Below the pieces are notes generated by a model, which saw only the letters and a list, made by a program, of their open reading frames with translations, was not told where the DNA came from and made no database searches. From the NCBI RefSeq assembly GCF_013085465.1, contig NZ_CP049838.1, forward strand, positions 3,658,001 to 3,722,000: 64,000 nt of DNA, given 5' to 3'. Shown here piece after piece: positions 1 to 64,000 of this stretch. How positions within the stretch are numbered: the first letter of the stretch is position 1; the number at the start of each line of letters is the position of its first letter. Origin of the DNA: Streptomyces asoensis (GTDB lineage: Bacteria > Actinomycetota > Actinomycetes > Streptomycetales > Streptomycetaceae). The translations under genes and the position numbers were made by a program.

Positions 1-24
1 GGAGAATCCGTTCGCGCCGGTCAT
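1..24 (-). CDS. rodA: RodA, first eight codons only (partial, runs off the left edge)
   Basis: An ATG at 24-22 overlaps the TGA of mrdA (23-21) in the ATGA arrangement typical of translationally coupled genes. It opens a frame reading MTGANGFS to the window edge. In actinomycetes mrdA is normally followed by rodA, the SEDS-family peptidoglycan glycosyltransferase that partners PBP2. The identification rests on this context and on the overlap, because only eight codons are visible. Confidence 0.55.
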
Positions 25-2270
25 GTGCACATCCTCCGGCTTCCCCTCTTCCGCCGTCGCCTGCGGGTGTCGCGGTTGGTGCTGGTGTTCTGCTGCACGG
101 TGGCCCCCGGCTGCGTCTCGTCCGGCTCCGGCGCGCCCTCCTGGCTGACGCGCTGCTCCTTCGCCGGGTCCTTGGAGACCTTCGGGGCCTTGATCGTGCC
201 GTCCGCCTGGACCTTCGGCAGGCTGGTCTGCGGGGTGGGCAGCAGGGCGTTCTTCTTGTCGATCTTGCCGTCGTCGGCGACGCCGTACATCGCGTTGTAG
301 ATGTGCCGCACGGCCTCACCGGAGGCGCCCGAACCGGTACCGGCCTGCGCGATCGTCATCACGACCGTGTAGTCCTTGCTGTACGTGGCGAGCCAGGACG
401 TCGTCTGCTTGCCGTAGACCTCCGCGGTACCGGTCTTGGCGTGCAGCGGGATCTCCTCCTGCGGCCAGCCGCCGAACTTCCAGGCGGCGGTACCGCGCGT
501 GACCACGCCCTCCAGCGCGGCGTCCATGCCCTTGATCGTCGCCTTGTCGACCGGCAGCTTGCCCTGGACCTTGGGCTTGATCTCCTGGACGGTCTTGCCG
601 TCGGCGCTGACGATCGCCTTGCCGATGGTCGGGGTGTACATCGTGCCGCCGTTGGCGAGCGCCCCGTAGATCACGGCCTCCTGGATCGGGGTGACGAGGG
701 TGTCGCCCTGGCCGATGGAGTAGTTGATCGAGTCACCCTCGCGCATCTTGTTGCCCTCGAGGCAGTTCTCGTACGCGATCTTCTCGACGTAACTGCCGTC
801 CTTCTTGCCGTACTTGCACCAGGAGTCCTTGTTGGCCTTCCAGTAGGACTCCTTCCACTGACGGTCCGGGACGCGGCCGGTGACCTCGTTGGGCAGGTCG
901 ATGCCGGTCTCCTTGCCGAGACCGAACTGGTGGGCGGCCTTGTAGAAGTAGTCCTTGGGCTCACCCTTCGCCGGGTTGATGCCGCCGTCCTTCTTCCACT
1001 CCCGGTCCGCGAGACCGTAGAAGACGGTGTCGCAGGAGACCTCCAGGGCCCGGCCGAGCGAGATGGGGCCGAAGCTCTCCCCCTCGAAGTTCTTGAAGAC
1101 CTGGCCGCCCACCGAGTACGAGCTGGTGCACGGGTAGCCGCCGTCCCACTCGTAGCCCGCCTCGACCGCGGCGGCCGTGGAGACCACCTTGAAGGTCGAA
1201 CCGGGCGCGGACTGACCCTGTATGGCCCGGTTCAGCAGCGGGTAGTCGGAGTTCTTCCCGGTGAGCTTCTTGTAGTCCTTGGCGGAGATGCCGCCGACCC
1301 AGACGTTGGGGTCGTAGGCCGGGGCGGACGCCATGGCGACGACACGGCCGGTCTTGGCCTCCATCACCACGACCGCCCCGGAGTCGGCCTTGTAGTTCTC
1401 GCCGGTGATCTTGTCGAACTGGGTGCGGGCGATCTTCATCGCGTTGTTCAGCTCGTACTCGGCGACCCGCTGGACGCGGGCGTCGATGCTGGTGACGAGG
1501 TTGGAGCCGGGCTGGGCCGCGTCCGCCTCGGCCTGGCCGATGACACGGCCGAGGTTGTCCACCTCGTAGCGGGTGACGCCGGCCTTGCCGCGCAGCTCCT
1601 TGTCGTACTGGCGCTCCAGGCCGCTGCGGCCGACCTGGTCGGAGCGCAGATAGGGCGAGTCGGAGTCCTGGGCCTTGGTGATCTCGTCGTCCGTCACCGG
1701 GGAGAGGTAGCCGAGGACCTGGGCGGTGTTGGCGTTGCCGGGGGCCGCGTAACGACGCACGGCCTCGGGCTCGGCGGTGATGCCGGGGAAGTCCTCGGCG
1801 CGCTCACGGATCTGGAGGGCCTGCTTGGCGGTGGCCTCGTCGGTGATCGGGATCGGCTGGTACGGCGAGCCGTTCCAGCAGGGCTGGGGCGTCTTCGAGT
1901 CGCACAGCCGGACCTTCTGCGCGACCTCCTCGGCGCTCATGCCGAGGACGCCCGCGAGCTTGGCCAGGACCGCCTTGCCGTCGTCCTTCTGCTTCAGCAG
2001 GTCGGTGCGGGAGGCGGAGACCACGAGCCGCGTCTCGTTGTCGGCGAGGGCCACCCCGCGCGCGTCCAGGATCGAGCCGCGTACGGCGGGTTCGACGACC
2101 TGCTGGACGTGGTTGCCGGAGGCCTCCTTGGCGTACTCCGCGCCCTCCCGGATCTGTAGGTACCACAGGCGGCCGCCGAGGGTGCCGAGCAGGGAGAGGA
2201 CGAGGATCTGGATCACGACGAGCCTGATCTGGACCCGTGGGGTCCGACCGGTCTCGGGAATGTTGGTCAC
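21..2270 (-). CDS. mrdA: Penicillin-binding protein 2 (peptidoglycan D,D-transpeptidase)
   Basis: Class B penicillin-binding protein of 749 residues that cross-links peptidoglycan outside the membrane with RodA as partner. A single N-terminal membrane anchor (about residues 14-36) follows a short cytoplasmic tail. The PBP dimerisation domain follows. The transpeptidase domain has the active-site STFK motif with Ser358 and the KTG motif at Lys612. The SIGQGDTLVTPIQ stretch of PBP2 proteins is also present. The C-terminus is a charged, Thr/Arg-rich tail. The gene is last but one in the mre cluster, 154 bp after mreD, and overlaps rodA by 4 bp. In Streptomyces this cluster acts mainly in spore-wall synthesis, a role known for the family and inferred here. 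The ATG at 2270 gives a normal N-terminus. Confidence 0.95.
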   Translation of the reverse strand: MTNIPETGRTPRVQIRLVVIQILVLSLLGTLGGRLWYLQIREGAEYAKEASGNHVQQVVEPAVRGSILDARGVALADNETRLVVSASRTDLLKQKDDGKAVLAKLAGVLGMSAEEVAQKVRLCDSKTPQPCWNGSPYQPIPITDEATAKQALQIRERAEDFPGITAEPEAVRRYAAPGNANTAQVLGYLSPVTDDEITKAQDSDSPYLRSDQVGRSGLERQYDKELRGKAGVTRYEVDNLGRVIGQAEADAAQPGSNLVTSIDARVQRVAEYELNNAMKIARTQFDKITGENYKADSGAVVVMEAKTGRVVAMASAPAYDPNVWVGGISAKDYKKLTGKNSDYPLLNRAIQGQSAPGSTFKVVSTAAAVEAGYEWDGGYPCTSSYSVGGQVFKNFEGESFGPISLGRALEVSCDTVFYGLADREWKKDGGINPAKGEPKDYFYKAAHQFGLGKETGIDLPNEVTGRVPDRQWKESYWKANKDSWCKYGKKDGSYVEKIAYENCLEGNKMREGDSINYSIGQGDTLVTPIQEAVIYGALANGGTMYTPTIGKAIVSADGKTVQEIKPKVQGKLPVDKATIKGMDAALEGVVTRGTAAWKFGGWPQEEIPLHAKTGTAEVYGKQTTSWLATYSKDYTVVMTIAQAGTGSGASGEAVRHIYNAMYGVADDGKIDKKNALLPTPQTSLPKVQADGTIKAPKVSKDPAKEQRVSQEGAPEPDETQPGATVQQNTSTNRDTRRRRRKRGSRRMCT

Positions 2271-2424
2271 TGCGGTGCCTCCCCCTCTCCGTACGCGAAC
2301 TCCGTACGCGAACCTGTGTGCGCGGACGAATGATGAACGATCAGCCTGTGGAGCCTCGTTCCGCCGGAACTTCCCCGTTCGGGTGATCCGTCCCCTGGCG
2401 CGCTCCGCACGCCGGCGCTCGCGC

Positions 2425-3096
2425 TCACAGCCGCTTGACCCCCTTGATACGACCGGCGCGCGCCCCGCGTGAGCGGGCCGCCTTCAGCTTCAGCCCGTTG
2501 CGCTGCCCGCCGATCCTGAGACCCGTCCCGGAGGAGAGCCAGCCGGACGAGATGTTCGGGCTCTTGGCGGCGGAGTTGGTCTCCGCGAGCGGGTCGTTGT
2601 CGGCGCGCCGCGCCAGGAACATGATCGCGGGGACGACGAACGGGGCCAGCAGCAGGTCGTACAGGCCGGCCGTGAACAGCAGCCCGGTGAGGCCGACATG
2701 GCGGGCGGCGGTGTCACCGACGAGGGCGCCCACTCCGGCGTACAGCAGGGTGGAGCCGATCGCGGCCCCGACGACCACGACCATCGGGCCGGTGGCCGAC
2801 TTGATCTGCCCGCTCTCGGGCTTGATGAGCCCGGCGAGATAGCCGATCACGCACAGCACGAGGGCGTAGCGCCCGGCGGCGTGGTCGGCGGGCGGCGCGA
2901 GGTCGGCGAGCAGACCGGCGCCGAAGCCGATGAGAGCGCCGCCGACATGGCCGTAGACCATGGCGAGGCCCAGCACGGTGAGCAGGAGGAGGTCGGGGAC
3001 GGCGCCGGGGAGGTGGAGGCGGGCGAGAACACTCACCTGGATCACCAGGGCGACGACGACCAGCGGGACGGAGAGCAGGATCCGGTTGACGCGCAT
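2425..3096 (-). CDS. mreD: Rod shape-determining protein MreD
   Basis: Polytopic membrane protein of 223 residues with about five hydrophobic segments between residues 8 and 165, followed by a basic Ser/Arg/Lys-rich cytoplasmic tail. The MRVNRILLSVPLVVVALVIQ start resembles actinobacterial MreD. MreD bridges MreC and the MreB/RodA machinery. Its ATG lies 14 bp after the mreC stop, so the two are surely co-transcribed. The roughly 50-residue C-terminal extension is longer than in MreD of rod-shaped bacteria, but such tails are common in Streptomyces homologues. Confidence 0.92.
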   Translation of the reverse strand: MRVNRILLSVPLVVVALVIQVSVLARLHLPGAVPDLLLLTVLGLAMVYGHVGGALIGFGAGLLADLAPPADHAAGRYALVLCVIGYLAGLIKPESGQIKSATGPMVVVVGAAIGSTLLYAGVGALVGDTAARHVGLTGLLFTAGLYDLLLAPFVVPAIMFLARRADNDPLAETNSAAKSPNISSGWLSSGTGLRIGGQRNGLKLKAARSRGARAGRIKGVKRL

Positions 3097-3110
3097 GGGG
3101 TTGTCAGCTC

Positions 3111-4049
3111 CTACTGCTGCTGGCCGTCTACGGGTGCGTTCGCGTTCGGAGTGACCGTCACGGTCACCGTCGGCGTGGGGACCGGTTTGGGCTTCGAGGG
3201 GAGCACGGTGTCGCGCGGATCCTTCTTCGGGGCCTCGACGACCACGCCCACGATGTCGAGCTTGGTGAAGCTGACGTACGGCGTGACGTAGAGGGTGCGG
3301 GTGAGGTCGCCGCCGGAGGGGTCGACGCGGGAGACGACGCCGACGGGGACGCCGGGCACGAAGGGCTTGTCGGCCTGCGAGCCGAAGGTGACCAGCCGGT
3401 CGCCCTTCTTCACGTCGGCCTTGCCGTTGAGGAGTTCGACGCGCAGCGGCCGGTCGCCCTGTCCGGAGGCGAAGCCGAGCTCGTCGGACGCCTCCATCCG
3501 CGTGCCGACGGTGAAGTCGGGGTCGCTGGCCAGGAGCACGGTCGCGGTGTCGGGCCCGACGGTGGTGACCCGCCCGACCAGGCCGTCCCCGTTGAGGACC
3601 GTCATGTCGCGCTTGACGCCGTCGTTCGCGCCGACGTCGATGGTGATGGTCCAGGAGAAGCCCTGGGCCGCTCCTATCGCGATGACCTCCGCGCCCTTGA
3701 TGCCGTACTGGCCCGTGCCGGCGATCTTCAGCATCTTGTCGAGCTGCGCCAGCCGGCTGCGGTTGCGGTCGTCGCTGCCGAGCTTCGCCTTGAGAGCCGC
3801 GTTCTCCTTCTCCAGATCGGTGAGCCGGTCATGGCGCTCACCGGAGTCCCGGACGGCGGAGACGGCGTTGCCGACGGGATCCACCGCCGACGACACGCCG
3901 TTCTCGATCGGGCCGAAGGCCGCGGCCGCGGCCTGCCGGGCACCGTCGACCGGGGAATCCTCCCCACCCCGGATGTCCACCGTGATCAGCGCGAACGCTA
4001 CGGCGATCAGCAGCACCAGGAGCAGCCGGCTCTCTCGTGTGTCCCTCAC
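3111..4049 (-). CDS. mreC: Rod shape-determining protein MreC
   Basis: Bitopic wall-morphogenesis protein with an N-terminal membrane anchor (LLLVLLIAVAFALITVD), a coiled coil (about residues 70-105, rich in Lys/Glu/Leu), the two beta-barrel lobes of MreC, and a Pro/Thr-rich C-terminal tail (PTPTVTVTVTP). It organises PBP2 and RodA outside the membrane. I chose the GTG at 4049 (VRDTRESRLLLVLL, 312 residues), which matches the usual N-terminus of the family. The frame stays open to a TTG at 4085, and the GAGGAAGG sequence about 15-20 bp before the GTG is not ideally spaced, so the start is uncertain by 12 codons. Confidence 0.9.
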   Translation of the reverse strand: MRDTRESRLLLVLLIAVAFALITVDIRGGEDSPVDGARQAAAAAFGPIENGVSSAVDPVGNAVSAVRDSGERHDRLTDLEKENAALKAKLGSDDRNRSRLAQLDKMLKIAGTGQYGIKGAEVIAIGAAQGFSWTITIDVGANDGVKRDMTVLNGDGLVGRVTTVGPDTATVLLASDPDFTVGTRMEASDELGFASGQGDRPLRVELLNGKADVKKGDRLVTFGSQADKPFVPGVPVGVVSRVDPSGGDLTRTLYVTPYVSFTKLDIVGVVVEAPKKDPRDTVLPSKPKPVPTPTVTVTVTPNANAPVDGQQQ

Positions 4050-4180
4050 GTGCGGCGGCCGTGCCCTTCCTCGAGAAAAAACCAAGAACAGTAATCAGGA
4101 AGCAGGAAGCAGGAATTGGGGTAGCCCCGGGCCAAGATGACCAAGGGCGCTTTGTGGGAGCTTATGCCTCGATATCAACG

Positions 4181-4219
4181 ATCCGCCGCACGAGAGGGGA
4201 TCATCCCGTACGGCGGAAT
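4181..4219 (-). terminator. Hairpin between mreB and mreC
   Basis: CCGCCGCACG (4183-4192) can pair with CGTACGGCGG (4207-4216), a ten-pair stem with one mismatch, about 15 bp downstream of the mreB stop. It could terminate or attenuate mreB transcripts before mreC, so mreB can be made in excess over mreCD. Confidence 0.55.
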
Positions 4220-4231
4220 CGAAGTGTTACG

Positions 4232-5263
4232 TCATCTGCGGGGCGCGGCGTCCAGGACCTGCTGGAGCGCCTCGAACTCCTCCACGCACTTTCCGGAGCC
4301 GAGCGCCACGCTGTCCAGCGGGTCCTCGGCGATGTGGATGGGCATGCCGGTCTCCCGGCGCAGCCGCTCGTCCAGACCCCGCAGCAGGGCTCCGCCGCCG
4401 GTCAGAACGATTCCGCGGTCCATGATGTCGCCGGACAGCTCCGGCGGGCACTTGTCGAGGGTGGTCTTCACGGCGTCGACGATCGCGTTGACCGGTTCCT
4501 CGATCGCCTTGCGCACCTCGGCGGCCGAGATGACGACGGTCTTGGGCAGCCCGGACACGAGGTCCCGGCCGCGGATTTCGGTGTGCTGGTCGTCGTCGAG
4601 GTCGTAGGCCGAACCGATCGTGATCTTGATCTGTTCGGCCGTCCGCTCACCGAGGAGGAGGCTGTACTCCTTCTTGATGTGCTGGATGATCGCGTTGTCC
4701 AGTTCATCGCCCGCGACGCGGATGGACTGGGCGGTGACGATGCCGCCGAGCGAGATGACCGCGACCTCCGTGGTGCCGCCGCCGATGTCCACCACCATGT
4801 TGCCCGTGGCCTCGTGGACCGGCAGGCCGGAGCCGATGGCCGCGGCCATGGGCTCCTCGATGATGTGCACCTGACGGGCGCCGGCCTGGGTCGACGCCTC
4901 GATGACGGCGCGGCGCTCGACACCCGTGATGCCCGAGGGCACACAGACGACGACCCGCGGACGAGCCAGATACCGCCGCTTGTGGATCTTCAGGATGAAG
5001 TAGCGGAGCATCCGCTCGGTGATCTCGAAGTCGGCGATCACGCCGTCCTTCAGCGGACGCACGGCAACGATGTTGCCGGGCGTGCGCCCGATCATCTTCT
5101 TCGCTTCGGCGCCGACCGCGAGGATGCCACCGGTGTTGGTGTTGATCGCGACGACGGACGGCTCGTTGAGTACGATCCCGCGACCCCTGACGTACACCAG
5201 CGTGTTGGCGGTCCCGAGGTCGACAGCCATGTCACGGCCGATGAACGACATTGAGTTCCCCAT
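4232..5263 (-). CDS. mreB: Actin-like cell-shape protein MreB
   Basis: Bacterial actin homologue of 343 residues. It has the phosphate-1 motif [16 protein letters not shown] at the N-terminus, the [19 protein letters not shown] phosphate-2 loop in the middle and the [15 protein letters not shown] adenosine motif near the C-terminus. In Streptomyces MreB supports spore-wall integrity rather than rod shape (family knowledge). I use the ATG at 5263 ([11 protein letters not shown]). The ATG at 5251 (MSFIGRD) has the better ribosome binding site, GGGGAA four bases upstream, and is a real alternative. The frame runs upstream to 5365, but that extension is unlike the family. The 220 bp upstream to ndk must hold the cluster's main promoter. 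Confidence 0.95.
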
Positions 5264-5482
5264 CAGGATTCGACTGGCCTTCCATGAGCTTTGAGGGCTT
5301 ATCAGGTCGGCGAGGTGGGTGCTGTGACGTGAAGGCTTCCATCGTAAACGCGCCTGCACGAACACTGCGGAGCGGTCTCCGCCATTGTTTGCAGATGCTG
5401 TGTGGGTTCGCTTCCGGAGACGGGCGTTCGGGGGCTCACGTTCCCTCGATCGCCCGTTTCAGCCGCTCCGGCCGCCGTCGGA

Positions 5483-5896
5483 TCAGGCTCGGCCGGGGAA
5501 GAAGATCTTCACCTCGCGCTCGGCGGACTCCTCGGAGTCGGAGGCGTGGATCAGGTTCTCGCGGACGATCACGCCGTAGTCGCCGCGGATGGAGCCGGGG
5601 GCCGCGGCGATCGGGTCGGTCGGACCCGCGAGCCCGCGCACACCCTCGATGACCCGGTCGCCCTCGACGATCAGCGCGACGACCGGACCGGAGGCCATGA
5701 ACTCCACCAGCGGCTCGTAGAAGGGCTTGCCCTTGTGCTCGCCGTAGTGCTGCTCCAGCGTGTCCTGATCCAGGGTCCGCAGCTCCAGCGCGGTGATCTG
5801 CCAGCCGGCCTTGCGCTCGATACGGCTGATGATCTCGCCTGTCAGGCCACGACGGACGGCGTCGGGCTTGAGCAGGACGAGGGTGCGCTGGCTCAC
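5483..5896 (-). CDS. ndk: Nucleoside diphosphate kinase
   Basis: A 137-residue enzyme, the standard length for NDK, transferring the ATP gamma-phosphate to nucleoside diphosphates. The protein starts with SQRTLVLLKPDAVRRGL (substrate-binding Lys in LKPDAV). The catalytic histidine lies in the usual NxxHxSD context, here NLIHASDS at about residues 113-120. It starts at a GTG with AAGGAG about eight bases upstream. It is transcribed toward mreB and stands apart from both neighbours, so it is probably monocistronic. Confidence 0.97.
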   Translation of the reverse strand: MSQRTLVLLKPDAVRRGLTGEIISRIERKAGWQITALELRTLDQDTLEQHYGEHKGKPFYEPLVEFMASGPVVALIVEGDRVIEGVRGLAGPTDPIAAAPGSIRGDYGVIVRENLIHASDSEESAEREVKIFFPGRA

Positions 5897-5960
5897 GAGG
5901 TGACTCCTTCTACTGCCGGGGTGCGGTGGGATGAGGTTACAGGTCGTATCCGGCCACTTG

Positions 5961-6326
5961 TCACGCAGCGTCAGCGGTATCCGGAGAGCCTGCGGCGGCC
6001 TGTGCGGCGAAGCGCGCCTTCGCCTCGTCGACCTTGCGCCCGAAGTGCACGGACGCCCACCACAGGGCCCCGAAGAGCACCCCCAGGAAGAACATGATCG
6101 GGACGAAGAAGCCGGACGCGACGAGGGCGATCTGAAGCGCCCAGCCGAGGGCGACGCCCCCGGGCCGGGTGACCATGCCGCACAGCAGCACGCTGAGGAA
6201 CATGGCGATGCCGCACACCGTCCACACCGTGGCGGTGGACAGGTCGGCGTCCTTCATGGCGACCAGACCGGCGAAGCCGATGACGAAGAACTCGCCGATC
6301 AGGGTCGAGGAGCAGAGCGTACGCAT
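5961..6326 (-). CDS. DUF4233 small membrane protein
   Basis: Integral membrane protein of 121 residues with four predicted membrane helices (about residues 9-25, 33-51, 58-75 and 78-98) and a hydrophilic tail KVDEAKARFAAQ. Its length, its position directly after folC and sequences such as CSSTLIGEFFVIGFAGLVA fit the actinobacterial DUF4233 family, which is usually found behind folC. The function is unknown. Its start is 11 bp from the folC stop, so it is probably co-transcribed with folC. Confidence 0.85.
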   Translation of the reverse strand: MRTLCSSTLIGEFFVIGFAGLVAMKDADLSTATVWTVCGIAMFLSVLLCGMVTRPGGVALGWALQIALVASGFFVPIMFFLGVLFGALWWASVHFGRKVDEAKARFAAQAAAGSPDTADAA

Positions 6327-6337
6327 GGTGGGGGACC

Positions 6338-7861
6338 TCAGCCCTTTCCGAGGAGCAGCCGGGCCTCGCCGACTGTGATGACGGAACCGGTGACCAGCAC
6401 CGCGCCGCCCGCGAACTCGCCCTCCTCCTCGGCGAGCGTGACCGCCGCCTCCAGAGCGTCGGGCAGCCTCGGCTCGACCTGGACGCGGTCGTCACCGAAC
6501 ACCTCGACGGCGATCGCGGCCAGTTCGTCGGCGTCCATCGCGCGGTGGCTGGAGTTCTGGGTGACGACGACCTCCGCGAAGATCGGCTCGAAGGCCTCCA
6601 GGAGCCCTCGCACGTTCTTGTCGCCGCTTGCCCCGACCACGCCGATCAGCCGACTGAAGTCGAAGGCCTCGCCGACGGCCTCGGCGGTGGCACGAGCGCC
6701 GGCCGGGTTGTGGGCGGCGTCGAGGACCACGGTCGGGGAGCGCCGTACGACCTCGAGGCGGCCCGGCGAGGAGACGGCCGCGAAGGCCTTGCGGACCGTG
6801 TCGATGTCGAGCGGATCGGGACGCTGCGAGCCGACGCCGAAGAACGCCTCGACGGCGGCGAGCGCGACGGCCGCGTTGTGCGCCTGGTAGGGGCCGTGCA
6901 GGGGCAGGTACACCTCGGGGTACTCGCCGCCCAGGCCGCGCAGGGTGACCATCTGTCCGCCGACGGCGACCTGGCGGGCGACGACCCCGAACTCCAGCCC
7001 TTCCCGGGCCACGGTCGCGTCGACCTCGACGGCCTTCTTCAGCAGCACCTGGGCCGCGTCGACGGGCTGCTGGGCCAGGATGACGGTGGCGTCCTGCTTG
7101 ATGATCCCGCCCTTCTCGGCGGCGATCTCACCGGTCGTCTCCCCGAGCCGGTCGGTGTGGTCCAGGTCGATGGGCGTGACGACGGCGACGTCACCGTCGA
7201 TCACGTTGGTCGCGTCCCACGAGCCGCCCATCCCCACCTCCACGACGGCGACGTCGACCGGCGCGTCCGAGAAGGCGGCGTACGCCATGCCGGTGAGCAC
7301 CTCGAAGAAGGACAGCCGGTACTCCTGCGTGCCGTCGACCATCTCGACGTACGCCTTGATGTCCTCGTACGTCTCGATGAACCGCTCGGCGGAGATCGGC
7401 GCGCCGTCCAGGCTGATCCGCTCGGTGATCGACTGGACGTGCGGGGAGGTGTACCGGCCCGTGCGCAGGTCGAAGGCGCCCAGCAGGGCCTCGACCATGC
7501 GGGCGGTGGAGGTCTTGCCGTTGGTCCCGGTGATGTGGATCGAGGGATACGACCGCTGCGGGTCCCCCAGCACGTCCATCAGCGCGGCGATGCGGTCGAC
7601 CGAGGGCTCCAGCTTGGTCTCGCCCCAGCGGGTGGCCAGTTCCGCCTCGACCTCGCGCAGGGCCTTGTCGACCTCGGGGTCCTCGGGACGCGTGGGCACA
7701 TCGGCCTGCGGCGCGCCGCCCTGGGTGCGGAGGGTGCGGCTGCCGGCTTCGATGACCGCGAGATCGGGGTCGCGGTCGGTCTCCTCCGCGATGATCTCGT
7801 CGAAGGGATCGAGAGGGTCGGGCAGGTCGTCTTGGTTGCCGTTCGGGGGGAGCTCGCTCAC
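6338..7861 (-). CDS. folC: Bifunctional folylpolyglutamate synthase / dihydrofolate synthase
   Basis: A 507-residue Mur-ligase-family enzyme that adds glutamate to dihydropteroate and to folates in the cytoplasm. The ATP-binding loop ITGTNGKTSTARMVE lies at about residues 108-122. Downstream are the ALLGAFDLRTGRYTSPHV segment and the C-terminal domain start VLDAAHNPAGARATAEAV, both typical of FolC. An acidic N-terminal extension of about 60 residues (DDLPDPLDPFDEIIAEE) is usual for Streptomyces homologues. It starts at a GTG (7861-7859). A strong terminator lies between it and valS, so it needs its own promoter in the short spacer, or read-through. Confidence 0.95.
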   Translation of the reverse strand: MSELPPNGNQDDLPDPLDPFDEIIAEETDRDPDLAVIEAGSRTLRTQGGAPQADVPTRPEDPEVDKALREVEAELATRWGETKLEPSVDRIAALMDVLGDPQRSYPSIHITGTNGKTSTARMVEALLGAFDLRTGRYTSPHVQSITERISLDGAPISAERFIETYEDIKAYVEMVDGTQEYRLSFFEVLTGMAYAAFSDAPVDVAVVEVGMGGSWDATNVIDGDVAVVTPIDLDHTDRLGETTGEIAAEKGGIIKQDATVILAQQPVDAAQVLLKKAVEVDATVAREGLEFGVVARQVAVGGQMVTLRGLGGEYPEVYLPLHGPYQAHNAAVALAAVEAFFGVGSQRPDPLDIDTVRKAFAAVSSPGRLEVVRRSPTVVLDAAHNPAGARATAEAVGEAFDFSRLIGVVGASGDKNVRGLLEAFEPIFAEVVVTQNSSHRAMDADELAAIAVEVFGDDRVQVEPRLPDALEAAVTLAEEEGEFAGGAVLVTGSVITVGEARLLLGKG

Positions 7862-7897
7862 GGGGCCAGTCTACGGACGGCCGGTGACAGACGTGGG

Positions 7898-7936
7898 CGA
7901 AGGCCCCCGGAACCGTAACGGTCCCGGGGGCCTTCG
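7898..7936 (-). terminator. valS terminator
   Basis: GAAGGCCCCCGG and CCGGGGGCCTTC form a 12-pair stem around the short loop AACCGTAACGGT, which can itself pair. It lies 30 bp beyond the valS stop. Confidence 0.85.
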
Positions 7937-7968
7937 TCGTCAGGCGTTGCCAGGGCGCCCCACGGTGC

Positions 7969-10593
7969 CTACGCCTGCGGCAGGCGCTCCAGCTGGGTCT
8001 GGATGCGGGCGATGTCCTCGTCCGCCTTGGCGAGGCGGGTGCGGATCTTCTCGACCACGTTGTCCGGGGCCTTCGCCAGGAACGCCTCGTTGCCGAGCTT
8101 GGCGTTGGCCTGGGCCTTCTCCTTCTCGGCGGCCGCCAGATCCTTGGCAAGGCGCTTGCGCTCCGCGACCACGTCGATCGTGCCGGACAGGTCCAGCGCG
8201 ACCGTGGCGCCCGCGACCGGCAGAGTCGCCGTCGCCGAGAAGGCGTCGCCCTCCGGCTGGAGGCGGAGGAGCTGGCGGATGGCGGTCTCGTGCGGGGCGA
8301 GCGCGGTGCCGTCGAGGGTCAGGCGGGCCGGAACCCGCTGGCCGGGCTGGAGGCCCTGGTCGGCACGGAAGCGGCGGACCTCGGTGATCACCGACTGAAG
8401 GCTCTCGATCTCCTTCTCGGCGGCCGTGTCCCGGAAACCGCTGTCCTTCGGCCACTCGGCGATGACGACCGACTCGCCTCCGGTGAGCGTGGTCCACAGC
8501 GTCTCGGTGACGAACGGGACCACCGGGTGCAGCAGCTTGAGGGTGACGTCGAGGACCTCGCCGAGGACGCGGCCTGAGACCTTCGCAGGCTCACCGCCGG
8601 CCATGAACGTCGTCTTGGACAGCTCGACGTACCAGTCGAAGACCTCGTCCCAGGCGAAGTGGAACAGCGCGTCGGAGAGCTTCGCGAACTGGTAGTCCTC
8701 GTAGAGCGCGTCGACTTCGGCGACGACGGAGTTGAGACGGGAGAGGATCCAGCGGTCGGTCGCCGACATCTGCGAGGCGTCCGGCAGCGGGCCGTCGACC
8801 GTGGCGCCGTTCATCAGCGCGAACCGCGTCGCGTTCCAGATCTTGTTGGCGAAGTTGCGGGAGCCCTGGACCCAGTCCTCGCCGATCGGGACGTCGACCC
8901 CGGGGTTGGCGCCACGGGCCAGGGTGAACCGGAGCGCGTCGGAGCCGTACTTGTCCATCCAGTCCAGCGGGTTGACCGCGTTGCCGAAGGACTTCGACAT
9001 CTTCTTGCCGAACTGGTCGCGGACCATGCCGTGCAGGGCGATGGTGTGGAACGGCGGGGTGCCGTCCATCGCGTACAGGCCGAACATCATCATCCGGGCG
9101 ACCCAGAAGAACAGGATGTCGTAGCCGGTGACCAGGACGGAGTTCGGGTAGAACTTCGCGAGCGACTCGGTCTGTTCGGGCCAGCCGAGCGTGGAGAACG
9201 GCCACAGGCCGGAGGAGAACCAGGTGTCGAGGACGTCGGTGTCCTGACGCCAGCCCTCACCGCTCGGCGCCTCGTCGTCGGGACCGACGCAGACGACCTC
9301 GCCGTTCGGCCCGTACCAGACCGGGATGCGGTGACCCCACCACAACTGCCGCGAGATGCACCAGTCGTGGAGGTTGTCGACCCAGTCGAAGTAGCGCTTC
9401 TCCATCTCCTGGGGGTGGATCTTGACGCGGCCGTCACGGACGGCGTCACCGGCCGCCTTCGCCAGCGGGCCGACCTTGACCCACCACTGCATGGACAGGC
9501 GCGGCTCGATGGTGGTCTTGCAGCGCGAGCAGTGGCCGACGGAGTGGGCGTACGGCCGCTTCTCGGCGACGATCCGGCCCTCGGCACGCAGGGCGGCGAC
9601 GATGGCGGAGCGGGCCTCGAGCCGGTCCAGACCCTGGAAGGGGCCGTGGGCCGTGATGACGGCGTGCTCGTCCATGATGGTGAGGGACGGCAGGTTGTGG
9701 CGCTGGCCGATCTCGAAGTCGTTCGGGTCGTGGGCCGGGGTCACCTTGACGGCGCCGGTACCGAACTCGGGGTCGACGTGCGTGTCGGCGACGACCGGGA
9801 TGGAGCGGTCGGTCAGCGGAAGGCGGATCTCCTTGCCGACCAGGTGCTTGTAGCGCTCGTCGTCGGGGTGGACGGCGACGGCCGTGTCGCCGAGCATCGT
9901 CTCGGCACGGGTCGTGGCGACGACGATGGTGTCGTCCCCCTCGCCGTACTTCATGGAGACGAGCTCGCCGTCGTCGTCCTGGTACTCGACCTCGATGTCG
10001 GAGATCGCGGTGAGACAGCGCGGACACCAGTTGATGATGCGCTCGGCGCGGTAGATGAGCTCGTCGTCGTAGAGCCGCTTGAAGATGGTCTGGACGGCCT
10101 GGGAGAGGCCCTCGTCCATGGTGAAGCGCTCGCGCGACCACGCGACGCCGTCTCCCAGGCGGCGCATCTGGCCGCTGATCTGGCCGCCGGACTCGCCCTT
10201 CCACTGCCAGACGCGCTCGACGAACGCCTCACGGCCGAGGTCGTGCCGGGACTTGCCCTCCTTGCCCAGCTCCCGCTCGACGACGTTCTGCGTGGCGATG
10301 CCCGCGTGGTCCATGCCGGGCTGCCACAGCGTCTCGAAGCCCTGCATGCGCTTACGGCGGGTGAGGGCGTCGATGAGGGTGTGCTCGAAGGCGTGCCCGA
10401 GGTGCAGGCTGCCCGTGACGTTCGGCGGGGGGATGACGACGGTGTACGGAGGCTTCTCGCTCTTCGCGTCGGCCTCGAAGTAGCCCCGCTCTACCCAGCG
10501 CTCGTACAGCGGCCCCTCTACATCGGCCGGCGCGTACTGGGTCGGCAGTTCGGTGTGGGGCGCTGATGGCTGCTGCTGAGCGTTCTCGGTCAC
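7969..10593 (-). CDS. valS: Valyl-tRNA synthetase
   Basis: Class I aminoacyl-tRNA synthetase of 874 residues that charges tRNA-Val in the cytoplasm. It shows the HIGH-type signature [18 protein letters not shown] near residue 55, and the [17 protein letters not shown] segment carrying KMSKS. Between them lies the editing (CP1) domain. The C-terminal 60 residues form the tRNA-contacting coiled coil ([20 protein letters not shown]). The start at 10593 has no strong Shine-Dalgarno sequence. I see no T-box-like leader in the 136 bp upstream. Confidence 0.98.
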
Positions 10594-10690
10594 GGGCCCA
10601 GTTTAGGGGTGTCACGGCGCCGTCCCGAAACGTGTTTGCTCTGTAACGGTGGGGGCCCCGCCGCCGTGCAGGTGTTGGCTTTGAGCCAGG

Positions 10691-10705
10691 ATGTGAAAAT
10701 CACAT
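10691..10705. promoter_or_regulatory. Perfect 15-bp palindrome upstream of the proline-rich protein
   Basis: ATGTGAAAATCACAT is a perfect inverted repeat (6-bp arms around AAA) lying 25 bp before the ATG at 10730 and about 100 bp from valS. It resembles an operator. The three-base spacer does not fit the canonical Crp site (TGTGA-N6-TCACA), so the regulator is unknown. Confidence 0.4.
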
Positions 10706-10729
10706 AAGCATCTGGAGGGGAACCCAGAA

Positions 10730-11737
10730 ATGAGTCACAACCAGCCGGGCCCGTACGGCGGGCCGCCCCAGCAGCCCGGACCGTACGGCCAGCAAGGCCC
10801 GTACGGCCAGCCGCCGCAGGCGCCCCAGCCCGGCTACGGCTACCCCCAGCAGCCTCCCGCCCCGCAGCCCGGCTACGGCTTCCCGCAGCAGCCCCCGCAG
10901 GGCGTACCCCCGCAGACCCCGCCCTACGGCCAGCAGCCGCCGTACGGTCAGCAGCCGGCGCCTCCGTACGGCCAGCAGCCGCCCTACGGCCAGCCTCCTT
11001 ACGGCGTCCCGCAGCCCCCGGCCCCGAGCGGCGGCGGCAAGAAGGCGGGCATCATCATCGGCGCGATCGCGGTCGTCGCCGCGATCGGCGTGGGCGCGTA
11101 CTTCGTGATCGGCGGGAGCGGCGGCGGCCTCGAGGACGACGGCGCACACAAGCTGGACACCCCGGCGACCGTGATCACCGAGTACAAGCAGGTCGGCAAG
11201 GGCGGCGAGAGCAGCGACTCGGACACCACCAAGTATCTGACGGCCAGCGGCGTCAAGGGCGGCAAGGCCGTCGTCGGGCAGTGGTCGACGGCCGACTTCG
11301 GCGACTACGACCCGGAGAACCCCGACTCCGCCGACCTGCCCAGCGAGGCGGAGCTGCTCACCGCCAAGGGCATCACGATGCTGGGCGGATACGGCGAGAT
11401 CGCGGACCCCGAGACGGCCCTGGACCAGTACTTCGCCGCCATCCAGAAGGAACTCGAGGACAGCAACTCCTCCAGCTCGTCGAGCAGCACCCAGGGCAAG
11501 ACCGAGCTGATCGGCCAGCCCGAGGAGGCCGACATCGACGGCGCGCTCATGAAGTGCCAGTCGGCGAAGAGCACCAACTCGCTGACCAAGAAGGAGTCGA
11601 CCGACTGGTTCTGCGTCTGGTCCGACTACAGCACGATCGCCATGGTGTCCCCGGGCGACAACACGAAGAGCATCACCAAGGACGCGGCGGTCGACATCAC
11701 CACGAAGCTGCGTGACGAGGTCCGCGTCAAGGCCTGA
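10730..11737 (+). CDS. Proline-rich single-pass membrane protein, unknown function
   Basis: This 335-residue protein has three parts. A cytoplasmic low-complexity N-terminus (residues 1-100) is made of PYGQQPPYGQ- and QPGYGYPQQP-type repeats. One membrane helix (about 107-128, IIIGAIAVVAAIGVGAYFVIG) follows. The exterior domain of about 200 residues has a Ser-rich stretch (SNSSSSSSST, about 247-256) and two cysteines (CQSAKS... and WFCVWSDY) that may form a disulfide. The architecture is common among Streptomyces surface proteins but I cannot name a function. GGAGGGG lies 11 bp before the ATG. It is divergent from valS and convergent with clpX. Confidence 0.85.
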   Translation: MSHNQPGPYGGPPQQPGPYGQQGPYGQPPQAPQPGYGYPQQPPAPQPGYGFPQQPPQGVPPQTPPYGQQPPYGQQPAPPYGQQPPYGQPPYGVPQPPAPSGGGKKAGIIIGAIAVVAAIGVGAYFVIGGSGGGLEDDGAHKLDTPATVITEYKQVGKGGESSDSDTTKYLTASGVKGGKAVVGQWSTADFGDYDPENPDSADLPSEAELLTAKGITMLGGYGEIADPETALDQYFAAIQKELEDSNSSSSSSSTQGKTELIGQPEEADIDGALMKCQSAKSTNSLTKKESTDWFCVWSDYSTIAMVSPGDNTKSITKDAAVDITTKLRDEVRVKA

Positions 11738-11760
11738 CGCCTCGGACCGCTCGACTCAAC

Positions 11761-11800
11761 GACGAAGGGGCCCCGGTCGGTCGACCGGGGCCCCTTCGTC
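11761..11800. terminator. Bidirectional terminator
   Basis: GACGAAGGGGCCCCGGTC pairs with GACCGGGGCCCCTTCGTC, an 18-pair stem. It sits between the convergent proline-rich protein gene and clpX and serves both. Confidence 0.9.
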
Positions 11801-11813
11801 GTACGGGTGCGGA

Positions 11814-13103
11814 TCAGGCGGTCTTCTGCTCGCCCGGGCCACGGCCGCCGCGCGCGTCTCGCGGGATCAGGGTCGGGTTGACGTTGGAGAGGACCACGTC
11901 CGCCGTGATGACGACGCGGGCCACGTCCTTGCGGGACGGGACCTCGTACATGACCGCCTGGAGGACTTCCTCCATGATGGCGCGCAGGCCGCGGGCGCCG
12001 GTCTGGCGGAGGATGGCCTGGTCGGCGATGGCCTCCAGGGCCTCCCGCTCGAAGTCCAGCTCCACACCGTCGAGTTCGAAGAGCCGCTGGTACTGCTTCA
12101 CCAGCGCGTTGCGCGGCTCGATCAGGATCTGGAGGAGCGCCTCGCGGTCCAGGTTGTGGACCGAGGTGATGACCGGGAGACGGCCGATGAACTCCGGGAT
12201 CATGCCGAACTTGACCAGGTCCTCCGGCATGACGGCCTCGAACTGGTCCTTGGACTCCAGCTCGCGCTTGGAGCGGATCGTCGCGCCGAACCCGATGCCC
12301 TTGGCGCCGGCCCGGGTCTCGATGATCTTCTCCAGGCCCGAGAAGGCACCGCCCACGATGAACAGCACGTTCGTCGTGTCGATCTGGATGAACTCCTGGT
12401 GCGGGTGCTTGCGTCCGCCCTGCGGCGGGACCGAGGCGGTGGTGCCCTCCAGGATCTTCAGCAGGGCCTGTTGCACGCCCTCGCCCGACACGTCACGGGT
12501 GATGGAGGGGTTCTCGCTCTTCCGCGCGACCTTGTCGATCTCATCGATGTAGATGATCCCGGTCTCGGCCTTCTTGACGTCGTAGTCCGCGGCCTGGATC
12601 AGCTTCAGCAGGATGTTCTCGACGTCCTCGCCGACGTAGCCCGCCTCGGTCAGCGCCGTGGCGTCGGCGATCGCGAACGGGACGTTCAGCATGCGCGCCA
12701 GGGTCTGCGCCAGGAGCGTCTTGCCCGAGCCGGTGGGGCCGAGCAGGAGGATGTTGGACTTCGCCAACTCGATGGCGTCCTCGCGGCTTTGGCCGCCGCC
12801 GTTCTCACCCGCCTGGACGCGCTTGTAGTGGTTGTACACCGCGACCGACAGGGCCTTCTTGGCGGGCTCCTGGCCCACCACGTAGCCCTCGAGGAACTCG
12901 TAGATCTCGCGCGGCTTCGGGAGTTCCTCCCAGCGGACCTCGCTCGTCTCCGCGAGCTCTTCCTCGATGATCTCGTTGCAGAGATCGATGCACTCGTCGC
13001 AGATGTACACACCGGGCCCTGCGATGAGCTTCTTGACCTGCTTCTGGCTCTTGCCGCAGAACGAGCACTTGAGCAGATCGCCGCCGTCACCGATGCGTGC
13101 CAC
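11814..13103 (-). CDS. clpX: ATP-dependent Clp protease ATP-binding subunit ClpX
   Basis: AAA+ unfoldase of 429 residues that feeds substrates into ClpP. An N-terminal C4 zinc-binding domain (CSFCGKSQ... and CDECIDLC, residues 13-41) is followed by Walker A GPTGSGKT, Walker [10 protein letters not shown], the pore loop GYVGED and a sensor-2 region near the C-terminus ([12 protein letters not shown]). Start: GTG at 13103 preceded by CGAAGGGGAAG. It lies downstream of clpP2 on the same strand, separated by a 182-bp spacer with a long inverted repeat, so it probably also has its own promoter. Confidence 0.98.
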
Positions 13104-13196
13104 GGTGTGCTTCCCCTTCGCCTGGGAGACGACTGGACGCTTTCGAATCCAGCGGCTCCTGGTGCTGCCTTATTCCGACGGTACCTTGCCTGGCCC

Positions 13197-13272
13197 CCCG
13201 TTCGGGCCCCCCTTGGCACGGTTCACTGTGACGTGGACCCTGTCACACCGCCCCGAGGGGGGCCCGAACGGG
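13197..13272 (-). terminator. Large inverted repeat between clpP2 and clpX
   Basis: CCCGTTCGGGCCCCCCTTGG (13197-13216) pairs with CCGAGGGGGGCCCGAACGGG (13253-13272) almost perfectly. The 36-base loop holds a second stem, TGTGAC...GTCACA. The structure begins 14 bp after the clpP2 stop and is a probable terminator or RNA-processing element. Confidence 0.7.
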
Positions 13273-13285
13273 ACGACCCCGTGCG

Positions 13286-13966
13286 TCAAACGAGCGAGTT
13301 GTTGTTCAGCTTGCGGGTGGAGATGATCTGGTCGATCAGTCCGTACGCCAGCGCGTCCTCGGCCGTAAGGATCTTGTCGCGCTCGATGTCCTCGCGGATC
13401 TTCTCGATCGGCGTGGTCGAGTGCTTGGCCAGCATGTCCTCCAGCTGCGCGCGCATCCGGAGGATCTCGTTGGCGGCGATCTCCAGGTCGGAGACCTGAC
13501 CGCGGCCGGTCTCGCTGTACGGCTGGTGGATCAGCACGCGCGCGTTCGGCAGCGCCATGCGCTTGCCCGGCGTACCGGCGGCCAGCAGGATCGCGGCGGC
13601 GGAGGCCGCCTGACCCATGCAGACCGTCTGAATGTCGGGCTTCACGAACTGCATCGTGTCGTAGATCGCGGTCAGCGCCGTGAAGGAGCCGCCGGGGCTG
13701 TTGATGTAGACCGAGATGTCCCGGTCGGGGTCCATCGACTCCAGGCACAGCAGCTGCGCCATGACGTCGTTGGCGGAGGCGTCGTCGATCTGCACGCCGA
13801 GGAAGATCACGCGCTCCTCGAAGAGCTTCGCGTACGGGTCGTACTCGCGAACGCCCTGGGAGGTGCGCTCGACGAAGCGCGGGATGACGTAACGGGATTC
13901 GGCGCGAGGGCCGGTGTACTCGGCCTCGGTGCGGGCGTAGATGCCGCTGCCGGGGAAGTCGTTCAC
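13286..13966 (-). CDS. clpP2: ATP-dependent Clp protease proteolytic subunit ClpP2
   Basis: Serine protease subunit of 226 residues. The catalytic serine is in [19 protein letters not shown] and the histidine in [11 protein letters not shown]. The family's YINSPGGS loop lies at about residues 82-89. An N-terminal extension of about 40 residues ([18 protein letters not shown]) matches Streptomyces ClpP2. It assembles with ClpP1 into the protease core, loaded by ClpX or ClpC. Start: GTG at 13966 with AGGAG seven bases upstream. Its spacing from clpP1 (390 bp of repetitive sequence) is unusual for a pair normally made as one tight operon. Confidence 0.97.
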
Positions 13967-13978
13967 GGTGTCTCCTGG

Positions 13979-14345
13979 AAAGAGGACTGGGGCGGTGGGC
14001 TGGAGGGGCTGGATGGGGCACTGACGGCTTCCGAGGTCCTCGGTGACCCGGGAGGCCCTGCGGGACCTTGAAGGGCTCCGGGAGGCCCCCAGGGGCTCCC
14101 TGGAGCTCCTGGGGCTTCGAGGGCTTCCGAGGGGGCTCCTGGAAGTCCGGGAGTCCGGGACTCTCGAAGGGCCTCCGAGGAGCTCCGGAACTCCGCGGGC
14201 CTCTGGGTGCTCCCGGGACCTTTCGGAACTCCGGGGCCTCCGAGGGCTTTCGGGACTCCGCAGGGTCCAGGGGGCTCCCGGAGACTCCGGAAGAGGCTCA
14301 GGGAGTCAGGGGGCTCCGCGGAGCGCCCTGCGTGGCCCTGCTGCC
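13979..14345. repeat. Degenerate short-repeat spacer between clpP1 and clpP2
   Basis: The spacer holds many diverged copies of elements such as GGGCTCC, CTCCGGGAG, CTCCGAGGGC, GGAACTCCG and GGGACTC, spaced about 9-15 bases apart. They create dozens of short dyads. The sequence is strongly purine-biased on the plus strand (G-rich). No gene with a family resemblance lies here. The plus-strand frames read as Gly/Pro/Ser-rich repeats only because of the simple sequence. The region would lie inside a clpP1-clpP2 transcript. Confidence 0.7.
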
Positions 14346-14356
14346 GTCAGTGGTCC

Positions 14357-14974
14357 TCAGGCCGCCCCGGTGCCGCCGCCGCCCGGCATGCCGGCGGCCG
14401 TCGGGATGACGTCGTCGATGAGGCCGTACTCCTTGGCCTCGAACGCGTCGAACCAGCGGTCGCGGTCCGAGTCGCGGGTGACCTGCTCGACCGTCTGGCC
14501 GGTGTGCTGGGAGGTCAGCTCGGCCATGCGCTTCTTGGTGTGCAGCAGCCGCTCGGCGTGGATCTTGATGTCGGAGGCCGAGCCCGCCAGGCCCGCGGAG
14601 GGCTGGTGGATCAGGATCTCGGCGTTCGGCAGCGCGAAGCGCTTGCCGGGCGTGCCCGCGCTGAGCAGGAACTGGCCCATGGAGGCCGCGAGACCCATGG
14701 CGATGGTCACCACGTCGTTCTTGATGAACTGCATCGTGTCGTAGATCGCCATGCCGGCCGTGATCGAGCCGCCGGGGCTGTTGATGTACAGGTAGATGTC
14801 CTTGTCCGGATCGGCGGCAAGGAGCAGCAGCTGTGCGGTGATCTTGTTGGCGATGTCGTCGTCGACCGCCTGGCCGAGGAAGATGATCCGCTCGCCGAGC
14901 AGCCGGTTGTAGACCTGGTCGCCGAGGCCACCACCGATGGGGTCGCCGGCGGCTGTGGGCATCAGATTCGTCAC
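14357..14974 (-). CDS. clpP1: ATP-dependent Clp protease proteolytic subunit ClpP1
   Basis: A 205-residue ClpP subunit with catalytic Ser in [19 protein letters not shown], His in [11 protein letters not shown] and Asp in [11 protein letters not shown]. It forms the mixed ClpP1-ClpP2 protease core that controls differentiation and stress proteins in Streptomyces. I chose GTG 14974 ([11 protein letters not shown]) because AGGTGG lies six bases upstream. The frame is open far beyond, to 15367, but that extension is Arg/Pro junk of high-GC type. The C-terminus is Gly-rich ([10 protein letters not shown]). Its promoter region holds a ClgR-like site. Confidence 0.96.
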
Positions 14975-15063
14975 GTATCCACCTGCTCGTCTTACGACGG
15001 CGCCGGGCCGTCTCACGTGTACTGCCGGGGGCAACGGAGAGTCCCCTGCCCTCGTACTCATGG

Positions 15064-15121
15064 ACCCTAACGCGCGGGTCCCTTCGGGGAATCCCGGAGA
15101 GGAGAGTGTTCGCCGGGGGCG
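15064..15121 (-). promoter_or_regulatory. clpP1 promoter region with ClgR-like operator
   Basis: GTTCGCCGGGGGCG at 15108-15121 fits the GTTCGC-N5-GCG pattern I recall for the ClgR activator of Streptomyces clp genes. On the minus strand a -10-like TAGGGT (complement of 15064-15069) lies downstream with no good -35 box, which fits an activator-dependent promoter about 90 bp before the clpP1 GTG. The rest of 14975-15371 holds no gene that I can support. Confidence 0.5.
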
Positions 15122-15371
15122 TAGACGTGGGGCTCTCCTCCGTGGGCGGCCACGGGCCGTCCGCGGACGGTCGCACCCCGCAGCGGGGCCGCGCCTCCGC
15201 CGCCGCGAAGGCCGTACCGGCGCCACCCGGGCCGCCGCGCGCAGCCGCACCCCGGCACCGGCTTGCGGGCCGCCCTGCGACCGGTCGCGCCTTGTGGCAG
15301 CCCCGGCAGCTCTGTGACCGCCCATGGTGCCCATGCCCGCACGGGCGAGCCTGCCCGGCCCTCCCATGACA

Positions 15372-15408
15372 GAGGGGCCCCGGAGCGCATACCGCCCCGG
15401 GGCCCCTC
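15372..15408 (-). terminator. tig terminator
   Basis: GAGGGGCCCCGG and CCGGGGCCCCTC form a 12-pair stem with an 11-13-base loop, 30 bp after the tig stop codon. Confidence 0.88.
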
Positions 15409-15438
15409 GTGTCTGCGTCAGAGGTGACGCGAGGCCGC

Positions 15439-16815
15439 TCAGGCCTCGGTGTTCTCCTCGGAGGTCGCCGCCTCGGTGGCGTCTTCCTCGGTGGCGTCTT
15501 CCTCGTCGTCCAGGTCGATGACCTCGCCGTTGGTGTCCTTCACCGTGGCGGACTCGACGACCGTGGCCAGAGCCTTGCCGCGAGCGACCTCGCCGACCAG
15601 GAGCGGAACCTGGCCGCCCTCGACGACCGCCTGGGCGAACTGGTCGGGGGACATGCCGGAGGAGGCGGCACGGCGCATGAGGTGCTCGGTGAGCTCCTCC
15701 TGGTTGACGTTCAGCTTCTCGCGCTTGACGAGCTCGTCGAGCACGAACTGGGTCTTGATGCCCTTGACCGCGGCCTCACGGGTCTCGGTCTCGAACTCCT
15801 CGGCGGTCTTGCCCTGGATCTCCAGGTACTTGTCGAGGTCGAGGCCCATCTGGCCGAGCTGGTGGTGCTCCAGGTTGTGCTTGCGGGTGTTGACCTCGTC
15901 CTCGAGCAGCTTCTCGGGGACGGGCACCTCGACGAGCTCCAGCAGCTTCTCCAGGACGCGCTCCTGGGCCTGCGTGGCCTGGTCGTACTGCTTCGTGTTC
16001 TCGAGGCGCTTGCGGCTGTCCGCCTTGAGCTCCTCGAGGGTGTCGAACTCGGAGGCGAGCTGCGCGAACTCGTCGTCCAGCTCGGGGAGCTCGCGGGCGG
16101 CGACCTGGGTGACCTTGACGGTGACCTCGGCCTCCTTGCCGGCCGCCGAGCCGCCCTTGAGCTCGGAGGTGAAGGTGGCCTCGCCACCGGCCTCCAGGCC
16201 CTTCACGGCCTCGTCGATGCCTTCCAGCAGCTCGCCGGAGCCGATGGTGTAGGAGACGCCGCTGGCGACGCCGTCCTCGAGGATCTCGCCGTCGACCTTG
16301 GCCTCCAGGTCGACGGTCACGACGTCGCCGTCCTCGGCGGCACGCTCGACCGGGGAGGTCGAGGCGAAGCGCTCACGGAGCTGCTCGACCGCCTTGTCGA
16401 TGTCCTCCTCGGACACCTCTACGGCGTCGACCTCGACCTCGATGGAGGAGAAGTCCTCGGGGAGCTCGAGGGAGGGACGGATGTCGACCTCGGCGGTGAA
16501 GTTCAGCGTCTCGCCGTCCTTCAGCTCCGTGATGTCGACCTCGGGCTGGCCGAGGACGTCGATCTCGGCCTCGTTGACCGCCTCCGTGTAGAACTTCGGC
16601 AGCGCGTCGTTGACGGCCTCCTCCAGCACGGCGCCACGGCCGAAGCGCTGGTCGATCACCCGGGCGGGGATCTTGCCCTTGCGGAAGCCCTTCACCGTGA
16701 CCTGCTGGTTGATCTTCTTGTACGCCGCGTCGAGGCTGTCCTTGAGCTCCTCGAAGGGCACCTCGATGCTGAGCCGAACCCGAGTCGGGTTCAGGGTCTC
16801 CACGGCGCTCTTCAC
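15439..16815 (-). CDS. tig: Trigger factor (ribosome-associated chaperone, FKBP-type prolyl isomerase)
   Basis: Ribosome-bound folding helper of 458 residues. The N-terminal ribosome-binding domain has the loop [17 protein letters not shown] (about residues 40-56). The FKBP-like domain is central ([18 protein letters not shown], about 155-245) and the helical C-terminal arm follows. The last 30 residues are an acidic tail ([20 protein letters not shown]) coded partly by a short repeat. The GTG at 16815 ([15 protein letters not shown]) has AAGGAGA upstream and gives the family's N-terminus. The open frame to 16959 is not coding. It lies upstream of clpP1 but is separated by a terminator. Confidence 0.97.
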
Positions 16816-16974
16816 GGTTCGGTCTCCTTGGGGGCTGACTTCTTGGTTTCTGCCGGAGCCAGACCGGCTCCCGCGGATTCGCCGCCCGGAGGACCTACCA
16901 GAGGATGAGGCACACGGGCGTGCAGCTTGCATAGTAACGGCAGCGAGGACACGCCCCAAAGGCGATCAAGCGAG

Positions 16975-17092
16975 GTGACCGCGCAGATGGCCGGTGACGG
17001 CCGGTGATGGCCGTTCGGTGGCCGCTGATGGCCGGGTCGGAGGCCGGTGCCGACCGGTACCGGCCGGATCGGTGGCCGCTCGCGGCCGGTCG
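16975..17092. repeat. Short degenerate GGCCGGTGA-type repeats
   Basis: The stretch between tig and tRNA-Pro is made of about ten diverged copies of TGGCCGGTGA or TGGCCGCTGA, 10-13 bases apart. It would form many alternative hairpins. No gene is visible. It may simply be the terminator region of the tRNA. Confidence 0.5.
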
Positions 17093-17093
17093 T

Positions 17094-17170
17094 TGGTCGG
17101 GGTGGCGGGATTTGAACCCACGGCCTTCCGCTCCCAAAGCGGACGCGCTACCAAGCTGCGCCACACCCCG
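17094..17170 (-). tRNA. tRNA-Pro (anticodon TGG)
   Basis: A cloverleaf of 77 nt: acceptor CGGGGTG/CACCCCG, D-arm GCGCAGCTTGGTAGCGC, anticodon arm TCCGC-TTTGGGA-GCGGA with anticodon TGG, T-arm GTGGG-TTCAAAT-CCCGC. The discriminator A and CCA are encoded (complement of TGGT at 17094-17097). It reads proline CCA, with wobble to other CCN codons. Confidence 0.97.
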
Positions 17171-17335
17171 TCTGGTGCGACACGTAGGGTACATGCCCGC
17201 AGGCCGTCCGACCGCCGCTTTTGCCGAGCCTGGGGGCGCGTCGCGGCGGGCCCGGGAAACGGGGTGTGCGCGGCACGGTGCCGACCCGCTACGATGCCTG
17301 AAGTGCCGCGGTCGCTGACCTGCGGCGCGTCGTGT

Positions 17336-17406
17336 GCGGGCGTAGCTCAATGGTAGAGCACTAGTCTTCCAAACTAGCTACGCGGGTTCGATTCCCGTCG
17401 CCCGCT
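17336..17406 (+). tRNA. tRNA-Gly (anticodon TCC)
   Basis: A 71-nt cloverleaf without encoded CCA: acceptor GCGGGCG/CGCCCGC, D-arm GCTCAATGGTAGAGC, anticodon arm CTAGT-CTTCCAA-ACTAG with anticodon TCC, T-arm CGGG-TTCGATT-CCCG. It is divergent from the tRNA-Pro gene and followed closely by a strong terminator. Confidence 0.97.
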
Positions 17407-17418
17407 CTGTACGGCCCG

Positions 17419-17451
17419 GGCCGGGTCGGAGATCACTTCTCCGACCCGGCC
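17419..17451. terminator. Terminator after tRNA-Gly
   Basis: GGCCGGGTCGGAGA and TCTCCGACCCGGCC form a perfect 14-pair stem around TCACT. It serves tRNA-Gly and probably also the convergent small membrane protein gene. Confidence 0.9.
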
Positions 17452-17494
17452 CTCGTCGTGTTCGGGCACCCGCCCGGACACGCGGGGGCGGGCC

Positions 17495-17689
17495 TCAGAA
17501 GCTGATCGAGTTGATGGTGTCCGCGAGGGAGTCGAGGAAGCGGTTGATCGACGGGGCCATGCCGGTCGAGGCGAGGAAGAAGCCGAACAGGATCGCGACT
17601 ATCGCCGGCCCCGCCTTGATCGACCCTCCCCGGATGAGCACCACCAGGATGATCGCCAACAGCAGCACCACTGACAGTGAAATGGCCAC
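17495..17689 (-). CDS. Small membrane protein, 64 residues
   Basis: Starts at a GTG (AISLSVVLLLAIILVVLIRG) and has two hydrophobic segments (about residues 4-20 and 28-45) joined by GGSIKAG, then an amphipathic C-terminus (INRFLDSLADTINSISF). The codon bias is that of a real gene and such small two-helix proteins are conserved in Streptomyces. The function is unknown. The GAGGG about 15 bp upstream is a weak ribosome binding site. Confidence 0.7.
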   Translation of the reverse strand: MAISLSVVLLLAIILVVLIRGGSIKAGPAIVAILFGFFLASTGMAPSINRFLDSLADTINSISF

Positions 17690-18090
17690 AACTGATCACA
17701 CACCCTCGGTCGGTCCGCACTCCCGAGACCATCGTGCCACCAACAGGGCCTCCCTATGCGGCCCGTGACACATCATCGCGCGGACCCGTCCGGCCGGGGG
17801 TGTGCCGCACAGCAATTCGAGCACGTACCCGCACAGGGAATTGGGGCAGTTCGTTGCCGTGTCCACACAACGCCTGCGCAGGTAATTCGAATTATGGCCG
17901 CAGCCACGTCAACACAAGTGCAAAACCGGCGTTATGCACCTTTTAGTCGGGATGAATCGTGACATCAAGGCCGGATGCGAACGATGGCCACCACCCCCGA
18001 GGCCAATGCGGTGAGCAATCCGGAGGGCAATAACAAGGAATGACCTGGGGCGTTTTACGAATACGCGCGCGCGACGCTAGGGTGCCTCAA
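17690..18090. other. Intergenic region, relatively A+T-rich
   Basis: The 400-bp divergent spacer between the small membrane protein and the acyltransferase is clearly lower in G+C than its surroundings from about 17810 to 18010. I see no convincing gene. A 68-codon plus-strand frame ending at 17962 lacks coding bias. The acyltransferase promoter lies at the right end. Confidence 0.6.
18053..18083 (+). promoter_or_regulatory. Probable promoter of the acyltransferase gene
   Basis: A -35-like TTTTAC/TTTACG (18053-18059) and a -10 box TAGGGT (18078-18083), 18-19 bp apart. The -10 box ends seven bases before the ATG at 18091, which would make the message leaderless. Confidence 0.45.
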
Positions 18091-19305
18091 ATGTTCCCCG
18101 CCGCCTCGTCTCTCGTTCCGAGCCTCCGCTCACCCCAGAGCCAGAACGATCAGCACGACCAGTCCAGGGACAGATCCGCCGGACGACCGTCGCCACGGCC
18201 CGCCGCGAAGCGTGACGCGTTCTTCGACAACGCGAAGTACCTGGCGATCGTGCTGGTGGCGATGGGGCACAGCTGGGAGCCGCTGAAGGGTGACAGCCGG
18301 GTGCTCCAGGCCGCGTACATGCTCGTGTACACGTTCCACATGCCGGCCTTCATCGTCATCTCCGGCTTCTTCTCCCGCAGCTTCGACGCGAGCCCCGGCC
18401 GGCTGAAGCGGCTGGTCACCGGAGTCGCCGTGCCGTACGTCGTGTTCGAGAGCGCGTATTCGCTCTTCAAGCGCGTCGTCGACCACGACCCCCAGGCGGC
18501 CATCACCCTCCTCGACCCGTACTACCTGACCTGGTTCCTGTGCGCGCTGTTCATCTGGCGGCTGACGACCCCCATCTGGAAGATGGTCCGCTTCCCGCTG
18601 CCGCTCGCGCTGGCCATGGCGATGCTGGCGTCCCTCACCCCGAACCTCGGCGGCGATCTGGACCTCCAGCGCGTGCTCCAGTTCCTGCCGTACTTCGTAC
18701 TCGGCCTGTGCCTCAGGCCTGAGCACTTCCGGATGGTCCGCCGCCGCTCGGTGCGGATCGCGGCAGTCCCCGTGTTCGTCTTCTCCCTGGCCTTCTGCTG
18801 GTGGGCGGTGCCGAAGATGGACACCGGGTGGCTCTACCACCGCTCCTCCGCGCAGGAGTTGGGCCTCCCGTGGTGGGTCGGCCCCGCCATGCAACTCGCG
18901 CTGTTCGGCTGCTCGCTCCTGCTGACGGCCTGCTTCTTCTCGTGGGTGCCGGGCCGCACGATGTGGTTCACGGCACTCGGCGCGGGCACGCTGTGCGGCT
19001 ATCTGCTGCACGGCTTCCTGATCAAGACCGCCGACTACCGCGGCTGGTTCGACCACACCGCGGTGCACCGGCCGCTCGGCGAGATCGCCGTCACCGTGGC
19101 CGTGGCCGCGGCCGTCACCCTGTTGTGCACCGAGCCCGTACGGCGGACGTTCCGGTTCGTGATGGAGCCGAAGATGGACTGGGCCTTCAAGCGGGACGCC
19201 GCCGAACTCGCCCGGGAGCGCGAGACGCGGGAGAAGCAGGAGACGCGGGAGAAGCAGGAGACAGGCAAGAAGCTTGAGACGCAGCGTGCGAAGGCCGATG
19301 CCTGA
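18091..19305 (+). CDS. Membrane acyltransferase, acyltransferase-3 family
   Basis: Polytopic membrane protein of 404 residues. It begins the catalytic region with FFDNAKYLAIVLVAMGHSWEP, the DN(A/L)K and H-S pattern of fucose-O-acetyltransferase-like acyltransferase-3 proteins. It continues with FHMPAFIVISGFFSRSF and about ten membrane helices. The C-terminal cytoplasmic tail is a Glu/Lys/Arg repeat (ETREKQ) coded by 15-18-bp tandem repeats. The family O-acylates cell-surface carbohydrates. The substrate here is unknown. I prefer the ATG at 18091 because a -10 box sits correctly before it. An in-frame ATG at 18040, with AAGGA almost touching it, is the alternative. Confidence 0.8.
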   Translation: MFPAASSLVPSLRSPQSQNDQHDQSRDRSAGRPSPRPAAKRDAFFDNAKYLAIVLVAMGHSWEPLKGDSRVLQAAYMLVYTFHMPAFIVISGFFSRSFDASPGRLKRLVTGVAVPYVVFESAYSLFKRVVDHDPQAAITLLDPYYLTWFLCALFIWRLTTPIWKMVRFPLPLALAMAMLASLTPNLGGDLDLQRVLQFLPYFVLGLCLRPEHFRMVRRRSVRIAAVPVFVFSLAFCWWAVPKMDTGWLYHRSSAQELGLPWWVGPAMQLALFGCSLLLTACFFSWVPGRTMWFTALGAGTLCGYLLHGFLIKTADYRGWFDHTAVHRPLGEIAVTVAVAAAVTLLCTEPVRRTFRFVMEPKMDWAFKRDAAELARERETREKQETREKQETGKKLETQRAKADA

Positions 19306-19311
19306 CCGGTA

Positions 19312-19788
19312 TCAGCCTGCCTGACCTGCGTGACCTGCGTGACCTGCCTGATCCGTGAGACCGAGGAGTGCGCGCATCCGGGTGTACTTCTCGGTCAGTC
19401 GCGCCCGGGTCGGTGCGTCCAGGACCGCGAGCCGCGCCGGGTCCGCGTTGTGCGCCAGGTCCGCCTCCTTCACCAGCAACGCGCCCGGTGTGGCGAGGAT
19501 GCGCCCCGCGTACGCCTCCGGCGTCTCCCTCGCCCGTTTGGTGACCGCCAGGACGACGGCCTTCGTACGGTCGCTCAGCGCCGCCTCGTCCAGCCAGGCC
19601 TGGGACAGGGCGTCGTCCTCGACCGCGTCGTGCAGCCAGGCGGCCGCGATCTGCTCGGCGTCGCCGCCACGCGCGCGTACGCCCTCGGCGACCGCCTGGA
19701 GGTGCTCGGCGTAGGGGCGGCCCGCCTTGTCGGTCTGTCCCTGGTGGGCGGCGCGGGCGAGGCTCTCGACCTCGGACAGGGTGAGCAT
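19312..19788 (-). CDS. HD-domain phosphohydrolase-like protein
   Basis: A 158-residue HD-superfamily protein resembling the hydrolase part of RelA/SpoT-type enzymes. The metal ligands are visible as RPYAEH near the N-terminus, WLHDAVEDD (HD motif, about residues 51-59) and KEADLAHN (about 107-114). No synthetase or TGS domain is present. A (p)ppGpp or nucleotide substrate is possible but not shown. The C-terminus ends AGHAGHAGQAG, coded by 9-bp tandem repeats (19316-19355). It is convergent with the acyltransferase gene (6-bp gap) and has no clear terminator. Confidence 0.8.
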   Translation of the reverse strand: MLTLSEVESLARAAHQGQTDKAGRPYAEHLQAVAEGVRARGGDAEQIAAAWLHDAVEDDALSQAWLDEAALSDRTKAVVLAVTKRARETPEAYAGRILATPGALLVKEADLAHNADPARLAVLDAPTRARLTEKYTRMRALLGLTDQAGHAGHAGQAG

Positions 19789-19851
19789 GGTGGGTCGGTC
19801 CCCTCGGGAGTGTCGGGAGTCCAGGCGGAGCTCAGGACGGTTCGGGAGAGC

Positions 19852-21036
19852 TCAGGACAGGGGGGCCGACTGGGCCGTCGGGCCCTCGCGGCAGACCAGC
19901 AGCAGGGCACGGTCGTCGTTGACGTCCTTCGCCACCGCCTCGATCAGGTGCCAGGCGGCGCCCTGGAAGCCGCCGGCCACATACCGGTCGGCCTCGCCGG
20001 TGAGGCGGTCGATGCCCTCGACGATGTCCCGGTCGGAGGTCTCCACCAGGCCGTCGGTGAAGAGCATCAGCACGTCGCCGGGGCGCAGCGAGCCCTTCAC
20101 GGGGTCGAACTGGGCGCCGTCGTACACCCCGAGGAGGGGGCCCTCGGCGGCCTTCTCCTCCCAGCGGCCGCTGCCCGCGCTGAGCTGGAGGCCCGGCGGA
20201 TGGCCGGCCGAGTAGAGCTCGTAGTCGCCGGAGTCGAGGTCGAGGACCAGGTGGATGGAGGTCGCGAAGCCCTCGTCCCAGTCCTGGCGGAGCAGATAGC
20301 CGTTGGCGGCCGGGAGGAAGGCGTGCGGCGGCAGCGAGCCGAGCAGGCCACCGAAGGCGCCCGACAGCAGCAGCGCTCGTGAACCGGCGTCCATGCCCTT
20401 GCCGGAGACGTCCGTGAGGACGACCTCCATGGTGCGGCCGCCATTCGTCCGGGCCGCGACGACGAAGTCACCGGAGAACGACTGGCCGCCCGCCGGCCTC
20501 AGCGCCATCTCGCGGTGCCAGCCCTGCGGCAGGCTCGGCAGCTTGCTCTGCACCCGGATGCGTTCGCGCAGGTCGAAGAGCATGGTGCCGCCGCGCCGCC
20601 AGGGCACGCCGACACGGCTGCGGAACTGGGCGATGAGGAGTCCGAAGAAACCGCATGCTGCGACGACCAGGACCACGCCCGGGGTGACTCTGGACGGGCC
20701 CTCCGTGTACGGGCCCAGTTGCACCGACTCCACGATGAGGGCCGTGGCCGCCGCCGCGTACAGGCCGAGCAGGCTCGACGGGCGCAGCAGCAGTCCGCCG
20801 GCGACGATCGGCAGGACCAGGGCGGCCGGTGAGCACCACACCGAGTTGGCGAGTGTGGTGACGGCGATCAGCGGGACGGTGAGCAGCAGGAAGGCCAGCG
20901 CGATCCAGTCCGAACCGTCGCCGCGGAAGTAGTCCACGGCGCTTCTGCGCAGGCCGGTGCGGACCCGGTGCATCAAGTGCTTCAACCGGGCCGTCAACGT
21001 CTCGGCTTCCGCGCGCCGCTGCCGTCCTACTGCCAT
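19852..21036 (-). CDS. Membrane-anchored SpoIIE/PP2C-type serine phosphatase
   Basis: Protein of 394 residues. About five membrane helices (residues 47-140) follow a basic cytoplasmic start. A linker (RVQSKLPSLPQGWHREMA) and a complete PP2C-SpoIIE domain come next. The metal-binding motifs are SGDFV, VVLTDVSGKGMDAGSRALLLSG, YSAGHPPGL and MLFTDGLVETSDRD. Streptomyces has dozens of these, acting on anti-anti-sigma factors. No sensor domain (PAS/GAF) is present, so the membrane part is the likely sensor. A TAGGGT-like -10 box 10 bp before the ATG suggests a very short leader. Confidence 0.92.
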   Translation of the reverse strand: MAVGRQRRAEAETLTARLKHLMHRVRTGLRRSAVDYFRGDGSDWIALAFLLLTVPLIAVTTLANSVWCSPAALVLPIVAGGLLLRPSSLLGLYAAAATALIVESVQLGPYTEGPSRVTPGVVLVVAACGFFGLLIAQFRSRVGVPWRRGGTMLFDLRERIRVQSKLPSLPQGWHREMALRPAGGQSFSGDFVVAARTNGGRTMEVVLTDVSGKGMDAGSRALLLSGAFGGLLGSLPPHAFLPAANGYLLRQDWDEGFATSIHLVLDLDSGDYELYSAGHPPGLQLSAGSGRWEEKAAEGPLLGVYDGAQFDPVKGSLRPGDVLMLFTDGLVETSDRDIVEGIDRLTGEADRYVAGGFQGAAWHLIEAVAKDVNDDRALLLVCREGPTAQSAPLS

Positions 21037-21199
21037 TAGTTCGGGACCCTATCCATCGAACCCGCCGCTTGGCACGGGAGGTCCCACTTGTCCCCCCTCC
21101 AAGGCTCAACTTCACAGTGAACTTCACGGAAAGCGCTCGCGCCCCGAGGAGGGGGAAATTGGCTGGCTCGTCCCGCATCGGACTGCTAGGCATGAGTCC

Positions 21200-22507
21200 A
21201 TGACGAGTGAGGCGACGGGCCGTGCGACCTCTTCCGCGGCCGGGCGTGGGCAACAGCGGAAGGTGCGGGAGATGCGGGAGTCGCGCGAACCACGGGTGCT
21301 GCGCCGGGACGAATGGGACGAGTGGTACGACACCCTGCTCCGCGCCTTCGGCGGGATCGGGGAGTCGACCGAGGAACGGGAGCTGTTCAGGGCGCTCACC
21401 TCGTACGAGCGCTCCCTGGGTGTGTGGGACGGCGACCAGTGCGTGGCCACGGCGGGGGCGTACGACTTCCGGCTGACCGTACCGGGCGGGGCCTCGGTAC
21501 CGGCGGCGGGCGTGACGATGGTCGGCGTGAGCGCGACCCACCGGCGGCGCGGGGTGCTGACGTCGATGATGCGGCGACAACTGGACGACGTGCGGGCGTG
21601 GGGCGAGCCGCTCGCGATCCTCACCGCCTCCGAACCGGACATCTACGGACGGTTCGGGTACGCCGCGGCGACCTTCGGCCTGCACGCCGAGATCGACACC
21701 AGTCGGGTACGGCTGTCCGTCCCGGCCGGCACGGACGACGTACGGCTGCGGTACGCCGACCCCGGCGCGGAGCTCGAGGCGTGCGAGGCGGTGTACGCGC
21801 GGACCGTGCCCGCCCGGGCCGGGATGCTCGCGCGCCGGCCCGGTTGGGAGCGGCTGGGGCTGCTCGATCCGGAGAGCGAGCGGGGCGGGGCGTCGCCGCT
21901 CCAGTGCGTGCTCGCCGAGCGGGACGGGGAGGTCACCGGGTACGTCCGCTTCCGGGTGCGGTCCGAGTGGCGGGACAGCGGGCACAACGGGCAGGTGCGG
22001 CTCCAGGACCTGGCGGGGGTCGATCCGGTGTCGGAGGCGGCACTGTGGCGCTTCCTGTTCGGGATCGACCTCACGACCTCGCTGAAGGTGCGGGGGCGGC
22101 CGGTGGACGAGGCGTGGCAGCATCTCGTCTCCGACATCCGGCGGTGCGAGCTGCGGGTGCGGGACTCCTTGTACGTGCGGCTGGTGGACGTGGGGGCGGC
22201 GCTCGAGGCGCGGACGTACCAGACGCCGGTGGACGTCGTACTGGAGGTCGAGGATGCCTTCTGCCCCTGGAACTCGGGGCGTTGGCGGCTGTCGGGGGAC
22301 GCCAAGGGCGCGGTGTGCGGGCGCACCTCCGACGCCGCCGATCTCGCGCTGTCCGTACGGGAGTTGGGGGCGGCCTATCTCGGGGGTGTCAGCCTTGCCT
22401 CGCTGGCGGGGGCCGGGCGGGTGCGGGAGCTGCGGCAGGGCGCGCTGGCGGAGGCCGCGATGGGGTTCGGGGCGATCACCGCCCCCTGGTTGCCGCACGG
22501 GTTCTGA
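21200..22507 (+). CDS. Eis-like GNAT-family N-acetyltransferase
   Basis: Protein of 435 residues with the three-part layout of Eis proteins. The N-terminal GNAT domain has the acetyl-CoA loop VSATHRRRGVLTSMMRRQL (about residues 112-130) followed by YGRFGYAAAT. A second GNAT fold is in the middle, and an SCP2-like C-terminal domain ends in F, as Eis requires for its terminal carboxylate. Eis proteins acetylate amines, including aminoglycosides. The physiological substrate is unknown. Start: ATG 21200 (MTSEATGRATSS). The frame is open 80 codons upstream without coding character. It is divergent from the phosphatase. Confidence 0.88.
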   Translation: MTSEATGRATSSAAGRGQQRKVREMRESREPRVLRRDEWDEWYDTLLRAFGGIGESTEERELFRALTSYERSLGVWDGDQCVATAGAYDFRLTVPGGASVPAAGVTMVGVSATHRRRGVLTSMMRRQLDDVRAWGEPLAILTASEPDIYGRFGYAAATFGLHAEIDTSRVRLSVPAGTDDVRLRYADPGAELEACEAVYARTVPARAGMLARRPGWERLGLLDPESERGGASPLQCVLAERDGEVTGYVRFRVRSEWRDSGHNGQVRLQDLAGVDPVSEAALWRFLFGIDLTTSLKVRGRPVDEAWQHLVSDIRRCELRVRDSLYVRLVDVGAALEARTYQTPVDVVLEVEDAFCPWNSGRWRLSGDAKGAVCGRTSDAADLALSVRELGAAYLGGVSLASLAGAGRVRELRQGALAEAAMGFGAITAPWLPHGF

Positions 22508-22521
22508 CGGGATCCGCGCGG

Positions 22522-23328
22522 TCAGCCCTTCTGGCAGGTCGGGCACCAGAAGAGGTTGCGGGCGGCGAGGTCGGCGGTACGGACGGCGTCGCCGCAGAGG
22601 TGGCAGGGCTGGTGGGTACGGCGGTACACGTACACCTCGCCGCCGTGGTCGTCGACGCGGGGCGGACGGCCCATCGCCTCGGGGGTGTGCTGCGGGCGGA
22701 CCGTGTCGATGCGGTTGTTGCGGACGCCCTCACGCATCAGGGCGACCAGGTCGGCCCAGATCGCGTCCCACTCGGCGGGGGTGATGTCCCTGCCCGCGCG
22801 GTACGGGTCGATGCGGTGCCGGAAGAGGACCTCGGCCCGGTAGACGTTGCCGACGCCGGCGATGATCTTCTGGTCCATGAGGAGGGCGGCGATCGTCGTA
22901 CGGCTGCGGGAGACACGGGTGTACGCGGACCGGGGGTCGGCGTCGGCGCGGAGGGGGTCGGCGCCGAGACGGGCGTGTATCGCCTGCTTCTCGTCGCCCG
23001 TGATCAGGGCGCAGGTGGTGGGGCCTCGGAGGTCCACGTAGGACGTGGGGTCGGCGACGCGGAGACGGACCGTGTCCGTGGGCGGCGGCGCGGGGGCCGG
23101 GCCGAAGTCGACCTTGCCGAAGAGGCCCAGGTGGATGTGGATCCACAGGTCACCGGTGAAGCCGAGGAAGAGGTGTTTGCCGTGGGCCTCGGTGCGGGTG
23201 AGGGGGGTGCCGGCGAGGAGGGCGGCGGCGTCGGTGAACTTGCCCTGGGGGCTGGTCACTTGGAGGGGGCGGTGGGTGAAGCGGGCGTAGTCCTGCGCCA
23301 GTCGGTGAATCGTGTGCCCTTCAGGCAC
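22522..23328 (-). CDS. nei: Fpg/Nei-family DNA glycosylase (endonuclease VIII-like)
   Basis: Base-excision repair enzyme of 268 residues. The mature N-terminus PEGHTIHRLAQDY supplies the catalytic Pro2 and Glu3. The helix-two-turn-helix MDQKIIAGVGNVYRAEVLF follows. A C-terminal zinc finger has Cys pairs in CHLCGDAV and CPTCQ. It removes oxidised bases and cuts the strand. I set the start at GTG 23328 (VPEGHT), which is required to place Pro next to the initiator and has AAGGAGA seven bases upstream. The actinobacterial Nei2 type fits best. It is convergent with the Eis-like gene, 14 bp apart. Confidence 0.93.
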   Translation of the reverse strand: MPEGHTIHRLAQDYARFTHRPLQVTSPQGKFTDAAALLAGTPLTRTEAHGKHLFLGFTGDLWIHIHLGLFGKVDFGPAPAPPPTDTVRLRVADPTSYVDLRGPTTCALITGDEKQAIHARLGADPLRADADPRSAYTRVSRSRTTIAALLMDQKIIAGVGNVYRAEVLFRHRIDPYRAGRDITPAEWDAIWADLVALMREGVRNNRIDTVRPQHTPEAMGRPPRVDDHGGEVYVYRRTHQPCHLCGDAVRTADLAARNLFWCPTCQKG

Positions 23329-23349
23329 CGGCGTCTCCTTCTCTTTCCC

Positions 23350-23483
23350 TCCCACCCGCCCGACCCGGTCAGGTGAGAGGTCACCCACACCACGGCTCCG
23401 CCCCGGCCCCTCGCCCACCTGCCCACCCGACTCGGTCGGGTGAGAGGTGGAGGACCGGGGCTCCGCCCCTGCACCCCAGCCGG
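23350..23483. repeat. Two imperfect copies of a ~67-bp unit between rpiB and nei
   Basis: CGACCCGGTCAGGTGAGAGG (from 23361) recurs as CGACTCGGTCGGGTGAGAGG (from 23428). Each is followed by a GGCTCCGCCCC block. The units contain short dyads (CCCGACTCGGTCGGG) and may form terminator-like hairpins after rpiB. Confidence 0.6.
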
Positions 23484-23969
23484 CTACTGCTGCGGGTGGT
23501 GGGGCGGGATTGCCGGGAGGTCGCCTGTGGTCTCGTACGACGAGAGCATGTCGATGCGGCGGATGTGGCGCTCGTCCTCGGAGAACGGGGTGGCGAGGAA
23601 GGTCTCGACGAACTTCGTCGCCTCGTCCTGGGAGTGCATGCGGGAGCCGACCGCGACGACGTTGGCGTTGTTGTGCTGGCGGCCGAGGGATGCGGTCTCC
23701 TCGCTCCAGGCCAGGGCGGCACGGACGCCCTTCACCTTGTTCGCCGCGATCTGCTCGCCGTTGCCGGAGCCGCCGATCACGATGCCGAGGGACTGGGGGT
23801 CCGCGGCCGTCCGCTCCGCGGCGCGGAGGCAGAAGGGCGGGTAGTCGTCCTGGGCGTCGTAGATGTGGGGCCCGCAGTCGACCGGGTCGTGACCCGCCGC
23901 CTTGAGCCATTCGACGAGGTGGTTCTTGAGTTCGAAGCCGGCATGGTCCGAGCCGAGATACACGCGCAT
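23484..23969 (-). CDS. rpiB: Ribose-5-phosphate isomerase B
   Basis: A 161-residue RpiB/LacAB-family enzyme that interconverts ribose-5-phosphate and ribulose-5-phosphate in the pentose phosphate pathway. Visible motifs are MRVYLGSDHAGFELKNHL at the N-terminus, the phosphate-binding GIVIGGSGNGEQIAANK (about residues 63-79) and RQHNNANVVAVGSR (about 99-112). The actinobacterial form uses a glutamate in place of the Escherichia coli cysteine, consistent with GNGEQ here. The C-terminal tail is His/Pro-rich (AIPPHHPQQ). No Shine-Dalgarno is evident before the ATG at 23969. Confidence 0.95.
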   Translation of the reverse strand: MRVYLGSDHAGFELKNHLVEWLKAAGHDPVDCGPHIYDAQDDYPPFCLRAAERTAADPQSLGIVIGGSGNGEQIAANKVKGVRAALAWSEETASLGRQHNNANVVAVGSRMHSQDEATKFVETFLATPFSEDERHIRRIDMLSSYETTGDLPAIPPHHPQQ

Positions 23970-24185
23970 GGGATGAGTGTGACACGAGTGTTGCGGGGTA
24001 GCAGCGCCGGGTGCCGCGTCCGAAAACTGCGAGTAACCCCATCGAAGCTCAGGAAAACCTCAAGTAACGATCTGGAATCATAGGTTCCCGAATTCATTCA
24101 CCTCGGATTCACTGGACCGGCTCGTACGCCCCCCACGCACGACGCACCTGATTCCCCTCACGCGGCGCAAAGGAAAACCATCCTC

Positions 24186-25676
24186 ATGACTTCGCAGCCG
24201 ACCCTCACCAAGGCCGACCGCGGCCCCGGAGGTTCCGGAGAACCCGGAACCGGATCCGGATCCGGACTTCAGGCAGGGCTCAAGAACCGGCATCTGTCGA
24301 TGATCGCTATCGGCGGGGTCATCGGAGCCGGATTGTTCGTCGGTTCCAGTACCGGTATCGCCACCGCCGGGCCGGGCATTCTGCTGTCCTACGCTCTCGT
24401 CGGCACGCTCGTGGTGCTGGTGATGCGGATGCTCGGCGAGATGTCCGCGGCCAATCCGACCTCCGGTTCCTTCTCCGCGCACGCCGACCGGGCGCTCGGC
24501 CGCTGGGCCGGTTTCTCCATCGGCTGGCTGTACTGGTTCTTCTGGGTCGTCGTGCTCGCGGTGGAGGCCACCGCCGGAGCCAAGATCCTCGAAGGGTGGA
24601 TGCCCGGCGTACCGCAGTGGGGGTGGGCGCTCATCGTGATGGTGGTGCTGACCGCCACCAACCTCGTCTCCGTCGGGTCCTACGGCGAGTTCGAGTTCTG
24701 GTTCGCCGGTATCAAGGTCGTCGCGATCGGCGCCTTCATCGTCGTCGGCGGGCTCGCCGTCTTCGGCGTGCTGCCCGGTGCGGACAGCGACAAGGCGGGG
24801 CTCGGCAACCTCACCGACCACGGCGGCTTCCTGCCCAACGGACCCGGCGCCATCCTCACCGGTGTGCTGCTCGTCGTCTTCTCCTTCATGGGCAGCGAGA
24901 TCGCGACCCTCGCGGCCGGCGAGTCCGAGAACCCGCAGCGGGCCGTGACGAAGTCCACGAACAGCATCATCTGGCGTATCGGCGTCTTCTACCTCGGGTC
25001 GATCTTCGTCGTCGTCACGCTGCTGCCCTGGGACGACGCGTCCATCAAGGAGCAGGGCTCCTACGTGGCCGCCCTCGACTCCCTCGGGATCGCGCACGCC
25101 GGTCAGATCATGAACTTCATCGTGCTGACGTCGGTGCTGTCCTGCCTCAACTCCGGGCTCTACACGGCCTCCCGCATGGCCTTCTCGCTCGGCGAGCGGG
25201 GTGACGCGCCGAAGATCTTCGCCCGCACGACGAGTCGTGGCGTTCCTCTCGCGGCGATCGTCGCCTCGGTGACGTTCGGGTTCGTCGCCGTCTTCTTCAA
25301 CTACAAGTTCCCCGACTCCGTCTTCCTCTTCCTCGTGAACTCCAGCGGCGCCGTGGCCCTGTTCGTCTGGCTGGTCATCTGCTTCTCGCAGCTGCGGATG
25401 CGGAAGATCATCCAGGCCGAGGCGCCGGAGAAGCTGGTCGTGAAGATGTGGCTGTACCCGTATCTGACCTGGGCGACGGCCGCGCTGATCGTCTTCGTGC
25501 TCGGTTACATGCTGACCGACACCGAAGGGGAGAGCAGCGGGCGGACGACCGTGCTGCTGTCGCTGCTCGTTGCCGCCCTCGTGGTCGGCGTCGCCTTCCT
25601 GAAGGAGGGCCGGGTCAAGGCCAGGGCCAAGGCCGAGGCCACTGCCACTGCCACTGCCGGGAGTGAAGTCGAGTAG
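24186..25676 (+). CDS. Amino-acid permease, APC family (GABA/amino-acid type)
   Basis: Cytoplasmic-membrane amino-acid/proton symporter of 496 residues with 12 predicted helices. The AAT-family start GLKNRHLSMIAIGGVIGAGLFVGS (first two thirds are the helix-1 substrate loop) is present. So is the conserved EFEFWFAGIKVVAI segment and YTASRMAFSLGERGDAP. It resembles GABA permeases most. The exact substrate cannot be read from sequence. A Gly/Ser-rich N-terminus (GGSGEPGTGSGSG) and an Ala/Lys-rich tail flank the core. It is a single-gene unit with its own terminator. A paralogue lies at 36290. Confidence 0.9.
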   Translation: MTSQPTLTKADRGPGGSGEPGTGSGSGLQAGLKNRHLSMIAIGGVIGAGLFVGSSTGIATAGPGILLSYALVGTLVVLVMRMLGEMSAANPTSGSFSAHADRALGRWAGFSIGWLYWFFWVVVLAVEATAGAKILEGWMPGVPQWGWALIVMVVLTATNLVSVGSYGEFEFWFAGIKVVAIGAFIVVGGLAVFGVLPGADSDKAGLGNLTDHGGFLPNGPGAILTGVLLVVFSFMGSEIATLAAGESENPQRAVTKSTNSIIWRIGVFYLGSIFVVVTLLPWDDASIKEQGSYVAALDSLGIAHAGQIMNFIVLTSVLSCLNSGLYTASRMAFSLGERGDAPKIFARTTSRGVPLAAIVASVTFGFVAVFFNYKFPDSVFLFLVNSSGAVALFVWLVICFSQLRMRKIIQAEAPEKLVVKMWLYPYLTWATAALIVFVLGYMLTDTEGESSGRTTVLLSLLVAALVVGVAFLKEGRVKARAKAEATATATAGSEVE

Positions 25677-25704
25677 CTGCGCTCGAAGGCCGATGAGCCG
25701 ATGA

Positions 25705-25736
25705 GAGGGGTCCGCTTCGGCGGGCCCCTTTCTTTT
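25705..25736 (+). terminator. Permease terminator with UUCG loop
   Basis: GGGGTCCGC and GCGGGCCCC close on a TTCG tetraloop (one G-U pair) followed by TTTCTTTT, a textbook intrinsic terminator 30 bp after the permease stop. Confidence 0.92.
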
Positions 25737-25758
25737 CTCCCACCTCACCGTCCCACCG

Positions 25759-27765
25759 TCACATCACGGTGAAGCTGTCCTTGACCTTGTCGTACGTCTT
25801 CAGGGCCGCCGCCTCGGTCGCGGGCTGGTACCACGTGTTGATCTGGTACGACTTCCCGCTGTCGTCGAAGCCGAGGAGCCGGGCGTGCCAGGGGGTGCCC
25901 TGGAGCGTGAAGGTGTACTCCCAGACGACCGCCGGCCGGCCTCGGAACGTCGTCTCCTCCAGGCGGATCTTGCTGTAGTCCTGGCCCTGGTGGGCGTTCC
26001 GTTCCGAGGTCCGCCAGGTGTCCATCAGGTCGCCACGGGCCAAGGAGGACTTGGCGACGAGCTCCTGGCTGCCGTCGGGGGACGTGTAGTGCACCTCCGC
26101 TCCCGTCTTCACATCCCGCCGCCATCCCTTGGGCGTCGCCCACGCGAAGCCTCCGGCCTCCTGGTGCGTGCCCGGGGGCAGGCTCGGGGGCCTGAACGTC
26201 CCCTCGACGGTGGGCGACGCCGAGGGACTCGGACCGGAGCCGGAACCGGATGCAGAGCCGTCGCCGGCGCTCGAGCCGGTGACCGGGGACGGCTTGGGCG
26301 AGGAACCGCCTGCCTGGTTGTCGCCGTCGTGCGAGCCGGGGGCCGACGCCAGCACGATCGCGAAAACCGTGGCCACGACGACGACACCGAGGGCGGCGAC
26401 CGCGCCGGTACGGCGCCCCGTCCATCCCCCCGTACGACGGGCCGGCGACGGGTGCGGGGCAGGTTGCGGGGCCGGGTTGCGTTCCGTCACCGAGCGGGAG
26501 CGGGTGAGTGAGATTCCGGAGCGCGGGGATGGGGTTCCCGGTGGGCTGGGGGACGGAGGTTCGGAGCCCGACTCCGAGCGCATCTCCGAGGCCGCTTCGG
26601 TGGAGGCATCGGTGGAGGCATCGGTGGAGGCATCGGTGGAGGCATCGGCGGCGACAGAGGGGGCGGGCGGGTCGGGCGCCTTGATGGGGTTCAGGAGTAC
26701 CCGAGTCGGCGATTCCCGCAGCGGCAACTCCCCCACGTCCGACGCCGGTTCCGTCCCCACACTCGCCTCTCCCCCGGTCACCGTCAGCGTGGGCGTGGGC
26801 GTGGGCGTGGGTGGAGGCGTAAGCGGCGGGAAGGCTATGCGCTCAAGGGTGGATTCCAGGTCGGTGAGGGTGGGGCGGGCTGTGGGTTCCTTTGCCAGGA
26901 GGGCGGTGAGGATGTCGTACAACGGGCCCGCGTCGGACGGAAGTCGGGGCTCCTCGTAGAGGACCGCGAGCAGGGTCGCCAGGGTGGTGTCCCGGGAGAA
27001 CGGGGAGTGGCCGGCCAGGGCGGCGCAGAGCGTCGCACCCAGGGACCACACGTCGGAGGGCGGGCCCTGCGGGTGGCCCGAGATGCGCTCGGGGGCCATG
27101 TAGTCGGGGGAGCCGACCAGCATGCCGACCATGGTCAACGCCTTCGTGTCCTGGATCGCGGCGATGCCGAAGTCGGTGAGGACGACCCGTCGGACGCCAG
27201 CCTCCGCGCTGCCCAAGCCTTCCACCAGGACGTTGCCCGGTTTGATGTCGCGGTGCAGTACTCCCCTCGCGTGCACCTGGCGCAGTGCCGTGACCAGGCC
27301 CAGGCCGATCCGGGCGGTTTCGCGCGGGTCCAGTGGACCTTCCTCGGCCATGATCCGTTCAAGGGAGCGGCCGGCCACCAACTCCATGACGATCCACAGG
27401 CGTTCGCCCTCGTCGACGACGTCGTAGACGCGTACCACGTTGGGATGGTCGATGCGGGCGGTGGCCCTGGCCTCGCGCAGGGTGCGTTCGCGGCGGGTGC
27501 GGGTGTCCTCCGAGTCAAGGCCGTCGATGCGCATTTCCTTCACCGCGACCTGCCGGTCGAGAACCTCGTCGGTGGCTCGCCACACGCGCCCCATTCCCCC
27601 CTGGCCGATACTCTCGACCAGCCGGTAGCGCCCCGTCACCAGTAACCCGGAGAAACCTCCACTCCCCGAATTCCCTGTGTTCCCCGGATTCTCTGCGTTT
27701 CCCGAGTTTCCCGCATTTCCCGGCAATCCGCTGCACCCCCTCCATTGCCCGGCCCCGGAACACAA
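25759..27765 (-). CDS. Transmembrane serine/threonine protein kinase
   Basis: Hanks-type kinase of up to 668 residues. The kinase domain begins YRLVESIGQGGMGRVW, has the VAIK-type lysine in VAVKEMRI, the catalytic loop HRDIKPGNVLV, DFG and GSPDYMAPE. A long Pro/Ser/Thr juxtamembrane linker carries PTPTPTPT and STDASTDASTDAS repeats. One membrane helix (AVAALGVVVVATVFAIVLA) and an exterior C-terminal domain of about 130 residues (RDLMDTWRTSERNAHQGQ) follow. There are no PASTA repeats. The start is uncertain: TTG 27765 adds a GNxGNx repeat segment, whereas GTG 27639 (VTGRYRLVES) starts right at the kinase. It is divergent from the secreted protein gene. Confidence 0.92.
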   Translation of the reverse strand: MCSGAGQWRGCSGLPGNAGNSGNAENPGNTGNSGSGGFSGLLVTGRYRLVESIGQGGMGRVWRATDEVLDRQVAVKEMRIDGLDSEDTRTRRERTLREARATARIDHPNVVRVYDVVDEGERLWIVMELVAGRSLERIMAEEGPLDPRETARIGLGLVTALRQVHARGVLHRDIKPGNVLVEGLGSAEAGVRRVVLTDFGIAAIQDTKALTMVGMLVGSPDYMAPERISGHPQGPPSDVWSLGATLCAALAGHSPFSRDTTLATLLAVLYEEPRLPSDAGPLYDILTALLAKEPTARPTLTDLESTLERIAFPPLTPPPTPTPTPTLTVTGGEASVGTEPASDVGELPLRESPTRVLLNPIKAPDPPAPSVAADASTDASTDASTDASTEAASEMRSESGSEPPSPSPPGTPSPRSGISLTRSRSVTERNPAPQPAPHPSPARRTGGWTGRRTGAVAALGVVVVATVFAIVLASAPGSHDGDNQAGGSSPKPSPVTGSSAGDGSASGSGSGPSPSASPTVEGTFRPPSLPPGTHQEAGGFAWATPKGWRRDVKTGAEVHYTSPDGSQELVAKSSLARGDLMDTWRTSERNAHQGQDYSKIRLEETTFRGRPAVVWEYTFTLQGTPWHARLLGFDDSGKSYQINTWYQPATEAAALKTYDKVKDSFTVM
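26597..26650. repeat. 12-bp tandem repeats inside the kinase gene
   Basis: GGTGGAGGCATC is repeated about four times perfectly, coding for DAST repeats in the kinase linker. Such a tract can change length by slippage without breaking the frame. A hexamer repeat, GCGTGG at about 26788-26815, codes for PT repeats nearby. Confidence 0.85.
27660..27722. repeat. 9-bp phased TTCCC repeats at the kinase 5' end
   Basis: Six or seven copies of TTCCCnnnn or TTTCCCnnn lie 9 bp apart. If translated on the minus strand from TTG 27765 they give GNAGNSGNAENPGNTGNSG. If translation starts at 27639 they lie in the leader. Confidence 0.75.
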
Positions 27766-27859
27766 TAGTCACACTTACTGCCCTACCAGCATAGTGTGGA
27801 GAAATCTTGTGGTACCTCTTCCAGTACTGCGAATTCAGGCGCAGCCAAGGGGGGCGAAC

Positions 27860-28582
27860 ATGAGTTCTCGTCGGGTGACGACCGTCGCCGGATCGCTGGT
27901 CGCGGCATCTTTCTCGGCGGTGTTGATCCTTTCCTTCCCTGCCGGGGCGGACGATCAGGGCCCCGGAAGCAGCAAGGGGGGAAAGCCCGTTGACGAGGCG
28001 CCCGCGGGCGTGAAGACGACGACGACACTGCCGGAGCGGATCTCGGTCGACAACAGTTCCAAGAAAACGGCGATCACCGCCACGGTGAAGAACGAGGGGA
28101 CCAAGGACAGCGGACAGATAAGGCTTTTGGTCGTCGGTTTCGACGGCCTTGCGGTCAAAAGCGTTCAGGGGTGTGACGCCATCGCGGAGAAAGATCTTCC
28201 GGAGGGATCCAACAGCGGTTTCTCCTGCCCCATCGACAATCTCGCGGCCGGGGCGTCGAAGTCGTACGCCGTCGACGCGACCTTCGATCTGAGCAAGACC
28301 GGGAAGATCTGTCTGCCCGTCCAGACAGCCGACGGGAAGAAGACGTTCTGGCAGCAGGGCCCGGTGCCGTTCGGTACGACGAACCCGTCGCCGAACGCGC
28401 CCGCCACCCCGCTGCTCCTCGGCACCGACAACACGCCCGTGGGTCCCGGCGGCGAGGAACTGCCCAAGGCCGGTGTCGGACGGGACGTGTTGCCGCTCGG
28501 CGCGGCCGGAGCCGCACTGCTCGCGGCGGGCGCGGCCGGGCTGTGGTGGTCCCAGCGACGGCCGGCGCAGCGTGAGAGCTGA
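27860..28582 (+). CDS. Secreted, membrane/wall-anchored protein with LPKAG-type sorting signal
   Basis: A 240-residue exported protein. The signal peptide (residues 1-33) is SRRVTTVAGSLVAASFSAVLILSF with a cleavage-like AGADD. An Ig-like or DUF11-like beta-sandwich follows (TATVKNEGTKDSGQIRLLVVGF) with two cysteines (QGCDAIAE and FSCPID) that could form a disulfide. The C-terminal end has the sorting layout: EELPKAG, a hydrophobic stretch (LPLGAAGAALLAAGAAGLWW) and a basic tail (SQRRPAQRES). Sortase processing is inferred, since LPKAG departs from LPxTG at the Thr. AAGGGGGG lies eight bases before the ATG. The function is unknown. Confidence 0.85.
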   Translation: MSSRRVTTVAGSLVAASFSAVLILSFPAGADDQGPGSSKGGKPVDEAPAGVKTTTTLPERISVDNSSKKTAITATVKNEGTKDSGQIRLLVVGFDGLAVKSVQGCDAIAEKDLPEGSNSGFSCPIDNLAAGASKSYAVDATFDLSKTGKICLPVQTADGKKTFWQQGPVPFGTTNPSPNAPATPLLLGTDNTPVGPGGEELPKAGVGRDVLPLGAAGAALLAAGAAGLWWSQRRPAQRES

Positions 28583-28594
28583 GCGGCCCCACGC

Positions 28595-28651
28595 GAAAGG
28601 GGTTCGCCGGGTCGAGTCGCGTGCTGCGACCCGGCCCGGCGAACCCCTTCG
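28595..28651. terminator. Bidirectional terminator between the secreted protein and bioY
   Basis: AAGGGGTTCGCCGGG (28597-28611) pairs perfectly with CCCGGCGAACCCCTT (28635-28649). An inner GTCG/CGAC stem caps it. It serves the two convergent genes. Confidence 0.9.
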
Positions 28652-28668
28652 TGAGCACCTTAGGGCGG

Positions 28669-29247
28669 TTACTCCTTGACGAGCTTCCAGGCCGTCGGGA
28701 GCAGACCCATCGCCAGGACCGCCTTGACGGCGTCGCCGATGAGGAACGGGGTGAGGCCGGCCGCGATCGCTGCGGAGGCGCTCATGTCGGCGGCGTAGGC
28801 GAGGTACGGGACGCCGACGAGGTAGATGATCGCCTCGCCCAGCAGCATCGTGCCCGCCATGCGCGGCACGGAGCGGTCGGCGCCCCGGCGGGCCAGGGCG
28901 CCGACGGCGGCGGTCGCGAGGATCATGCCGAGGATGTAGCCGAAGGAGACGGAGACGCCGGAGCTGCCGCCCGCGAACCACGGCACACCTGCGAGACCGG
29001 CCAGCGCGTAGACGGCGAGGGAGGAGACCCCGCGGCGGACGCCGAGGGTGGTGCCGACGAGCAGCGCGGCGAAGGTCTGGCCGGTCACCGGGACCGGGGA
29101 GCCGGGGACCGGGACCGCGATCTGGGCCGCGAGGCCGGTGAGCGCGGCACCGCCGAGCACGAGCGCGATGTCCCGGACACGGGAAGCGGGGAGAAGGTCG
29201 GCGAGGACCTTTCCGGGACGAGCGGGGGTGACGGCGGCGGTGCTCAT
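28669..29247 (-). CDS. bioY: Biotin transporter BioY (ECF S-component)
   Basis: A 192-residue membrane protein with six predicted helices, the substrate-binding S-component of an energy-coupling-factor biotin transporter. Typical BioY sequences are PVPVTGQTFAALLVGTTLG (the loop contacting biotin), GLAGVPWFAGGSSG and FLIGDAVKAVLAMGLLP. I use the ATG at 29247 (MSTAAVTPARPG), preceded by GGAG. The frame extends 11 codons upstream. No bioM or bioN genes adjoin it, so it works alone or with a shared energy module elsewhere. It is divergent from the ROK regulator. Confidence 0.92.
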   Translation of the reverse strand: MSTAAVTPARPGKVLADLLPASRVRDIALVLGGAALTGLAAQIAVPVPGSPVPVTGQTFAALLVGTTLGVRRGVSSLAVYALAGLAGVPWFAGGSSGVSVSFGYILGMILATAAVGALARRGADRSVPRMAGTMLLGEAIIYLVGVPYLAYAADMSASAAIAAGLTPFLIGDAVKAVLAMGLLPTAWKLVKE

Positions 29248-29390
29248 GGGGACTCCGCGAGATCGGGACGGACGGGACACGGCGACGCTATCCCAGGGGG
29301 GTCGAGGCGATCACCGTCCGCGGTCGACAAACGGTCGAACGCGAGGTTGGTGGGCTCCTGACAAAGGGTGGGGGTTACACGCGGTACGAG

Positions 29391-29404
29391 GTGACCCTGG
29401 TCAC
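29391..29404. promoter_or_regulatory. Palindrome in the bioY-ROK intergenic region
   Basis: GTGACCCTGGTCAC has perfect 6-bp arms around CT. It lies midway in the 290-bp spacer between bioY and the leader peptide. It could be an operator for either side. The rest of 29248-29498 holds no gene that I can support. Confidence 0.3.
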
Positions 29405-29498
29405 TGAGGTGGAGTGGTTCGGGATACGCAGGCGCCCCGGGCGGTCTCTGTAGGGTTTCGCCAACCGAACAGCGGCCGTCTCGCCCGTCGGTCGGCAT

Positions 29499-29528
29499 CT
29501 GGTCGGGGCCTGCCCCCTTTGCTAGCTT
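29499..29528 (+). promoter_or_regulatory. Probable promoter of the 30-residue leader ORF
   Basis: A -10-like TAGCTT (29523-29528) ends six bases before the leader ATG, with a weak CTGGTC -35-like sequence (29499-29504) 18 bp upstream. The message would start at the ATG itself. Confidence 0.4.
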
Positions 29529-29534
29529 CGAGCC

Positions 29535-29627
29535 ATGGTTGCCCAGGCCCAGTCTCTGAACTTCTCGTCGCGTCGCCATGTCGACCTGCGACGCGTGGGC
29601 GCGGCCGCCTGTCGCCCTCCGGTGTGA
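29535..29627 (+). CDS. Leader peptide of the HVDLRRV...CRP type (30 residues)
   Basis: A 31-codon ORF ending in RRHVDLRRVGAAACRPPV and then TGA. I recognise the RRHVDLRRV-x(3-5)-CRP ending from small proteins annotated only as putative leader peptides in Streptomyces, many near sulfur or cysteine genes. The ORF is probably leaderless. It precedes the ROK regulator by 85 bp. In this spacer GGAGCCG (29635-29641) can pair with CGGCTCC (29685-29691), just before the ROK ribosome binding site. A single Cys codon lies five codons from the stop. Its role in attenuation is inferred. Confidence 0.65.
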   Translation: MVAQAQSLNFSSRRHVDLRRVGAAACRPPV

Positions 29628-29712
29628 GGCGGGCGGAGCCGATCATCCGGCGCGCCGCGCTCCACAGACGGCGCAGTGTCGGACCGGCTCCCGACTTCCG
29701 AGGAAGTTCCCC

Positions 29713-30942
29713 ATGCCCCGTACCGCGGCTCCTCCCGCCCCGACCTCTCCCGTTACCCGGGTCGCCGACAGCGACCGGCGGCGTACCAGCGCCAGTGTGG
29801 TCCTGCGGTCCGTGCTGGAGCACGGGCCGGTCGCGCGCTCCACCATCGCCCGGCTCACCGGGCTGTCCCCCGCTTCCGTCACCGACCACTGTGCCCGGCT
29901 CACCGGGCTCGGGCTGCTCCGGGAGGCGGCGGTGCCCCGGCGCAGCAACGGGGTGGGCCGGCCGCACGTTCCGGTGGATCTGGACGACTCGCGGTTCGTG
30001 GTGGGCGGGGTGCATGTGGCGGTGCCGTACACCACGGTCTCGCTGCTGGATCTGCGCGGCCGGGTGGTCGCACGGCGGGAGTTGAAGCATCGAGGCCGCC
30101 TCGAACCGTCCGAGGTGCTGGCGCGGGCCTCCGACGGGCTCGGCGCGCTGCTCGAGGAGGCTCCCGGCTGCCGGGCCCTCGGGGTGGGGGTCGCCGTGGG
30201 CGGCTGGGTGGACCGGGATTCGGGGACCGTCGTCGAGCATCCGCTGCTGGGCTGGCGGGACGTGCCGGTGCGGGAGTCGGTCGGCGCGCACACCGGGCTG
30301 CCGGTCCAGGTGGACGGACACGCACGCGCGTTGGTCAACGCGGAGCGGCTGTTCGGGCAGGCACGCGGCAACCTGAGCGTGCTGCATCTGTTCGTCGGGA
30401 ACGTGGTCGACGCGGCGTTCGCCACGAACGACGAGGTGCACCACGGGCCGCGTTCACAGGCGGGCGCCATCGCGCATCTGCCGTTGGCCGGCGGCACGGA
30501 GCCCTGCGAGTGCGGCCGGGTCGGCTGCCTCCAAGTGGAGCTGAGCGAGCGGACGTTGTGCCGACGGGCCCGGCAGGCCGGGGTGATCGACGGGGTGAAC
30601 CCGATGCACGTGGTCGCCGCGGCGGAGGCCGGGAACCCGGTGGCCGTACGGCTGTTGCGGGAGCGGGCGCGGATGGTGGGCCGGGCTGCCGGGCTGCTGC
30701 TGGACGTGCTCAATCCGGAGCGGGTCGTCGTCACCGAGGTGGGTGTGCTGTTCCGGGAGGACTGCCTCGCCGCGCTGCGGGACGAGGTCGGCGCGGGGCG
30801 CTCCGCCGGCGTCTCGCCGAGCAGTTTCCCCGACTCCGTGCTGGCCGTGGCGGGCGGGGCGGTGGCACTGGACGTGCTCTACCGGGATCCGCTTGCCTCC
30901 TCCTGGCCTCGTCCTCCGGGCGTCCCACCTGAGCCGAGTTAA
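29713..30942 (+). CDS. ROK-family transcriptional regulator
   Basis: A 409-residue repressor-type ROK protein. The N-terminal winged helix (residues 18-75, VLEHGPVARSTIARLTGLSPASVTDHCARL) is followed by an actin-like sugar-kinase fold. The ROK zinc motif is visible as CECGRVGCLQVELS (about residues 272-285), and the DG-type sugar-binding loop as VQVDGHARAL. The usual catalytic Asp of ROK kinases is not evident, so it is a regulator, with ligand unknown. GAGGAAG lies nine bases before the ATG. It is co-directional with the sulfonate operon 285 bp downstream, and a functional link is possible but unproven. Confidence 0.9.
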   Translation: MPRTAAPPAPTSPVTRVADSDRRRTSASVVLRSVLEHGPVARSTIARLTGLSPASVTDHCARLTGLGLLREAAVPRRSNGVGRPHVPVDLDDSRFVVGGVHVAVPYTTVSLLDLRGRVVARRELKHRGRLEPSEVLARASDGLGALLEEAPGCRALGVGVAVGGWVDRDSGTVVEHPLLGWRDVPVRESVGAHTGLPVQVDGHARALVNAERLFGQARGNLSVLHLFVGNVVDAAFATNDEVHHGPRSQAGAIAHLPLAGGTEPCECGRVGCLQVELSERTLCRRARQAGVIDGVNPMHVVAAAEAGNPVAVRLLRERARMVGRAAGLLLDVLNPERVVVTEVGVLFREDCLAALRDEVGAGRSAGVSPSSFPDSVLAVAGGAVALDVLYRDPLASSWPRPPGVPPEPS

Positions 30943-30959
30943 TTCAGAAACTCCGAATG

Positions 30960-30989
30960 TTGACAGGCCCCACACGTGGACAGGAACAT
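30960..30989 (+). promoter_or_regulatory. Probable promoter of the sulfonate operon leader
   Basis: A perfect -35 box TTGACA (30960-30965) is followed after 18 bp by GAACAT (30984-30989) as a -10 box. Transcription would begin about seven bases later, at the ATG of the MSCRTFCC mini-ORF (30997), giving a leaderless leader peptide. Confidence 0.55.
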
Positions 30990-30996
30990 CTTTCTC

Positions 30997-31023
30997 ATGA
31001 GCTGTCGCACCTTCTGTTGCTGA
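30997..31023 (+). CDS. Cysteine-rich leader peptide MSCRTFCC
   Basis: An ORF of eight codons plus TGA encoding MSCRTFCC. Three of eight codons are Cys (TGT, TGT, TGC), with a pair right before the stop. It sits seven bases after a -10-like box and seven bases before a strong hairpin. It is the first thing transcribed ahead of the sulfonate genes. Cys-codon leader ORFs act as cysteine-responsive attenuators in mycobacteria (established for polycysteine uORFs there). The same role here is inferred from position and composition. Coding by chance alone cannot be excluded for so short an ORF. Confidence 0.6.
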   Translation: MSCRTFCC

Positions 31024-31029
31024 CGCCCC

Positions 31030-31048
31030 GGTGCGCCGGGAGCGCACC
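31030..31048 (+). terminator. Putative attenuator hairpin in the sulfonate leader
   Basis: GGTGCGC (31030-31036) and GCGCACC (31042-31048) form a perfect 7-pair stem around CGGGA, followed by CTTCTCCTGCCTTTAG. CGCACC inside the mini-ORF (31006-31011) can pair instead with GGTGCG (31030-31035), so two exclusive structures exist. A ribosome held at the Cys codons would reach the 5' arm. Confidence 0.5.
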
Positions 31049-31092
31049 CTTCTCCTGCCTTTAGTCGCAGGATTCGTTTCGGTCTTGTTGCA

Positions 31093-31146
31093 GATTCCTT
31101 GCGGATCTCCTGCGGATTTCTTGTGGATTCCTCTCGATTCCCGCAG
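31093..31146. repeat. 11-bp phased GATTCCTTGCG repeats in the sulfonate leader
   Basis: Five consecutive imperfect copies are GATTCCTTGCG, GATCTCCTGCG, GATTTCTTGTG, GATTCCTCTC and GATTCCCGCAG. They begin 45 bp after the attenuator hairpin. The leader from there to the GTG at 31228 stays pyrimidine-rich. No coding role is seen. Confidence 0.7.
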
Positions 31147-31227
31147 GCCCTTGCGGCCTCTGCCACGCCCGCTTTCCTCTGCCGGCTTCCGCCTGCCTTG
31201 TCTCCGTTTTCCCCTGGGGGTTCTCCC

Positions 31228-32295
31228 GTGCCTGTTTCCCGTACGCCCGGTGTCGACCGGCGTCTCTTCCTCGCCTCGCTGCTGGGCGCCGCCGCCGGTG
31301 TCGCAGGGCTCAGCGGCTGCGCCGAGAGCAGTGCCGCCACCGGTGGCGAGGGCGCCTCCACGGCCCCGCTCGCCGACAAGGTGCCCGCCGGCACGAGCCT
31401 GAAGATCGCCTCCTTCCAGGGCGCGCAGCAGTTGCAGCTGAAGCTGGCGAAGCTGCCCGAACTGCCCTTCGCGGTGTCGAGCTGGCTGAACATCGGGGCC
31501 GGTCCCGACGTCATCAACGCCTTCCGCGCGAAGTCCCTGGACGTCGCCAACAACGCGGGAATTCCGCCGATCCAGGCGCATTACCAGGGCTTCGACGCGA
31601 AAATCGTCGCGATCAACATCACCCGCAAGCCGAACTACGTCTTCGCCACCAAGCCGGGCAGCGACATCAAGACCGTCGACGACTTCCGCGGAAAGAAGCT
31701 GGCGTTCTCGCAGGGGCAGGCGCAGGGCGTCGTCCTGCTGCGGGCGCTGAAGAAGGCCGGCCTGAAGTACGACGACGTGAAGCTGGTCCCGCTGACCAGC
31801 AACCAGTTCCTCACCGCGCTTCAGTCGGGCCAGGTGGACATCGCCCCGCTCGGCAACACCCAGTCGCCCGCCTACCTCAAGCAGTACGAGTCCAAGGGCG
31901 CCCGCATCATCACCACCGACGTCGTCGACCTGCTCAGCCTGCTGTGGGCGCCGGTGTCCGTGCTGAACGACAAGGCGAAGGCCGCCGCCGTCGCCGCGTA
32001 CATCCCGCAGTGGGCGCAGGGCCTGGTGTGGAGCTACGAGAACCCGGACGTCTGGAACGAGGAGTTCTACGTCAAGACGCAGAACCTGACCCTCGACCAG
32101 GCCCAGTCGATCACCGCGCTCGCCAACAAGCCGCTGTTCCCGCCGAGTTGGGACGAGGCCATCAAGTGGGAGCAGGAGACCGCGGACCTCCTCGCGGAGG
32201 GCGGCTTCGTGAAGAAGTTCGACGTCTCCTCGCTGTTCGACCACCGCTTCGAGGGCATCGCCGCCAAGTCCGTGGCAGCCGAGTACCGGAGTTGA
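31228..32295 (+). CDS. ssuA: Sulfonate/aliphatic sulfur ABC transporter, substrate-binding lipoprotein
   Basis: A 355-residue exported lipoprotein. RRLFLASLLGAAAGVAGLSGC combines a Tat-like twin Arg with a lipobox (LSGC, Cys at about residue 33). The mature part is an NMT1/SsuA-type periplasmic-binding fold (SLKIASFQGAQQLQLKL, LDVANNAGIPPIQAHYQG, FRGKKLAFSQGQAQG). Start: GTG 31228 (VPVSRTPGVDRR), with GGGGG upstream. The first 43 codons of the longer open frame are repeat-derived. It is first in a five-gene operon with permease, ATPase, monooxygenase and dioxygenase, which points to organosulfur uptake. Symbol by family. Confidence 0.85.
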   Translation: MPVSRTPGVDRRLFLASLLGAAAGVAGLSGCAESSAATGGEGASTAPLADKVPAGTSLKIASFQGAQQLQLKLAKLPELPFAVSSWLNIGAGPDVINAFRAKSLDVANNAGIPPIQAHYQGFDAKIVAINITRKPNYVFATKPGSDIKTVDDFRGKKLAFSQGQAQGVVLLRALKKAGLKYDDVKLVPLTSNQFLTALQSGQVDIAPLGNTQSPAYLKQYESKGARIITTDVVDLLSLLWAPVSVLNDKAKAAAVAAYIPQWAQGLVWSYENPDVWNEEFYVKTQNLTLDQAQSITALANKPLFPPSWDEAIKWEQETADLLAEGGFVKKFDVSSLFDHRFEGIAAKSVAAEYRS

Positions 32296-32300
32296 CCGCC

Positions 32301-33191
32301 ATGACCACCAGCGCAAGCACGAGCACGAGCACGACCACCGGCACGACCGCGACCACGGTCCCCGCCGTCGCCGTCACCGCCGACGACGGTCCTCGGGTCC
32401 GCCGCCGACAACGACGCCGTGGACTCGCTCCCGGCAAACCGTGGCCCGCCTCCCGGCTCGTCGGGCCCCTGCTGCTCATCGCCTTGTGGGCCGCCGCCTC
32501 GGCCGCCGGGCAGCTGGACACCGGGGCGATCCCCGCGCCCTGGACGGTGCTCAGGACCGGCGTGAACCTGTGGACCGACGGGACACTCACCACCGACGTC
32601 CTCACCTCGCTGGAGCGCGCCGCCTACGGCTTCGCGATCGGCCTGACCGCCGGGGTGACGCTCGCGCTGGCCTCGGGGCTGACCCGGTCCGGGGAGGCCC
32701 TGATCGACGGGACCGTGCAGCTCAACCGGGCGATCCCGACCCTCGGTCTGATCCCGCTGTTCATCCTCTGGCTGGGCATCGGCGAGACCTTCAAGATCGC
32801 GATCATCGCCATCGTCGTCTACATCCCGATCTACCTCAACACGCATGCCGCGCTGTCCGGCATCGACCACCGGTTCGTCGAACTCGCCGAGGTGCAGGGC
32901 CTGTCGAAGGTCGAGTTCATCCGGCAGATCGTGATCCCCGGCGCCCTGCCCGGATTCTTCGTGGGACTCCGGCTCGGGGTGACCGGCTCCTGGCTGGGAC
33001 TGGTGGTCCTGGAGCAGATCAACGCCACCAGCGGCCTCGGTTACATGATGTTCCAGGCCCAGAACTACGGCCAGTCGGACGTCATCCTCGTCGGCCTCCT
33101 CATCTACGGCGTCTTCGGTCTCCTTTCCGACACCGCGGTCCGTCTCATCGAACGGAGGGTGCTGTCGTGGCGCCGCACACTGAGCAGCTGA
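32301..33191 (+). CDS. ssuC: Sulfonate ABC transporter permease
   Basis: A 296-residue inner-membrane permease of the SsuC/TauC type with six predicted helices and the BPD-transport EAA loop VELAEVQGLSKVEFIRQIVIPGALPG (split here only by context: VELAEVQGLSK, then VIPGALPGFF). An unusual Ser/Thr-rich, then Arg-rich, N-terminal extension of about 48 residues (TSASTSTSTTTGTTATT, RRRQRRRGLAPGK) precedes the first helix. The ATG lies 5 bp after the ssuA stop. It overlaps the ATPase gene by 25 bp. The permease passes the substrate delivered by the upstream lipoprotein. Confidence 0.88.
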   Translation: MTTSASTSTSTTTGTTATTVPAVAVTADDGPRVRRRQRRRGLAPGKPWPASRLVGPLLLIALWAAASAAGQLDTGAIPAPWTVLRTGVNLWTDGTLTTDVLTSLERAAYGFAIGLTAGVTLALASGLTRSGEALIDGTVQLNRAIPTLGLIPLFILWLGIGETFKIAIIAIVVYIPIYLNTHAALSGIDHRFVELAEVQGLSKVEFIRQIVIPGALPGFFVGLRLGVTGSWLGLVVLEQINATSGLGYMMFQAQNYGQSDVILVGLLIYGVFGLLSDTAVRLIERRVLSWRRTLSS

Positions 33192-33904
33192 CCCGCTCCG
33201 CCGCAGTCCAACTGCGCGGCCTGACAAGGTCGTTCGAGGAACGCACGGTTCTCGACGGCATCGACCTGGACATCCCCGCCGGCCAATTCGTGGCACTCCT
33301 CGGGCACAGCGGGTCCGGCAAGAGCACCCTGCTGCGGGCGGTCGCCCACCTCGACCACGAGGTCGTCGGCAGCGGGCAGCTCACGGCCCCGGAGAGGGTG
33401 TCGGTGGTCTTCCAGGACTCCCGGCTGCTGCCCTGGCGGCGGGTGCTGGACAACGTGCTGCTGGGTCTTGACGGCAAGGAGGCGGAGCAGAAGGGCCGCG
33501 AGGCCCTCGCCGAGGTGGGGCTGAAGGGCCGCGAGCGGGCCTGGCCCAATGAGCTGTCCGGCGGTGAGGCGCAGCGCGCCGCACTGGCCCGATCGCTGGT
33601 CCGCGAACCCGAACTCCTCCTCGCCGACGAGCCGTTCGGGGCGCTGGACGCCCTCACCCGGATCAAGATGCACACCCTGCTGCGCGAGCTGTGGGAGCGC
33701 CACAAGCCTTCCGTACTGCTCGTCACCCACGACGTGGACGAGGCGATCGTGCTCGCCGACCGGGTCCTCGTCCTCGACCACGGCCGTATCGGCCTCGACC
33801 TGACCATCGACCGCCCGCACCCGCGCTCGTACCGGGACCCGCTGCTCGGCGAGTACCGCGAACGGCTGCTCGCCGCCCTGGGCGTCACGGAGGACCACAA
33901 GTGA
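33167..33904 (+). CDS. ssuB: Sulfonate ABC transporter ATP-binding protein
   Basis: A 245-residue ABC ATPase. Walker A is GHSGSGKST (about residues 46-54), the Q-loop is FQDSRLLPWRRVLDNV, the signature LSGGEAQRAALARSL, Walker B LLLADEPFGALDALTR and the H-loop TH in LLVTHDVDEA. The LLPWRRVLDNV segment is characteristic of the SsuB/TauB group. Start: GTG 33167 (VAPHTEQLTR), with GGAGG 11 bases upstream. It overlaps the end of the permease gene. It is coupled to the monooxygenase through GTGA. Confidence 0.9.
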   Translation: MAPHTEQLTRSAAVQLRGLTRSFEERTVLDGIDLDIPAGQFVALLGHSGSGKSTLLRAVAHLDHEVVGSGQLTAPERVSVVFQDSRLLPWRRVLDNVLLGLDGKEAEQKGREALAEVGLKGRERAWPNELSGGEAQRAALARSLVREPELLLADEPFGALDALTRIKMHTLLRELWERHKPSVLLVTHDVDEAIVLADRVLVLDHGRIGLDLTIDRPHPRSYRDPLLGEYRERLLAALGVTEDHK

Positions 33905-35259
33905 CCACGGCTCACAACGGACGACAGCTCCACCTGAACGCGTTCCTGATGAACACCGGCCACCACGAGGCGTCCTGGCGACTCCCGGAGAGCGACCCGT
34001 ACGCCCACGTGGAGCTGGACCACTACGTCCACCTGGCCCGGATCGCCGAACGCGGCACCTTCGACTCCCTGTTCCTCGCCGACGGTCCGCAGCTCTGGGG
34101 CACCATCGCCCAGCGCCCGGCCGGCGCCCTGGAGCCGCTCACGCTGCTCACCGCGCTGGCGACGGCCACCCGGCACATCGGCCTCATCGCCACCGCCTCC
34201 ACCTCCTACAACTCCCCCTACAACCTGGCCCGTAAGTTCGCCTCGCTCGACATCATCAGCGGCGGCCGGGCGGGCTGGAACATCGTCACCACCGCCGGCG
34301 CGGAGGCCGCCCGCAACTTCGGTCTGGACGCCGAGCCCGCGCACGCCGAGCGCTACGCCCGCGCCGGCGAGTTCCTCGACGTGGCCCTGAAGCTCTGGGA
34401 CAGCTGGGAGGACGACGCGATCGTCGCCGACAAGACGGCCGGCGTCTGGGGCGACGACGCGAAGGTCCACCCGCCCCGGCACCGGGGGACGTATTTCAGT
34501 GTCGAGGGCGCCCTCAACGTCCCGCGTTCACCCCAGGGTTACCCGCTGCTGGTGCAGGCCGGGTCGAGCGAGGACGGCAAGGCGTTCGCGGCCCGGTACG
34601 CGGAGGCGGTGTTCACCGCGCAGCAGACGCTCGGCGACGCGCAGGCCTTCTACGCCGACCTCAAGTCCCGTACCCGGCAGGCCGGCCGGGATCCCGAGCA
34701 CATCAAGGTGCTGCCCGGGATCGTCCCGGTGATCGGCTCGACGGAGGCCGAGGCACGAGCCAACGAACAGGTCCTCGAGGACCACATCGTGCACACGCAC
34801 GGGGTCCAGCGGCTGGAGCAGCTGCTCCAGCTGGAGCCGGGCGCCCTGGAGCTGGACTCGGAGCTGCCCGCCGACCTGCCGCCGGAGAGCGCGATCGAAG
34901 GCGCCAAGAGCCGCTACACCCTCGTGGTGGAGCTGGCCCGGCGCGATCGCCTCACCGTGCGGCAGCTGATCGGGCGGCTCGGCGGCGGGCGCGGGCACCT
35001 CACCTTCGCGGGCACGCCCGAGCAGGTCGCCGACGCGATCGAGAGCTGGTTCACCCAGGGCGCCGCCGACGGGTTCAACATCATGCCCGCGGTGCTGCCC
35101 TCCGGCCTGGACGCCTTCGTGGACCACGTCGTGCCGATCCTGCGCGCCCGCGGCCTGCTGCGCACGGAGTACGGCCCGCGCACGACCCTGCGGGAGAGGT
35201 ACGGCCTTCCGCGCCCCGCCAACCAGTACGTGAACGCTCCCGCACCCGTCCTCGTCTGA
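33901..35259 (+). CDS. FMN-dependent monooxygenase, luciferase-like NtaA/SnaA/DszA family
   Basis: A 452-residue flavin monooxygenase of the class that oxidises sulfonates, sulfones or aminopolycarboxylates with FMNH2 from a separate reductase. Visible features are RLPESDPYAHVELDHYVHLA, the flavin-binding GLIATASTSYNSPYNLAR and the C-terminal TPEQVADAIESWFTQGAADG. The family covers NtaA, SnaA, DszA and DmoA. Presence in a sulfonate transporter operon makes an organosulfur substrate likely, but the exact one is unknown. Start: GTG 33901, overlapping the ATPase stop by 4 bp, with GGAGG ten bases before. No flavin reductase gene lies nearby. Confidence 0.88.
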   Translation: MTTAHNGRQLHLNAFLMNTGHHEASWRLPESDPYAHVELDHYVHLARIAERGTFDSLFLADGPQLWGTIAQRPAGALEPLTLLTALATATRHIGLIATASTSYNSPYNLARKFASLDIISGGRAGWNIVTTAGAEAARNFGLDAEPAHAERYARAGEFLDVALKLWDSWEDDAIVADKTAGVWGDDAKVHPPRHRGTYFSVEGALNVPRSPQGYPLLVQAGSSEDGKAFAARYAEAVFTAQQTLGDAQAFYADLKSRTRQAGRDPEHIKVLPGIVPVIGSTEAEARANEQVLEDHIVHTHGVQRLEQLLQLEPGALELDSELPADLPPESAIEGAKSRYTLVVELARRDRLTVRQLIGRLGGGRGHLTFAGTPEQVADAIESWFTQGAADGFNIMPAVLPSGLDAFVDHVVPILRARGLLRTEYGPRTTLRERYGLPRPANQYVNAPAPVLV

Positions 35260-35282
35260 CCCTCGTCCGAAAGGAACCTCCC

Positions 35283-36176
35283 ATGAGCATCGAGATCCGC
35301 AAGGTCACCGCGAACATCGGCGCCCAGGTCTCCGGCGTCGACATCGCGAAGCCCCTCGACGAGGAGACGTACACCGCCCTGCGCGAGGCGCTCAACGTCC
35401 ACAAGGCCCTGGTCTTCGACGACGTGGACCTGGACGACGCGGGCCAGCAGGCCTTCGTCCGCCACTTCGGCGACCTCACCACCGCCCACCCGACCGTGCC
35501 GGCCGTCGACGGCGCCCCGAACGTGCTGCCGGTCGACAGCGAGCGCGGCCGCGCCGCCAACCACTGGCACACGGACGTCACCTTCGTCCTCAACCCGCCG
35601 CAGGCCAGCACCCTGCGCAGCCTGGTCCTCCCGCCGTACGGCGGCGAGACCCTGATCACCAGCTCGGCGGCGGCCTACCGCCAGCTGCCGGAGCCGCTCA
35701 GGCAGCTCGCCGACACCCTGTGGGCCGAGCACACCAACGACTACGACTACGCGGTGCCGCAGGAGACGGTCGACGAGGCGCAGGCCGCCGCGCGCGCCCA
35801 GTTCACCTCGATCAAGTACCGCACGGTCCACCCGGTGGTCCGCGTGCACCCGCTGACCGGCGAGCGGGGCCTGTTCATCGGCGGGTTCGCCCAGCGCATC
35901 GTGGGCCTGTCGCCGGCCGAGTCCCGCAAGATCCTCGACCTGCTCCAGTCGTACGTCACCCGGCCGGAGAACATCGTGCGCCACCGCTGGTCGGAGAACC
36001 AGCTGGTCCTGTTCGACAACCGCATCACCCAGCACTACGCGGTCGACAACTACGACGGCCGGCCCCGCCGGCTGCACCGGGTGACCGTCGCGGGTGACAT
36101 CCCGGTCGGCATCGACGGCAAGGAGAGCTACTCGATCGAGGGCGACGCGGCGCACTACACCTCCGTAGCGGCCTAG
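35283..36176 (+). CDS. TauD/TfdA-family 2-oxoglutarate dioxygenase
   Basis: A 297-residue Fe(II)/2-oxoglutarate dioxygenase. The HxD pair lies in NHWHTDVTFVLNPPQAS (about residues 93-97). The distal His is in FDNRITQHYAVDNYDG, with the 2-oxoglutarate Arg in RRLHRVTVAGD. This is the taurine/alkylsulfatase branch of the family. It follows the monooxygenase by 23 bp with AAAGGAACC upstream, so it is fifth in the operon. It would release sulfite or sulfate from an alkylsulfonate or sulfate ester (inferred). A terminator follows. Confidence 0.9.
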   Translation: MSIEIRKVTANIGAQVSGVDIAKPLDEETYTALREALNVHKALVFDDVDLDDAGQQAFVRHFGDLTTAHPTVPAVDGAPNVLPVDSERGRAANHWHTDVTFVLNPPQASTLRSLVLPPYGGETLITSSAAAYRQLPEPLRQLADTLWAEHTNDYDYAVPQETVDEAQAAARAQFTSIKYRTVHPVVRVHPLTGERGLFIGGFAQRIVGLSPAESRKILDLLQSYVTRPENIVRHRWSENQLVLFDNRITQHYAVDNYDGRPRRLHRVTVAGDIPVGIDGKESYSIEGDAAHYTSVAA

Positions 36177-36207
36177 ACACACCGCGTATCCGGTCCGTCC
36201 GGATGGT

Positions 36208-36241
36208 GGGCAGCCCCTTCGCCCGAGCGGAGGGGCTGCCC
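36208..36241 (+). terminator. Terminator of the sulfonate operon
   Basis: GGGCAGCCCCT (36208-36218) and AGGGGCTGCCC (36231-36241) make a perfect 11-pair stem. It is 30 bp beyond the dioxygenase stop and 49 bp before the next gene. Confidence 0.85.
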
Positions 36242-36289
36242 AGACTGTGGGCGTTTTTGCCCATCTCACGCATTGGACGAGCCGCGCCC

Positions 36290-37675
36290 ATGCCCAGCAG
36301 CAGCACCGTCGGGACTCCCCCGGAGCCGGACGTCACCCTGTCCCACGGCCTCAAACAGCGCCATCTGTCGATGATCGCCCTCGGTGGCGTCATCGGCGCC
36401 GGTCTCTTCGTCGGCTCGGGCGCGGGTATCGCCGCCGCCGGTCCGTCGATCGTCCTCGCCTACGCCCTCTCCGGCCTGCTCGTGATGCTGGTGATGCGGA
36501 TGCTGGGCGAGATGTCGGCCGCGTATCCCTCGTCGGGCTCGTTCTCGGCGCACGCCGAGCGGGCCTTCGGTCCCTGGGCGGGTTTCACCGTGGGGTGGGC
36601 CTTCTGGGTCCTGCTGTGCACGGCCGTCGGCCTGGAGGGCATCGGCGCCGCGAAGATCGTCACGGGCTGGCTGCCGGGCACGCCCGAGTGGGCCTGGGTG
36701 GCGCTGTTCATGCTCCTGTTCTGCGGGGCGAACCTGACCGCGGTGAAGAACTTCGGCGAGTTCGAGTTCTGGTTCGCGGCCCTGAAGGTCGGCGCGATCA
36801 CCCTGTTCCTGGTGCTGGGTGTGCTGGCCGTGGGCGGTGTCCTGCCGGGCACGGACTCCCCGGGGGCCTCCCATCTGGGCGAGCTCTTCCCGCACGGCAG
36901 CGAGGGCCTGGTCGTCGGCCTGCTCGCGTCCGTCTTCGCGTACGGCGGCCTGGAGACGGTCACCATCGCCGCCGCCGAGTCGGAGAACCCGGTCCGGGGC
37001 GTGGCGAGCGCGGTCCGTACGGCGATGTGGCGCATCGCGCTGTTCTACGTCGGCTCCATGGCGGTCATCGTCACCCTCGTCCCCTGGGACGCGAAGGCGG
37101 TCGTCGAGAAGGGCCCCTACGTCGCCGCTCTCGACCAGCTCGGCATCCCGGGGGCCGGCCAGGTCATGAACGTGGTGGTGCTGGCCGCGCTGCTCAGCGC
37201 CATGAACGCCAACGTCTACGGCTCCTCGCGCATCGCGTACTCGCTGGTGGAGCGGGGCCACGGCCCGAAGGCGCTGGGCCGGGTGTCGGGCGGCGCACCC
37301 CGGGTCGCGGTGCTCGCCTCCTGTGTCTTCGGCTTCGGCTGCGTCCTGCTCAGCTACTGGCGTCCGGACGATGTGTTCCCCTGGCTGCTGAACATGATCG
37401 GCGCGGTGATCCTGGTCGTCTGGATCTTCATCGCGCTCTCCCAGCTGCGGCTGCGCGGCCGTCTGGAGCGGGAGGCGCCCGAGCGGCTGGCCGTCCGGAT
37501 GTGGGCGTTCCCGGTGCTCACCTGGGTCGCGCTGGCGGGGATGGCGGCGATCTTCGTCCTGATGGCGCGGGAGCCGGGCACCCGGGTGCAGCTGTACTGG
37601 TCGGGCGGGATGACGGCGTTCCTGGCGGCCGTCGGGTACGCGTGGCAGCGGCGCCGGCTGCGGGCCACGGGCTGA
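36290..37675 (+). CDS. Amino-acid permease, APC family (second copy)
   Basis: A 461-residue 12-helix amino-acid/proton symporter, clearly a paralogue of the permease at 24186: both have GLKxRHLSMIAxGGVIGAGLFVGS, FSAHAxRAxGxWAGF and EFEFWFAxxKVxxI. It differs in the loops and has a basic C-terminal end (AWQRRRLRATG). Start: ATG 36290 (MPSSSTVGTPPEPDVTLSHG), preceded weakly by GGACGAG. The open frame continues upstream through the terminator and is not coding. The substrate cannot be told from sequence. It is a single-gene unit between two terminators. Confidence 0.88.
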   Translation: MPSSSTVGTPPEPDVTLSHGLKQRHLSMIALGGVIGAGLFVGSGAGIAAAGPSIVLAYALSGLLVMLVMRMLGEMSAAYPSSGSFSAHAERAFGPWAGFTVGWAFWVLLCTAVGLEGIGAAKIVTGWLPGTPEWAWVALFMLLFCGANLTAVKNFGEFEFWFAALKVGAITLFLVLGVLAVGGVLPGTDSPGASHLGELFPHGSEGLVVGLLASVFAYGGLETVTIAAAESENPVRGVASAVRTAMWRIALFYVGSMAVIVTLVPWDAKAVVEKGPYVAALDQLGIPGAGQVMNVVVLAALLSAMNANVYGSSRIAYSLVERGHGPKALGRVSGGAPRVAVLASCVFGFGCVLLSYWRPDDVFPWLLNMIGAVILVVWIFIALSQLRLRGRLEREAPERLAVRMWAFPVLTWVALAGMAAIFVLMAREPGTRVQLYWSGGMTAFLAAVGYAWQRRRLRATG

Positions 37676-37712
37676 CCTGCCCGCCCCTCCCCCCGGCTCC
37701 TGTCGGCCTGTC

Positions 37713-37741
37713 GGCCCTCACGCGAAAGACGCGTGGGGGCC
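37713..37741 (+). terminator. Terminator after the second permease
   Basis: GGCCCTCACGCG and CGCGTGGGGGCC pair around AAAGA, followed by TTCTCGTTG. It insulates sodF from read-through. Confidence 0.8.
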
Positions 37742-37768
37742 TTCTCGTTGCCGCCACGTCCGTCGTTG

Positions 37769-37820
37769 TTGCCCGGAACCCCCTTCTTGTTGCTAGCCTG
37801 CACTTGCAAGTCACTTGCAA
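37769..37820 (+). promoter_or_regulatory. sodF promoter with Nur (nickel) box
   Basis: The promoter has a -35-like TTGCCC (37769-37774) and a -10 box TAGCCT (37794-37799). Right after it lies TTGCAAGTCACTTGCAA (37804-37820), which equals the TTGCAA-N5-TTGCAA Nur box known from the Streptomyces sodF operator. Nickel-loaded Nur would bind over the transcription start and repress the iron enzyme when nickel SOD can be made. Confidence 0.85.
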
Positions 37821-37844
37821 TAAGAGGTTTGAGGGGACCCCGCC

Positions 37845-38486
37845 ATGCCCGTCTACACGCTGCCCGAACTGCCCTACGACTACTCCGCGCTCGCCCCCGT
37901 GATCAGCCCGGAGATCATCGAGCTGCACCACGACAAGCACCACGCGGCCTATGTGAAGGGCGCCAACGACACCCTGGAGCAGCTGGCGGAGGCGCGGGAC
38001 AAGGAGCAGTGGGCGTCGCTGGGCGGCCTGGAGAAGAACCTGGCCTTCCACCTCTCCGGCCACATCCTGCACAGCATCTACTGGGCCAACATGACCGGCG
38101 ACGGCGGCGGTGAGCCCCTCGCGGCGGACGGCGTCGGCGACCTCGCGGACGCGATCACCGAGTCCTTCGGCTCGTTCGCCGGCTTCAAGGCCCAGCTGAC
38201 CAAGGCGTCCGCGACCACCCAGGGTTCCGGCTGGGGCGTCCTCGCCTACGAGCCGCTCAGCGGCCACCTCATCGTCGAGCAGGTCTACGACCACCAGGGC
38301 AACGTCGGCCAGGGTTCCGTGCCGATCCTCGTCTTCGACGCCTGGGAGCACGCCTTCTACCTCCAGTACAAGAACCAGAAGGTCGACTTCATCGAGGCGA
38401 TGTGGGCCGTCGTCAACTGGCAGGACGTGGCCGGGCGTTACGCCGCCGCGAAGTCCCGCGCGGATGTGCTGCTGCTCGCCCCCTGA
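37845..38486 (+). CDS. sodF: Superoxide dismutase, Fe/Mn type (iron-containing SodF)
   Basis: A 213-residue cytoplasmic superoxide dismutase. Metal ligands are seen as His in [12 protein letters not shown], His in [11 protein letters not shown], and Asp and His in [14 protein letters not shown]. The ordinary iron/manganese SOD fold and length apply. The nickel box in its promoter identifies it as the Streptomyces SodF. GAGGGGA lies eight bases before the ATG. It is monocistronic, ended by a strong terminator. The partner nickel SOD gene (sodN) is not in this window. Confidence 0.95.
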
Positions 38487-38552
38487 GGCAGCGGTGAAGC
38501 GTCCTGCCTCGTGATCGTCTTCTCACCCTTCACGGCGGCAGGCGGAGTGAAG

Positions 38553-38591
38553 GAGCGGCCCCGCGAGGACATGACTCGCGGGGCCGCTCCC
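38553..38591 (+). terminator. sodF terminator
   Basis: GGAGCGGCCCCGCGA and TCGCGGGGCCGCTCC form a perfect 15-pair stem with a nine-base loop, about 65 bp after the stop. Confidence 0.9.
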
Positions 38592-38662
38592 GTTGCACAC
38601 CGTTCCCTTACGCCCGGGCGGGGGCTTCCCCAAGGGCGGTGTTCCGGGCGACAGTGGCCCGC

Positions 38663-38905
38663 ATGGGTCTTCCGAAGAGGCGTTGCCCCAACTGCGGGGA
38701 CACCGAACAGCACTTCCGGCACCTGCACGGCGCCGAGCGGGCCTTCGCCCTGACGCAGACACAGGTGCTGGTGCACAGGGCGGATCTCGACAAGTACCGG
38801 CGCTGCACCCACGAAGGCTGTGTGCGGGTGCAGTCCTACTTCAACTGGCGGTCCGGCTTCGACCTTCCGGAGGAGTTCCGGACGTCTCCGCAGCCGGCCA
38901 CCTAG
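38663..38905 (+). CDS. Small zinc-ribbon protein, 80 residues
   Basis: A small protein with two Cys pairs, CPNC near the N-terminus (MGLPKRRCPNCGDTEQ) and CTHEGC about 40 residues later (YRRCTHEGCVRVQ), consistent with one zinc site. The remainder has no recognisable fold. Its coding bias is good, and similar small zinc-ribbon proteins occur next to sodF in Streptomyces as I recall. The frame is also open from a GTG at 38639. Function unknown. Confidence 0.7.
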   Translation: MGLPKRRCPNCGDTEQHFRHLHGAERAFALTQTQVLVHRADLDKYRRCTHEGCVRVQSYFNWRSGFDLPEEFRTSPQPAT

Positions 38906-38909
38906 GGGA

Positions 38910-38934
38910 GATCCCCCGGCCCCGTCGGGGGATC
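38910..38934 (+). terminator. Terminator after the zinc-ribbon gene
   Basis: GATCCCCCG (38910-38918) pairs with CGGGGGATC (38926-38934) around GCCCCGT, starting just after the stop codon. Confidence 0.8.
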
Positions 38935-39025
38935 CCCCCAGCCTCCGGGTCCACCGATCGGTGGACGGGAAGTTCAACCGGGCACCTCTGTCCGCCAACT
39001 GCCCTGGCCGGACAGGCTTTTGGGC

Positions 39026-41260
39026 ATGAACTCACTCACTGTGCGCATGGCGCGTTCCAGTGCGCGGCACCCCTGGCGGGCGATCGTCGGCTGGCTGGTC
39101 TTCGTGGCGCTCTGCCTGGCGGCCGGCAGCGCCGTCGGGATGAACAGCGCGAGGACGGCCGACTACCGGGTCGGCGAGGCCGGCCGGGCCGAGGCCATGG
39201 CGGCCGAGGGGCAGCTGGAACGCAGATCCGCCGAGCAGGTGCTGATCTCCGCGCGGGCGGGCACCCTCGGCACCGAGGCGGCCCGCGGCGCCGTCCGGGA
39301 CCTCACCGCCCGGATGGAGCGGCTGCCCGAGGTCGCCGAGGTGGCCGCGCCGGTCCGCTCCGCCGACGGCCGGATCCTCATGGTCGAGGTGGCGCTGCGA
39401 GGCGAGGAGCGGGACGCCAAGGACAAGGTCGACGCGCTCACCGCGCAGACCACGGCCGTCCAGCGGGCCCACCCGGAGCTGCTGCTCCAGGAGACCGGCA
39501 GCCCCTCCATCAGCAAGGGCGTCGACGAACAGCGCGGTGACGACCTCGCGCTCTCCGAGAAGATCACCCTGCCGGTCACGCTGCTGACCCTGCTGGTCGT
39601 GTTCGGCTCGCTCACCATGGCCGCCGTACCGCTGCTGCTCGCACTGTCGTCGATCGCGGCGGCCGTCGGGCTGTCGATGGTGGCCTCGCACGTCTCCCCG
39701 GACACCGGGGTCGGCACGAACGTCATCCTGATGATCGGCCTCGCCGTCGGCGTCGACTACACACTCTTCTATCTGAAGCGGGAGCGCGAGGAGCGGGCCC
39801 GCTCCGGGGGGCGGCTGAGCTCGCAGGCCCTGGTCGAGCTGGCGGCCGCCACCTCGGGCCGGGCCGTGATGGTCTCCGGGTTCGCGGTCGTCGCCTCCAC
39901 CGCCACGCTGTACCTGGCCTCGGACGTCGTCTTCTCCTCGCTCGCCACCGGCACCGTGGTGGTCGTCCTGGTCGCGATGGCCAGTTCCCTGACGGCGCTC
40001 CCCGCGCTGCTGACGGTGCTGGGGAAGCGGGCGGAACGCAGGGCCGCGCGCCGGGCGGAGCGGGGCAGGCCCGTCCGCCGCCCTCGCGGCGGAAGCGGCG
40101 GAAGCGGCGAGAGGGGTGAGAGGGGTGAGAGCGGCGGCCGGGTCTGGGCCGCGCTGCTGCGCCCCGCCGCCCGGCACCCCCTCGCCACCCTCGGTGTCTC
40201 CGTCCTCGCCCTGCTCGCACTCGTCGTCCCGCTGGCGGGCCTGCACATCACGGAGATGAGCCGGGACACCCACTCCCGGGAGATCCCCGCCATGCGGGTG
40301 TACGACCGGCTCAACGAGGCGTTCCCGCAACACCGGGTCACCCACCAGGTGGTCGTGCGCGCCGACGCGGCACGGGCCGCCGAGGTCGCCGAGGCCCTGG
40401 ACGCACTGACCCGGCTCGCGGACGCCGACCCCCTGTTCACCGGCACGCCCCGGCTCCGCACCTCCGCGGACCACCGTGTCAGCACCCTCGAACTGCGCGT
40501 GCCGTACCTCGGCGACTCCGACCAGGCCTACGACTCGCTCGACCACCTGCGCCACGACTACCTGCCCGCCACCGTCGGCCGGATCGCCGGCGCCGAGTAC
40601 GGCGTCAGCGGGGACGTGGCCCGGTACACCGACTATCCGGCGCACCAGAACGGCAAACTGCCCCTCGTCCTCGGGGCGTTGCTGCTGGTGACCTTCCTGA
40701 TGACGCTGTACGCGTTCCGCTCCGTCGTCCTCGGGCTGATCGGCGTGGCGCTGAACCTGCTGTCCGCGGCGGCCGCGCTCGGGCTGCTGGTCCTCGTCTT
40801 CCAGCACACCTGGGCCGAGGGGCTCTTGGACTTCCGCTCCACCGGGTCGATCGGGTCGCGGGTCCCGCTGTTCCTGTTCGTGATCCTCTTCGGACTCTCC
40901 ATGGACTACCAGGTGTTCGTCGTCAGCCGGATCCGGGAGGCCGTGCTCGCGGGCACCCCGACCCGGCAGGCGGTGCTCGACGGGGTCCGCCGGTCGGCGA
41001 GCGTGGTGACCAGCGCGGCGGTCGTGATGACGACGGTGTTCGTGAGCTTCGTCTTCCTGCACATCATCGAGATGAAGCAGATCGGGTTCGTGCTCGCGGC
41101 GGCCGTCCTGCTGGACGCCTTCGTCGTACGCATCCTGATCCTGCCGTCGGCGATGCTGCTGCTGGGCGAGCGGAGCTGGTGGCCGGCGCGACCGGACCGG
41201 GGTACGGCGGGGCCGCGGGCCCAAGCGACCACCGGGCGCCCGGTGGTCGACGTACGTTGA
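39026..41260 (+). CDS. MMPL-family (RND) membrane exporter
   Basis: A 744-residue transporter with the duplicated RND layout. One helix lies near residue 20. An exterior loop of about 140 residues follows, then five helices (about 170-350), a basic Gly/Ser-rich cytoplasmic linker (GERGERGESGGR), helix 7 (about 395), a second exterior loop and helices 8-12 (about 545-735). The family motif GVDYTLFYLKREREE (about 242-256) and its mirror LSMDYQVFVVSRIREA (about 623) give the proton-relay Asp-Tyr pairs. Such proteins export lipids or drugs. The substrate is unknown. Start: ATG 39026 (an in-frame TTG lies 6 bp upstream). The two-component genes follow directly. Confidence 0.92.
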   Translation: MNSLTVRMARSSARHPWRAIVGWLVFVALCLAAGSAVGMNSARTADYRVGEAGRAEAMAAEGQLERRSAEQVLISARAGTLGTEAARGAVRDLTARMERLPEVAEVAAPVRSADGRILMVEVALRGEERDAKDKVDALTAQTTAVQRAHPELLLQETGSPSISKGVDEQRGDDLALSEKITLPVTLLTLLVVFGSLTMAAVPLLLALSSIAAAVGLSMVASHVSPDTGVGTNVILMIGLAVGVDYTLFYLKREREERARSGGRLSSQALVELAAATSGRAVMVSGFAVVASTATLYLASDVVFSSLATGTVVVVLVAMASSLTALPALLTVLGKRAERRAARRAERGRPVRRPRGGSGGSGERGERGESGGRVWAALLRPAARHPLATLGVSVLALLALVVPLAGLHITEMSRDTHSREIPAMRVYDRLNEAFPQHRVTHQVVVRADAARAAEVAEALDALTRLADADPLFTGTPRLRTSADHRVSTLELRVPYLGDSDQAYDSLDHLRHDYLPATVGRIAGAEYGVSGDVARYTDYPAHQNGKLPLVLGALLLVTFLMTLYAFRSVVLGLIGVALNLLSAAAALGLLVLVFQHTWAEGLLDFRSTGSIGSRVPLFLFVILFGLSMDYQVFVVSRIREAVLAGTPTRQAVLDGVRRSASVVTSAAVVMTTVFVSFVFLHIIEMKQIGFVLAAAVLLDAFVVRILILPSAMLLLGERSWWPARPDRGTAGPRAQATTGRPVVDVR

Positions 41261-41265
41261 TCGGT

Positions 41266-42465
41266 ATGACCGCTCTCGCCGGGCCCTCCGCCGACGCCTT
41301 CTGGGCCACCTCCCTGCGCCGCTGGAACGCGGTGTGCTGGGTGCTGTTCGCGGCGATGGCCGTCGGGATCGCCGCCCTGGGCCGGCCCGGCGGGGGCATG
41401 TACGAGGCGCTCGCGCTGCTGGGCAGCGTGGTGCTGTGCTACGCGATCCTCGACCGCTTCCCGGACAATCCCGTGGTACGGCCGCACGGCTATCTCACGG
41501 TGCTGGTGCTCGCGCTCGGCGGGCTGGCGTATCTGCGCACCAGCTACGCGGCGCTGTTCATGGTGACGCTGCCGCACTACTGGATGTTCGGGCGGACCCC
41601 GAGGATCTCGATGGGGTTCCTGGGGCTCGCCACCGCCTCGACGCTGCTGGGCAGCTGGCTCCAGCAGGGCTGGTCGGCGGAGTTCCTCGGCGAGACGGCC
41701 GTGTCCACCCTCATCGTCGTCGCGGTGGGGGTGCTGATCGGGCTGTGGGCGCACTCGGTGGTCGCGCAGAGCACCGAACGGGCGCGGCTCATCGAGGAGT
41801 TGGAGCGGACGCAGGCGCAGCTCTCCGCGGCGCACCAGCGGCAGGGCGCGGCGGACGAACGGGAGCGGCTGGCGCGCGAGATCCACGACACCCTCGCGCA
41901 GGGCTTCGCGTCGATCGTGGTGCTGGCGGAGGCGGCCCGGGCCGGGATGGCGGCCGATCCGGGGCGCAGCGCACAGCAGCTGCGGTCGATCGAGTCGACG
42001 GCCCGCGAGAACCTCGCGGAGGCACGGGAGTTGGTGGGCCCGGGCGGGCAGGCGGGGGCCGCGGTGGCGGGCTCCGCGGCGCCGGCGCTTCGGCGGGTCC
42101 TGGACCGTTTCGTCGAGGACACCGGGCTCAGCGTGGACGCCGACCTGGCGGACCTCGACTGCGACCAGCGGACCCGGATCGCGCTGCTGCGCTGCACCCA
42201 GGAGTCCCTGGCCAATGTGCGCAAGCACGCCCGGGCCTCCACGGTCGGGGTGGTGCTGGCCCGGCGCCCCTACGGGGTGGAGCTGGAGATCACCGACGAC
42301 GGCGCCGGGTTCGTGGTGGAGGAGTCGAGGGGCTTCGGACTGGACGGGATGCGCAAGCGGGTGGCGGAACTGGGCGGAAGGCTGACGGTGACCAGCTCGG
42401 TCGGGGACGGGACGCGGATCCTGGCGTCGATCCCGCTGGTTCGGGGCACGGAGGGAGCGGCATGA
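41266..42465 (+). CDS. Sensor histidine kinase, NarX/DesK type
   Basis: A 399-residue membrane sensor. About five or six helices (residues 20-165) form the sensor, and a coiled coil (ERARLIEELERTQAQLSAAHQ) leads to the HisKA_3 dimerisation domain. The phospho-acceptor His is in RLAREIHDTLAQGFASIV (about 205). A HATPase domain follows, with LRCTQESLANVRKHA (N-box), ITDDGAGFV (G1) and GFGLDGMRKR (G2). The stimulus is unknown. The gene begins 5 bp after the MMPL stop and overlaps the response regulator by 4 bp, so all three are probably co-transcribed. Confidence 0.93.
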   Translation: MTALAGPSADAFWATSLRRWNAVCWVLFAAMAVGIAALGRPGGGMYEALALLGSVVLCYAILDRFPDNPVVRPHGYLTVLVLALGGLAYLRTSYAALFMVTLPHYWMFGRTPRISMGFLGLATASTLLGSWLQQGWSAEFLGETAVSTLIVVAVGVLIGLWAHSVVAQSTERARLIEELERTQAQLSAAHQRQGAADERERLAREIHDTLAQGFASIVVLAEAARAGMAADPGRSAQQLRSIESTARENLAEARELVGPGGQAGAAVAGSAAPALRRVLDRFVEDTGLSVDADLADLDCDQRTRIALLRCTQESLANVRKHARASTVGVVLARRPYGVELEITDDGAGFVVEESRGFGLDGMRKRVAELGGRLTVTSSVGDGTRILASIPLVRGTEGAA

Positions 42466-43103
42466 GCGAGGTGACGGCGCTGCGGGTCGTCGTGGTCGAC
42501 GACCACACCGTGATGCGGGCCGGGGTGGTGGCCCTGCTGGCCGGTGAGGACGGCATCGAGATCGTCGGCGAGGCGGCCGACGGCCGTGCCGCCCTCGACC
42601 TCGTCGAGCGGCACGACCCCGACGTGGCCCTGGTCGATCTGCGGATGCCGGTGCTCGACGGGGTCACCACGACGACCGAGATCGTCGCCCGCCATCCGCG
42701 CACCCGGGTACTGATCCTGACGACGTACGACACGGACGCGGACATCGAGCGCGGGGTGGAGGCCGGCGCCATCGGCTATCTGCTGAAGGACACCACGCGC
42801 GAGCAGCTCGTCGACGCGATCCGGGCGGCGGCGCGCGGGGAGACGGTGCTCGCGCCCCGGGTGGCTCAGAAGCTGGTGGCCCGGCTGCGGCGCCCGGTCC
42901 AGGAGGCGCTGACCGCCCGGGAGACGGACGTCCTCGGCGCGGTCGCCGACGGGCTGACCAACGCCGAGATCGGCCGGCGTCTCGTGATCTCGGAGGCCAC
43001 CGTCAAGACCCATCTGCTGCGCCTGTTCGCCAAGCTCGACGTGAACGACCGGACCCGGGCGGTGGTGGTGGCCATGGAGCGGGGGCTGTTGCGCCCGCCG
43101 TGA
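42462..43103 (+). CDS. Response regulator, NarL/LuxR family
   Basis: A 213-residue regulator. The receiver domain (residues 6-120) has the acidic pair VVVVDDHTVMR, phosphorylation Asp in DVALVDLRMPVLDG and the conserved Lys in GYLLKDTTREQ. The C-terminal helix-turn-helix is LTARETDVLGAVADG... with NAEIGRRLVISEATVKTHL. It starts with ATG overlapping the kinase TGA, an indication of translational coupling. The likely target is the upstream MMPL exporter, as in many actinobacterial operons, but this is inferred. Confidence 0.95.
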   Translation: MSEVTALRVVVVDDHTVMRAGVVALLAGEDGIEIVGEAADGRAALDLVERHDPDVALVDLRMPVLDGVTTTTEIVARHPRTRVLILTTYDTDADIERGVEAGAIGYLLKDTTREQLVDAIRAAARGETVLAPRVAQKLVARLRRPVQEALTARETDVLGAVADGLTNAEIGRRLVISEATVKTHLLRLFAKLDVNDRTRAVVVAMERGLLRPP

Positions 43104-43104
43104 C

Positions 43105-43878
43105 TCAGGGCTTGCGGGCCAGGCCGCCGTGCTGGCCGATCGGCAGCGCAGGCGTTCCGTCCGGGCGCCACGTCGGGACGGACACCACGCCCGGTGCCAC
43201 CAGCTCGAGCCCCTCGAAGTAGCCCTCGATCTGCTCGACCGGGCGCAGGAAGTACGGAACGGCCCCGGTCTCGTTGTAGGCATCCTGGGCCTGCTCGTAG
43301 GCGGGATCGGTGCCGCGGGAGCCGTCGTTGACGCAGAGATAGCTGCCGGAGGGCAGGCCGGCCAGCAGCGCGCGGACGAGGTCGCGGGCGCGGTCGTAGC
43401 CGTCGACATGGCCGAGGATGCCGCTGAGGATCAGGGCGGTGGGGCGGGTCAGGTCGAGGGTCCGGCCCGCCGCTTCCAGGATGCGCGCGGGCTCGTACAG
43501 GTTCAGGTCCTCGTACGCGGTGACGCCCTCGGGGGTGGAGGTGAGCAGGGCACGGGCGTGGGCGAGGACCAGGGGGTCGTTGTCGACGTAGACGATCCGC
43601 GACTCGGGGGCGAGGCGCTGGGCGACCTCGTGGGTGTTGTCGACGGTGGGCAGTCCGGTGCCGACGTCGAGGAACTGCCGGATGCCCGCCTCCTCGACCA
43701 GGTAACGGATGCTGCGGCCGAGGAAGGCCCGGCTGCTGCGGGCGATGGTGACGATGCCGGGGAAGACGGCGGTGTAGGCGTCGCCGGCCTCCTCGTCCAC
43801 CGGGTAGTTGTCCTTGCCGCCCAGCCAGTAGTTCCAGATACGGGCCGAGTGCGGTACCGAGGTGTCGATCTCCGTCAT
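43105..43878 (-). CDS. SAM-dependent methyltransferase, DUF574/TIGR-type actinobacterial family
   Basis: A 257-residue protein of the abundant Streptomyces family with N-terminal ARIWNYWLGGKDNYPVD and glycine motif FLDVGTGLPTVDNTHEVA (SAM binding), then VYVDNDPLVLAHARALL. Many Streptomyces genomes hold tens of copies. Their substrate is unknown. I use the ATG at 43878 (MTEIDTSVPHS). The ATG at 43887 (MDPMTEID) is an alternative, but it lies at the edge of a hairpin. The stop is two bases from the response regulator stop (convergent). Confidence 0.85.
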   Translation of the reverse strand: MTEIDTSVPHSARIWNYWLGGKDNYPVDEEAGDAYTAVFPGIVTIARSSRAFLGRSIRYLVEEAGIRQFLDVGTGLPTVDNTHEVAQRLAPESRIVYVDNDPLVLAHARALLTSTPEGVTAYEDLNLYEPARILEAAGRTLDLTRPTALILSGILGHVDGYDRARDLVRALLAGLPSGSYLCVNDGSRGTDPAYEQAQDAYNETGAVPYFLRPVEQIEGYFEGLELVAPGVVSVPTWRPDGTPALPIGQHGGLARKP

Positions 43879-43887
43879 GGGGTCCAT

Positions 43888-43918
43888 GGTGCCCCGCGAG
43901 CGGCGCTCGCGGGGCACC
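43888..43918 (-). terminator. Perfect hairpin between the DsbA-like and methyltransferase genes
   Basis: GGTGCCCCGCGAGCG and CGCTCGCGGGGCACC flank a single G, a perfect 15-bp dyad. It begins 7 bp beyond the DsbA-like stop and ends right at the methyltransferase start region, so it terminates the first and may hamper initiation of the second. Confidence 0.85.
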
Positions 43919-43925
43919 ACCGCCG

Positions 43926-44570
43926 TCACAGGTTGCTGAAGTCCGGGCCCTTGGTGCGGGTGCGCTTGATCTCGTAGAAGCCGGGAACCGAGGCGACGGC
44001 GAGGGTGCCGTCCCAGAGGCGGGCGGCCTCCTCGCCCTTCGGCGCGGGGGTGACCACGGGACCGAAGAAGGCGATCTGCTCACCGTCGGGGCCGGGGACG
44101 GCGATCACGGGAGTGCCGACGTCCTGGCCGACCTTCTCGATGCCCTCCTTGTGGGAGGCGCGCAGCTGGGCGTCGAACTCGAAGTCCGACTGCTCGGCGT
44201 ACTCGATCAGGGACGCGGGCAGACCGACGTCCTTCAACGCGCCCGCGATGGCCTCCACGGTCGGGCCCTCGCCGTTGTTGTGGATGCGGGTGCCGAGCGC
44301 CGTGTAGAGGGGGCCGAGGACGTCGGCACCGTGCAGCTGCCAGGCGGCGGTGACCACGCGCACCGGCTGCCAGGCCTTGACCGCGAGCATCTCGCGGTAC
44401 TCCTCGGGCAGCTCGTCGAGCTTGTTCTCGTTGAGGACGGCGAGGCTCATGACATGCCAGCGGACCTCGATGTCACGGACCTTCTCCACTTCCAGCACCC
44501 ACCGGGAGGTCATCCAGGCCCACGGGCAGAGCGGGTCGAACCAGAAGTCGACGGGGGTCTTCTCCGACAT
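43926..44570 (-). CDS. DsbA-family protein resembling mycothiol-dependent nitroreductase (Rv2466c type), lacking the second active-site Cys
   Basis: A 214-residue cytoplasmic thioredoxin-fold protein. Long stretches (VDFWFDPLCPWAWMTSRW, VMSLAVLNENK, LGTRIHNNGEGP, DVGTPVIAVPG, FFGPVVTPAPKGEEA) match what I recall of the mycobacterial mycothiol-dependent reductase Rv2466c. That enzyme has CPWC. Here Cys15 is followed by PWA, so only the nucleophilic Cys remains. The FrnE/DsbA group is the wider family. Start: ATG 44570 with GAGGAGA upstream. The role in mycothiol redox is inferred. It is divergent from pepN. Confidence 0.88.
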   Translation of the reverse strand: MSEKTPVDFWFDPLCPWAWMTSRWVLEVEKVRDIEVRWHVMSLAVLNENKLDELPEEYREMLAVKAWQPVRVVTAAWQLHGADVLGPLYTALGTRIHNNGEGPTVEAIAGALKDVGLPASLIEYAEQSDFEFDAQLRASHKEGIEKVGQDVGTPVIAVPGPDGEQIAFFGPVVTPAPKGEEAARLWDGTLAVASVPGFYEIKRTRTKGPDFSNL

Positions 44571-44721
44571 GTCTCTCCTCGAGCAATCCTCATGAGATAA
44601 GCCTTTCCCTCCTGAACACCGCCGTCCGTGCCGCACATTCCCTGCTGCCCGGCGTCAGGGGCGCGTGGCAGGATCACTCCTGTCCGAAAGCCCATGCTCA
44701 ACGCACTGAGGGAGTACCGCC

Positions 44722-47301
44722 GTGCCCGGTGAGAACCTGTCCCGCGACGAAGCCCGGGAGCGGGCCGCCCTGCTGTCCGTCGACGGGTACGACGTGTCCC
44801 TCGACATCCGGTCGGCGGTCGGCGACCGGACCGGGGACGAGCCTCGCACCTTCCGGTCGGTCACCACGATCCGCTTCCGCAGCAGCGAGCCCGGCGCCTC
44901 GAGCTTCGTGGACCTGATCGCGCCGAGTGTGACGTCCGTCTCCCTCAACGGCCGCGACCTCGACCCCGGCGAGGTCTTCGACGGGGCCCGGATCCTGCTG
45001 GAGGACCTGGCCGCGGAGAACGAGCTGATCGTCGACGCCCAGTGCGCCTACTCCCGCACCGGCGAGGGCCTGCACCGCTTCGTCGACCCGGAGGACGGCG
45101 AGGTGTACCTGTACACCCAGTACGAGCCGGCCGACGCCCGCCGGGTCTTCGCGGGCTTCGAGCAGCCCGACCTCAAGGCCCCGTTCCGCTTCGAGGTGCG
45201 GGCGCCCGAGGAGTGGGTGGTGTGGAGCAACGGCGCCGGCGAACGCGCCGACGGGGTGTGGCGCTTCGCGGAGACGAAGCCGATCTCGACGTACATCACC
45301 TGTGTCGTGGCCGGCCCTTACCACTATGTGACGGACACGTACACGCGCGACCTGGGTGACGGTACGACGCTGGAGATCCCCCTCGGCGCGATGTGCCGCA
45401 AGGGTCTGGCGCCCCACTTCGACTCCGCGGACGTCTTCCTCGTCACCAAGCAGGGCCTGGACTTCTTCCACGACCACTTCGACTACCCGTACCCGTTCGG
45501 CAAGTACGACCAGGCGTTCGTGCCCGAGTACAACCTCGGCGCGATGGAGAACCCGGGTCTGGTGACCTTCCGCGAGGAGTACATCTTCCGGGGCAAGGTG
45601 ACACAGGCGTCGTACGAGGCGCGGGCGAACGTCATCCTGCACGAGATGGCGCACATGTGGTTCGGCGACCTGGTCACCATGGTGTGGTGGGACGACCTGT
45701 GGCTGAAGGAGTCCTTCGCCGACTTCATGGGCACGTTCGCGAACGTCGGCGCGACCCGCTTCACCGACGCCTGGATCACCTTCGCCAACCGCCGCAAGGC
45801 GTGGGCCTACCGCGCGGACCAGCTCCCCTCCACCCACCCGATCACCGCCGACATCCGCGACCTCCAGGACGCGAAGCTGAACTTCGACGGCATCACGTAC
45901 GCCAAGGGCGCCTCCGTCCTGAAGCAACTGGTGGCGTACGTCGGCCAGGACGCGTTCCTCGAGGGCGCGCGGCGCTACTTCAAGCGGCACGCGTACGGCA
46001 ACACGCGCCTCGGTGATCTGCTGTCGGTGCTCGCCGAGACCAGCGGCCGCGACATGGGCGGCTGGGCGCGGTCCTGGCTCCAGACGGCGGGCGTGAACGC
46101 GCTGACCCCGCAGGTGCTGCTGGACGCGCGGGGCCGGATCGACGAGTTGGCGGTGGTCCAGGAGGCCGCCGAGGCATACCCCGAACTGCGGCCGCACCGG
46201 GTGGCGATCGGCCTGTACCGCCGCGAGGACGGCCGTCTCGTGCGGTACGCGCGCGCCGAGACGGACGTCGACGGTCCGCGTACGGTCGTGACGGAGCTGG
46301 CGGGCGCCGAGGCCCCGGAACTGGTGCTGGTCAACGACGACGACCTGACGTACTGCAAGATCCGCTTCGACGAGACCTCGCTGGCCACGCTGCGGGAGCA
46401 CCTGGGGTCGATGACCGACCCGCTGGCCCGGGCCCTGTGCTGGTCGGCGCTGTGGAACCTGACCCGGGACGCGCTGCTGCCCGCGCCCGACTTCGTGGAC
46501 CTGGTGATCCGGTTCGGGCACCGCGAGTCCGACATCGGCGTCCTCCAGATGCTGCACGCGTGGGCGGACTCGGCGCTGGTGCACTACGCGCCGCGGTCCT
46601 GGCGGCGGACGGGCGAGGAACTGCTGGCCGACACCGCGCTGCGGGATCTGCGGGCGGCCGAGCCGGGCAGCGAGCACCAGCTGGCCTGGGCGCGCTTCTT
46701 CGCCACGGTGGCCTCCTCCGACTCCGACTTCGAGCTGCTCCAGGGCCTGCTGGACGGCTCGGCGAAGATCGACGGCCTGGAGGTGGACCAGGAGCTGCGC
46801 TGGGTGTTCGTGGAGCCGCTGGTCGCGCACGGGTACGCCGACGAGAAGGCGCTGGCGGCCGAACTGGCCCGTGACGACACGGCGTCCGGCAAGCGGCATC
46901 AGGTCCGCTGTCTCGCGGCCCGCCCGTCGGCGGCGGTCAAGGCGCAGGCATGGGCCCAGCTGGTGGAGTCGGACTCGCTGTCCAACGCGCTGGTGGAGGC
47001 GACGATCGCGGGATTCGACCGGCCCTCGCAGCGGGAGCTGCTCGTGCCGTACGCGGAGAAGTACTTCGCGTCGATCGAGCGGATCTGGGCCGAGCGGTCG
47101 ATCCAGATCGCGATGACCGTCGTCAAGGGCCTGTTCCCGTCGCTCCAGGACTCCCCTCGGACGCTGGAGGCGACGGACGCGTGGCTCGCGGCGCACGAGT
47201 CGGCGGCCCCGGCGCTGCGCCGGCTGGTGCTGGAGGCGCGCGACGACCTGGCGCGGTCGCTGCGGGCGCAGGCGGGTGGCGCGGAGGCCGGAACCGACTG
47301 A
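44722..47301 (+). CDS. pepN: Aminopeptidase N (first copy)
   Basis: An 859-residue M1-family zinc metallopeptidase of the actinomycete cytosolic type that removes N-terminal residues from peptides. The substrate motif GAMEN (YNLGAMENPGLVTF) is followed by the zinc site HEMAHMWFGD (His307, Glu308, His311) with the third ligand Glu330 in LWLKESFADF. The ERAP1-like C-terminal helical domain spans about residues 540-850. Start: GTG 44722 with GGGAG about 12 bases upstream. A closely related second gene lies at 61122. The 3' end is followed by unusual 13/26-bp tandem repeats. Confidence 0.95.
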   Translation: MPGENLSRDEARERAALLSVDGYDVSLDIRSAVGDRTGDEPRTFRSVTTIRFRSSEPGASSFVDLIAPSVTSVSLNGRDLDPGEVFDGARILLEDLAAENELIVDAQCAYSRTGEGLHRFVDPEDGEVYLYTQYEPADARRVFAGFEQPDLKAPFRFEVRAPEEWVVWSNGAGERADGVWRFAETKPISTYITCVVAGPYHYVTDTYTRDLGDGTTLEIPLGAMCRKGLAPHFDSADVFLVTKQGLDFFHDHFDYPYPFGKYDQAFVPEYNLGAMENPGLVTFREEYIFRGKVTQASYEARANVILHEMAHMWFGDLVTMVWWDDLWLKESFADFMGTFANVGATRFTDAWITFANRRKAWAYRADQLPSTHPITADIRDLQDAKLNFDGITYAKGASVLKQLVAYVGQDAFLEGARRYFKRHAYGNTRLGDLLSVLAETSGRDMGGWARSWLQTAGVNALTPQVLLDARGRIDELAVVQEAAEAYPELRPHRVAIGLYRREDGRLVRYARAETDVDGPRTVVTELAGAEAPELVLVNDDDLTYCKIRFDETSLATLREHLGSMTDPLARALCWSALWNLTRDALLPAPDFVDLVIRFGHRESDIGVLQMLHAWADSALVHYAPRSWRRTGEELLADTALRDLRAAEPGSEHQLAWARFFATVASSDSDFELLQGLLDGSAKIDGLEVDQELRWVFVEPLVAHGYADEKALAAELARDDTASGKRHQVRCLAARPSAAVKAQAWAQLVESDSLSNALVEATIAGFDRPSQRELLVPYAEKYFASIERIWAERSIQIAMTVVKGLFPSLQDSPRTLEATDAWLAAHESAAPALRRLVLEARDDLARSLRAQAGGAEAGTD

Positions 47302-47308
47302 GCGCTCC

Positions 47309-47395
47309 GGCCTTGAGCTTTGGGCATGAGCTTTGGCCTTGAGCTTTGGGCATGAGCTTTGGCCTTGAGCTTTGGGCATGAGCTTTGGCCATGAA
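47309..47395. repeat. 26-bp (2 x 13) tandem repeats after pepN
   Basis: The unit GGCCTTGAGCTTT plus GGGCATGAGCTTT is repeated three times perfectly, with a partial fourth copy ending GGCCATGA. It begins 8 bp after the pepN stop. The half-units share TGAGCTTTGG, so it has expanded from a 13-mer. It could vary in copy number. No coding role is seen on the plus strand. Confidence 0.95.
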
Positions 47396-47440
47396 TCCGG
47401 CTGACGGTCACCGTTACGGAATTCAGGCAATCCGACCCGT

Positions 47441-47475
47441 AACCCCTGGCTCCCTCATTCGGGACCAGGGGTTTT
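47441..47475 (+). terminator. Terminator after the repeats
   Basis: AACCCCTGG (47441-47449) and CCAGGGGTT (47465-47473) form a nine-pair stem followed by TT, 140 bp beyond pepN. The remainder of 47302-47586 holds no gene. Confidence 0.8.
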
Positions 47476-47586
47476 CGGCGCCTCATCGGCATCCGAACAC
47501 CCGTCCTTTAGGGCGAGCTTGTCCGGATTTGTCGACGGGCGTGTAACAGCGGTTATGAGACGGTCCGGGTGCGGAATCCCCGTTGC

Positions 47587-48654
47587 ATGAACCACCACAA
47601 CACCCCGCTCCCCCAGGTTCCCTCGGCGTCCCCCCGCCCCGTCCACCACCTGTCGGACGTACAGCGCCGCGTCACGACGGCGGGCCGGCTCCGTTCGCAA
47701 GGCATCGCGGTGGCCGAGGCGAACGAGCAGTGCCGTCCCGGCGGACCCTGGCAGCAGCTCCTCCCCGGCGTGTACCTGCTCCACCCGGGCCCGCCGACCA
47801 GCGAGGAGCGGCTGCACGCGGTGCTGATGTACGCGGGCCGCGACACGGCGACACCGCCGCCCGCGGTGCCGACCCAGCCGGGCGCCGGCGACCCGCACCG
47901 GCCGGTGTACAAGGAGGCGATGATCACCGGGCTGGCGGCCCTGAACCTGCACGGGCTCTCGTCCGCTCCCCCGCTGCTGTCCCTGGAGCACATCGACGTC
48001 CTGGTCCCGCGGCTGCGCCGGCTGCGCTCGACGGGCTGCGCCCACGTCGTCCGTACGGGCACTCTGCCGGCTCCCGAGCAGGCCACGGGAGTTCCGGTGG
48101 CGCCGGTGCCCCGCGCGCTCGCCGACGCGGTGGCCCGGCTGACGGATGCGGGAGTGGTACAGCGGCTGCTGTCCGAGGCGGTGCGCGGGGGCCACTGCGA
48201 ACCGACGGCGGTGGTGCGGGAGTTGAACAACGCCAAGTTGCTGAGCCGCCCGCACGTGGTGGACGCGGTGGACTCGCTGCTCGCGGAGGGACGCGCGATC
48301 GCCGAGCACCGGCTGTACACGATGGTGTGCGAGTACGGCCTTCCCGACCCGGTGTGGAACGTGGACCTGCGCCTGCCGGGCGGTCCCCACCTGGGAGGCC
48401 TGGACGCGTACTGGCCGGAGCAGGCGGTCGCGGTCGAACTGGACACGCGGGCGCCGCGACAGGACGAGGACGCGCTCTGGTCGGAGTACGCCCGCAAGCG
48501 CGAGCATCTGGAGCGGCTCGGCATCACGGTCGTGTACATCACGCCGAAGAAGCTGAGGGACACGATGGAACAGCAGGCGGCGGTGGTCCGCACGGCGCTG
48601 ATGGCGTCGGGCGACAGGGACCCGGCCGCGTATGTCGTGGTGCTGCCCCGCTAG
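47587..48654 (+). CDS. AbiEi-like / DUF559 (PD-D/E-XK-like) protein
   Basis: A 355-residue protein. The N-terminal part looks like the winged-helix start of AbiEi-type regulators (VTTAGRLRSQGIAVAEANEQC, QLLPGVYLLHPG). The C-terminal 100 residues resemble DUF559/Vsr-like nuclease folds: WNVDLRLPGGPHLGGLDAYW then AVAVELDTRAP, and ERLGITVVYITPKKLRD. Acidic residues in D-x(n)-ELD could form a PD-(D/E)XK core. Such proteins are common in actinobacteria and are annotated after type IV toxin-antitoxin regulators, but no toxin partner is adjacent. Start: ATG 47587. The frame also opens six codons earlier. Confidence 0.75.
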   Translation: MNHHNTPLPQVPSASPRPVHHLSDVQRRVTTAGRLRSQGIAVAEANEQCRPGGPWQQLLPGVYLLHPGPPTSEERLHAVLMYAGRDTATPPPAVPTQPGAGDPHRPVYKEAMITGLAALNLHGLSSAPPLLSLEHIDVLVPRLRRLRSTGCAHVVRTGTLPAPEQATGVPVAPVPRALADAVARLTDAGVVQRLLSEAVRGGHCEPTAVVRELNNAKLLSRPHVVDAVDSLLAEGRAIAEHRLYTMVCEYGLPDPVWNVDLRLPGGPHLGGLDAYWPEQAVAVELDTRAPRQDEDALWSEYARKREHLERLGITVVYITPKKLRDTMEQQAAVVRTALMASGDRDPAAYVVVLPR

Positions 48655-48690
48655 TGACGGACCGGGGCAGGGCCGGGAGGGGAGAGGAGC

Positions 48691-48717
48691 GGGCCGTCGG
48701 CTGTGACCCGACGGCCC
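48691..48717. terminator. Terminator between the AbiEi-like and MerR genes
   Basis: GGGCCGTCGG and CCGACGGCCC form a ten-pair stem around CTGTGAC, serving the two convergent genes. Two copies of ATGCCGTCACGCC (from 48724 and 48747) follow. Confidence 0.82.
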
Positions 48718-48752
48718 CCTCCTCATGCCGTCACGCCATCGCCGTCATGCCG

Positions 48753-49106
48753 TCACGCCGTGCGCAGCGGACAGCCGGTGCCGACGCGGTCGGCGAGTTC
48801 GGCACGGAGGGCGGCGAGTTCGGCCATACGGGCGTCGACGATCCGGATCTTCTGCTCGAAGAGGGCGGAGAGAGCCTCCGCGGAGTCGGGGGCCTCTCGC
48901 AGTTCCTCGCCGTGCCGGGCGATCTCCGCGAGGGTGAACCCCAGGGTCTGGGCCGTACGGACGTAGGCCAGCCACTCCACCGTCTCCGGCGCGAAGTCGC
49001 GGTACCCGTTGGGCAGTCGGCGTCCCTCGACGAGGCCGACCTTCTCGTAGAAGCGGATGGTGTCCCGGGTGGTGCCGGTGCGGGCAGCCAGCTCTCCGAT
49101 GCGCAT
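48753..49106 (-). CDS. MerR-family transcriptional regulator
   Basis: A 117-residue regulator. The winged helix MRIGELAARTGTTRDTIRFYEKVGLV (residues 1-26) is followed by YRDFAPETVEWLAYVRTAQTLGFTLAEI and a dimerisation coiled coil (SALFEQKIRIVDARMAELAAL). A single Cys (GTGCPLRTA) is left near the C-terminus, so metal sensing of the ZntR or CueR kind is not obvious. It is divergent from the membrane protein gene at 49178, whose promoter has MerR-like spacing, so that gene is the likely target. Confidence 0.92.
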   Translation of the reverse strand: MRIGELAARTGTTRDTIRFYEKVGLVEGRRLPNGYRDFAPETVEWLAYVRTAQTLGFTLAEIARHGEELREAPDSAEALSALFEQKIRIVDARMAELAALRAELADRVGTGCPLRTA

Positions 49107-49138
49107 GCGGGAGCCTCCGTCAGGTAGCGGTCCGACGC

Positions 49139-49170
49139 TTGACCTTGGAGCGTAGTCCAGTGTTTAGCGT
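49139..49170 (+). promoter_or_regulatory. MerR-type promoter with long spacer
   Basis: TTGACC (49139-49144) and TAGCGT (49165-49170) are 20 bp apart, longer than the optimal 17-18 as in MerR-activated promoters. Between them the dyad CTTGGA-N6-TCCAGT (approx. 49144-49161) gives a probable operator. The -10 box ends seven bases before the ATG at 49178, so the message is probably leaderless. Confidence 0.6.
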
Positions 49171-49177
49171 CGGCCTC

Positions 49178-49669
49178 ATGACCACTTCCGCACCTCTCCT
49201 CGATCCCGACGGCCCCTCCTATCTCCGTGTCGTCCGCGCGAGCGCCTGGTACGACCTCGTCGTCACGGCCGGCTTCGCGACGCCGTGGACGTACGCGCCG
49301 GTCCATGACGTGCTGTCGGCGTGGAGCCGGGCGTGGGGGCTGGGCACGTTCCCGCAGGCCGACCCCGTCCAGACCCTGTTCGCGAACCTGATGGGGTCGG
49401 TCGTGATCGTCTGGGCCGTTCTGCGCCTGGCCGGACCGTTGGCGGTGCACGGACTGCTCGACGGCTTCGCCCGCGCCCTGTTCACGGCGTGGATGGCGTA
49501 CGCGCTGGCCCAGGGCGCCCCGGGGGTGCTGTGGCCGTTCCTCGGCGTGGAAGCGGCCTGGGGCGTTGCGCAGTTGGTGCCGTGGCTGCGGTCGGTGCCG
49601 TGGCGGCGGCCGGGAGGGCGCCCCGCTCCCGCCCGGGACGCGGCCCTCAGCCGTCTTCCGAAGAGGTGA
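49178..49669 (+). CDS. Membrane protein, unknown function, probable MerR target
   Basis: A 163-residue membrane protein with four predicted helices (about residues 19-36, 61-82, 84-105 and 108-130) and a basic Pro/Arg-rich tail (RRPGGRPAPARDAALS). No family name can be given. ATG 49178 lies seven bases from a -10 box and lacks a Shine-Dalgarno. An ORF start at 49139 would lie inside the promoter. It is divergent from merR, so it is the likely regulated gene. Its end overlaps the glycosyltransferase remnant on the other strand by 23 bp. Confidence 0.8.
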   Translation: MTTSAPLLDPDGPSYLRVVRASAWYDLVVTAGFATPWTYAPVHDVLSAWSRAWGLGTFPQADPVQTLFANLMGSVVIVWAVLRLAGPLAVHGLLDGFARALFTAWMAYALAQGAPGVLWPFLGVEAAWGVAQLVPWLRSVPWRRPGGRPAPARDAALSRLPKR

Positions 49670-49892
49670 CGCTCAGGGCGGCCCCCGCGTACACCCGGTC
49701 GATCAGGGCCGCGTACGAGGCGATCATCCGGGTCCGGCTGAAGCGTTCGCGGCTCGCGGCCAGGGCGGGGGCGTACCCGTCCCGGCCGGCCACCGCCTCG
49801 GTCCACGCCGCCGCGATCGCCTCGGGGTCCGGCGCGGTCACGATGCCGTGCCCCGCCACGATCGCCGCGCTGTCGCCGACGGCCGTGGCCAC
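49647..49892 (-). pseudogene. Glycosyltransferase remnant (C-terminal 80 residues only)
   Basis: The frame reads ATAVGDSAAIVAGHGIVTAP, then DPEAIAAAWTEAVAG and RERFSRTRMIASYAALIDRVY. This is the ending of GT4-type glycosyltransferases (VGDSAAIV...G-V-P-DPEAIAAA...RERFS). An in-frame TGA lies two codons upstream of the only start (GTG 49892), so the first 300 or so residues are missing. The junction is 18 bp after the metallophosphoesterase stop, which suggests a deletion. No ribosome binding site is evident. Confidence 0.75.
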
Positions 49893-49909
49893 CGATCACG
49901 CCGGGCGGA

Positions 49910-51715
49910 TCACCTGCGGCCGCCCTTCCTCAGGAGCAGCTCCGTGTTGCGGTCCTTCGCGTCGCCCGCCAGCCGTGCCCCGTCGAAGCGGGCGTTCGCG
50001 GACAGCTCGCGGTAGAGGGCCGCCAGGCCGGTCTGGGAGAGGTCGGTGTGGTCCGTGCGGTGCGGGGCGGACGACTCGATGAGGGTGGTGTGGATCGAGA
50101 GGGTGCCGTCCTTGTTGTCCACCAGCTCGACGATCCGGGCGAGCTGCGGGAACTCCACATGGGAGGCCGTGGAGATCTCCCAGAAGGTGCCGCCCTCGGC
50201 GGATCCCTCGCCGGATCCCTTGTGCGGGGTGATGTCGTTGCGGTGGATGTGGCCGTTGATCCAGGCCAGGACGTTGGGGTGGCGGCCGAGCAGCGCGGTC
50301 AGCTCGGCTCCGTCGTGGCGGCGCTCGGCCGGGCGGGCCGGGTCGGGGCGGGTGTTGGACATGCTCTTGCCGGTGTGGTGGCTGAAGACGACGGCGTACG
50401 CGTCCCGGTGGGCCCGCAGCGTCTCGTCCAGCCAGTTCAGCTGCGCCGTGCCGATGGAGCCGTCGTAGTGGCCGCCGGGGTCGGTGGTGTCGAGGCTGAC
50501 GCCGATCACGCCGTCGGCGATCGGGAAGGTGTGGTACTGCGTGCCGGCGTCCAGGTTCGCGGCCGTGTAGCCGTGGCCGACCGGTCCGCCCACGCCCTTG
50601 TGGGCCGGGTCCAGATGGGCCCGGAGGTATTCGGCGGGGGTGTACGGGGCCCGTCGTTCGTCCGGGGTTACGGCGCGGGACTTGCGGGCGTACGTCTTCA
50701 GCAGGTCGCGGATGACCTCGCCCCGTGGGTCCTTGTCCCGGCTGATGCTCTGCTGGAGTTTCGCGGCCTCGGCGGCGCTCAGCTCCATCAGTTTGCGGCC
50801 GCCCACCGCGTACTCGGCGAGGTAGGGGTCGCCGTGCGCGTAGCAACCCAGCGGCATCGCGTCGTGGTTGCCGACGGTGGGGTACCAGGGCAGGTTCAGG
50901 CCGGGGCTGCGCACCTCGCGGATCGCGGCCGCGAGGAAGCCGTCCAGGTGCGGGAAACCGCGCTGTTTGTAGGCGTCACGTGTGGTCGAGTCGGGCTGCC
51001 AGTACAGAGGCACGCCGCTGTTCTGGACGCCCTCGTAGTGGCGCGGGTCACCGGAGTCGGGGGTGATACGGCCACCGCTCATCACCTTCAGGTACCACTC
51101 CAGCTCGGTGTGGGCGTTGTTGTCGGTGTTGTCGCCGGTGGTGATGACGAAGTCCAGCGGGGCGCCGGTGACGGGGGCCGTCCGGAGGGCGTTGACCCGC
51201 TCCACCAGCGCGACCGCGCCCTGCACGGTGAGCGCCTCCTGGGGACGCCAGGCGATCTCGCTCGCGGCCCGCAGGTACTCCAGGCGCAGCGGGTGCTGGC
51301 TGTCGATCAGGTGCAGGTCGGTGAGCTGGACGAAGGCGGCGAGGGTCGTACGGCGGCCCGCCCGGCCTGTCACGGGCGCGGCCAGGTCGCCGCGGACGAC
51401 GCGCCGCCAGCCCGGAGCGCTGCCGAGGCGCCGGTACCCGGAGCCGGCTCGCGCGGCGGCGACGGAGGCGAGGGTGGTGCCCTTGGTGTAGGGGGCGGAG
51501 GGCGCGGCGGGCACGGCGGGCGCCTGCGCGGCCTCCCTGGCCGGGGCGGCCGGCGCCGGAGCGGCGGCCGGTGGCCTCGCGGGAGCCGCCTCGCTGTCGG
51601 TGGGGCGCAGGGCGTAGCCGACGCCCGCGGAGACGGAGACGGCCGCGGTGGCGGCGAGGACGGTACGACGGTCGACCCCCAGGACGGAGGACGTGACAGA
51701 GCGTGTGCGCGGCAT
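49910..51715 (-). CDS. Secreted metallophosphoesterase, PPA1498/TIGR03767 family
   Basis: A 601-residue exported phosphoesterase. A Tat-type signal (VDRRTVLAATAAVSVSAGVGYAL, residues 13-36) and an Ala/Pro-rich linker (residues 40-75) precede the domain. The metallophosphoesterase motifs are QLTDLHLIDSQHP (D-x-H), TTGDNTDN (GDxxD), PTVGNHDAMPLG (GNHD), FSHHTGKS and WINGHIHRN (GHxH). The family name is from memory. The substrate is unknown. Start: ATG 51715 with GGGGAGA upstream. The frame is open 64 codons further upstream without coding character. It is adjacent to the glycosyltransferase remnant. Confidence 0.9.
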   Translation of the reverse strand: MPRTRSVTSSVLGVDRRTVLAATAAVSVSAGVGYALRPTDSEAAPARPPAAAPAPAAPAREAAQAPAVPAAPSAPYTKGTTLASVAAARAGSGYRRLGSAPGWRRVVRGDLAAPVTGRAGRRTTLAAFVQLTDLHLIDSQHPLRLEYLRAASEIAWRPQEALTVQGAVALVERVNALRTAPVTGAPLDFVITTGDNTDNNAHTELEWYLKVMSGGRITPDSGDPRHYEGVQNSGVPLYWQPDSTTRDAYKQRGFPHLDGFLAAAIREVRSPGLNLPWYPTVGNHDAMPLGCYAHGDPYLAEYAVGGRKLMELSAAEAAKLQQSISRDKDPRGEVIRDLLKTYARKSRAVTPDERRAPYTPAEYLRAHLDPAHKGVGGPVGHGYTAANLDAGTQYHTFPIADGVIGVSLDTTDPGGHYDGSIGTAQLNWLDETLRAHRDAYAVVFSHHTGKSMSNTRPDPARPAERRHDGAELTALLGRHPNVLAWINGHIHRNDITPHKGSGEGSAEGGTFWEISTASHVEFPQLARIVELVDNKDGTLSIHTTLIESSAPHRTDHTDLSQTGLAALYRELSANARFDGARLAGDAKDRNTELLLRKGGRR

Positions 51716-51966
51716 GGCGCGATCTCCCCGAGTGCGAACGCGTCGACGGTGGGCGCGGGCGGTCGCGGCAGCGAACGTCCCGCTCCCTCGGATGCTCGAC
51801 ACCGGGAGTGGCCTGCGCGTGAACGCCTTCGCAACGGGCAACGCCGATCGCGTACGTGGATCTCGGGGGCCCCGATCGGACCGGGGCGGACCTCGGCTGC
51901 TCCGCACACCGCCCGGAGCCGGTCACTCCGCGTTCATCTCACGGGGTATCGCTCACCGGGTTCGGC

Positions 51967-52443
51967 TCATACCCCGGGGCCGGTCGGCGGGGGCGCGAAC
52001 ACCCGCCCGTCCACCGGCCGTTCGTGCCACAGCTTCAGCGCGATGTCGACCAGCCGGACCCGGGTGAGGGCGGGGACCGCGTCCAGGTCGTGCCAGGCGG
52101 CCAGGTCGGTGGAGCCGTTCACCTCGTTGCGCAGTTCGCCTCCGACGACCCGGACCTCGTAGACGACCCGGACGCCGTGGCGGTCCACGGGACGGCGCAG
52201 TCCCCGGCGGCGGAAGGTGCGGTGGGAGGAGTCGATGCCGAGCAGGCCGGTCACCTCGACGCGGTAGCCGGTCTCCTCGTCCAGTTCGCGCACGACGGTG
52301 TCGAGGGGGTCCTCGCCGTGCTCCATGCCACCGCCGGGCAGCACCCATTCAGGGGTGCCGTCGGGGGCCGGCGAGCGGGCGAGCAGGAGCTGTCCGTCAC
52401 GGACGCAGACGGCATAGGCCGCCACCCTCAACTTCTTGCGCAT
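51967..52443 (-). CDS. Nudix hydrolase
   Basis: A 158-residue Nudix-family pyrophosphohydrolase. The Nudix box is complete: GGGMEHGEDPLDTVVRELDEETGY (the REL-EE-G core is visible in RELDEETGY). It also contains WVLPGGGME just before it. The substrate cannot be inferred from sequence. The stop lies 250 bp from the metallophosphoesterase start. The PNPOx-like gene is on the same strand upstream, nine bases away. Confidence 0.9.
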   Translation of the reverse strand: MRKKLRVAAYAVCVRDGQLLLARSPAPDGTPEWVLPGGGMEHGEDPLDTVVRELDEETGYRVEVTGLLGIDSSHRTFRRRGLRRPVDRHGVRVVYEVRVVGGELRNEVNGSTDLAAWHDLDAVPALTRVRLVDIALKLWHERPVDGRVFAPPPTGPGV

Positions 52444-52452
52444 GGAGGGACG

Positions 52453-53430
52453 CTAGCCGGTCGGATCCGGGTTCGCAGGGGAGTATTCCGGGGCGGACCA
52501 GCGCAGCGGGAGCGCGCCGGGGGTGTCGACCGCCTCCGTGACGGTGAAGTGGACCCTACGTTCGCCGTCGGGGGCGAACCGGGTGCGGGCCTCGCCCGTG
52601 AGCTGGAGGGTGCGGCCCGTCGTCCAGTCGAGGAACAGCAGGCCGGCGCGGGGGTCCGTGACGAGGTTGCCGAGGGTGAGGAACATGGAGTTGCCGGGGT
52701 GGTCGCGCCAGGTCAGAGTGCGCGGTGAAGTGACGTGCACGAAGCCGGGGTTGCCGCCGCGGTGGCTGACTTCGACGCCGGTGCCGCCGGGCTGGACGGT
52801 GGCGAGGAAGAAGGTGTCGGCGGCGGCGAGGAACTCCCGCTGCCCGGCGGTCGGTTCGGCGCTGCGGCGCGGGCTGCCGGGCGAGCGGTCGACCATCTCG
52901 CAGGTCTCCCTGCGCTGCACGTACTTGGGGCAGTTGGCGAACACCCGTTCGGTCTCGACGGCGAAACCGCGCGGGGTGGGCCGCAGCCGGCCGTTCAGCC
53001 GTACCCGGCGTCGCGTGCGCGGATCGAGGGCGATCGTGCCCACGGGAGTCCCGGGGGTGGCCAGCGCCGCCGCGAGGGGGTCGGCCGGGGGCGGCCCGTC
53101 CGCACCGCTCGACGTGTACGTGCGGGAGGTGCCGGTGGCGACCGAGATCCGGCGGGGGCCGGTGGCCCGGACGAACCCGGGGGCGCCCGTGACCGCCGAC
53201 GCCCACACCCGGCCGTCGACCGGGTCGGCCGCGCCCAGCACCAACAGCGGCTGGAGCTCCAGGAAGGCGGCGACGACCGGCCTGATGCCCTCGCCGATCG
53301 CCCGACCCATGTGATCGGCGAGGTCACGGACCCCGACGCGGTCCTGAACCGCACGCGAGCCGGAGTGGTAGACGCCCATGAGTTGCTCGACCTCCTCGGC
53401 CCCGGCGGTGCGGCCCCCTCGGCCCTGCAC
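52453..53430 (-). CDS. Pyridoxamine 5'-phosphate oxidase-like FMN-binding protein
   Basis: A 325-residue protein with a long N-terminal domain (VYHSGSRAVQDRVGVRDLAD...) and a C-terminal PNPOx-like split-barrel (REFLAAADTFFLATVQPGG, GFVHVTSPRTLTWRDHPGN, NLVTDPRAGLLFLDW). The latter fits flavin- or F420-binding oxidoreductases. CPKYVQRRE (about residue 168) is shared with several flavin-reductase-like relatives. The substrate is unknown. It is divergent from the CGNR gene across a 99-bp spacer with an inverted repeat. It is probably co-transcribed with the Nudix gene. Confidence 0.82.
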   Translation of the reverse strand: MQGRGGRTAGAEEVEQLMGVYHSGSRAVQDRVGVRDLADHMGRAIGEGIRPVVAAFLELQPLLVLGAADPVDGRVWASAVTGAPGFVRATGPRRISVATGTSRTYTSSGADGPPPADPLAAALATPGTPVGTIALDPRTRRRVRLNGRLRPTPRGFAVETERVFANCPKYVQRRETCEMVDRSPGSPRRSAEPTAGQREFLAAADTFFLATVQPGGTGVEVSHRGGNPGFVHVTSPRTLTWRDHPGNSMFLTLGNLVTDPRAGLLFLDWTTGRTLQLTGEARTRFAPDGERRVHFTVTEAVDTPGALPLRWSAPEYSPANPDPTG

Positions 53431-53443
53431 CGATCACGGGACT

Positions 53444-53471
53444 TAACCTCTCACCTTCAAGTTAAAGGTTA
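53444..53471. promoter_or_regulatory. Inverted repeat in the PNPOx-CGNR divergent promoter
   Basis: TAACCT (53444-53449) and AGGTTA (53466-53471) form an inverted repeat. ACCTTCAAGTTAAAGGT lies nested inside as a second near-palindrome. It sits in the shared promoter of two divergent genes and could bind the CGNR regulator. Confidence 0.45.
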
Positions 53472-53529
53472 GACTCGAGCGTGTCAACCGGTCACGTACT
53501 CTTGAGCGGTTAGCACGGAAGGAGCCCCG

Positions 53530-54069
53530 ATGTCCGCCACCGCCCCCGATCCCCGCCCCCTCACCGGCGAGCCCCTCGCGCTCGACCTGCTCAACACGCG
53601 GTGGGTACGGGAGGGCGCCGTACAGGATCTGCTGCGGGACCCGGACGGGCTCGCCGTGTGGCTCGCCGCGAACGGGCTGGACGGGCGGTTCGCGGCCGAC
53701 GCGGCGACCCTGCGGCACACCCTCCAGGCACGCGACGCGATCGAGGCCGCGGTGGACGGCCCGGCGGACACCGTCGGCGTCGACACCGTGCTCGGACACG
53801 GACGGATCCGACCCACCCTCACCGCCGAAGGACCCGGCGAGCGGCCCGAGTTCAGGGACGACGCCTGGGGGCCCGGCTGGCTGGCCGCCCGGAACTACCT
53901 GGAGTTGCTCTCCGCCGCCCCCGACCGGATCCGCGGCTGCGCGCACGAGGCCTGCGTGCTGCACTTCTTCGACACCTCACGCAACGGCACCCGCCGCTGG
54001 TGCTCCATGGCAGCCTGCGGCAACCGCGCGAAGGCCTCCCGGCACTACGCCCGCGCCAAGGACGTCTGA
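53530..54069 (+). CDS. CGNR zinc-finger (ABATE-type) regulator
   Basis: A 179-residue protein of the actinobacterial family with an N-terminal ABATE domain (GEPLALDLLNTRWV) and a C-terminal CGNR zinc finger (CAHEACVLHFFDTS then RRWCSMAACGNRAKASRHY). The four zinc Cys are in CAHEAC and CSMAAC. The family is thought to regulate transcription and is often paired with oxidoreductases. It stands divergent to the PNPOx-like gene, a likely target. AAGGAGCC lies seven bases before the ATG. Confidence 0.9.
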   Translation: MSATAPDPRPLTGEPLALDLLNTRWVREGAVQDLLRDPDGLAVWLAANGLDGRFAADAATLRHTLQARDAIEAAVDGPADTVGVDTVLGHGRIRPTLTAEGPGERPEFRDDAWGPGWLAARNYLELLSAAPDRIRGCAHEACVLHFFDTSRNGTRRWCSMAACGNRAKASRHYARAKDV

Positions 54070-54193
54070 CACCGCCGACCCGACCGACCGAAACCCGCAC
54101 AACCGGCGAACAGCCCTCTCACAGGGGGCTCGTAGAGGGTTTTCCCCATACATCCATATCGATTCGGTCAACTCTCCCCAAACAGCTGTCCCT

Positions 54194-54298
54194 TAGGTAA
54201 AGCTTTGCGGTCATCCGGGACCGCGTTCCGGACGACCGTGATCAGGCAGGAACGGCCTGGTCACGTGGTGCTCGTTCCTTTACCTACAAGGGATGCCG
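54194..54298 (+). ncRNA. Structured leader with possible pseudoknot upstream of the subtilase
   Basis: The leader can fold into a compact element ending at the ribosome binding site. TAGGTAAAG (54194-54202) pairs with CTTTACCTA (54278-54286), closing it. GCGGTC/GACCGC (54207-54224) is one hairpin. GTGATCAGGC/GCCTGGTCAC (54238-54264, one U-G pair) is another. The second hairpin's loop holds GGAAC (54249-54253), complementary to GTTCC (54225-54229) upstream, a pseudoknot geometry. AAGGGA follows right after the closing stem. I match it to no known riboswitch class. The structure is inferred only from base pairing in this one sequence. Confidence 0.45.
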
Positions 54299-57200
54299 AT
54301 GACCCTCACCCCCCAGCGTGAACCGATATCGGGCGCAAGACGTGTGGCCCGGATAGCCGTGGCCGCGGGCCTGGTGGCCGCGCTGTCCGCAGCCGGGCCG
54401 ATACCCATGGCCTTCTCCGCCGACGCCGGCCAGACCCCGGCGGCGGACCCGGGCGCGAAGTCCGCCCACGACAAGCTCGGCTCCGACGACGCCGACCTCC
54501 TCGCCGAGGCCAAGGCCGCCGGCGACAAGAACGTCACGCTGATGGTCGCGACCGCCCCCGGCCAGACCGAGCAGGTCGCCAAGGAGCTGGACGCGGTCAA
54601 GGGCGGCTCCGTGGGCCAGTCCTACGACAAGGTCGGCTACGTCCGCGCCACCGTCCCGACGGGCAAGGCCGACTCGGCGATCGCCGCCGCGGTCAAGCTG
54701 TCCTCGGTGCACGCCATCGACCTGCGGCAGGACATCGCCCTCGACGACCCGACGCCGAGCGCGGACACCGCGAAGGGCGCCAAGTCCGCCGCGACGACGA
54801 AGACCTACGCCGCGCCGAACAAGAACACCCCCGCCGAGAACCCGTACAACCCGTCCTTCGAGACGGGCGCCGTCGACTTCGTGAAGAAGAACCCGAAGGC
54901 GGACGGCCGCGGTGTCACCATCGGCATCCTCGACTCCGGTGTGGACCTGGCGCACCCCGCGCTCCAGAAGACCACCACCGGCGAGCGCAAGATCGTCGAC
55001 TGGGTGACGGCGACCGACCCGATCATCGACGGCGACGCCTCCTGGCGGGCGATGACGACCTCCGTGTCCGGGCCGAGCTTCACCTTCGGCGGCCGGACCT
55101 GGACGTCGAAGGCCGGCTCGTACCAGGTCAACCTCTTCCGGGAGTCCGCCACCGCGGGCGGTGACGCCAAGGGTGACGTCAACCGCGACGGCGACACCAC
55201 CGACGTGTGGGGCGTCCTGTACGACGCGGCCGCCGGCACGGTCACCGTCGACGTGAACAACAACGGCGACTTCACCGACGACACCGCGATGAAGCCGTAC
55301 AAGGACGGCTACCAGATCGGGTACTTCGGCACCGACAACCCGGCGACCGACGTCGCCGAGCGGCAGCCGTTCGTCGTGCAGATCCGCAAGGACGTGCCGA
55401 TGGACCCGTACGGCGGCGACTGGGTCGGCAAGAAGGCCGACTTCGCCAACATCGGTCTCATCGCCAGCGAGCACGGCACGCACGTCGCCGGCATCACCGC
55501 CGCGAACGGACTGTTCGGCGGCAAGATGAACGGCGCCGCGCCCGGCGCGAAGATCGTCTCCTCCCGCGCCTGTGTCTTCGGCCCGGGCTGCACCAACGTC
55601 GCCCTCACCGAGGGCATGATCGACCTGGTCGCCAACCGCGGTGTCGACATCGTCAACATGTCGATCGGCGGTCTGCCGGGTCTGAACGACGGCAACAACG
55701 CGCGCGCCGAGCTGTACACGCGGCTCATCGACACCTATGGCGTCCAGCTGGTCATCTCGGCCGGCAACGAGGGCCCCGGCGCCAACACCATCGGCGACCC
55801 CGGTCTGGCCGACAAGGTGATCTCGGTCGGCGCGGCCATCTCCAAGGAGACCTGGGCCGCCAACTACGGCTCGCAGGTGACGAAGAAGTACGCGCTGCTG
55901 CCCTTCTCCTCGCGCGGCCCGCGTGAGGACGGCGGCTTCACGCCGACGCTCGTCGCCCCGGGCGCCGCGATCAACACCACGCAGACCTGGCTCGAGGGCG
56001 CCCCGGTCGCCGAGGCGGGCTACCCGCTGCCGGCCGGCTACTCCATGCTCCAGGGCACCTCGATGGCCTCCCCGCAGGCCGCGGGCGCCTCGGCGCTGCT
56101 GATCTCGGCCGCCAAGCAGGCCGAGGTCGCGCTCACCCCGGCGATCCTGCGCACGGCGCTGACCTCGACCGCCGACCACATCAAGGGTCTCCAGGCGTAC
56201 GAGGAGGGCGCGGGCGCCATCAACATCGTGGACGCCTGGAAGTCCATCAAGAAGGGCGCCACCGCCCACGACTACGCCGTCAAGGCGCCGGTCGACACCG
56301 CGCTCGACTTCGCGCTGAAGACGCCGGGCTTCGGCACCGGCATCTACGACCGCGAGGGCGACCTGAAGGCCGGTCAGAAGAAGACGTACGACGTCACCAT
56401 CACCCGTACGTCCGGCGCCGACAAGGCGATCCGCCACGAGCTGCACCTCGAGAACAACGCGGCCGGCACCTTCAAGATCCTCGGCTCCGACGAGGTGAAG
56501 CTGTCGCTGAACAAGCCGGTGACGGTCAAGATCCAGGCCCTGCCGAAGGCCGCGGGCATCGCCAGCGCGATCCTGGAGGTCGACGACCCGAAGACCGAGG
56601 GACTCGACAAGCAGATCCTCAACACGGTCGTGGTCTCGACGCCGGTGAAGTACACGTTCCACGCGTCGGACTCCGTGCAGCGCAACAGCTCGCAGTCCTA
56701 CTTCCTGACCGTGCCCGAGGGCGCGCAGTCGCTGGAGGTCGCGATCGGCGGGCTGAAGGACAAGAGCCAGACCCGGTTCATCTCGATCCACCCGTACGGT
56801 GTCGCGGTCGAGGACAGCTCCACGATCTACTGCTACAACAACTACCTCGACGGCAACGGGTGCAGGCCCGACGCCCGTTCGTACCAGAACCCGCAGCCCG
56901 GGGTCTGGGAGATCGAGGTCGAGTCGCGCCGCACCTCGCCGCTGCTCGACAACCCGTACCAGCTGGACGCCACCGTCTACGGCGCGGTCTTCGACCCGGC
57001 GACCGTGACCGTGCCCGAGGCGAAGGTCGGCACCCCGGCCCCCGTCTCCTGGAAGGTCACGAACAACTTCGCCGCCATCGACGGCAAGCTGGCCGGCGGC
57101 CCGCTCGGCTCGTCCAAGTCGGCCCGCCCGACCATCGCCAACGGCGCGACCGAGACCACCACGGTCGAGGTCCCGGCCGGCGCCAAGTCGCTGGACGTCT

Positions 57201-57610
57201 CCATCGGCAACGTCTCCGACGCCTCCGCCGACCTGGACCTGACGGTCTACGACGCGGACGGCAACCAGGTCGCCCAGCAGGCCGACGGTGACTCGGAGGA
57301 GGCGGTCTCCATCCCGTCGCCCGCCGCCGGCACGTACACCATCGAGGTCGCGGGCTACTCGGTCCCGGCCGGCACGACGGCGTACGACTACCTGGACGTG
57401 TTCTTCTCGTCCTCGCTCGGCACCGTCACCGTCGACGAGTCGACGCCGGTGAAGCTCGGCACGGGTGCCTCGGCGTCGGTCTCCGCGACCGTCACCGCCG
57501 CGGCCGCCGCGCCCGAGGGCCGGGCCTTCTTCGGCCAGGTCCAGCTGGTGAACGCGCGGGGCACCGTCGCGGGCATCGGCAACGTGGCCATCGAGAAGGT
57601 CACTCCGTAA
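54299..57610 (+). CDS. Large secreted subtilisin-family serine protease
   Basis: A 1,103-residue S8 protease. A signal peptide (ARRVARIAVAAGLVAALSAAG, about residues 9-34) and an I9-like propeptide (residues 50-170) precede the catalytic domain. The triad lies in GILDSGVD (Asp212), EHGTHVAG (His392) and GTSMASPQ (Ser588). The oxyanion Asn is in SAGNEGPG. A large insertion (about 230-340) separates Asp and His. The C-terminal half holds beta-sandwich and PPC-like domains. Start: ATG 54299 has AAGGGA five bases upstream; the ATG at 54293 overlaps that site. The gene stands alone with its own leader and terminator. Confidence 0.93.
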   Translation: MTLTPQREPISGARRVARIAVAAGLVAALSAAGPIPMAFSADAGQTPAADPGAKSAHDKLGSDDADLLAEAKAAGDKNVTLMVATAPGQTEQVAKELDAVKGGSVGQSYDKVGYVRATVPTGKADSAIAAAVKLSSVHAIDLRQDIALDDPTPSADTAKGAKSAATTKTYAAPNKNTPAENPYNPSFETGAVDFVKKNPKADGRGVTIGILDSGVDLAHPALQKTTTGERKIVDWVTATDPIIDGDASWRAMTTSVSGPSFTFGGRTWTSKAGSYQVNLFRESATAGGDAKGDVNRDGDTTDVWGVLYDAAAGTVTVDVNNNGDFTDDTAMKPYKDGYQIGYFGTDNPATDVAERQPFVVQIRKDVPMDPYGGDWVGKKADFANIGLIASEHGTHVAGITAANGLFGGKMNGAAPGAKIVSSRACVFGPGCTNVALTEGMIDLVANRGVDIVNMSIGGLPGLNDGNNARAELYTRLIDTYGVQLVISAGNEGPGANTIGDPGLADKVISVGAAISKETWAANYGSQVTKKYALLPFSSRGPREDGGFTPTLVAPGAAINTTQTWLEGAPVAEAGYPLPAGYSMLQGTSMASPQAAGASALLISAAKQAEVALTPAILRTALTSTADHIKGLQAYEEGAGAINIVDAWKSIKKGATAHDYAVKAPVDTALDFALKTPGFGTGIYDREGDLKAGQKKTYDVTITRTSGADKAIRHELHLENNAAGTFKILGSDEVKLSLNKPVTVKIQALPKAAGIASAILEVDDPKTEGLDKQILNTVVVSTPVKYTFHASDSVQRNSSQSYFLTVPEGAQSLEVAIGGLKDKSQTRFISIHPYGVAVEDSSTIYCYNNYLDGNGCRPDARSYQNPQPGVWEIEVESRRTSPLLDNPYQLDATVYGAVFDPATVTVPEAKVGTPAPVSWKVTNNFAAIDGKLAGGPLGSSKSARPTIANGATETTTVEVPAGAKSLDVSIGNVSDASADLDLTVYDADGNQVAQQADGDSEEAVSIPSPAAGTYTIEVAGYSVPAGTTAYDYLDVFFSSSLGTVTVDESTPVKLGTGASASVSATVTAAAAAPEGRAFFGQVQLVNARGTVAGIGNVAIEKVTP

Positions 57611-57663
57611 CCGGTACCGGTTGAACCGGTCGACCGACAGTGGTCGACCGGTAGTGATCGACA

Positions 57664-57693
57664 GGGGCGGGCGTCCACCAGGGCGCCCGCCCT
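57664..57693. terminator. Terminator between the subtilase and the anti-sigma-like gene
   Basis: GGGCGGGCG (57665-57673) and CGCCCGCCC (57684-57692) form a nine-pair stem around a ten-base loop. Two GGTCGACCG palindromes lie just upstream (57628-57654). Confidence 0.85.
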
Positions 57694-57717
57694 TCGCCGT
57701 GTCACGGCATGCCGCGC

Positions 57718-58569
57718 CTATTCGCAGGTGACGCCCTCCGTCTCGGGCAGGGCCCGGGTGAGCGCCTCTCGCTCGGGGGCGATGTCGGGCTCGCCGACCG
57801 CCCAGACGTCGGGGGTGGTGGACCCCTTCGACAGCGCGACCAGGACGTGGTCACCCTCGCGCAGCAGCGGGTCCATGTCCGCCTCCATCACGAAGTCGAC
57901 CTCGGGCCCGCTCCCGGCCGGCCGGTAGGCGTGGGTGACATGCAGGGTGACCCGCTCCCGGGTGGTGCCCGCCACCCGGCGGACGTCCGTCACTTCCCCC
58001 TCGACGACGAGCCGGGCGCAGGCCAGATAGCCGGGGTCGCCCAGGAGGCTCGCGCCGTCGCCCGCCGAGGCGTCGGCCTTCTCGTCGGACGCCGCCCCGC
58101 TGTCGGCGCTCTTGCTCGACGCGCTGCCGGCCACCCCCTGGCCGACCTGGACGACCACCCACCCGCCTCCGAGCACCAGCGCACCGGCGGCGGCCACGCC
58201 GACGAGCCGCAGGGCGAGGGGACGGACCCGGCGCGGTGGGCGCAGCTGCCGTACCGGGGCGGGCGCCGGGGCCGGCGTCGGCTCGCGCACCGGCTCCGTC
58301 AGGACGTCCGCGAGGACGCCGAGCTGCTCGCGCAGGAGCGCCACGTCGGCGGTCGCCGAGCGGTGGGCGGCCAGGTAGGCGGAATCGGCGCGGGCTTCCT
58401 CGGAGAGGCCGGAGGGAGGCACGTCGAGGACGGCGGCCATCAACGCGTCCATACCGTCGTATCCCTCCTGTCCGTCCTGGCCCTCGTACGGGTCGTGGCT
58501 CTCGTCGTGCGGTTCGTATCCGGGTCCTGGTTGTTCTGGTTGTCCTGGCTGTCCGGGCAGGGCGGTCAC
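57718..58569 (-). CDS. Single-pass membrane protein paired with an ECF sigma factor (anti-sigma-like)
   Basis: A 283-residue bitopic protein. The cytoplasmic N-terminus (1-118) has a Gln/Pro/Gly-rich start and a helical segment (ALMAAVLDVPPSGLSEEARADS). A membrane helix (about 119-141, LVGVAAAGALVLGGGWVVVQV) and an exterior C-terminal domain with two cysteines (YLACARLV and GVTCE) follow. The position one base downstream of the sigma gene with GTG start suggests a co-regulator or anti-sigma factor. It lacks the HxxxCxxC zinc motif of ZAS anti-sigma factors, so this is inference. Confidence 0.7.
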   Translation of the reverse strand: MTALPGQPGQPEQPGPGYEPHDESHDPYEGQDGQEGYDGMDALMAAVLDVPPSGLSEEARADSAYLAAHRSATADVALLREQLGVLADVLTEPVREPTPAPAPAPVRQLRPPRRVRPLALRLVGVAAAGALVLGGGWVVVQVGQGVAGSASSKSADSGAASDEKADASAGDGASLLGDPGYLACARLVVEGEVTDVRRVAGTTRERVTLHVTHAYRPAGSGPEVDFVMEADMDPLLREGDHVLVALSKGSTTPDVWAVGEPDIAPEREALTRALPETEGVTCE

Positions 58570-58570
58570 G

Positions 58571-59113
58571 TCACACCACCTCGTCTTCGTGCAGGCGGGC
58601 GCGCAGGGCCCGGACCGCCGTGTGCAGGCGGCTCTTGACCGTGCCCTCCGGGACGCCCAGTTCCTGGGCGATCGAGCGCACCGGCAGGTCGGCGTAGAAA
58701 CGCAGGACGAGCACCTGGCGCTGGGCGTCGGGCAGGTCGTCCAGGCCCTGCGCGACGGCGAGCGAGAGCACGCTGGTGTCCTCGCCTGACGGGTGCTCGT
58801 GCTGGCGCAGCGAGGCCAGCCGCTCCCCCAGCCGCTCCTGACGGCGCTTGGCGCGGTGCCAGTCCATGGCGAGGTTGGAGGCGACGACCGCCGCCCACGC
58901 GGAGACGTCGCGCGGCGTCTCGTACCCCTTCGCCGCGCGCTCCAGGAGCCGCAGGCGGACCTGCTGTACCCCGTCCGGCAGGTCCGCCTGCGGCACCCCG
59001 CCCAGCGCGAGCACCGCCCGCACCCGGCGTTCCTGCGCCGCGTCCAGCGGATCGTCGCCCTGTCCGGCCCCGTCCCCCTGGGCGCGCCGGGCCTTTCTGC
59101 GCAGCACAGCCAC
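58571..59113 (-). CDS. ECF-family RNA polymerase sigma factor
   Basis: A 180-residue sigma factor with region 2 (LPDGVQQVRLRLLERAAKGYETPRDVSAWAAVVASNLAMDWHRAKRR split here by its motifs DGVQQVRLRLLE and SNLAMDWHR) and region 4 (LPDAQRQVLVLRFYADLPVRSIAQELGVPEGTVKSRLHTAVRAL, in which the helix-turn-helix is IAQELGVPEGTVKSRL). It resembles SigE/SigK-type ECF factors with an extracytoplasmic co-regulator. The next gene starts one base after its stop, so they are translationally coupled. Its own target promoters are not visible from the window. Confidence 0.92.
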   Translation of the reverse strand: MAVLRRKARRAQGDGAGQGDDPLDAAQERRVRAVLALGGVPQADLPDGVQQVRLRLLERAAKGYETPRDVSAWAAVVASNLAMDWHRAKRRQERLGERLASLRQHEHPSGEDTSVLSLAVAQGLDDLPDAQRQVLVLRFYADLPVRSIAQELGVPEGTVKSRLHTAVRALRARLHEDEVV

Positions 59114-59297
59114 CCCTCCCTACCGCGTTTCCTCTACGACGCCGTGGCGCGCGAAAACGTTCGGCCCCACCGTGGGGAATCCTCGGGAGGCGTACGTCAC
59201 ACCGGCGGGCGTCCCAGTCCTCGGGCATGGTGGGCAAAGAATTGGACAGGTGGGCCGGGGTCGGCCGCATGATGGAAAAGTCCGTAAAGAGCCGTGA

Positions 59298-60332
<1,035 letters not shown>

Positions 60333-60354
60333 CGCCCGGGGTTCCCGAGCGGCG

Positions 60355-60389
60355 GTGAGGGGCGGGTGCGGCACGCACCCGCCCCTCAC
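60355..60389. terminator. Bidirectional terminator between asd and the DUF1203 gene
   Basis: GTGAGGGGCGGGTGCG and CGCACCCGCCCCTCAC pair perfectly over 16 bp around GCA, serving both convergent genes. Confidence 0.93.
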
Positions 60390-60413
60390 CCATGTCCGGG
60401 CCGGGCCTCGCGG

Positions 60414-60950
60414 TCAGCTCCGGCGCACCTCGTACAGGAAACAGCCGTACTCGACGGCCCTGACGTGGACGAGAGCGACCTCGGGGTCGCTGAACGCCTC
60501 GGCGAAGGCCGCGTCGAACCCGTCGGCTTCCTCGACGAGCCGGCCGCCCAGGATGCGCCCGGCGGCGGAGTAGCGGCGCACGGTGCGACGGGCGCCGCTG
60601 AACGGCAGGCCTCCCCCGGCCGGGCCCCGGCACGCGCGCGCGTGGATGAACACCGGGCCCTGCTCGTCGTACGCGCCGGGGTCGGCGCCGGTCGCGGCCG
60701 CCCAGCGGCGCAGCGGGGCGTAGGAGACCAGCGCGATCAGCTCGCCGGGCTCGCTGTGGCGCAGACAGCAGCGCAGCGGGGCGCCGCCCTCCTCGTCGGT
60801 CAGGGGGACGGCCGGGCGACCCGCGTCGTCGGTGGAGCGCAGCTCGTCGAGGGCGTCCGGCGGGATGGGCCGCACGGTGCGGGGGGCCGGGTCGGTTGCC
60901 GGGTCGGTGGCCGGGTGCGTGCCGGTGTGGGTGTCTGCCTGGGTCGTCAT
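60414..60950 (-). CDS. DUF1203 domain protein
   Basis: A 178-residue protein of the DUF1203 family with VRPIPPDALDELRSTDDAGRP, then PLRCCLRHSEPGELIALVSY, EQGPVFIHARACRGPAG and AGRILGGRLVEE, which I recall as family hallmarks. A Thr/His/Pro-rich N-terminus (TQADTHTGTHPATDPATDP) is coded by short repeats. The function is unknown. Start: ATG 60950. It is convergent with asd and divergent from the second pepN. Confidence 0.88.
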   Translation of the reverse strand: MTTQADTHTGTHPATDPATDPAPRTVRPIPPDALDELRSTDDAGRPAVPLTDEEGGAPLRCCLRHSEPGELIALVSYAPLRRWAAATGADPGAYDEQGPVFIHARACRGPAGGGLPFSGARRTVRRYSAAGRILGGRLVEEADGFDAAFAEAFSDPEVALVHVRAVEYGCFLYEVRRS

Positions 60951-61121
60951 GTCTCGAGCCTCCCGCTCACCGCCCGGCCTCACCGGCGGAATCCGGACGT
61001 CGCGCTCCGGCCGCCGCGACGGGCAGCGGGGCGGTCCGCCGCCTGCCCGGAAGGTCGTCGCCTCGGGCAGGTGTCCCGTGGAAGGATGGCGCAACCGACA
61101 CATATCCGAGGAGATGACCGC

Positions 61122-63689
61122 GTGCCTGGCACAAACCTGACTCGCGAAGAGGCGCAGCAGCGGGCGAAGCTGCTCACCGTTGACTCGTACGAGATCGATC
61201 TCGACCTGTCCGGCGCGCAGGAGGGAGGGACCTACCGGTCCGTCACGACGGTGCGCTTCGAGGTCGCGGAGAGGGACGCGGAGTCCTTCATCGACCTGGT
61301 GGCCCCGACCGTCCACGAGGTCACGCTGAACGGGGACACGCTCGACGCGGCGGGGCTCTTCAAGGACTCCAGGATCGCGCTGCCGGGGCTGCTGGAGGGC
61401 CGTAACGTCCTGCGCGTCGTCGCGGACTGCGCATACACCAACACCGGTGAGGGTCTGCACCGGTTCGTCGACCCGGTCGACGAACAGGCCTACCTGTACA
61501 CGCAGTTCGAGGTGCCGGACGCCCGCCGTGTCTTCGCGTCCTTCGAGCAGCCGGACCTCAAGGCCACCTTCCGGTTCACCGTGAAGGCGCCGACCGGCTG
61601 GACCGTCATCTCCAACTCCCCGACGCCCGAGCCCAAGGACGACGTCTGGGCCTTCGAGCCGACCCCGCGGATCTCCAGCTACATCACCGCGCTCATCGTC
61701 GGGCCGTACCACAGCGTCCACAGCGTGTACGAGAAGGACGGGCAGTCGGTGCCCCTCGGCATCTACTGCCGGCCCTCCCTCGCCGAGTACCTCGACTCGG
61801 ACGCGATCTTCGAGGTCACGCGGCAGGGCTTCGACTGGTTCCAGGAGAAGTTCGACTACGCGTACCCGTTCAAGAAGTACGACCAGCTGTTCGTGCCGGA
61901 GTTCAACGCGGGCGCGATGGAGAACGCGGGCGCGGTCACCATCCGGGACCAGTACGTGTTCCGGTCGAAGGTGACCGACGCGGCGTACGAGCTGCGCGCG
62001 GAGACGATTCTGCACGAGCTGGCCCACATGTGGTTCGGCGACCTGGTCACCATGGAGTGGTGGAACGACCTGTGGCTGAACGAGTCGTTCGCCACGTACA
62101 CCTCCATCGCCTGCCAGGCGTACTACCCGGGGTCGCGCTGGCCGCACTCGTGGACCACGTTCGCCAACTCCATGAAGACCTGGGCGTACCGGCAGGACCA
62201 ACTGCCGTCCACCCACCCGATCATGGCCGAGATCCGCGACCTGGACGACGTCCTCGTCAACTTCGACGGCATCACCTACGCCAAGGGTGCGTCCGTCCTG
62301 AAGCAGCTCGTGGCGTACGTCGGCATGGACGAGTTCTTCGCGGGCGTGCAGGCCTACTTCAAGCGGCACGCGTTCGGCAACACGCGCCTGTCCGACCTGC
62401 TCGGCGCGCTGGAGGAGACCTCCGGCCGTGACCTCGGCACCTGGTCGCAGAAGTGGCTCCAGACCGCCGGCATCAACATCCTGCGCCCCGAGATCGAGAC
62501 GGACGCGGCCGGTGTCATCACGTCCTTCGCGATCCGCCAGGAGGCCCCCGCGCTCCCGGCCGGCGCCAAGGGCGAGCCGACCCTGCGCCCGCACCGCATC
62601 GCCGTCGGTCTGTACGAACTCGACGACGACAGCGGCAAGCTGGTGCGTGACGAGCGCGTGGAGCTGGACATCGACGGCGCGCTGACGGCCGTGCCGCAGC
62701 TGGTCGGCAAGCGCCGTCCGGACGTCGTCCTGCTCAACGACGACGACCTGTCGTACGCCAAGGTCCGCCTCGACGAGCAGTCGCTCGCCTTCGTCACCGA
62801 GCACCTCGGCGACTTCGAGTCGTCCCTGCCGCGCGCCCTGTGCTGGGCGTCCGCCTGGGACATGACCCGGGACGGCGAACTGCCCACCCGCGACTACCTG
62901 TCCCTGGTGCTGTCCGGCATCGGCAAGGAGTCCGACATCGGGGTGGTGCAGTCGCTGCACCGCCAGGTCAAGCTCGCCCTCGACCTGTACGCCGCCCCGG
63001 CCACCCGCGAGGCCCTGCTGACCCGCTGGACGGACGCCACGCTGGCGCATCTGCGGTCCTCGGCGGCGGGCAGCGACCACCAGCTGGCGTGGGCGCGCGC
63101 GTTCGCGGCCACCGCCCGTACGCCGGAGCAGATCGACCTCCTGGAGTCGCTGCTCGACGGAGGCCAGACCATCGAGGGCCTGGCCGTCGACACCGAGCTG
63201 CGCTGGGCGTTCGTGCAGCGGCTGGTGGCCGTGGGGACCTTCGACGAGGCGGACATCGCCGCCGAGTACGAGCGGGACAAGACGGCCGCCGGTGAGCGGC
63301 ACGCGGCGACCGCACGGGCCGCCCGGCCGACCCCGGAGGCCAAGGCGGAGGCGTGGGCGTCGGTCGTGGACTCCGACGAACTGCCGAACGCCGTGCAGGA
63401 GGCGGTCATCGGCGGCTTCGTCCAGACCGACCAGCGTGAGCTGCTCGCGCCGTACACGGACCGGTACTTCGAGGTCGTCAAGGGCATCTGGGACTCCCGT
63501 TCGTACGAGATCGCCCAGCAGATCGTGGTCGGCCTCTACCCGGGGGTCCAGGTCTCCCGGGAGACCCTGGACAAGACGGACGCCTGGCTGGCTTCGGCCG
63601 AGCCGAACGCGGCCCTGCGCCGCCTCGTCTCCGAGTCCCGCTCGGGCGTGGAGCGCGCGCTGAAGGCCCAGGCGGCCGACGCGCAGTAG
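61122..63689 (+). CDS. pepN: Aminopeptidase N (second copy)
   Basis: An 855-residue M1-family zinc aminopeptidase, clearly paralogous to the gene at 44722: PGTNLTREEAQQRAKLL versus PGENLSRDEARERAALL at the N-terminus, and the same domain order. The GAMEN motif is NAGAMENAGAVT. The zinc site is HELAHMWFGD (His298, Glu299, His302) with Glu321 in LWLNESFATY. The C-terminal domain has ERAP1-type helices. Start: GTG 61122 with GAGGAG 12 bases upstream. The long open frame upstream (to 60366) is not coding. It stands alone with its own terminator. Confidence 0.95.
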   Translation: MPGTNLTREEAQQRAKLLTVDSYEIDLDLSGAQEGGTYRSVTTVRFEVAERDAESFIDLVAPTVHEVTLNGDTLDAAGLFKDSRIALPGLLEGRNVLRVVADCAYTNTGEGLHRFVDPVDEQAYLYTQFEVPDARRVFASFEQPDLKATFRFTVKAPTGWTVISNSPTPEPKDDVWAFEPTPRISSYITALIVGPYHSVHSVYEKDGQSVPLGIYCRPSLAEYLDSDAIFEVTRQGFDWFQEKFDYAYPFKKYDQLFVPEFNAGAMENAGAVTIRDQYVFRSKVTDAAYELRAETILHELAHMWFGDLVTMEWWNDLWLNESFATYTSIACQAYYPGSRWPHSWTTFANSMKTWAYRQDQLPSTHPIMAEIRDLDDVLVNFDGITYAKGASVLKQLVAYVGMDEFFAGVQAYFKRHAFGNTRLSDLLGALEETSGRDLGTWSQKWLQTAGINILRPEIETDAAGVITSFAIRQEAPALPAGAKGEPTLRPHRIAVGLYELDDDSGKLVRDERVELDIDGALTAVPQLVGKRRPDVVLLNDDDLSYAKVRLDEQSLAFVTEHLGDFESSLPRALCWASAWDMTRDGELPTRDYLSLVLSGIGKESDIGVVQSLHRQVKLALDLYAAPATREALLTRWTDATLAHLRSSAAGSDHQLAWARAFAATARTPEQIDLLESLLDGGQTIEGLAVDTELRWAFVQRLVAVGTFDEADIAAEYERDKTAAGERHAATARAARPTPEAKAEAWASVVDSDELPNAVQEAVIGGFVQTDQRELLAPYTDRYFEVVKGIWDSRSYEIAQQIVVGLYPGVQVSRETLDKTDAWLASAEPNAALRRLVSESRSGVERALKAQAADAQ

Positions 63690-63706
63690 TCCTGGCAGCA
63701 TTGCGC

Positions 63707-63745
63707 GGCAGAGGGCGCCCGATATGACATCGGGCGCCCTCTGCC
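63707..63745. terminator. Terminator after the second pepN
   Basis: GGCAGAGGGCGCCCGAT and ATCGGGCGCCCTCTGCC form a perfect 17-pair stem around ATGAC. It also lies just beyond the EamA gene on the other strand. Confidence 0.93.
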
Positions 63746-63765
63746 GTGCGCGGGCCGCGTCGCGC

Positions 63766-64000
63766 TCACCGCCGGAGCGCCGGACCTGTCACGTCCGGCC
63801 GGTCCCGGTCTCCGCGGGCCTTCCTCCCAGTGGGCCCGAACGTGCGTACGGCCGTCCCGCCGGCCCTCAGCTGGCCCGCCACCGTCGCGCCGAACGCCAG
63901 CGCCATGCCCGTCAGCTGGAGCGGCGTCAGCGCCTGGCCGAGGGCGGCCCAGCCGACGACGGCCGCGGTCAGCGGGGAGAGCGGACCCAGGAAGGTGACC
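63766..64000 (-). CDS. EamA/DMT-family transporter, C-terminal part (runs off the right edge)
   Basis: The last 77 codons of a gene entering from the right edge. VTFLGPLSPLTAAVVGWAAL is the typical second-to-last helix of drug/metabolite exporters (EamA), followed by GQALTPLQLTGMALAFGATVAGQ (last helix) and a basic tail. It ends at TGA (63768-63766), 21 bp from the terminator. The start and the substrate are not visible. Confidence 0.85.
   Translation of the reverse strand, partial: VTFLGPLSPLTAAVVGWAALGQALTPLQLTGMALAFGATVAGQLRAGGTAVRTFGPTGRKARGDRDRPDVTGPALRR

Follow-up and report, generated by a model that had tools for sequence, protein, structure and literature searches.

Does a very short open reading frame (ORF) crowded with cysteine codons, situated just ahead of a sulfonate operon in Streptomyces asoensis, report on the supply of cysteine, and by which route would such a signal reach the operon? 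Direct reading of the window (the whole stretch of 64,000 nucleotides analyzed here, part of a 10.04-Mb one-contig genome) confirmed the layout described in a first-pass annotation, namely a TTGACA box, a -10-like box, an ORF encoding MSCRTFCC, two hairpin arms and a CGCACC motif inside the ORF (31006-31011). The mini-ORF comprises eight codons, from an ATG at 30997 to a TGA at 31021-31023, and six bases separate its stop from the hairpin.

30960..30965, + strand: -35 box TTGACA, part of the anchor pattern used below
30984..30989, + strand: -10-like box GAACAT, separated from the -35 box by 18 nt, its A2 and T6 unchanged across 88 distinct promoters
30997..31023, + strand: predicted leaderless mini-ORF MSCRTFCC-stop, proposed cysteine sensor, from sequence and conservation
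31030..31048, + strand: GGTGCGC/GCGCACC hairpin after the stop, represented in relatives by a short GC stem of variable sequence; from sequence, with modest enrichment

When both strands of the 64-kb window were searched for ATG-initiated mini-ORFs of 6-15 codons ending in Cys-Cys-stop, this was the only one, against a mean of 0.10 in 40 first-order Markov simulations, so such an ORF is commoner here than chance would give; none of the 40 simulations produced a mini-ORF with three or more Cys codons. The argument that the mini-ORF is real is carried far better by its conservation across the genus than by this single sequence.

The genes that follow are those of a sulfonate-type operon:

31228..32295, + strand: ssuA-like substrate-binding protein gene with a GTG start (TIGR01728 SsuA_fam, 108 bits, below the cut-off of 163.5; PF09084)
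32307..33191, + strand: ssuC-like permease gene (best NCBIfam model SsuC, below cut-off)
33188..33904, + strand: ssuB-like ATPase gene (best NCBIfam model aliphatic sulfonate ATPase, below cut-off)
33901..35259, + strand: NtaA/DmoA-family FMN-dependent monooxygenase gene (TIGR03860, 551 bits, cut-off 280)
35283..36176, + strand: TauD-like dioxygenase gene (PF02668, 217 bits; NCBIfam taurine dioxygenase, 228 bits, below 313)

The top NCBIfam models of all three transporter proteins describe sulfonate transport, each below its curated cut-off, and an amino acid permease gene lies beyond the TauD-like dioxygenase. Farther along, an Rfam sodF sRNA match (91.9 bits) was observed at 38499-38590.

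Conservation of the leader at orthologous sulfonate operons

Conservation was assessed with an anchor from which the ORF itself was excluded: a box ahead of the ORF, taking in the -35, whose conservation had emerged from a DNA search of 100 relatives. Allowing up to three mismatches, the anchor matched in 96 of 392 Streptomyces genomes, at 74 loci without any mismatch, and the reversed pattern gave zero matches in the same 392 genomes. An ATG followed the first TTGACA base at 36-37 nt in all 96 loci (37 nt in 93, 36 nt in three). The ORF ended in Cys-Cys-stop in 94 and Cys-Arg-stop in two, bearing out the conservation of Cys codons in close relatives that had been proposed as a check. At 95 of the 96 loci ssuA (71-100% identity) was found within the fetched stretch; the remaining one (G325) has no ssuA at the locus, and its leader precedes, by eye, a tauD-like gene.

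A protein search of 384 genomes, independent of the anchor, recovered 98 ssuA orthologs (at least 72% identity) and 25 distant homologs (56-61%). The leader was present at 97 of the 98 orthologous operons, and a Cys leader by our criteria was absent from the ~800 nt scanned at all 25 distant homologs. The anchor box lay ahead of 94 of the 98 orthologs. Three of the four anchor-less orthologs keep a leader (MSCRTLCC, MSCRTLCR and MSPFTSCRTLCR); in the fourth (G013) the ORF is lost. Four leaders in the anchor and ortholog sets end in Cys-Arg-stop, and these were counted against the cysteine-leader reading.

In a second, named collection of at least 119 stretches, whose species overlap those of the first and of which 117 could be scored once two partial ones were left out, 115 leaders ended in Cys-Cys-stop, one in Cys-Arg-stop and one in Cys-His-stop among the matches listed. 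Carriers in this collection include S. viridochromogenes DSM 40736 and S. antibioticus DSM 40234. Ten stretches of this collection gave no ssuA match; nine have less than 450 nt of downstream flank, and the tenth (L290), with 7.3 kb of downstream sequence, is truly without ssuA. Among 293 genomes of the order, a pattern built on the ORF only matched once each in 79, every one a Streptomyces, although a few rows with one mismatch may be chance, and its reversed form gave zero matches in the 293 genomes. No short form was found in 20 genomes of eight other genera, and one record titled Actinacidiphila carries the long form; the ultrashort cysteine-codon leader has thus far been seen only in Streptomyces. 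The species counted are related and do not represent independent events. Short versions span 8-16 codons and long versions 27-54, the N-terminal part varying by whole codons with the frame, start and stop kept.

Promoter geometry and a predicted leaderless start

Among 88 distinct promoters, the boxes are separated by 18 nt and the -10 from the ATG by 7 nt, and A2 and T6 of the -10 never vary, nor does the C that precedes the ATG. Because the geometry of -35, -10 and ATG is fixed, the natural reading is a leaderless mRNA, with transcription predicted to begin right at the ATG. The -10 is weak, with GAACAT agreeing with TATAAT at three of six positions, and a consensus promoter scan reported no site at the MSCRTFCC leader. 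In S. lividans, 17% of transcripts are reported to be leaderless (PMC8079986).

Codon choice, stop context and a predicted hairpin inside the ORF

The penultimate codon is TGT in all 82 distinct short leaders, which also carry TGT as first Cys codon in 79 cases and CGC as Arg codon in all 82. At the same loci TGT occurs in 1 of 95 ssuA Cys codons, though these represent mostly one homologous codon, and the Cys codons of nine window genes are TGT in 3 of 15 cases. All 213 leaders (the two collections joined, with overlapping species and 105 distinct 36-mers) stop at TGA, and the next base is C in 206 of them, T in six and A in one. Such uniformity of the penultimate codon, the stop and the base behind it indicates that the leader RNA is constrained as well. 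UGAC is a slow stop context.

The fold conserved among relatives is predicted to be a small ORF-internal hairpin, one that takes in the stop codon, and not the pair of hairpins originally suggested:

31003..31025, + strand: ORF-internal hairpin UGUCGCA (31003-31009) / UGC-u-GACG (31018-31025), with the stop codon in the 3' strand (RNAalifold, 74 leaders)

Seven pairs of this hairpin can form in 65 of the 82 distinct short leaders, six in 16 and five in one. RNAalifold was run on 74 of the 96 loci (eight with long peptides, two in which the ssuA start was missed and 12 mostly with long spacers were excluded) and returned ten pairs, one of them with a double change; covariation cannot test this hairpin because the leader is nearly invariant. 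No Rfam family matched within 29400-31400 at E<=5. By eye, a unit containing TGTTGCTGA was seen duplicated in tandem, at the leader stop or immediately past it, in six loci (L046, L100, L101, L106, L110 and L122).

Relation to known cysteine leaders

Two families of cysteine leaders were used for comparison. Against NF042933 (Ms5788A, curated cut-off 45 bits) the short form was unmatched in its own genome at E<=10, and six long ssu leaders tested gave 11.9, 14.6, 20.4 and 20.9 bits with two unmatched, all below the cut-off; MSSSRVQVPLTKCRVVDLMRVARTLCC is an example of a weakly matching long version. Against NF042934 (cut-off 27 bits) the short form was likewise unmatched in its own genome at E<=10, and one of the six long leaders matched, at 15.4 bits. 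A profile comparison between eight long ssu leaders and ten NF042934-type leaders gave a probability of 75% (E 2.5e-5, 22 columns). By eye, we infer that the short form reads as the long form minus a central VVDLMRVAR, and the ssu leader is probably related to the NF042933/NF042934 family, though below its formal cut-offs.

NF042934 itself is well represented in the S. asoensis genome, with at least 12 matches over the cut-off when 150 of 357 candidates were scored. Ten genes following leaders from the two family searches were tested: seven were of sulfur type (two rhodaneses, three luciferase-like monooxygenases, one PLP enzyme and one sulfite/nitrite reductase), two encoded binding proteins and one was unmatched. 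As with the ssu leader, the own-genome members thus stand mostly before sulfur-type genes, and a borderline member precedes the ROK gene next to the ssu leader (see below). Separately, the own-genome loci L127-L146 show RRHVDL-type leaders, most before sulfur-type genes, with L133 and L134 before solute-binding proteins.

The first-pass annotation had likened the ORF to a compact Streptomyces version of the mycobacterial polycysteine upstream ORFs, and the resemblance holds in style: a small ORF closing on Cys codons is conserved upstream of sulfur genes. The Ms5788A family, as described in the consulted part of PMC4633059, shares a leaderless ORF with Cys codons at the end before sulfur genes, and four of the six long Streptomyces versions align with it over ~20 residues. 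The mycobacterial mechanism, in contrast, is reported as translational in the section of PMC13236596 that treats it, whereas the Streptomyces folds show no effect on the Shine-Dalgarno (SD) sequence. The cys leaders of Mycobacterium, Propionibacterium acnes and Bifidobacterium (Seliverstov 2005, PMC1262725) are, in the portions seen, similar in having Cys runs near the stop and no conserved terminator; they differ in that the same portions list cysteine leaders from these genera but from neither of the two Streptomyces genomes examined. The eight leader peptides of S. lividans TK24 include none called cysteine-dependent in the accessible part of PMC8079986. The S. lividans metL leader, linked to methionine uptake, ends in CMCRRMCAF with three Cys codons near the end (same part of PMC8079986), and may sense cysteine. 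Within the portions of the literature searched, no description was found of a short cysteine-codon leader in Streptomyces.

A ROK regulator, its candidate operator and a second leader

Upstream of the promoter lie three further features:

29535..29627, + strand: second leader ORF MVAQAQSLNFSSRRHVDLRRVGAAACRPPV (followed by a stop) ahead of the ROK gene, from sequence; NF042934 borderline
29713..30942, + strand: ROK-family regulator gene (weak MarR-like HTH plus ROK; PF00480, 115 bits), candidate operator-binding protein
30942..30958, no strand: palindromic operator candidate ATTCAGAAACTCCGAAT (ATTCNGANNNTCNGAAT), single perfect match genome-wide

The palindrome ATTCNGANNNTCNGAAT adjoins the -35, and the genome holds one perfect and four one-mismatch matches, one of the latter inside the window at 13617-13633. 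The strict palindrome was present in 85 of the 96 anchor loci, but the anchor had been defined on it. Every one of the 96 anchor loci is preceded by the ROK gene, which is missing from the 4 kb fetched at each of the four anchor-less orthologous operons; in all four the palindrome is also gone (best match with 4-5 substitutions); these are few events, and three of them are probably one loss. In the named collection the ROK gene was found in 116 of the 119 stretches listed, the remaining three having less than 125 nt of upstream flank. Co-occurrence suggests that the ROK gene and the palindromic operator are coupled to the ssu promoter. SsuR and CysR of Corynebacterium glutamicum are comparable ROK proteins that regulate sulfonate and sulfate genes there, and the inverted repeats lie just upstream of the -35 (3 bp upstream for CysR), according to the consulted part of PMC2580772. 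The operator sequences are just loosely alike by eye, and the likeness of the proteins lies at the level of the ROK family.

A TAGCTT at 29523-29528 places the predicted start of the MVAQAQSLNFSSRRHVDLRRVGAAACRPPV transcript at its ATG. This ORF sits on the edge of the NF042934 (cis_reg_atten) cut-off of 27, with 27.1 bits by hmmscan and 26.0, below the cut-off, in the genome search. A strict regular expression found the ROK leader at 30 of 96 loci, which is an undercount, as the fetched flank often ends there and the expression missed one leader (L183) that was found later. In all eight genomes whose ssu leaders are long, a weaker NF042934 match, below the cut-off, occupies the position of the ROK leader, and in three of the four anchor-less operons (G265, G013 and G149) a ROK-type leader lies directly upstream of the ssu leader region. 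Because a second leader precedes the ROK gene, the regulator and the operon may both be attenuated.

Is the leader a sensor, and how would it act?

Taken together, the sequence evidence makes it highly probable that the ssu/tau operon is attenuated through a leader peptide that senses cysteine; the ORF is likely a cysteine leader, with the response to cysteine itself inferred. Eight codons are few, and high-GC DNA has many unrelated open frames, which is what a chance ORF before an ordinarily regulated operon would look like; conservation in the anchor, ortholog, named and ORF-only searches refutes that explanation, to which we give practically no weight. A conserved stretch of protein-bound DNA or RNA that merely happens to read as an ORF, with no sensor at all, would account for the strong nucleotide conservation that extends to synonymous sites and to the base after the stop. 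It would not explain why the reading frame, its start and its stop persist as the peptide ranges from 8 to 54 codons, why four of six long versions weakly match Cys leader families at the protein level, or why the ORF is kept in three of four orthologous operons that have neither the ROK gene nor its operator, and it is accordingly rated very unlikely.

If the leader is a sensor, the question becomes what its ribosome controls. Classical attenuation through an antiterminator and a terminator hairpin, the mechanism first proposed for this locus, draws on the CGCACC of the window ORF, which can pair with GGTGCG, and on the GC hairpin after the stop, whose arms (31030-31036 and 31042-31048) form a perfect 7-bp stem in the window strain. 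This stem stood up in S. asoensis, and post-stop stems are on average about 1 bp longer than in shuffles (longest Watson-Crick stem 4.86 against 3.71 bp in the 88 of 96 loci compared), a modest enrichment, as the observed stem was reached by a median of 25% of shuffles in those 88 loci. Its expected stability as a class did not: the folding energy after the stop equals that of shuffles (median z 0.14 over 96 loci; -2.1 in the window strain), so an unusually stable post-stop hairpin was rejected, and the minimum-energy fold of the window strain uses a competing stem, CGCCCCGG/CCGGGaGCG. The mutually exclusive hairpins were not borne out either. CGCACC occurs in 68 of 88 ORFs, but just 3 of the 88 loci have its partner GGTGCG at +5..+45 relative to the stop. 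Complementarity between the ORF and the downstream sequence is not longer than in shuffles (4.19 against 4.37 bp, 88 loci). No U-tract intrinsic terminator was found at the leader hairpin, and the two terminator-like matches, at 31053 and 31099, do not exceed what chance would give (2 against 1.2 expected). With neither conserved exclusive hairpins nor a U-tract terminator, the leader was not assigned to the classical terminator/antiterminator class, and this mechanism is improbable. Somewhat less improbable, yet still unlikely, is translational attenuation, in which the leader would pair with the ssuA SD until a stalled ribosome frees it: such control has been described for cysteine genes of M. 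smegmatis (summarized in the part of PMC13236596 seen), and the ssuA SD is mostly paired in folds. Its mean unpaired probability, however, was 0.163 in free folds, 0.160 with the ORF and stall footprint open and 0.155 with the 5' part shuffled; opening the ORF raised it by more than 0.1 in four and lowered it in five of the 86 leaders. SD sequestration was rejected as opening the ORF had no effect in these thermodynamic folds, a model from which co-transcriptional folding could differ.

Attention therefore turns to the spacer between the leader and ssuA:

31024..31227, + strand: C-rich, G-poor spacer (77 C, 52 G) from the leader stop to ssuA, candidate Rho loading region by composition

Rho loading takes ~80 nt or more of C-rich, G-poor RNA. 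The spacers of 94 loci average 39.3% C and 23.9% G over lengths of 86-403 nt, so that all are long enough, and their mean composition is suitable, for a Rho-dependent attenuator. In the 86 of 96 loci (short leaders) used for the skew and SD analyses, spacer skew was negative throughout (mean -0.249 against -0.011 in control windows) and at or below -0.2 in 77, compared with 7% of 1541 control windows; the skew of the window strain's own spacer was reached by 5% of window stretches. As to lack of structure, folding after the stop equals that of shuffles. A stalled ribosome shields about a dozen nt after the stop, which would leave most of the C-rich spacer free and counts against the Rho step. 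By eye, repeated TGCGGATTTC-like units were seen at 31080-31145 in the window strain's spacer. Given a real leader, Rho-dependent attenuation is the effector we prefer, at a confidence just short of even, because of this composition and an earlier suggestion of Rho for cys leaders in the consulted part of PMC1262725, whose authors call the prediction rather weak.

In a Rho-dependent scheme, transcription would begin at or next to the ATG, as the promoter geometry suggests, and ribosomes would initiate on the leaderless AUG and translate the conserved ORF. When Cys-tRNA is plentiful, both terminal Cys codons would be read, termination would take place at UGA-C and the ribosome would leave, exposing the naked C-rich spacer to Rho, so that transcription would stop before ssuA. 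When Cys-tRNA is short, the ribosome would stall on UGU-UGC, keep the hairpin of ORF and stop open and cover the first downstream bases, and RNA polymerase might then escape into ssuA. The neighboring ROK protein would bind the palindrome by the -35 and act either in the manner of the activator SsuR or by repression, adding promoter control to the cysteine control of the leader. Put more speculatively, the locus could represent a new architecture, a reading we offer tentatively and hold to be doubtful as a whole: an ultra-short leaderless ORF whose last Cys and stop codons form the 3' strand of a hairpin, preceded by an always wobble-read UGU and ending in a nearly invariant, slow-terminating UGA-C, in which cysteine supply would set how long the ribosome lingers on the last codons, a signal relayed to Rho, beneath a ROK regulator with a leader of the same kind.

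Implications

Cysteine attenuation has been reported from mycobacteria, and Streptomyces adds a compact form linked with a single organosulfur operon; the constraints on its leader at the nucleotide level point to the mechanism. The choice between Rho, hairpin and SD as effector becomes directly testable with small reporters. More widely, the findings suggest that sulfur genes in Streptomyces are broadly governed by leader peptides.
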